A DNA stretch of 22,746 nucleotides, taken from the IMG/VR virus record IMGVR_UViG_3300045135_000262, positions 1 to 22,746 of that record. One strand, written 5' to 3'. Each line of letters opens with the position of its first letter. Within the stretch, counting starts at the first letter, position 1. The position numbers were made by a program, and so were the translations under genes. This document shows, piece after piece, positions 1 through 22,746 of the stretch. Source of the stretch: a virus. The notes beneath the pieces were generated by a model. The model ran no database searches and had not been told where the DNA came from. It worked only from the letters and a program-made list of their open reading frames with translations.

Positions 1-296
1 GCAGCCTCATGTTCTGCTTTGGTAGTTGTTACACCATCTTCAGTAGTATCAGCAAACATATCTCTTGCGACATACTTCTCAACCCAGTTGCCGTTTGCGT
101 CTTGCTCGACACCATCACGTACACTTACCTGATATGCTGTTGTTGTAGCGGCAGGGCTAGCGAGTACTGCGTCTAGGTTCAGTGCGTCTAGCGTTGCTGC
201 TTTCCAGACACGAGGCAATGACATATTAGGAAAGTCTGCTCTCCACTGTCCTTGCGTTTTTACTTCGCCTGTTGTTCTTTCTCTAAATTCACCCAT
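1..296 (-). CDS. Partial phage protein, probable tail-fibre assembly chaperone-like
   Basis: The ATG at 296 opens a frame with no stop up to the window edge, giving the first 98 residues; the 3' end is missing. The protein starts MGEFRERTTGEVKTQG and contains VSVRDGVEQDANGNW. I recognise this N-terminus from proteins that follow fibre genes in marine phages, several of which end in a phage tail-assembly-chaperone-like domain; that domain would lie outside the window, so the role is inference. An AAAGGA ribosome site lies about 9 bases before the start. It follows the 639-aa repeat protein by 27 bases, and its place at the end of the fibre cluster fits a fibre-folding or attachment helper. It could equally be a small structural protein. 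Confidence 0.6.
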   Translation of the reverse strand, partial: MGEFRERTTGEVKTQGQWRADFPNMSLPRVWKAATLDALNLDAVLASPAATTTAYQVSVRDGVEQDANGNWVEKYVARDMFADTTEDGVTTTKAEHEA

Positions 297-323
297 TTGA
301 TTGATCCTTTCATATGAGTTTGA

Positions 324-2243
324 TTATGCGATTGCGTAGAATATACACTCTCTGCCAGAGGCATTTACAAATGATGAAGATGGTAATTGAAAACCTGATG
401 AGTGTGGGTCTAGTATATCAGATGCAGTGCTTTCAGCACCAGTATCATCAAGTTCTAATCTAGCGTCATTGCCTGATACTATCCCTCTAAAAGTATCAAA
501 AACCATCCATCCACCTGATGTATTAGTTTCCTTAATTAATACAAACCTAGCACCACTACTAAATCCACAGTCTATAGTTTGTGTTGCGGCTGTGCCTGTA
601 AAGTTTCCCACCTTTGATATACCTGCAAGTGTCGCAAAGAGGTAGGCTATGTAAGTGTAAGATGAACTGTTATTAGTCCCACTGCCACTACCTAAAACTA
701 ACTGCGTTGCAGTTGGTTGGCTAACAAGTTCTTTTGTTGACCCATATGTTTCTGTGTCTATTTTTGCAGCACTATCGTTTAAAACTAAACGATCATATCC
801 ACTACTGGTTATATTAGCATGTACACGCCAAGATATGGCACCATCCCTTGCTTTATACCAAATCATTTCGGGTGCAACACCAAGATTATGATTTAATGTA
901 TTGGTGCTTGAATTTCCACTGTAAGTAACCACATCGAAATAGCTAGGTGCACGTTTCCACATCCAATGTATGTTATCAGTTGAAGTGTCTGACCTATCAA
1001 TAAAGCCTGTGCTGTAATCAAAAGCAAGTTCACTACTGCTTCCTTCTACATCGGTTAGGTTGGTATAAAGGCGTTTTCCTTGCGTCAATCTTGTGCCTAT
1101 ATATTTGTTATCAGTTGATGCTTTATTAGTAAACAATCCCATATCTACTGGAAAGCCAGAGACTGCATTAGGAGGGCCACCACTACGATCATCCATAGCA
1201 AACACATCAGTCGCACTGGTAGGCTCTGCGAGTGGGCCACGTCTGATTGCTATGTAGATGTAGTTTTCAGCGTTTGCATTAACTGTTGCATTTTCAAGTG
1301 AAAATCCTGTTGAATTAAACTTTATATTATTTGCATCACTTTCATCTGAAGATTCATTTGCTCTCAAATACCAGTCATTACCACCAGTAACAACGCCACG
1401 CATATTATCCCATATATACCACGCACCAGTTGTTGAACTAGATTTAATCATTATCCATTGTGGTTCAAACCCTAAATTAATATCTTGTGTTGAACCATTA
1501 CCAGTATAACTCCCACACTTGATAACATCTTGGTCAGCATCAGGGCCGAACTCACCGTCACCGTCATTGTGGGCGAATAGGTAGGCAACAAACGAACCCC
1601 CAGAGCCATTTGTGTCGGTATCTGATCCAACAGTAAAAACACTGTCTGTTGGGTTAGTATTATTCCAAACTGTAGAAGCTGAAGCAAATGCATTGGTAGA
1701 TTGCAGCATTGCGTATTTTGTTCCACCTTCACTTCTGTGAAATACCCTCCACCCACTACTGGCGTCTGTTCTCTTGATAAAAATAGAGCCAACTGTTGTA
1801 CCCAAGTTATGACTAATAGTTCTACCAGCAGTGCCATCCCCAGTATAAGTCACCACATCAAAAAACTTAGAGGCTTTGCGGAATGTCCAAGAGACGATGT
1901 CTTTTCCACTTTCATTAGTTGAGGTGTCTGTTCCCACAGTAAATCCATTAGTATTAAATGAGGAAAAACGTGATGCACTTAGACTACTAGCATGTGTCGT
2001 ATTAGAATAAAGAACATATGATGGTGATCTTGTAGTATCAAACAAACTGTGGTCTTGAAATTGATTTTCCCTATTCTTAATCCAAACCAATCCACCTTCG
2101 CCATCAAGGTCAATACCGTTGGTAATCGTTTGTGCAGAACCAGTACCGTCATACAAATAAGTGCTGAACACCTCGTCTACATCAAGACCTGCACCACCTG
2201 CTGCACCTGCGGCTGATAAAAATAATTTCTTTTTAGTACTCAT
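324..2243 (-). CDS. Six-repeat virion protein, likely tail fibre or appendage
   Basis: This 639-aa protein begins MSTKKKLFLSAAGAAGGAG and then consists of about six tandem, diverged modules of roughly 80-115 residues. Modules restart near VFSTYLYDGTG, FDVVTYTGDGT, IKCGSYTGNGS, the GLFTNKAST segment, FDVVTYSGNSS and VGNFTGTAATQ. Modules share a 'Y-S/T-G-N/D-G ... I-N-LGF ... I-K ... GW/W' pattern and end in a Y-I-Y-I-A or YLFA strand, which suggests repeated beta-sandwiches. The family is common in marine phages next to fibres, where it has been given a DUF number (DUF7483, from memory). It lies just behind the 1058-aa fibre gene, with an AGGA site 8 bases before its ATG, so both are probably translated from one message. 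A role in receptor recognition or virion decoration is inferred. No catalytic motif is visible. Confidence 0.7.
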   Translation of the reverse strand: MSTKKKLFLSAAGAAGGAGLDVDEVFSTYLYDGTGSAQTITNGIDLDGEGGLVWIKNRENQFQDHSLFDTTRSPSYVLYSNTTHASSLSASRFSSFNTNGFTVGTDTSTNESGKDIVSWTFRKASKFFDVVTYTGDGTAGRTISHNLGTTVGSIFIKRTDASSGWRVFHRSEGGTKYAMLQSTNAFASASTVWNNTNPTDSVFTVGSDTDTNGSGGSFVAYLFAHNDGDGEFGPDADQDVIKCGSYTGNGSTQDINLGFEPQWIMIKSSSTTGAWYIWDNMRGVVTGGNDWYLRANESSDESDANNIKFNSTGFSLENATVNANAENYIYIAIRRGPLAEPTSATDVFAMDDRSGGPPNAVSGFPVDMGLFTNKASTDNKYIGTRLTQGKRLYTNLTDVEGSSSELAFDYSTGFIDRSDTSTDNIHWMWKRAPSYFDVVTYSGNSSTNTLNHNLGVAPEMIWYKARDGAISWRVHANITSSGYDRLVLNDSAAKIDTETYGSTKELVSQPTATQLVLGSGSGTNNSSSYTYIAYLFATLAGISKVGNFTGTAATQTIDCGFSSGARFVLIKETNTSGGWMVFDTFRGIVSGNDARLELDDTGAESTASDILDPHSSGFQLPSSSFVNASGRECIFYAIA

Positions 2244-2247
2244 TAAT

Positions 2248-5200
2248 TTATCCTAGTGCCTGACCTGCTGTAAATCCGTACCAGTTTGTACCACCATCCC
2301 TTGTGTAGAACACAAATACATCTTTAGCTGATGCTGTTGCTGTGAGGGTTGGGGCTGTAGCTGAAGGCCAATCTACAGAGGTAGGCCATGTAACGGTGTA
2401 GCCTGATGCTGATGCGTCTTGGATTATCTCTAAACTAAAGCTAAATGCTGTGCCAGATGCAGGTGGGTTACTAAAAGTAAACGTAGTGTTTTCTGTTAGT
2501 GTATGTGCAAATGCGTTACCTGTGTGGCAGTCTACTGTAATAGCGTTAGAAGAAGAAGTAATTGTGTTATATACTTCGTTATAACTATCTGCTATTAACT
2601 CACCACTTACATCAGTAGTTCCTGTAGATGTTATTTGAAGTCTTTCAGTACCACCTGTGTTAAATGTTATTGTATCTGTACTAAAATCCATAGATGTATT
2701 TTCATCGCCCTCATGTCTAATACTATCCTCTACATCTAAATGACCGTATATAGTCGTATTTTGAGCTTCATTAATCTTTAAGGCAAGAATTTCATTAGTT
2801 GAACCGTTAGATGTATAAAAACTCATGCTTGAGCCATCAGCAAGCGAGTTTTCAGCTTTAACTATAATAGAAGCTTTGACACCTGCCCCTGGACTTGAAG
2901 CATCTGAACCATAAAAATCTATGACACCAAGTTCTTGACCACTTGATGCTACTGAATCAGTATTTCTTAATTCAAGGGTTGCAGTGCTTGATGATTGCAC
3001 ACGAGCAAATCCACCATTAACAAATAAATCATCAGACGTTGTTACATCACCAGTTACATCAATACCAGTTGATTGGGTTTTGAGCTTCTCACTTCCATAG
3101 TAATATAAGTATGTTTCACCAGTACCACCATCACATTTTATATATGGTGTAATGCCCCCCGATCCGTTATCACTTTGTAAGAAAATATCACTATTGTCTG
3201 CTAATTGGTTAATATACAGATGACCATTACTGACTGCTATGTAATTGGCTCCGAAGCTATGATTTATCTGCATGTCTGAACCATTACCAAAGATGGCAAC
3301 GTCTGAGTCACCAAAATTTAGATTGCCTGTCATCGTGCCGCCACTTAAAGATAGCTTGGCATCTAGTTGAGTTTGTATAGCAGAAGTAACACCGTCTGTA
3401 TAGTTTAATTCCGTAGCTGTAGCCGTTACTGCTACACCACCTATCTGTAAAGCTGTAGAGGCATTGACAGTAGGAGCAGTTAATGTTCCTGTAAAGGTAG
3501 GGCTTGCTAGTAAAGCAACAGTACCTGTAGCATCAGGAAAAGTAATTGTCCTATCTGCAGTGGGGTCTGTAACATTTAAAACAGTTTCGAAATCGTTAGC
3601 AGTAGAACCTTCTATGGTAAGACCTGCATCACTTAGGTACAAACCACTGACTGTAGGACTTGTAAGAGTTTTGTTTGTTAATGTTTTTGTTGTGCCTGAA
3701 AAATATGTATCAAGTAAGTCTACATCAAAGTAACCTATAGAAGAGCCAGATGTATCATACACTGCAATACCATCATCTGCTGCAATTGCTGTACTTGTAT
3801 TAATGGTAATTGCTGATACATCTGCAACAGCGTTAAGTTCTGCACCTGTAGCCGTAAGACCTGTAACGTTGTTAGCTGCACCTGCAACAGTGTCTACGTA
3901 AGCTTTTACAGATTGCTGTGTAGGAATAAGTGTAGCACTGTTAGATGTCATATCATCTTCATCTACAAAGGCGGTTATAGTAATTGTACCATCAGATAGG
4001 CTACCATAAGTTACTGTACCACTTGCTGTTACTGTAGTACCACTAAGATTACCAGTAACGTCACCAGTTAAATTACCTGTTACGTTTCCTGTTACATTAC
4101 CAGTTACATTTCCTGTAAGGTTTCCTGTAACGTTACCTTCAACATTAGCAACCATAGTGCCTGTAGTAATTGTAAGATCACCAGTAGATGCACCAGTAAA
4201 CGTACCTGTACCTACAGTAAATTTATCTGCTGATTCATCAAAGCCAATAAATGCATTAGCACTGTCACCACGTTCAATAACAATACCTGCATCATTTGAA
4301 GGTGTACCTGTAGTACCATTACCTAATTCGATTAGTCCATCTGACACAACTGTGTTTGTTGTAGATACAGTTGTAGTTGTACCGTTGACTGTAAGATCAC
4401 CACCTACTGTGACGTTACCTGAAGTTGTAACTGTGGCAAAACTAGATGTACCAGACGAGGTTACGTTACCTGTTAGATCACCAGTAACATCCCCTGTAAC
4501 GTCTCCAGTAACATTACCAGTAACGTTGCCAGTAACATTGCCTGTCAAAGCCCCAGTGACATCACCAGTTACATCACCTGTTAAATTACCAGTAACATTG
4601 CCAGTTACATTTCCAGTAACGTTGCCAGTGACATTTCCTGTTAAATTACCTGTAACGTTTCCTGTAACATCTCCTGTCACATCACCTGTCACATCACCTG
4701 TCAAGTTACCTGTGACGTTACCTGTAACTGGACCTACAAGTGAAGTACCTGTAATTGTTGTACCTGTAATAGCTGCAGCACTGTTACCACCAATAACTGC
4801 ACCGTCAATTGTACCACCGTTAATGTCAGCAGTATCAGCTACAAGATCATCTATTAGTGCTTGTCCATCAACATACAGATTACGCCACTCAGCACCTACA
4901 GCACCAAGGTCATGTGTGTCATCAGCAGAAGGAGTGATAGCAGATGCAACATCGGCAGTAATAGTTACTGTATCTGTAGCTGCATTACCAAGAGTAGTGT
5001 TTCCGTTTACTGTTAAGTTTGCAGTAATAGTAGCACTTTCATCTACAGTAAGAGTGTCTATTGTAGCTGTGCCATCAATAAATAAATCTTTAAATTCTAA
5101 ACTAGATGTACCAAGATCAATATCATTATCAGTTACAGGAACAATAGCACCATCCTGTATGCGTATTTGTTCTACTGCAGCAGATGATACTTCACTAAAA

Positions 5201-5424
5201 AATCCAATACGATTGTTAGATGTGTCTATCACAACTTTGTTTAGTGCATCTGTATCTGCTATCAAAGGTACGTATGCACCTTCAGTAGAACTACCATCAT
5301 GTTTGTGTCCACCCGATAAAGCAAACGCATCTCGTAGAGCATTATACTCTGCGTTTACTGGTGCAGCTTTAATAACCGCATTAGCGATAATATCTGCGTC
5401 TGATTGTCTTGAATACCCTGCCAT
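2248..5424 (-). CDS. Large tail fibre with G-(N/D)-(V/L)-T repeats
   Basis: This is a 1058-aa fibre. The N-terminus (MAGYSRQSDADIIANAVIKA) probably attaches to the tail. Next come beta-rich blocks with recurring TVTITADVASAI-type strands, then 23 four-residue units of G-N/D-V/L-T, a spacer of about 110 residues, and 8 more units. Beyond these are repeated TFTGTLTAPTV and NLNFGDSDVAIFG segments typical of trimeric beta-helical shafts, and a C-terminal domain ending in TWPTSVDWP and DVFVFYTRDGGTNWYGF. That end domain is shared by many marine phage fibres and is probably the distal, receptor-proximal tip. Low sequence complexity (Gly, Thr, Ser, Asn) and length fit a trimeric fibre. It follows the nozzle gene directly (stop and start one base apart), with a GGAGATAGG site upstream. 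Receptor specificity cannot be read from sequence. Confidence 0.85.
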   Translation of the reverse strand: MAGYSRQSDADIIANAVIKAAPVNAEYNALRDAFALSGGHKHDGSSTEGAYVPLIADTDALNKVVIDTSNNRIGFFSEVSSAAVEQIRIQDGAIVPVTDNDIDLGTSSLEFKDLFIDGTATIDTLTVDESATITANLTVNGNTTLGNAATDTVTITADVASAITPSADDTHDLGAVGAEWRNLYVDGQALIDDLVADTADINGGTIDGAVIGGNSAAAITGTTITGTSLVGPVTGNVTGNLTGDVTGDVTGDVTGNVTGNLTGNVTGNVTGNVTGNVTGNLTGDVTGDVTGALTGNVTGNVTGNVTGDVTGDVTGDLTGNVTSSGTSSFATVTTSGNVTVGGDLTVNGTTTTVSTTNTVVSDGLIELGNGTTGTPSNDAGIVIERGDSANAFIGFDESADKFTVGTGTFTGASTGDLTITTGTMVANVEGNVTGNLTGNVTGNVTGNVTGNLTGDVTGNLSGTTVTASGTVTYGSLSDGTITITAFVDEDDMTSNSATLIPTQQSVKAYVDTVAGAANNVTGLTATGAELNAVADVSAITINTSTAIAADDGIAVYDTSGSSIGYFDVDLLDTYFSGTTKTLTNKTLTSPTVSGLYLSDAGLTIEGSTANDFETVLNVTDPTADRTITFPDATGTVALLASPTFTGTLTAPTVNASTALQIGGVAVTATATELNYTDGVTSAIQTQLDAKLSLSGGTMTGNLNFGDSDVAIFGNGSDMQINHSFGANYIAVSNGHLYINQLADNSDIFLQSDNGSGGITPYIKCDGGTGETYLYYYGSEKLKTQSTGIDVTGDVTTSDDLFVNGGFARVQSSSTATLELRNTDSVASSGQELGVIDFYGSDASSPGAGVKASIIVKAENSLADGSSMSFYTSNGSTNEILALKINEAQNTTIYGHLDVEDSIRHEGDENTSMDFSTDTITFNTGGTERLQITSTGTTDVSGELIADSYNEVYNTITSSSNAITVDCHTGNAFAHTLTENTTFTFSNPPASGTAFSFSLEIIQDASASGYTVTWPTSVDWPSATAPTLTATASAKDVFVFYTRDGGTNWYGFTAGQALG
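4042..4137 (-). repeat. Second array of 8 tandem 12-nt units (G-N-x-T)
   Basis: Eight units read GNVT, GNLT, GNVT, GNVT, GNVT, GNLT, GDVT and GNLS. The array lies in the same fibre gene, about 320 bases downstream (in gene direction) of the 23-unit array. The final unit has lost Thr. It is probably a duplicated shaft segment of the same fold as the larger array. Confidence 0.85.
4459..4734 (-). repeat. 23 tandem 12-nt units encoding G-x-x-T
   Basis: Counting codons gives exactly 23 in-frame units, mostly GNVT, GDVT and GNLT, with single GPVT, GALT and GDLT variants. Synonymous third-position changes are frequent (ACG, ACA and ACC for Thr; GTT, GTA and GTG for Val), so the protein repeat is kept while the DNA has diverged. 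The period of 12 bases preserves the frame if copies are gained or lost. Confidence 0.9.
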
Positions 5425-5425
5425 T

Positions 5426-7216
5426 TTATAACCTATCTCCTACCCCAAATGTAACCACTAAACCTTGTATACTGTGTGCTGCATTGGAATCATTAGTTAC
5501 ATATCTAAAAGATGCTGATTTACCAGATCCTGATATATTAGTGCGTTGTACTGGTGATGGATTACCATCAAATACTGCGGTGCTGTTATACAACGCTTCG
5601 TTATAATAAGCTGCAGCACCTGTTGTTGTTAAAGTAAAGTTTGTCGGACTAAGTGTGTCTACATCTTCATAATCATACACAGCCGACATAACTATTGAGT
5701 TATCACCTTCAGAACGCAAATATGTAGCTACTGTGTAAAATATTTTACGTTGCTCTGGGTCTTGCATATGAAAAAAAGGAGTCTGAAATAAACTAAAGAT
5801 GTCTGCACCATCAAAGTTATTACCCTGCTCCTGTCTGTGTACCTTTCCTGAACTATCTCCATGAAGTACAAATTCGTTTTGTCCTATATAACCACTGTCT
5901 GCACAAGTAGCAACAAGTCCTAGCATCTGACTATATTCAAATTGCAATCCACTTGAAGTTTGTCTAAAACCACCTATAATACCTTGTGTGTCTGCTCCTG
6001 CAAAAAAGTATCTAAATTGTGTTTTTTGTCTAATTACTACGGCATTTAAACCCTCAAGATCAATATCAAATATAACATCTGTAAAAATAGACTGTATATT
6101 TTTTGACACAGTTTCTAGATTAACATCACCAATTTTATCTGTACCTGATATTGGACGCAAACCATCTTGAGATAAGAATAATAAGTCACCGCCTATTTCT
6201 ATAACACTGTCTGTAGCTAAACATCCTAAATTATCAGTAACGTTTTGTACATCAAAAGGTGGATGTATTGGTGCTGAAGGATTATGCACTACTTTTTTTA
6301 TATTATTTGTACCAAAAACATAAAGAGCATCTCTAAAAGGTTTTATTGCTACAATAGGAAAACCTACAGGAATAACTCCTGCTCCATTACCTGGATCAAA
6401 ATCTGTTTCTGCATCTGGAGCACTAACATAAAGGTTGTAATCTTCTGCAGGATCTCCTGCTAAAAATACTCTACTTTGAAATACTGCAGAAAACTTAGGA
6501 TCTGTAGGTGCGTTAGCATGTGTAATCTGTGTATAGGTTGTACCATCATAAGTCGCTGCAGGATTTATACCATCTGTTAATAATACTTTTGGAGTAGAAA
6601 AATTAAATTTTGTAAATCTTACTTTTGTTACACCTGTCATTGTAGGTGAACCAGAAGTAGTTACAGCTACCCACTCAATTGCTACAGAACCACTTGATGT
6701 AACTGTCCCTGTAGCTGCTGATGTTCCACCAGTAATTACATTATTTTCTTCAAAAACACTGCTAGGAAGTTTACCAAAATAAACAACAATAGAATCTGCA
6801 GATTTAGAAATAACTTCACCTGTAGCAGATACAGTGGTGCTATCACTAGAGCTAACTACACCAGTTACTGTTTCACCTACAGAAAAACTAGAACCCTCTC
6901 CTGTCCCTAAATTAACCGTATAATTATAGTCATACCAGTGTAAATAATTATTGCCAGAGCTAGGTTTACGACAGGCTAATATACCATTTTTAATACCGTT
7001 AGCTACACAAACACCTAGTACACTTCCTGTGCCTGTAACTGTACCGTAGTCATTACTAAAACCATTTATTTTTCTGTAACCACCAGTAACAGCAGGTTCA
7101 TAATTAATTAAAGAAGTAGCTGACCCAGGTTGTGTTTCACCTTGAGACAGTACATCCCTGCTAGTGTTAAGTCCACCTTGACAGAAGACTTTAAAGGAAG
7201 CTAGATTTTCTGCCAT
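5426..7216 (-). CDS. Tail nozzle / tail tubular protein B-like
   Basis: This 596-aa beta-rich protein starts MAENLASFKVFCQGGLNTS followed by LINYEPAVTGGYRKINGF. The QGGL ... NYEP ... GGYR-I-GF opening recurs in podovirus tail tube or nozzle proteins (P22 gp10 / T7 gp12-like position). Repeated strands such as VFQSRVFLAG, FRDALYVFGTNNIKKV and IGGDLLFLSQDGLRPI look like propeller blades. Residues about 75-175 form a low-complexity Ser/Thr/Gly/Val insert (SFSVGETVTGVVSSSDS) that resembles an Ig-like or decoration domain. It starts inside the stop of the adaptor gene (TAATG) with no clear Shine-Dalgarno, so translation is probably by re-initiation. Order adaptor, nozzle, fibre supports assembly of the short tail. 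The nozzle role is inferred from pattern and position. Confidence 0.75.
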   Translation of the reverse strand: MAENLASFKVFCQGGLNTSRDVLSQGETQPGSATSLINYEPAVTGGYRKINGFSNDYGTVTGTGSVLGVCVANGIKNGILACRKPSSGNNYLHWYDYNYTVNLGTGEGSSFSVGETVTGVVSSSDSTTVSATGEVISKSADSIVVYFGKLPSSVFEENNVITGGTSAATGTVTSSGSVAIEWVAVTTSGSPTMTGVTKVRFTKFNFSTPKVLLTDGINPAATYDGTTYTQITHANAPTDPKFSAVFQSRVFLAGDPAEDYNLYVSAPDAETDFDPGNGAGVIPVGFPIVAIKPFRDALYVFGTNNIKKVVHNPSAPIHPPFDVQNVTDNLGCLATDSVIEIGGDLLFLSQDGLRPISGTDKIGDVNLETVSKNIQSIFTDVIFDIDLEGLNAVVIRQKTQFRYFFAGADTQGIIGGFRQTSSGLQFEYSQMLGLVATCADSGYIGQNEFVLHGDSSGKVHRQEQGNNFDGADIFSLFQTPFFHMQDPEQRKIFYTVATYLRSEGDNSIVMSAVYDYEDVDTLSPTNFTLTTTGAAAYYNEALYNSTAVFDGNPSPVQRTNISGSGKSASFRYVTNDSNAAHSIQGLVVTFGVGDRL

Positions 7217-7947
7217 TATACAATACTGCTGATAGTGTTACTAAACGATTTGTTTCTTTGTATTACTGTAGATCTAATATCAAGTGGGTCATCCATAAGT
7301 ATGCGTCTCATTGATCTTATACCTTCTTGAAAGTTTTGTTGATGTATTGCAGCACTTTGATCATTAGATCTAAACCTCATCATGTACATCATAGCACCAT
7401 CAATAACTACATGATTAAATCTGTCTGGAATAACACACGTATCATTATATAAAGTTAAATCAGACGGAAATGACCAATATACGTATTCTACTTCATAACT
7501 ATTATTAGGTACAGGAGTTACTCCAAACTTTGCTTCTAATGTTTGATAAACTCTTTCAGGTGCAGATATACCAGAACCAGAATCTCCTTGATCGTCCAAC
7601 CCACGAAATCTCTGCGTATATTCTTCAAAAGATATTGTAGGAAGAAAACTAGGTGTATTACTTGCAGATCCTAATTCTTTTAAATAAAAAGTATCCCAGT
7701 CTACAGTTGCAAAATCAGCAGGAAAAGCATATAACCTTGTTCCTGCTGTTAATGTTTGTGTGTAAGTTGTTTTAAGAAAAGACCACTCTTGTCCTGTCTG
7801 TATTATATTTCTAATGGAGTTATTAATAGCATCTTTAGCAAGTGCTTGAACGTTACGTACTGTATCAAACCCATCCCCTGCAGTATCTAGTGTAACTTCA
7901 TTTAAACGTCTTAGAAGTTGATTAACCAGTGTTATATAAGTTGCCAT
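7216..7947 (-). CDS. Head-tail adaptor / tail tubular protein A-like
   Basis: This 243-aa protein starts MATYITLVNQLLRRLNEV, then has a helical segment (AKDAINNSIRNIIQTGQEW), a TYTQTLTAGTRLYAFPADF strand region and a C-terminal helical half with VVIDGAMMYMMRFRSN. The layout 'LVN-LLRRLNE ... AI-N-I....EWSFL ... L..G...Y..P.DF' is that of T7 gp11 / P22 gp4-type adaptors, which form a dodecameric ring between portal and tail tube. Its length is usual for the group. An AAGGGA ribosome site lies 5-6 bases upstream. The gene comes after a hairpin that separates it from the capsid genes and before the nozzle gene, which fits tail-assembly stoichiometry. Confidence 0.8.
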   Translation of the reverse strand: MATYITLVNQLLRRLNEVTLDTAGDGFDTVRNVQALAKDAINNSIRNIIQTGQEWSFLKTTYTQTLTAGTRLYAFPADFATVDWDTFYLKELGSASNTPSFLPTISFEEYTQRFRGLDDQGDSGSGISAPERVYQTLEAKFGVTPVPNNSYEVEYVYWSFPSDLTLYNDTCVIPDRFNHVVIDGAMMYMMRFRSNDQSAAIHQQNFQEGIRSMRRILMDDPLDIRSTVIQRNKSFSNTISSIV

Positions 7948-7970
7948 GAAAAATCCCTTAGATAAGGTTA

Positions 7971-7994
7971 AAGGGGCAAGTTGCCCTGCCCCTT
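7971..7994 (-). terminator. GC-rich hairpin after capsid-associated gene
   Basis: An 8-bp perfect inverted repeat (AAGGGGCA / TGCCCCTT, loop of 8) begins 7 bases after the stop of the 178-aa gene. The 3' arm on the minus strand runs into TTTAACCTT, a weak U-tract. It may be a leaky intrinsic terminator or a 3' mRNA-protecting hairpin that keeps capsid messages more abundant than tail messages. Confidence 0.5.
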
Positions 7995-8001
7995 AAGTTA
8001 G

Positions 8002-8538
8002 TTACGCAAGCAGATCTCTATCTACTTCGGTAGCCGCTACACGTCCACGAGTACCTGTGTCAATGCAACATGCCATAACACGTAGAATACCAGATGTAAC
8101 ATCTGCAGAACTTGCAATTAACTTAACGTCAATTGTGTCTGTAGTTGTTACGTGCTGTGTAAACGTAGAAGCTGCGCCAGTTCCAACAACCATAGATTGA
8201 CCGTTAGTACCTTGAGCCAAGAAACCAGTAGAAGTAACATCTCCACCGTCAACAATATCGTCACCTGCAGCAAAATCAATATCAACTGTTGGTGATGTAC
8301 CGTTAAAAGCAGTTTCAACTTCAGCACCTGCAAACAATACTAATGTATTAGCAGGAATTTCTAAAAGTTGAAAGATATCCCCATCTGCACAAGAATATCC
8401 ATCTTCTACCATTTTGGCAATGTCCAAACGTGCTTCACGCATGTACATTCCCATTGCTTGGTGGCGTGAGGTAGCTGCTGCAATGCTGTTAGAATCAACA
8501 CCTACAGTAGCTGAGGAAGTCATATCATAAGTAGCCAT
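8002..8538 (-). CDS. Capsid-associated (possible decoration) protein
   Basis: This 178-aa protein lies directly behind the major capsid gene, 14 bases away, with a strong GGGAGGA ribosome site and the same promoter. The N-terminal third has a short helix (YMREARLDIAKMVEDG); the rest is predicted beta (FQLLEIPANTLVLFAGAEV, VDIDFAAGDDI, SGILRVMACCID), with Thr/Ser/Gly-rich loops. Size, strong expression signals and position suggest a head-decoration or head-stabilising protein, but there is no diagnostic motif and a head-fibre or minor capsid role is also possible. It is followed by the hairpin at 7971-7994. Confidence 0.6.
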   Translation of the reverse strand: MATYDMTSSATVGVDSNSIAAATSRHQAMGMYMREARLDIAKMVEDGYSCADGDIFQLLEIPANTLVLFAGAEVETAFNGTSPTVDIDFAAGDDIVDGGDVTSTGFLAQGTNGQSMVVGTGAASTFTQHVTTTDTIDVKLIASSADVTSGILRVMACCIDTGTRGRVAATEVDRDLLA

Positions 8539-8552
8539 AAGTCAATCCTCCC

Positions 8553-9626
8553 TTACGCTGCGTTATATTTGGCATTAACAAGAGCTTCTGGACGAAGAAT
8601 CTTTCTGCCGTATAAATGCATACCACGAACAATGTCAGCAAAGCTGTCAGGGTCACGATATGTTTCTGTTTTGTTGATCTGCTCGGCAGTCGCTACTGCT
8701 GAGTCATGACCAGCTACGATAACACCGTAGTTAGTGTTTTGGTTTGCAGAACCTGTGGTTCCTGGACCAGTACCAACTTTAGGTAAGTTGCTTGAAGTAT
8801 ATACACGGAAACCGTGGAAATTATTCAAGACCATACCGTTACGTAGTCCACCTGATTCACCGAAATCTGCGTTGAATAGACGTGAGTCTTCATCACGAAG
8901 AAGTTCCATAAATACAGGATCAACTACAAGCCATCTACCATTAGTATCAACTTGTTGTTGATCAAGTAGACGAGACATACGAGCAACAACCATTGCTGGT
9001 GAAGCTGTAGCAGTTGGTAATGCAGTAGCACCTGGCAAACGTGCTGCTAGTGGGATCGAATGATCACCTGCAGACGATGTTGTGATGTTACCAAAGTCAC
9101 CTTTTTTCAATTGCATGCTTGAAAGCAATTCATTTGAACCAGCAGTTGAAACAGCTTTAGTTCCGTTTACAACGTCATTAGCTGTATCTGCTTGTGCATG
9201 TAAAGCTGACTGTTTAAAACCAGACAAGTAGCCAAGAACTTCTTGGTCATGCTGATCAGCCAAACGATATGCTGCACGGTTAGTAGCAAGATCCATAAAG
9301 TTAACGTGTGAGTGAGCTTCTTCAATATCGTCAATTTTAAAAGCAAAGTAGTTAGCTTTATCAACAACTAGAGAAAAATCCTCATCGTCTAGATCTTGTG
9401 CTGTGATCTGAGTTCCACGAGCATAGCTGCTCACTGAAATTTCAGGTTCTTTGATGATTTTTACAGTGTCACCTTGAGCACTGATTTCCCCGAAATAATC
9501 GGAGTTGGTTATGTCTCCAGCTACAGTTGCTTTACGAAAAGCAAGCTGCACCTTTTTGGAGTAGATTACGCTAGAAAAATTACCGTTAGGTAAATTTCCG
9601 TAACCCGATGCGGTTGTAAAAGCCAT
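8553..9626 (-). CDS. Major capsid protein
   Basis: This 357-aa protein starts MAFTTASGYGNLPNGNF and shows the features of HK97-fold coat proteins. It has an N-arm, an E-loop-like stretch near GDTVKIIKEPEISVSSY, a conserved DLDDEDFSLVVDKANYFAF block, a long helix (NRAAYRLADQHDQEVLGYL) and a C-terminal beta region with NGRWLVVDPVFMELL and GFRVYTSSNLPK, ending in RKILRPEALVNAKYNAA. The position just after the scaffold, the strongest Shine-Dalgarno in the window (AGGAGG, about 8 bases before ATG) and a dedicated promoter and leader support high expression. The family assignment (capsid) is strong; the exact subfamily is not resolved. Together with scaffold and portal it builds the procapsid. Confidence 0.85.
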   Translation of the reverse strand: MAFTTASGYGNLPNGNFSSVIYSKKVQLAFRKATVAGDITNSDYFGEISAQGDTVKIIKEPEISVSSYARGTQITAQDLDDEDFSLVVDKANYFAFKIDDIEEAHSHVNFMDLATNRAAYRLADQHDQEVLGYLSGFKQSALHAQADTANDVVNGTKAVSTAGSNELLSSMQLKKGDFGNITTSSAGDHSIPLAARLPGATALPTATASPAMVVARMSRLLDQQQVDTNGRWLVVDPVFMELLRDEDSRLFNADFGESGGLRNGMVLNNFHGFRVYTSSNLPKVGTGPGTTGSANQNTNYGVIVAGHDSAVATAEQINKTETYRDPDSFADIVRGMHLYGRKILRPEALVNAKYNAA

Positions 9627-9703
9627 GATAAAATCCTCCTGATATTTGGCTTGAATTAAGCTTAAACATCTAAAAGGGGCTGTACGTTTTCTAGGGTGCA
9701 GTT

Positions 9704-9729
9704 AGTATTAGGTTGCGCTACCGAATACC
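9704..9729. promoter_or_regulatory. Imperfect 26-bp dyad in capsid leader
   Basis: The segment reads GGTATT-C-GGT-AGCGCA-ACC-T-AATACT on the minus strand. Its arms pair except for one opposed C/T and an internal A/A; the outermost pair is a G.U wobble in RNA. It can fold as a hairpin with a 6-base loop in the leader or act as a two-fold protein-binding site in DNA. The rest of 9627-9867 holds the promoter, the 5' stem-loop and no supportable ORF. Confidence 0.4.
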
Positions 9730-9783
9730 ACTGGGCCTATACTTGTCCAGGTAGTTCTTTGTAGTTTAGACTTTTTATGAATT

Positions 9784-9831
9784 TGGGTGCGACAAAAGGT
9801 AGTCAAAAAGAGGCTTTTGTCAACATACCCA
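9784..9831 (-). promoter_or_regulatory. 5'-terminal stem-loop of the capsid mRNA
   Basis: Just downstream of the -10 box the minus strand carries nested inverted repeats: outer TGGGT/ACCCA (5 bp) and inner GACAAAAG/CTTTTGTC (8 bp), with a 15-base loop. With a start site about 7 bases past the -10 (near 9827), the hairpin would sit at or near the 5' end of the message, a position known to protect mRNAs from decay. The protective role is inference. Confidence 0.5.
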
Positions 9832-9833
9832 TA

Positions 9834-9861
9834 GTTATACTGCTGAAAATTAATTTGTCAA
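9834..9861 (-). promoter_or_regulatory. Sigma70-like promoter for capsid genes
   Basis: On the minus strand there is a perfect TTGACA (9856-9861), a 16-base spacer and TATAAC (9834-9839, 5 of 6 to TATAAT). It lies between the scaffold stop (9868) and the capsid start (9626). It would give a leader of about 200 bases. A second TTGACA at 9818-9823, within a repeated TGTTGACAAA, has no convincing -10. No phage-type polymerase promoter was recognised, so host RNA polymerase is the likely user. Confidence 0.65.
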
Positions 9862-9867
9862 CAGTTT

Positions 9868-10767
9868 TTATCTAGCTTTGCCAGATACATCGTAAACAAA
9901 TTTACCCGAACGGATAGCTTTGTTAATATCGTCAGATCTCTCTTCAAACTCCTTATCGGACATTTTAGCGACTTCTGACTCACGAATTACGTCATTTGCA
10001 TCTTCTACATCTACTTGTGTTTTACTACGTCTTGTAACTGTAGAAGCTGCATCTTTAGCTTTTGCTTTCTTTGCACTTTTAGTAAGACCTTTATCTACTT
10101 TGTAAAGATCTATAACACGAACTACAGAAGCTGGATCATCTGAGTTTTCGTATAGTGCATCTTGTACCCATTTAGGTTGCTCATCAACCCAGTTATGAAA
10201 CTCATCAGATGCACGTAGATCATCAAAGTCTTCATGTGATTTACGTATTGCATTTTCAGCTTTAGTTCTTTCAGCTTCTGTTTGAATCTTATCAAACTCT
10301 TGCAAACGAGCTTCAGCTTTATTAAACATCTCTTGAGCTTTTTTAGCAGCAATAGTTTCTACTATACCTGCTACGTCTGGATATTGTTTAGACCATTCTT
10401 CTATATCTTCATCTGACTTAGGTGGTACAATGGATTCTTTTTCTAATCGTTTTTCAAAGGTTTTAAACTTTTCGTCCCATTCCTTTTCTTTTTCTTGCAT
10501 GTGGCGTCTTAGATCACCATAACGCTTTTTAAACGATTTTTCTTCAGCAGATAGCGTTTCTTCTTCAGCTTCTGTATCGGTCTCTTTCTTTTTGGAAGTT
10601 TCTTTTTCTGGTTGCTGTTCTTCGTCTGTTTCTCCACGTTGTTCAGCTTCAAGTTTACGAATCTCCTCTTCTTCTTCTTCCATTTGCTTACGCTTTTTTT
10701 CGTAGTTATAACCTCTATCAACATAACCTGCTGTTTTTGGTGTTTCTACTTCTGCTAATTCAGGCAT
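9868..10767 (-). CDS. Capsid scaffold / assembly protein
   Basis: This 299-aa, highly charged, largely helical protein starts MPELAEVETPKTAGYVDRGY. Residues about 29-75 are Glu-rich (MEEEEEEIRKLEAEQ), followed by a long predicted coiled coil (RRHMQEKEKEWDEKFKTFEK and on to about residue 190) and a basic stretch (KSAKKAKAKDAASTVTRRSK). A C-terminal helix-turn region ends KFVYDVSGKAR. This acidic-coiled-coil-basic composition, with a charged C-terminal end that could bind coat protein, is typical of podovirus scaffolds. The place between portal-side genes and the coat gene is also typical. The ribosome site is a clear AAGGAG. Low sequence conservation in this family means the call rests on composition and synteny. 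Confidence 0.75.
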   Translation of the reverse strand: MPELAEVETPKTAGYVDRGYNYEKKRKQMEEEEEEIRKLEAEQRGETDEEQQPEKETSKKKETDTEAEEETLSAEEKSFKKRYGDLRRHMQEKEKEWDEKFKTFEKRLEKESIVPPKSDEDIEEWSKQYPDVAGIVETIAAKKAQEMFNKAEARLQEFDKIQTEAERTKAENAIRKSHEDFDDLRASDEFHNWVDEQPKWVQDALYENSDDPASVVRVIDLYKVDKGLTKSAKKAKAKDAASTVTRRSKTQVDVEDANDVIRESEVAKMSDKEFEERSDDINKAIRSGKFVYDVSGKAR

Positions 10768-10792
10768 ATTTTTCTCCTTTTTTATGTTGGGG

Positions 10793-10806
10793 TCAGCCGA
10801 AGCTGA
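10793..10806 (-). other. C(UUCG)G tetraloop hairpin
   Basis: On the minus strand TCAGC-TTCG-GCTGA forms a 5-bp stem closed by C-G around UUCG, one of the most stable RNA tetraloops. It lies in the 51-base gap between the 1114-aa gene and the scaffold gene. No U-tract follows, so an RNA-stability or processing element is more likely than a terminator. Confidence 0.55.
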
Positions 10807-10818
10807 GTAGCCTTATAG

Positions 10819-13800
10819 TTATTTTTTCTTTTTGCCTTTGGTCATTAGACCGCCTTTGTTAAGCTGAAATGTGCCAGTTTCGGCACCAGTTTCTAAACCA
10901 GCTATTACTTTATCTAGATTTGCTTGAGTTTTTGCTTGATTAGCTGCTCCAGCAGGACCACCTGTATCGGATTTAGCAACTATATCTTTTCCTTTTTTCT
11001 CAGCATCATATAAAACTTCTTTAGCTTTTCTTTTTCTTTTGTCTCTTGCCTCTTCAGATTTTTTCTTATCAAACCCTTTGCCAAGTTTATAGTCAGCAAC
11101 TACTGATTTTTTAGGTATATTAGTAGTTGTAGTATCTATTCTACCAGTTTTTATTACACCATTACTTTTACCTGAACCGCTTGCAAATACATCAGCTAAA
11201 AACTTAGTAATACCAGACTTACCCTCTAGCATAGAATCAATATCTTCTCCAATACTTTCCGATAGCTCTGTAAAACCCTTAGCTTCTGCAAGAAGTTGAG
11301 AAGCTCTTAAATCAGATACAGACTGTAAAAAACCTTTATCAGTAAGTGCAGCACCGACTATTGCACCTGGTATACCTGCTAATGCATACCCTGCACCAGA
11401 AGCTAACTTACCTGTAAGAGGATCTACATCACCTGCTTTAACATTGTTTACAAAATCTCTAATACTGTCTTCACTGTTCCAATCTACATCTGTTGCCCAA
11501 TTTGCAAATGCAGGTTTAGTTTCTGTAGTAGTAGTTGCAGTTGTTCCTCCACCATCACCACCACTATCTCCCATTACTGGAGGTGTAAACGATCCATCAT
11601 TAACTACATATTCTTGATCAATATAATTTTCTAACATTTTTTGAGTCGTAGCCAAAACAATATCATAAGGAGGTTTTGTGTTTATTAACTCCACAGGCTC
11701 AAAAAATGTAGTTTTTTCTGATTGTTGGTAAATTGCAGGGGTAGTTTGACCCGCATCTATTTGTGCTTGAGTTGGAAATACCGTAGCACCTAAAGGAAGT
11801 TCTGTAAAAGCTGCTTGTTGAGCTTGTTGCCCTGCTGCATAAATTTGATCTTGTGTTTGTTGAGCAGCGGGTTGCAAACCACCTGGAGCATAACCTAGAA
11901 CAGTACCACCAGTGGCCATACTCATAGAGTTACCGATAGCTGGGTTAGGAGGGCTATAAAGGTTTTGCTGCTCCCTGTACATATTAACAACACCACCTTC
12001 AGCCATACCTAACTCTTCAAGAACTGCCATTTCTTCTGAAGTAAGAGGACCATCAGTAGGACCACCTGCAGGAACAGGCTCTCCACCTATTCTACCATTA
12101 GCTTCCATTTCAGCTAGTCCACGTTTAGCTTCATCTCTTAAGTCTTCAAAAAACTTTACACCATAATAACGAACAACATCAGCAGGAACAACATACTCAC
12201 CTTCAGAGAGTTGTGCAGGAATATCATCTCGTACTTCTTCTGCCATAGAACCTGAAGGTATATCATTACCTGATACTGGGTCTATATTCATACCATCATC
12301 TGTTAGGCCACCGTTATCCATAAAAGCCATTTGCATTTGTTCGTTCATTATGTCGCCTCCTTCGGCAAGTCCTAATTTATTTTTTATAGTATCTTTAATA
12401 TTAGTTGACTCTGGTTCTCTTCTTGGTTTAACTTCATAGTTAAAAGGATCTACACCATATTTACCTTGATATTCATAAAGATTGCCTTCTCTTTCAAGCA
12501 TACCTGCTCTAGCATCAATTGGAAATACATCTTTAGCTGTAGCACCAGATTCAAGTTGATTAATAGTCATAGAGGGGTCTAACATTTCTTCAGTAAGACG
12601 TGCCTCTATCTCACCACCTGCACCCTCGTAAAAGTTTGTCTCTATCCTAGATCTTTCTCTGTCTACGTCATAAACCTCATCAGCTAATTTATTATATACT
12701 TTACCTTGCTGTTTTAGTTTTCTATTAAGCCTTCCAATTAAATTAGTTCTACCTGCAGCTTTTTGTACTACTGATACAGGAACTCCATATTCCCTTGCCG
12801 TAGAAGCCCAAGTTACATCTGGTCTTAATTTATCAGGTTGTGAATAGTGTTTATTATATATTTCTATCTCTTGTTGTATAGTTAAACCTGGCAATGGGTT
12901 TTCACCCGCAGCTTTTCTTGCTTCTTTAAGTCGATTATCAGTACGATCAAATTCTGATTTAATTTCATCAAACTTTTTTTGGATTGGTTTTTTCTTACCA
13001 CGTAACTCTCTGTCTTTATCATACACAAGATCTGGGGGAATAGCATCGGTTGTTGCACCCCTAATAAAATTTTCTTTTCTTTGAATTACGTGTTGAAGTT
13101 CATGAAGAAGAGTTCTTTTTAATTGTTTTGTTGAGTAATGATATTTTCCATTTACCATTACTCTGTGCGCATCTGCACCCAAGTTAATTGAAAAAATATT
13201 TCTAGTTTCGTCATAACTTCCTAAAAGTTTTAAATTTTCTCCCTTCTTAGGATCTGCATTAAAAAATCTAACTTCTAAATTTTTAAATTCAGGGTATCTT
13301 TTGTAAAATTCAGGATGATCAAAAACATCAGATATTTTAACATTTTTAAAAGTACTTGGATTTCTTGCATCAGGTGATATATCTAAATCTAAAACTTGAT
13401 CTAAATTTTTTAATGATGCTTTAGTATCATCTATAAAATAACGCCACTGACCATCTGCAGGGTCTACATACCAACCAGTTTGACTCCAGATTTTTTTATT
13501 TAAATCGTAAGATATACCACCTTCTTCAGAGGCAGGTCTATTAAATTTATAAAAATCTGAATCTTTTAGAAGACCAATAGCTTTTTTAAGATTTTTATCT
13601 TTAGCTGCACCCTCCATACTAACGCCACCAAAAAGTCTTAAAGAACCTTTAGGAACTTTAAATGGAGTTGATGCAGCACCTACACCTGCAAGTGTACCAA
13701 AAATATCTCCATACGTAGCTCCAGATTCCATTGATTGCTTAATCTGTTCTAGAGTTCCAATTGCTGCACCTTTAACAAAATCTACTACTTGTTCTTTATC

Positions 13801-14163
13801 AGGTAAAAAAGGATTTTCAAGATAACCTTTTATACCCTCTAATGAGCTAATAATACCATCTCTAAGTTTTTCTCTTTCGACTCTCTGATCAGGACTTGTA
13901 GCAATCGTATAGGTTTCACCAAATTTATTTTTAAAAGCACGAACATCAGGATCTGAAGTAGGTACTTCTATATCATCTGTAGAAGCATTTACAGGACGTT
14001 GAAAAAACGGAACATTATTTAACGGATGATTAGCTCTTCTTTCTTCTTCAAGCTTATTTTCTTCAAAATCTTTTTTAACTTCGCCTGTGTATTTTTCAAC
14101 TTCCTGATCTAAACCTTCAGGAGTATAACCAAAGACTTCCATCTGTTCTGCTGTATTAGCCAT
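10819..14163 (-). CDS. Large polyvalent/internal virion protein with HExxH metallopeptidase signature
   Basis: This 1114-aa multidomain protein is encoded between the portal and scaffold genes. Residues 354-358 read HELQH, within LLHELQHVIQRKENF, a zinc-metallopeptidase HExxH. A downstream GEIEAR (517-522) supplies a candidate third ligand; the HELQH...GE-EAR pairing is known from phage polyvalent-protein associated domains (LPD23-like, from memory). About residues 640-690 hold DDIPAQLSEGEYVVPADVVR, a block common in marine phage virion proteins; then come Gln/Ala/Gly-rich linkers, a hydrophobic GYALAGIPGAIVGAA segment and a Lys-rich tail ending TKGKKKK. It starts 8 bases inside the preceding gene, with AGGGAAG upstream. 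It may be packaged and ejected with DNA, or act in head maturation or cell-wall or host-protein cleavage. The substrate is unknown. Confidence 0.65.
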   Translation of the reverse strand: MANTAEQMEVFGYTPEGLDQEVEKYTGEVKKDFEENKLEEERRANHPLNNVPFFQRPVNASTDDIEVPTSDPDVRAFKNKFGETYTIATSPDQRVEREKLRDGIISSLEGIKGYLENPFLPDKEQVVDFVKGAAIGTLEQIKQSMESGATYGDIFGTLAGVGAASTPFKVPKGSLRLFGGVSMEGAAKDKNLKKAIGLLKDSDFYKFNRPASEEGGISYDLNKKIWSQTGWYVDPADGQWRYFIDDTKASLKNLDQVLDLDISPDARNPSTFKNVKISDVFDHPEFYKRYPEFKNLEVRFFNADPKKGENLKLLGSYDETRNIFSINLGADAHRVMVNGKYHYSTKQLKRTLLHELQHVIQRKENFIRGATTDAIPPDLVYDKDRELRGKKKPIQKKFDEIKSEFDRTDNRLKEARKAAGENPLPGLTIQQEIEIYNKHYSQPDKLRPDVTWASTAREYGVPVSVVQKAAGRTNLIGRLNRKLKQQGKVYNKLADEVYDVDRERSRIETNFYEGAGGEIEARLTEEMLDPSMTINQLESGATAKDVFPIDARAGMLEREGNLYEYQGKYGVDPFNYEVKPRREPESTNIKDTIKNKLGLAEGGDIMNEQMQMAFMDNGGLTDDGMNIDPVSGNDIPSGSMAEEVRDDIPAQLSEGEYVVPADVVRYYGVKFFEDLRDEAKRGLAEMEANGRIGGEPVPAGGPTDGPLTSEEMAVLEELGMAEGGVVNMYREQQNLYSPPNPAIGNSMSMATGGTVLGYAPGGLQPAAQQTQDQIYAAGQQAQQAAFTELPLGATVFPTQAQIDAGQTTPAIYQQSEKTTFFEPVELINTKPPYDIVLATTQKMLENYIDQEYVVNDGSFTPPVMGDSGGDGGGTTATTTTETKPAFANWATDVDWNSEDSIRDFVNNVKAGDVDPLTGKLASGAGYALAGIPGAIVGAALTDKGFLQSVSDLRASQLLAEAKGFTELSESIGEDIDSMLEGKSGITKFLADVFASGSGKSNGVIKTGRIDTTTTNIPKKSVVADYKLGKGFDKKKSEEARDKRKRKAKEVLYDAEKKGKDIVAKSDTGGPAGAANQAKTQANLDKVIAGLETGAETGTFQLNKGGLMTKGKKKK

Positions 14164-14362
14164 TAATGTCTTCCCTAAGTCTTAACATTGATCTAAGCAT
14201 ACGTATCTCACCTTGGGCACGATAAACTTCTTCTATATCGTTAAGCTGCTCAAGACGTTTATGAGTCTTTTCTATTCTGTTTACTATTTCTTCCAGAAAC
14301 GGATTGTACAATTCTGGATTGTTTACAAAAGGTTTTAAAGTATTGTTCACGACTAGTTTCAT
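14156..14362 (-). CDS. Small coiled-coil protein next to portal
   Basis: This 68-aa protein (MKLVVNNTLKPFVNNPELY...) is helical and charged, with heptad-like FLEEIVNRIEKTHKRLEQL and a C-terminal QGEIRMLRSMLRLRED. The 'QG-I-ML-SML-LRE' ending resembles small proteins found beside portal genes in many podoviruses, whose role is unknown. Its ATG overlaps the portal stop as ATGA, and its own stop lies 8 bases inside the next gene, so all three are probably translationally coupled. A structural or portal-associated role is inferred from position only. Confidence 0.7.
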   Translation of the reverse strand: MKLVVNNTLKPFVNNPELYNPFLEEIVNRIEKTHKRLEQLNDIEEVYRAQGEIRMLRSMLRLREDING

Positions 14363-16464
14363 TGCATCTGTTGTTCACCAGTATTGCCTGAGAAGCCCTG
14401 TTCTCCTGGCTGAGGCGCTATTCCTGTTCCTATAGTACCACCCCCACTGCCTTGGGTATCCTGCACCTGTGCGCCTGCAGGAGCTTGCTGTGGGCTTCCT
14501 GGCTGTGGAGCACCTTGTGGAGGTGTAGGTGGTGGGTTTTCAGCTTGGAATTGTTTTAGTATTTCAGCTTGAATCGCAGCTTGCGCCATATTGTTGCCAA
14601 CTTTATCTGGATCAAGATCCATTGACTTAGCAATTTCACGTACAATGTAATCCATACGTGCAAATGGAGCAAGCGCAGGGTTTGATACCACCTGCATAAA
14701 TTGCATAAGGCGTTGGCTACGCACTTCATTAGCCATAAGACTTTCTGTACCACGAGCTTTTATCTCCAAGTCACCTTTGATTTCTTTATCAAAGTCAAAT
14801 TGCATATTAAAACCAAAAAAGGCTTTGCCTAATGGTGCTAATAGGTAGTCATCTATATTTTTAACAACATTACGTATGCTACCGTTGGCAGCAGACATAA
14901 GCATAGAAATACCAGAAGCAGTACGACCCACTCCGCTAACGCCTGTTTGGCCATGAGCGAAAGAAGGAAAACCAGTTGATTCATCAGCTAATACCCTTGC
15001 TTTATCGAACATCTGCATGTTCTCATTACTTACGTTAGGAAACTTAGTTCCAAAGATAGCTTGACCAGGTGCCCCTCCCTGTCTCCTAAACACTTTTCCT
15101 GGATACACGGAGAGGTCTTGCCCTGGGACGAGATTAGTCTCGTCTACCTCAATCAATAGATTACCAGACAATGCTGCGTTATCTACTGCCATTCGCATAA
15201 AGCCATTCATTAGTGTTTGAGTATCATCCATATTTTCAGCAATACCTACGCCAAAAATACTGTATGGATTCATCTCATAAGGAGCTGCAAAGTAAGGAAT
15301 GTAAGCTGGAGTGAATGGGTTCATTACAAGTCTTAGTACTTGTCCATTACAAATCCAGATATTTACACTTAACTGTTCTGCATCTTTTAATTCAGTGGGT
15401 ATATCTACCCCTTGATCTTTAATAATTTCTGTGTCTACAAAACCCCAAAACTCTAGAACCTCAAAACGGTCAGCTCTATCTTCTTCGGAGTTATCTTCCA
15501 TGATGTGTTCCCACCACTCTTTGCGGTAGCTTTCACCAAGACGTAAAGCATTGTCTACGGCATTTTCACGAAAGTATGGACGATTTTTTAAAGCACGTAT
15601 TTGAGAACGTGACATCTTGTGTCTTTCTACAACATACTCTGCTTCTTCCATTGTAGCTGCATCAGGATCTGGATAAAAGTTCCAGATAGATACTGATGTA
15701 GTTTGTGGAATTGTTTTAAATACAGGTGAGTAATTACCTTCATCATCCCAGTTTGGATATTCTTTATCTACTGCAAATGGGCCTTTCATTACCCCTGTAC
15801 CAAAAAGTGCTGCCTCAAAAGCAGCAGCACGTAAATGTTTCTTTGCATGAGATTCTTCTAGTTGATCATGTATTTTCTTTTCCATCTTTTTAGCTGAAAC
15901 TTCAGCAGGATGAAGTTGTACAGCCGATGGACTACCATTTACTTCAGGTTTTACATCATCAATAACAGGCTCTAACATTCCTGTTAAAGCACCGAGACGT
16001 TCTTTATATTCTGGTAAAGTTTCTCCTGGAAGCAATTTAGCCATTTTACCGTCAAGTGCTTTTCTAACTTCAGGATTAGTTTCATAGCTAACAGTTTCTT
16101 CTACACCGTCTGGTAATATTGTGGGATCAATACTTATTGGAAACTTATTACCACCAAATAATACTTCTGCTATTTGACCATAAGCAGCAAGTGTTTTAGT
16201 TTTAGTTACTTTTACAAATACACGAGACTTTTCCGTAGAAGTAAATTGTACATCAGGTCCATATATACCACGATAGTTTCTATAAGCTTGAATCCAACGT
16301 TCTTCATCTAGTTGTCTAGCTGTTTCAGCTTTACTGTATTTATCTTTGACAAACTGAACAATGTGACCTGTAAGTGGATCTGAATAGTCTTCTTCTGTAA
16401 CGTCATCTACCGATACAGTTTCTTCCATATCCATAATCATTTCTTCAAAATCTTCTTCTGCCAT
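14359..16464 (-). CDS. Portal protein
   Basis: This 701-aa protein starts MAEEDFEEMIMDMEE with an acidic head, then has VQFVKDKYSKAETARQLDEE and RWIQAYRNYRGIYG, followed by VKVTKTKTLAAYGQIAEVLF. This helical opening is typical of P22-type podovirus portals. The central part has IPYFAAPYEMNPYSIFGVG and the conserved DTQTLMNGFMRMAVDNAALS and GISMLMSAANGSIRNVVKN helices near the channel. The last 58 residues (about 644-701) are Pro/Gln/Gly-rich and probably disordered. Length fits large podovirus portals. Portals form the dodecameric DNA entry vertex, docking terminase and later the adaptor. It follows terminase by 9 bases with an AAGGAA ribosome site. Confidence 0.85.
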   Translation of the reverse strand: MAEEDFEEMIMDMEETVSVDDVTEEDYSDPLTGHIVQFVKDKYSKAETARQLDEERWIQAYRNYRGIYGPDVQFTSTEKSRVFVKVTKTKTLAAYGQIAEVLFGGNKFPISIDPTILPDGVEETVSYETNPEVRKALDGKMAKLLPGETLPEYKERLGALTGMLEPVIDDVKPEVNGSPSAVQLHPAEVSAKKMEKKIHDQLEESHAKKHLRAAAFEAALFGTGVMKGPFAVDKEYPNWDDEGNYSPVFKTIPQTTSVSIWNFYPDPDAATMEEAEYVVERHKMSRSQIRALKNRPYFRENAVDNALRLGESYRKEWWEHIMEDNSEEDRADRFEVLEFWGFVDTEIIKDQGVDIPTELKDAEQLSVNIWICNGQVLRLVMNPFTPAYIPYFAAPYEMNPYSIFGVGIAENMDDTQTLMNGFMRMAVDNAALSGNLLIEVDETNLVPGQDLSVYPGKVFRRQGGAPGQAIFGTKFPNVSNENMQMFDKARVLADESTGFPSFAHGQTGVSGVGRTASGISMLMSAANGSIRNVVKNIDDYLLAPLGKAFFGFNMQFDFDKEIKGDLEIKARGTESLMANEVRSQRLMQFMQVVSNPALAPFARMDYIVREIAKSMDLDPDKVGNNMAQAAIQAEILKQFQAENPPPTPPQGAPQPGSPQQAPAGAQVQDTQGSGGGTIGTGIAPQPGEQGFSGNTGEQQMQ

Positions 16465-16473
16465 TTTATTTCC

Positions 16474-18036
16474 TTAGTATCCAAATGTGGGATCTGATAC
16501 TTGAAAGCCTGTACGTTGTGCAGCAGGATCAAAATCAAATATATTACTTCGTGGTCTAGTCATTATACCATATCTTAATGCATCATACAAGTGGTCTTCT
16601 GCGTGTGTATCTACATCTTCTGGGTTTTTCTTATCTAGCGGAATAGAGGGTAGCTGAGATATAAGGTTAGTGCAATTAGAAAAAAACACAAGTCTTGGTT
16701 CCTCCGTAAATTCATCTGTCTGCAGTCTTCTATGTAATTCATTTTTACCTGAAACACGAGAACCTTTTGATCTATCTGAAGGTCTCCATCTACAACCCTT
16801 CATAATCATTTGTTCTGCTAGACTTGGACCAGTATCTCCTCGATTATGCCAGAGAGATGAGTCAAGAACTCCGTAACGTATGTTTTCCCCTGCTTCATTC
16901 TCTATCTCTAGTATCATATCAGCTAGGTCAGTAGCTGTGACCTTTGATACGTATAGTTCCCTATATACTACTAGTTGTTCAGAACCAGGTACAACAGTAA
17001 ACCAAAGAACACCAGTATAAGAACCGTAACCATAATCGCAAGCTCTAAAATGAATCCAATTAGAAGGTATGTCGTAAGGTTCTACTACGTGTATGTTTCT
17101 GTTAAATTCAGGAAAAGCTGCACCTTCGTTTATATCCCAATCACCTTCGAGTAGTTGTCTACGTTGGTGTTCAGGTAACGAAAGAAGATTAGCTTCGTAT
17201 AAACCATCATCTGCCAGATACGGATTGTCGAAGAGGGTGGCAGGAATGAACTTTCGTTTGAACAGAGGCTCACCCTCCCGACTATGACCTTTCGGCCACT
17301 TTATCACCTCTCCGTTTTCATCAGTAGCATGGAACGCATTATTAGGCATTTGAGGGTCAATAAACGTTCTTTTTACCCACTGATGTCCTGGACCACCAGG
17401 GTTGCTAGTCGCTCTCATATACAGTGGCAAACCTGAAGCCCTTGTTGTACGGAGACGTGATCTCATATAGTTCCATGCGTAAGGTGAAGGCCATTGTGTA
17501 AGTTCGTCAAAGCCAATCCAGTTAAAGGCTTGACCTTGGTATCTCATGACATCATCCTCTCTGTCGAGGTAGGACATCCACAATGTAGCACCTGATGGAG
17601 CTACCCAAGTTTTATCTCTTTCCATAAACTTTATTCCAGGAATAGCTTTGGGATAAAGTTGTTTGCTTACTGATATAAGTTCTCTAAGCTCTTCTGTAGA
17701 CCTACGAACAAGTAGCATTCGTGCATTTGGATTCCCCAAGTACCGCACTGGGTCTGCAACCATCGCATAAGATTTGCCACCACCTGCTGCTCCTCCGTAT
17801 AAAACTTCTTGTTCTGTTGCTGCCAAAAAATCAGTTTGAGGTCCAGCATTAGGTTCAAAAATTATTTCTCTAGCTTTTTCAAAGTCTATTTCTTCAGGCT
17901 TAGGCTGTGCTGGAGCTAACTTTTTCTCTGTAACCGAGTCTTTGGGTTTCAAGCTTTTCCGCTTTTTGTAACGCTTCTTTGTACCTTTTGGCAAGGTAGC
18001 GTTGAGTTGAAGCTTCGTTCTTACGTTGTTGCTCAA
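16474..18036 (-). CDS. terL: Terminase large subunit
   Basis: The 520-aa packaging motor has both expected domains. The ATPase shows an adenine-motif-like PQTDFLAA (66-73), Walker A GGAAGGGKS (81-89), Walker B WIGFDE (173-178, with D177 and E178) and coupling motif TSNPGG (210-215). The RNase H-like nuclease shows acidic positions D334 (RACDYGYG), D392 (VLDSSLW) and D481/D485 (EDHLYDALRYG). It cuts and translocates DNA into the procapsid through the portal. The listed start is a TTG overlapping the upstream gene by 137 bases, with weak GAGAG upstream; a second TTG at 17952 would still keep all motifs and reduce the overlap to 53 bases. The true start is unresolved. The lysine-rich first 35 residues look less conserved than the rest. 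Confidence 0.92.
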   Translation of the reverse strand: MSNNVRTKLQLNATLPKGTKKRYKKRKSLKPKDSVTEKKLAPAQPKPEEIDFEKAREIIFEPNAGPQTDFLAATEQEVLYGGAAGGGKSYAMVADPVRYLGNPNARMLLVRRSTEELRELISVSKQLYPKAIPGIKFMERDKTWVAPSGATLWMSYLDREDDVMRYQGQAFNWIGFDELTQWPSPYAWNYMRSRLRTTRASGLPLYMRATSNPGGPGHQWVKRTFIDPQMPNNAFHATDENGEVIKWPKGHSREGEPLFKRKFIPATLFDNPYLADDGLYEANLLSLPEHQRRQLLEGDWDINEGAAFPEFNRNIHVVEPYDIPSNWIHFRACDYGYGSYTGVLWFTVVPGSEQLVVYRELYVSKVTATDLADMILEIENEAGENIRYGVLDSSLWHNRGDTGPSLAEQMIMKGCRWRPSDRSKGSRVSGKNELHRRLQTDEFTEEPRLVFFSNCTNLISQLPSIPLDKKNPEDVDTHAEDHLYDALRYGIMTRPRSNIFDFDPAAQRTGFQVSDPTFGY

Positions 18037-18313
18037 TTTTTACTCTCTTGTATAAACCTACATGTGAAATATATCTTTCAGATTGAGTACTAAGCCAAGC
18101 TGCAACTTCTCTGTAACTATACTGTTTTAGAAACTTTTTAGCTCTTTCAAATAACTCTAATTCTTCTGGAATTGGTAGCAGTATATCTTGATCATCAGGA
18201 TCTTGTCTATACCCAAATGGTACATGAGTTCCGACTCTTACAACTGGTTGCCATTCGTACCTACCGTCTACCTCTACAGGTTTAGGTAACTTCCAAGTTT
18301 TATTCGTTTTCAT
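17900..18313 (-). CDS. HTH-like protein between terminase genes
   Basis: This 137-aa protein starts MKTNKTWKLPKPVEVDG and has GTHVPFGYRQDPDDQDILLP followed by PEELELFERAKKFLKQYS. A segment YSYREVAAWLSTQSERYIS then VGLYKRVKIEQQRK resembles the helix-turn-helix used by resolvase-type and small-terminase DNA binders. The C-terminal third is a basic helix (QRYLAKRYKEALQKAEKL). It overlaps terS by 14 bases and terL by up to 137. The position suggests a DNA-recognition accessory of the packaging complex, or a regulator; neither is proven. The reading frame looks natural through the whole overlap. Confidence 0.65.
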   Translation of the reverse strand: MKTNKTWKLPKPVEVDGRYEWQPVVRVGTHVPFGYRQDPDDQDILLPIPEELELFERAKKFLKQYSYREVAAWLSTQSERYISHVGLYKRVKIEQQRKNEASTQRYLAKRYKEALQKAEKLETQRLGYREKVSSSTA

Positions 18314-18668
18314 CAGCTTTCTGTGGTAAAATAAACAAAGGGTTAGCTGCAGATACTTCTACCTTTTCTGTTTTAACAAAACCACCTCGGTCTAAAACAT
18401 CCTTAGCAGCAGCCATTTTTTCTTTATTACCTAAGTCTGTAGGGTTATTCATTACTTCAAACATTGAGTATGCAGCTTTTGTTGCTGATGAAGAAATAAA
18501 TCTTTTTGTAAGATCTGCAATTTCTTCAGCTAAAGACTCTGCAATAGCTTTAGATGACACACCGTCTGCGTAACCTGCAAGTTTTCTAGCTTTAGCTAAA
18601 TTACCTTGAGCTTCTTCAAATAGTACGTCTAAAAATTTTTGTTGTTTTTCTGTTAAGTTTTTAGCCAT
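18300..18668 (-). CDS. terS: Probable terminase small subunit
   Basis: This 122-aa protein starts MAKNLTEKQQKFLDVLFEEA, then has GNLAKARKLAGYADG. 'LTEKQ-KF ... N-AKA---AGYA' is the N-terminal helix-turn-helix signature of small terminases (Terminase_2 / XtmA type). A middle helical region (KAIAESLAEEIADLTKRF) would form the oligomeric core, and the tail after NPLFILPQ may contact TerL. It recognises the packaging site on concatemeric DNA. The ATG lies 8 bases within the preceding membrane-protein gene, and terL follows one gene later, the expected order. The tail is short, and the neighbouring HTH protein could share the DNA-recognition task. Confidence 0.7.
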   Translation of the reverse strand: MAKNLTEKQQKFLDVLFEEAQGNLAKARKLAGYADGVSSKAIAESLAEEIADLTKRFISSSATKAAYSMFEVMNNPTDLGNKEKMAAAKDVLDRGGFVKTEKVEVSAANPLFILPQKADENE

Positions 18669-19125
18669 ATTTCACCATATATACTACGAAAGAAAGAATA
18701 CCCATAAATAATAAAAGGATAAAACCTGAAAGACCCCAAGTTATAATTGCCTCTTGCATTTCAGCTTTACGATATTCTTGTTCTTTCTTTTGTTTACGTA
18801 TTTTACCTTCGGTTGCTACAAGTTCATCCCAAGCAGATGGACCCATACTAAAACTAATCCAGTCCTTGAGTTCTTTACGCATAGCTTCGGCTTTCTTTTT
18901 AGCCGTAAATATTTCTAAAGCTTCAGCTTCGACAGATTGTCCGTTTAGTGCTTTCCACCAAGGTGGATTTTTGTTTTTCTGTTCTGCGTAGGACAGATCA
19001 CTCATGGCACTTGCCCATTGGGTCAACTGTCCTGACATATCTTGCAGATCTTTACCTACCTGAAAGCCTTTCTTCAACGCATTGAAAGCTACGGTTGCAC
19101 CACCGATGATTGTAACTGGGTCCAC
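18661..19125 (-). CDS. Tail-anchored membrane protein, holin-like candidate
   Basis: This 154-aa protein has one strong hydrophobic segment near its C-terminus (about 127-150: IITWGLSGFILLLFMGILSF), preceded by a basic coiled-coil-like stretch (GKIRKQKKEQEYRKAEMQEA). The N-terminus (TIIGGATVAFNALKKGFQVG) is weakly amphipathic. It starts at GTG, chosen because a strong GGAGG lies 5 bases upstream and no ATG fits. The topology would leave most of the protein in the cytoplasm. Position right before terS is typical of a conserved small gene in marine podoviruses; candidates are a lysis accessory (holin-like), a membrane-linked assembly factor or a virion protein. No lysin is visible to settle this. 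Confidence 0.6.
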   Translation of the reverse strand: MDPVTIIGGATVAFNALKKGFQVGKDLQDMSGQLTQWASAMSDLSYAEQKNKNPPWWKALNGQSVEAEALEIFTAKKKAEAMRKELKDWISFSMGPSAWDELVATEGKIRKQKKEQEYRKAEMQEAIITWGLSGFILLLFMGILSFVVYMVKYG

Positions 19126-19155
19126 GAGCCTCCTCCCAAAGTACTCCTAGTATCA

Positions 19156-19180
19156 TTAAAGAACTTATTGCGTTCTTCAA
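19156..19180 (-). other. Weak hairpin over the end of the DUF1127 gene
   Basis: TTGAAGAAC and GTTCTTTAA pair over 9 positions (one G.U) around a 7-base loop, covering the stop codon of the DUF1127 gene. It is AU-rich and lacks a U-tract, so it could be a weak terminator or a 3' end-protecting structure. The gap to the next gene (19126-19176) holds the GGAGG ribosome site and nothing else recognised. Confidence 0.3.
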
Positions 19181-19341
19181 AAAGCTTTACCTGTAAGTAT
19201 AACTCTTTCTATATCGTGTCTACCAATACCTAGATCTCGTAACTCCCTGTCAGTCATTTGGTAAAGTTGCATTCTTGCAATCTTACGTCTTGCTGATTCT
19301 GCTCTAGCTTCTATTAGTCTGTCAAATAATTTTCTAAACAT
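19177..19341 (-). CDS. DUF1127 (YjiS-like) small protein
   Basis: The 54-aa frame reads MFRKLFDRLIEARAESARRK, then a core of QLYQMTDRELRDLGIGRHDIERV, ending ILTGKAF. The core 'L--M(T/S)DRELRDLGI-R-DI' is the DUF1127 signature, where bacterial members have R-L-S-D-R-E-L-R-D-I-G. The N-terminal half is a basic helix (five Arg/Lys in SARRKIAR). Some DUF1127 proteins in alphaproteobacteria are known to bind RNA and to affect RNA turnover and phosphate or stress responses. ATG at 19341 is set 6 bases from GGAG. The gene has its own promoter and a hairpin that covers the ribosome site. The phage role may be to steer host RNA decay; that is inference. Confidence 0.85.
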   Translation of the reverse strand: MFRKLFDRLIEARAESARRKIARMQLYQMTDRELRDLGIGRHDIERVILTGKAF

Positions 19342-19344
19342 TTT

Positions 19345-19379
19345 CTACTCCTATGTTAGCCCTAACTGGGTAGGAGTAG
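19345..19379 (-). promoter_or_regulatory. Leader hairpin sequestering the DUF1127 ribosome site
   Basis: CTACTCCTA (19371-19379, read on the minus strand) pairs perfectly over 9 bp with TAGGAGTAG (19345-19353), which contains the GGAG Shine-Dalgarno (19348-19351). A second small stem GTTAG/CTAAC (55-66 of the 193xx block) sits inside. The structure would block ribosome binding until melted or bound. An upstream GTAGT-ATA-ACTAC element could compete for the 5' arm. Confidence 0.6.
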
Positions 19380-19393
19380 TTATACTACAAATA

Positions 19394-19422
19394 GTTATAT
19401 CATACTACAGATAAAAATGCAA
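19394..19422 (-). promoter_or_regulatory. Sigma70-like promoter for the DUF1127 gene
   Basis: TTGCAT (19417-19422), a 17-base spacer and TATAAC (19394-19399) form a plausible host promoter just after the stop of the upstream gene. The -10 is 5 of 6 to consensus, the -35 only 3 of 6. The predicted start near 19387 leaves a 46-base leader that holds the whole hairpin. The -10 is identical to that of the capsid promoter. Confidence 0.5.
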
Positions 19423-19427
19423 CCCCG

Positions 19428-19796
19428 TTATGTCATTTGCTTATAGTACTCTTCGCCTGAAAGGATAACGTGAGCGTCTGCACCTGTTTCTTCAAAACCT
19501 ATAATCTTGTCTCCTGCAGATAACGCAAGATACGCACCGCCTTGTATTACTTCTTCTAAACTATTACCTGCAAGATTGTGATCATCTACAATAAAATGAT
19601 ATGTAGTTGTAGAAGCCTCGTACCACTGTAAACTATATTTCTTATTAGAGTTAGCACCAATAGATACATGCATAAATTTAATAAGACTTACAAAATTATT
19701 AGGACAAGTGTAAATAACATTACCACTTGCCCCACCTGCAGTTGCAGTGAGATCTAAAGCTGCCGTAAAAAATTTAGGATTAAACGCTGAACTCAC
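19428..19796 (-). CDS. Beta-rich phage protein, possible virion component
   Basis: This 122-aa protein starts MSSAFNPKFFTAALDLTATA and has alternating strands (SGNVIYTCPNNFVSLIKFMH, KYSLQWYEASTTTYHFIVD, GAYLALSAGDKIIGFEE). The 'LSAGDKI-GFE' end recalls small jelly-roll-like virion proteins. The start is GTG overlapping the upstream stop as GTGA, so it is probably translated by coupling. I do not recognise a defined family. It ends the upstream operon segment: the next 86 bases hold a promoter and the DUF1127 leader. Confidence 0.6.
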   Translation of the reverse strand: MSSAFNPKFFTAALDLTATAGGASGNVIYTCPNNFVSLIKFMHVSIGANSNKKYSLQWYEASTTTYHFIVDDHNLAGNSLEEVIQGGAYLALSAGDKIIGFEETGADAHVILSGEEYYKQMT

Positions 19797-20035
19797 TTTT
19801 TACTTTTTACCTTCTTAACTACTTTAGTTGTCCAAGCTTCATTTACATCGGGAGTAGATGGATCATCTGCCATGAGTTGACCTTTGTCGTTACGAGCACG
19901 TACTTTTTTAGTCTCTGTGTTTTGACTTTCCCAGAACTCTAGTACTGCAGGATCTTTACTATGCCACTCTCCTCGAATCCATTCTCCAAGGATATTGCCA
20001 TATTTATCTACTACTTTATCACCTTCTATTATCAT
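19793..20035 (-). CDS. Small charged hypothetical phage protein
   Basis: This 80-aa protein has an N-terminal beta-hairpin-like half (IIEGDKVVDKYGNILGEWIR) with Trp and Gly, and a charged C-terminal half ending KVVKKVKSKK. It follows the 204-aa gene directly (TAA then ATG) and overlaps the next gene by GTGA. No family is recognised; size, codon use and coupling to neighbours support it as a real gene. It may interact with the beta-rich protein after it, judging only from the shared overlap. Confidence 0.65.
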   Translation of the reverse strand: MIIEGDKVVDKYGNILGEWIRGEWHSKDPAVLEFWESQNTETKKVRARNDKGQLMADDPSTPDVNEAWTTKVVKKVKSKK

Positions 20036-20650
20036 TTATCTACCACCACTTTCAAATTTAACTGTTGGTTTTTTATTCCTTCTTTTTCTAACTCCAGGAA
20101 CTCCACCACCTTTAGTTAGATCTTTAACATAAAGACCCAACTTAGTTAATGCATCTAAAATTTCATCTATTTTAGAAGCTGGATTTTTATCTACTTTTTG
20201 ATTTCTTAACTTTTCTAATTTTTTCTTTGTGGCTTCATACCTTTTACTTGCAGCTTCACGTTCACCAATACTTATTTTTTTAATATCAGAATCAATCTTC
20301 TTCATCTTATTTGTAATGGTGGCAGGTATTTTTAAAGTGCTACTACCTGTTCTACTTGTTGAAGCAGAACGAGCAGGTTGTATGTTAGACACTGTAATTT
20401 TTTCTGTTCTAATTATTTCACTAGGTTTAGCTATACGACCTGAACCTGGACGTTTTTTAGGTCTAGGGGACTTTTTAAGTGCGCCTGACTTTGGTCTAGA
20501 TTTAGGTTTAGTTACCTTTTTCTTTTCTTCTTCTTTTAGATTAGTAGTATATCTTTTACCTTTCCAAGTAAAAACTTTACCTGCACCTAATGCTTTACGT
20601 GCAGCATTAAAAGCTTTCTTAAAAGTCATATCATCATATTTACCTGCCAT
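20036..20650 (-). CDS. Lysine-rich phage protein with a K-x-F-x-W-x-G-K-x-Y motif
   Basis: This 204-aa protein starts MAGKYDDMTFKKAFNAARKA, continuing GAGKVFTWKGKRYTTN. That 'F--AF-AARKA-G-G--F-W-GK-Y-T' block recurs near the N-termini of phage proteins, many of them virion-associated. Residues 38-75 are a basic Pro/Lys/Arg stretch (KPKSRPKSGALKKSPRPKKR), and a central helical region (NKMKKIDSDIKKISIGEREA) is coiled-coil-like. The C-terminus is again basic (VRKRRNKKPTVKF). It looks able to bind nucleic acid or membrane, but the function is unknown. An AAGGA site lies 7 bases before the ATG. Confidence 0.65.
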   Translation of the reverse strand: MAGKYDDMTFKKAFNAARKALGAGKVFTWKGKRYTTNLKEEEKKKVTKPKSRPKSGALKKSPRPKKRPGSGRIAKPSEIIRTEKITVSNIQPARSASTSRTGSSTLKIPATITNKMKKIDSDIKKISIGEREAASKRYEATKKKLEKLRNQKVDKNPASKIDEILDALTKLGLYVKDLTKGGGVPGVRKRRNKKPTVKFESGGR

Positions 20651-20661
20651 TGTATTATCCT

Positions 20662-20976
20662 TTATTTATAAGTATTAGGAGCTTTTTTAATACCAGTATT
20701 TAGAGTACCAGAAGATTTAACCATACCACCTACGTTATACATAGCAACCTTACCACCTTTTGCGTAAGCTTTCTTTTTCATAGCTCCGCCTTTGGCATAA
20801 CCTTTTTTAGCCATACCACCTTTTTTCATACCTTTTTTACTAGCTGCTGCAGCTTTCATAGATTCTTTTTTATTACCATCTCCATCAATATCTAAAAAAT
20901 CTGGTTTAGCTGCTCCACCTGCTGCATAACCTTTTTTCTTCATGCCACCTTTAGCATATCCTTTTTTCTTCATCAT
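20662..20976 (-). CDS. Lys/Gly-rich repeat protein with a DxDxDG motif
   Basis: This 104-aa protein is built of Lys-Gly-rich units: KKGYAKGG (4-11), KKGYAAGG (14-21), KKGMKKGGMA (47-56), KKGYAKGG (57-64) and KKKAYAKGG (67-75). Between them lies DFLDIDGDGNKKESM (26-40), with Asp at 29, 31 and 33 and Gly34, an EF-hand/dockerin-like calcium loop lacking the usual hydrophobic position 8 and Glu12. The C-terminus (VKSSGTLNTGIKKAP) recurs in marine phages. The strong positive charge suggests DNA or envelope binding. It begins with ATG-ATG overlapping the upstream stop; GAGGA lies about 6 bases before. Confidence 0.7.
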   Translation of the reverse strand: MMKKKGYAKGGMKKKGYAAGGAAKPDFLDIDGDGNKKESMKAAAASKKGMKKGGMAKKGYAKGGAMKKKAYAKGGKVAMYNVGGMVKSSGTLNTGIKKAPNTYK

Positions 20977-21653
20977 GATTTTTCCTCACTATATAAATTG
21001 TTAAATACTCGTTGCGTATCCCATACATAGTCTACGTTTTCTTTCGAGTTATAAATATGTTGGTTAGGTTTAAAGTCTGGAGCACCTTCCCCAGTTTCAA
21101 ACCAAGCAGGGTGAGTTACTCTCACTCTATTATTGGGTAACGCAACTATGTTACCTGTATATTCTCCTGCATCTAACAACTCTAAGACATGAGATTGTTT
21201 ATGTTGTGCAGGATCGTCTGCTACTTCATTGTCTGTGTAGTCTACAGTAAAGTAATACTTTGCAGGATAGAACTCACCGTCTACTTTGGCTATCCAAGGA
21301 GCAGGTGTAGCTCTTTCTAACTTATATACTGAGTGTGTATGAGACATACAATCCCAGGGTTGTGCTAAATATGGTGGTAGCTCTGTAGGCCATTCCTCTA
21401 GGGGGGTATCTGCCACGAGTGCTGTTAGAGGCATTCTTGCCCACATTGCACCACCATGTACATTTTCCGAGTCATCAAAGTCTGACTCACAACCTGTAAA
21501 TATAACTTGAAAACTTAGAGTTCTGTTTGGCATGGTGGTTACACCAATTACCATAGCATGTAAGAACTTTCCGTGATAATCTTCTAAATTTTTTGTATAC
21601 TCTCTACGAATCCATGCTTTAAAGTATGGTATGCTACTAGTTAAAAATGGCAT
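20973..21653 (-). CDS. Conserved marine phage protein of unknown function
   Basis: This 226-aa protein starts MPFLTSSIPYFKAWIRREYT, with YHGKFLHAMVIGVTTMPNRT, then GGAMWARMPLTALVADTP, LAQPWDCMSHTHSVYKLER, GEFYPAKYYFTVDYTDNEVA, and a C-terminal VALPNNRVRVTHPAWFETGE. The pattern is one I recognise as widely conserved in marine podoviruses and cyanophage-like genomes, with no assigned role. The region is rich in Trp/Tyr/His and lacks a signal peptide or transmembrane segment. It follows the 78-aa gene at TAA-ATG and overlaps the repeat-protein start, so it belongs to the same operon. A structural or host-takeover role cannot be told apart from sequence. Confidence 0.7.
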   Translation of the reverse strand: MPFLTSSIPYFKAWIRREYTKNLEDYHGKFLHAMVIGVTTMPNRTLSFQVIFTGCESDFDDSENVHGGAMWARMPLTALVADTPLEEWPTELPPYLAQPWDCMSHTHSVYKLERATPAPWIAKVDGEFYPAKYYFTVDYTDNEVADDPAQHKQSHVLELLDAGEYTGNIVALPNNRVRVTHPAWFETGEGAPDFKPNQHIYNSKENVDYVWDTQRVFNNLYSEEKS

Positions 21654-21890
21654 TTATTTCCTAAAGGCTCTGGTCTTTTTTGCGATCTTTTTAGGTTGAG
21701 CCACATGCTGCTTACCTGCCGCCTTGCCTTTTCGTTTAGCTCTGGTTGTAGAGGCATACTCAGCGCTGCTAAGAGACTTAATAGCCGCAGTAGGTAGATA
21801 ACGCTCACCAGTCTTAGAACTAGGCTTGCCACTCTTTGTACGCCACTTTTGTTTTGTCCACTTTTTTAGGGACTTTTGAGGAGCCTTCAC
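21654..21890 (-). CDS. Small basic conserved phage protein
   Basis: This 78-aa protein starts at GTG (overlapping the upstream stop as GTGA) and reads MKAPQKSLKKWTKQKWRTKS, then GKPSSKTGERYLPTAAIKSL, SSAEYASTTRAKRKG and KKIAKKTRAFRK at the end. 'KW(R/K)TKSGK-S-KTGERYLP ... AL-S-EYA-T' is a pattern shared by many marine phages. About a quarter of the residues are Lys or Arg, pointing to nucleic-acid binding. It is coupled to the 59-aa gene upstream and to the 226-aa gene downstream. Confidence 0.75.
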   Translation of the reverse strand: MKAPQKSLKKWTKQKWRTKSGKPSSKTGERYLPTAAIKSLSSAEYASTTRAKRKGKAAGKQHVAQPKKIAKKTRAFRK

Positions 21891-22066
21891 GACTTGTAGC
21901 CTCCACCTTTTGCTTTGTATTGTTTAGCCAACATCTGAGCTTTTCGGGCTGACCATTGGCCTGGGTTGCCACCCTTACTTCCAGCTTTGATTGAGTTGAA
22001 TAAAGCCTTGCGCATCCCAGGTTTAGTGTAGTTACCCGCTTTATTGACACTGGATTTTTTCTTCAT
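21887..22066 (-). CDS. 59-aa basic conserved phage protein
   Basis: The ATG at 22066 opens a 59-residue frame, ended by TGA at 21887: MKKKSSVNKAGNYTKPGMRK, then ALFNSIKAGSKGGNPGQWSA, RKAQMLAKQYKAKGGGYKS. The KPGMRK...I-AG-KGG-PGQWSARKAQMLAK-YK--GGGY block is a small phage protein I recognise from many marine genomes. It has an AAGG site 10 bases before the ATG. It is shorter than the usual 60-codon cut-off. A longer frame crossing it (21820-22050) does not match any family and is a shadow. Very basic; function unknown. Confidence 0.85.
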   Translation of the reverse strand: MKKKSSVNKAGNYTKPGMRKALFNSIKAGSKGGNPGQWSARKAQMLAKQYKAKGGGYKS

Positions 22067-22070
22067 GTTA

Positions 22071-22166
22071 CTAAGCCTTACAGTTACACTCTGGGCAACA
22101 CTTCATATTTAATAACGCTTTTACAAGACGTTTAACATACGTCCAAATCCATTTTAGTATTTTCAT
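22071..22166 (-). CDS. 31-aa peptide with amphipathic helix and Cys cluster
   Basis: MKILKWIWTYVKRLVKALLN then MKCCPECNCKA. Residues 1-21 are a cationic amphipathic helix (Lys/Arg spaced among Trp, Ile, Leu, Val); the end holds four Cys as C-C-P-E-C-N-C, a possible metal-binding or thiol cluster. The ATG overlaps the upstream stop (ATGA) and is preceded by GGAG 8 bases away. I do not recognise the family. It could be membrane-active (a helper of lysis or of the envelope genes upstream), but coding status needs homologues. Confidence 0.65.
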   Translation of the reverse strand: MKILKWIWTYVKRLVKALLNMKCCPECNCKA

Positions 22167-22357
22167 AATGAAACTCCCATTTTGATTTTAGTACATTGTG
22201 GCACTGCTAGGTATCCTTTTTGTTGAAAATACCTAGCTACCAATACTGCTTCTTGAGCACATGCTTCCTCTGAGGTAAATGCGGCTTCTGTTTTTGCCAT
22301 AACCTCGCAAGATATTGCTTGAGGTGTGCTGCAGAGAAGCATAAATGCTATCCACAT
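22163..22357 (-). CDS. Small secreted Cys-containing protein
   Basis: This 64-aa protein starts MWIAFMLLCSTPQAISC, a short hydrophobic segment with possible cleavage or a weak lipobox (A-I-S-C17); it lacks the usual positive N-terminus. The rest has EVMAKTEAAFTSEEACAQEA, a helix and YLAVPQCTKIKMG, with Cys at 9, 17, 33 and 55. The last two could form a disulphide in the periplasm. Similar short proteins with 'F-S-E-C ... C--I' patterns occur in marine phages, without known function. It starts inside the stop of the beta-barrel-like gene (TAATG) and overlaps the 31-aa gene by ATGA. Confidence 0.65.
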   Translation of the reverse strand: MWIAFMLLCSTPQAISCEVMAKTEAAFTSEEACAQEAVLVARYFQQKGYLAVPQCTKIKMGVSL

Positions 22358-22722
22358 TAAAAACTAGCCGTAGCCCCTACTGTAATATCACCAAACTCTA
22401 GATCAGAGTTAGTAGATACTTCAGTATATAAACTCATAAAGGTGCTAGGTATCTCATACTTTGCAGTAAAGTCTAGACCTTTAAAGATGTCTCCTTCGTC
22501 TAGCTCTAACATATCAATATCTGTAGCTACACTTAGTCCAATACCCATAGCAGTTAATCCTGCTGATGGAGTTAGTTCCCACTCCCATTCTTCTATACCA
22601 GTAGTATAGTTGATGTCAGAGTCTGCACCGATAGATAATGTCTGCCCTGCGACAGAAAAATCCATAGCTGATGTTGATGTAGCTGCTAGTGCAACTACAG
22701 TTGCGATTGCTGTTGTCTTCAT
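22357..22722 (-). CDS. Phage-encoded outer-membrane-like protein
   Basis: This 121-aa protein starts MKTTAIATVVALAATSTSA (signal peptide, cleavage likely after A19), followed by alternating amphipathic strands: FSVAGQTLSIGAD, WEWELTPSAGLTAMGIGLSV, GLDFTAKYEI, FMSLYTEVS and a final DITVGATASF. The C-terminal Phe preceded by alternating residues is the outer-membrane protein end signal recognised by the BAM complex. Only about 6-8 strands fit, so it would be a small barrel or a truncated porin. The protein could alter the host surface (for example block superinfection) or be carried from a host gene; both are inference. AAGGATC upstream acts as ribosome site. Confidence 0.65.
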   Translation of the reverse strand: MKTTAIATVVALAATSTSAMDFSVAGQTLSIGADSDINYTTGIEEWEWELTPSAGLTAMGIGLSVATDIDMLELDEGDIFKGLDFTAKYEIPSTFMSLYTEVSTNSDLEFGDITVGATASF

Positions 22723-22746
22723 TTTATGATCCTTTTTTCCATTTTT

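Follow-up and report, generated by a model that had tools for sequence, protein, structure and literature searches.

A conserved hairpin over the ribosome site of DUF1127 genes in HMO-2011-type marine phages, probably unlocked by the gene's own promoter

In the pyrC gene of Escherichia coli the CTP/GTP ratio moves the transcription start over a few nucleotides, and a hairpin over the ribosome site can form or not depending on where the RNA begins. Ribosome-site hairpins are also described for the genes e, soc, 49 and I-TevI of bacteriophage T4, and for e and I-TevI a late promoter was shown to reside in the 5' strand of the hairpin (PMC3014915). The long T4 RNA that is started upstream hides the ribosome site, whereas the RNA from the promoter in the 5' strand lacks this strand and is translated (PMC3014915). 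For a duf1127 gene control via the leader is known from Sinorhizobium meliloti, where it proceeds by uORF-dependent transcription attenuation, presumed to involve Rho (PMC12218461). Among the DUF1127 proteins of bacterial hosts some bind RNA (e.g., CcaF1; PMC10253847), and binding of the phosphate sensor PhoR has been described as well (PMC12501420). HMO-2011-type phages are described as belonging to the most abundant marine viral groups known (PMC6918029), and the papers searched contained no description of the promoters or the gene timing of this group.

The window analyzed here is a viral record of 22.7 kb that belongs, to judge by its genes for terminase, portal and capsid, with the HMO-2011-type podophages. 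Its terminase is 87% identical to that of Roseobacter phage CRP-9 and 67% identical to that of HMO-2011. The DUF1127 gene encodes a product that passes the curated Pfam cut-off for PF06568 (30.8 bits vs 23.3). Its neighbours, as identified by PHROGs, show it to be part of the packaging gene order, followed by the genes for the small and the large terminase. On the same strand a 226-aa protein (20973-21653, minus) matches PHROG 3704 with an E-value of 4e-27; the label of this family is ferredoxin and its class is moron, auxiliary metabolic or host takeover. The features relevant for the following description are:

19341..19177, minus strand: DUF1127 gene, 54 aa, PF06568 with E 2.4e-7
19345..19353, minus strand: 3' arm of the hairpin, TAGGAGTAG, containing AGGAG (19352-19348)
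19360..19370, minus strand: inner stem CCC/GGG, predicted for the long as well as for the short RNA; P2 RNA would begin with it
19371..19379, minus strand: 5' (anti-Shine-Dalgarno) arm CTACTCCTA; its DNA lies between the -10 box of P2 and the start predicted for P2
19377..19384, minus strand: box 2, putative -10 box of P2, TATAACTA, sharing 3 nt with the beginning of the 5' arm; RNA predicted to start around 19371
19394..19399, minus strand: box 1, putative -10 box of P1, TATAAC; predicted start around 19386, with an RNA that retains the whole hairpin
19402..19407, minus strand: TAGTAT, a TASTAN element, -35-like, not TTGACA, 17 nt upstream of box 2
19417..19422, minus strand: TTGCAT, possible -35 sequence of P1, 17 nt from box 1
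9832..9865, minus strand: capsid-gene promoter TTGACA-16-TATAACTA for comparison, with TATAACTA as -10

On the minus strand CTACTCCTA (19379-19371) forms a perfect stem of 9 bp with TAGGAGTAG (19353-19345). The Shine-Dalgarno sequence AGGAG (19352-19348) lies inside this stem, 11 nt before the ATG (19341-19339). The initial annotation had claimed a perfect 9-bp stem covering GGAG of the DUF1127 gene, and this description was correct. The short leader of the window has a folding energy of -15.4 kcal/mol (z -2.5 relative to dinucleotide shuffles), and with longer flanks the z of the single-sequence fold drops to an unexceptional 0.05, so that one sequence alone is suggestive and the significance of the hairpin depends on its conservation in relatives. 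A search against Rfam 15 with the window and five relatives gave no family match above the gathering score.

Relatives were collected by searches with several DUF1127 proteins, which led to 318 usable loci with 177 distinct leaders; clustering at 80% identity reduced them to 56 representatives. A leader hairpin before the DUF1127 gene is present in all 56 representatives from HMO-2011-type marine phages, and their stems are long and mostly perfect. The arm sequences are almost wholly divergent, with 49 different 5' arms among the 56 representatives. Examples are the pairs CTATCCTC/GAGGATAG and ATCTCCATA/TATGGAGAT, the arms of CRP-1 (AACTATCTC/GAGATAGTT), CRP-603 (ATGTTCAT/ATGAACAT) and CRP-3 (AATTATCTC/GAGATAATT) as well as the 14-bp stem of CRP-235 (AAACTCTCCTTAGT/ACTAAGGAGAGTTT). 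The 3' arm covers the ribosome site or the start codon in 51 of the 56 representatives and the loop between the arms measures from 5 to 59 nt. The small inner hairpins of the relatives differ from that of the window.

MAFFT alignment of such diverse leaders fails to line up the arms, and no pair counts were taken from it. A per-column count of covariation within clusters was spoiled by register shifts due to compensated indels, with many apparently broken cells. Instead, an arm test was used in which the arms were anchored independently of their pairing (the 5' arm on the -10 box, the 3' arm on the start codon) and cognate partners were compared with non-cognate ones. Mean pairing amounts to -13.6 kcal/mol with the own partner and to -9.0 kcal/mol with the partners from other leaders (z -12.2; 0 of 10,000 permutations). 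In 24 more-diverged leaders the same test yields a z of -9.0, and scoring by Watson-Crick pairs only gives a z of 10.6. Compensatory change in homologous leaders, which the initial annotation had named in advance as a check of the stem, was found. Since complementarity of the arms is kept despite the change of their sequences, the hairpin must be under strong selection: it is real and strongly conserved, and it is predicted to mask the ribosome site of the DUF1127 gene. Its exact placement varies in some lineages. Leaders of the CRP-2 type have a stem that abuts the start codon and flanks, rather than covers, the Shine-Dalgarno sequence, and in leaders with CTATGT/ACATAG the Shine-Dalgarno sequence is paired only in part. 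Leaders of the CRP-235-like and CRP-738-like types have the -10 box in the loop and the whole 5' arm upstream of the box, a layout that fits a logic in which the hairpin is gated by a promoter.

The module is restricted in its occurrence. HMO-2011 itself has neither a DUF1127 gene nor the module at the corresponding place and possesses the capsid promoter. Cobaviruses, in which the DUF1127 gene is embedded in an operon, lack the module; in CRP-5, CRP-6, CRP-118, P12053L and SIO1 the operon-embedded gene is located beside MazG and ribonucleotide reductase genes without hairpin or box. Locus L328 of CRP-13 (~1001-1108) and locus L333 of SIO1 (1001-1117) contain DUF1127 open frames for which the public records have no annotation. 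Inheritance of the hairpin from the DUF1127 genes of the hosts was considered and rejected because host leaders are ordinary: a z of at least 2 is reached by 3 of 46 host leaders vs 42 of 56 phage leaders. Its lack in HMO-2011, in phages with operon-type DUF1127 genes and in hosts means that the module accompanies the DUF1127 gene of the HMO-2011-type group.

A TAWAAY box is found in all 177 distinct leaders, yet the rule of this search is permissive, so the counts for the exact octamer TATAACTA (41 of 56 DUF1127 leaders vs 5 of 288 leaders of other genes) are the fairer figure. In the window this box 2 stands 15 nt downstream of box 1 (TATAAC). Box 1 was detected in 26 of the 56 representatives, 14-15 nt upstream of box 2, and is absent from the other 30; at least 10 of these 26 have TTG at a distance of 17 nt from it, in leader segments of 85 nt that are too short for some of them. 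The initial annotation had proposed a TTGCAT-17-TATAAC promoter with a leader that consists of little more than the fold. The letters are present and a leader of about 45 nt is predicted, although a simple sigma-70 scan does not list this promoter. Box 1 occurs in about half of the representatives, but the conserved box is the second one, TATAACTA, which had been overlooked. Upstream of box 2 no TTGNNN was found at -35 spacing (0 of 56 representatives). A TASTAN element is situated there with a spacing of 16-18 nt in 24 of the 56 representatives (other spacings 0-5 of 56) and, among the distinct leaders, in 101 of 177; it is possibly a site for a phage transcription factor. A start-like pyrimidine-purine step at +7/+8 from box 2 is seen in 35 of 56 representatives, a signal that is partly forced because the 5' arm pairs with the purine-rich Shine-Dalgarno sequence. 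In the CRP-1 counterpart, TATAACTATCTCTG, the predicted start is at G, +7 to +9 from TATAAC.

The same octamer is found at another place in these genomes. TTGACA-16-TATAACTA stands before the capsid gene of the window and of CRP-1, CRP-9 and HMO-2011, and is apparently the structural-gene promoter of this phage group. With TTGACA 16 nt upstream of it at the capsid gene, the octamer is very probably a -10 element. In the window some 200 nt separate this promoter from the capsid gene downstream (9626-8553, minus strand). A promoter for a T7-like phage polymerase was rejected, as no RNA polymerase is listed in three annotated CRP genomes and TTGACA-16-TATAACTA looks sigma-70-like.

The position of box 2 on the 5' arm has predicted consequences for access to the ribosome site. 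RNA begun at +8 loses a median of 100% of the helix pairs (mean 91%, 56 representatives). The computed median cost of opening the Shine-Dalgarno sequence is 6.5 kcal/mol in read-through RNA and 0.8 kcal/mol in P2-started RNA, compared with 1.8 kcal/mol in 288 other leaders of the same loci. Read-through RNA differs strongly from these controls (Mann-Whitney p 4e-27), and the cost is lower after a start from box 2 in 55 of 55 cases. RNA from box 1 is closed, with a median opening cost of 7.3 kcal/mol. The P2 result is robust, the site being open on median with start positions of +5 or later. In the window the long RNA is predicted to be closed and the short one to be open, and the opening cost falls from 10.3 at position 0 to 0.5 at +7. 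The 22 leaders that are costliest to open in the window, CRP-1, CRP-9 and CRP-345 include those of several other genes, and the combination of closed site and opening box is found with DUF1127 only. Capsid leaders are also costly to open (window 9626, minus strand, 6.6 kcal/mol; CRP-9 39776, minus strand, 7.7 kcal/mol); their arrangement is different, with an arm that has no box. Between the upstream gene and DUF1127 no terminator-like site was found in the window.

We consider it probable that the hairpin is a promoter-gated lock, i.e., that DUF1127 is translated from its own promoter P2 and not from read-through RNA. RNA coming from the upstream genes on the same strand or from P1 would carry both arms, so that the Shine-Dalgarno sequence would be paired and little DUF1127 protein produced. 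Polymerase at P2 (-10 box TATAACTA, 19384-19377) would start near 19371, past the 5' arm, leaving the Shine-Dalgarno sequence free for translation. Translation of DUF1127 would thus be tied to the firing of its own promoter, presumably a late one of a type shared with the capsid promoter. The basis of this reading is the complementarity of arms throughout sequence change, the gene-specific placement, a -10 box that is universal and placed either on the 5' arm or closely behind it, and the predicted unmasking from about +5 onwards; from these we infer the transcription starts, the read-through transcription, the timing and the effect on translation. The second -10 box, universal and on the 5' arm, makes the choice of promoter or start site the simplest switch. 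Against the lock count the atypical -35 region of box 2 and the deviating layouts of CRP-235-, CRP-738- and CRP-2-like leaders; moreover, about half of the leaders have box 1, whose RNA would be closed, so that P2 need not dominate. More tentatively, and with considerable doubt, P1 and P2, 14-15 bp apart, may give near-identical mRNAs of which one is locked and the other unlocked; the choice between the two promoters would then switch DUF1127 on or off, and a phage factor may read TASTAN.

The initial annotation had interpreted the leader as a possible thermometer or protein-operated switch. A leader operated by protein, in which P1 RNA always bears the hairpin and the DUF1127 protein (autoregulation) or another factor opens or stabilizes it, appears unlikely to us. 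P1-like TTGNNN-17-TATAAC sequences in many relatives, the RNA binding of some host DUF1127 proteins such as CcaF1 (PMC10253847) and a short AACATA directly before the Shine-Dalgarno sequence in 13 of 56 representatives would agree with it, but only box 2 is universal, 30 of the 56 representatives having no box 1, loop length ranges from 5 to 59 nt and the near-complete turnover of loop and stem sequences leaves no common protein site. Slippage of the start site at one promoter in a pyrC-like manner, by which small shifts at P2 set the amount of 5' arm in the RNA, is quite improbable despite the steep fall of the opening cost with start position in the window (10.3 at 0 to 0.5 at +7): the usual starts (+5 and later) are all open on median, and the arm often reaches upstream of the -10 box so that small shifts are unable to restore it.

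The arms could also act at the level of DNA, as operator of a dimeric repressor overlapping the -10 box. This is the expected place for an operator, and nevertheless we regard such a dyad as highly improbable, considering the inter-arm distance of 5 to 59 nt and the fact that in 51 of 56 representatives one arm is located on the Shine-Dalgarno sequence or the start codon. Moreover, G-T combinations between the arms (48) outnumber A-C combinations (7), which RNA pairing predicts and a symmetry of the DNA would not; this count comes from sequences that are not independent and is supportive only, and together with the variable distance between arms it indicates pairing in RNA rather than a DNA dyad. 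An RNA thermometer that opens at higher temperature can be given hardly any credit. A stem over the Shine-Dalgarno sequence is the general form of thermometers, but the stems here are long and mostly perfect, and refolding at seven temperatures predicted an open-site probability below 1e-4 from 5 to 45 °C. The alternative GTAGT/ACTAC stem, suggested as a means of switching between closed and open leader, is not conserved either: it occurs in 6 of the 177 distinct leaders and in a single one of the 56 representatives. The interpretation is therefore shifted from a thermometer or protein switch to a ribosome-site lock gated by a promoter.

The analysis yields a conserved promoter octamer, TATAACTA, shared by capsid and DUF1127 genes, and a probable lock on translation that is directed at one small gene only. 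By implication mistimed production of DUF1127 would be costly, which makes its role testable. If the two-promoter reading is true, a host-modulating DUF1127 protein would be controlled in an on/off manner by promoter choice alone.

Among the known systems, the duf1127 leader of Sinorhizobium meliloti is similar in that a DUF1127 gene is controlled via its leader RNA, but it has no ribosome-site hairpin overlapping a promoter. With pyrC the present leaders share the principle that the 5' end of the RNA governs formation of a ribosome-site hairpin, whereas here whole arms are predicted to be lost and the alternative RNA to come from further upstream. Descent of the window from T4-like phages was rejected, its terminase being 67-87% identical to those of HMO-2011-type CRP phages and HMO-2011. 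As in e, soc and I-TevI of T4, the Shine-Dalgarno sequence and/or AUG of the DUF1127 leader is predicted to be in a helix on the long RNA; a promoter in the region of the 5' strand would be a second parallel, for which the leaders have a -10 box at the right place and an atypical -35 region. In contrast to T4, the phages are HMO-2011-type podophages of alphaproteobacteria and the gene is DUF1127. The late promoter of T4 is read by gp55/gp33, whereas here the -10 box TATAACTA is host-like and starts are predicted; no late sigma factor is annotated in the regions examined of CRP-1, CRP-9 and CRP-345. A further difference from T4 is that the module is group-wide with near-complete turnover of its arms. 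This comparison suggests that the ribosome-site lock of T4 is no oddity of that phage and has a counterpart in unrelated phages.
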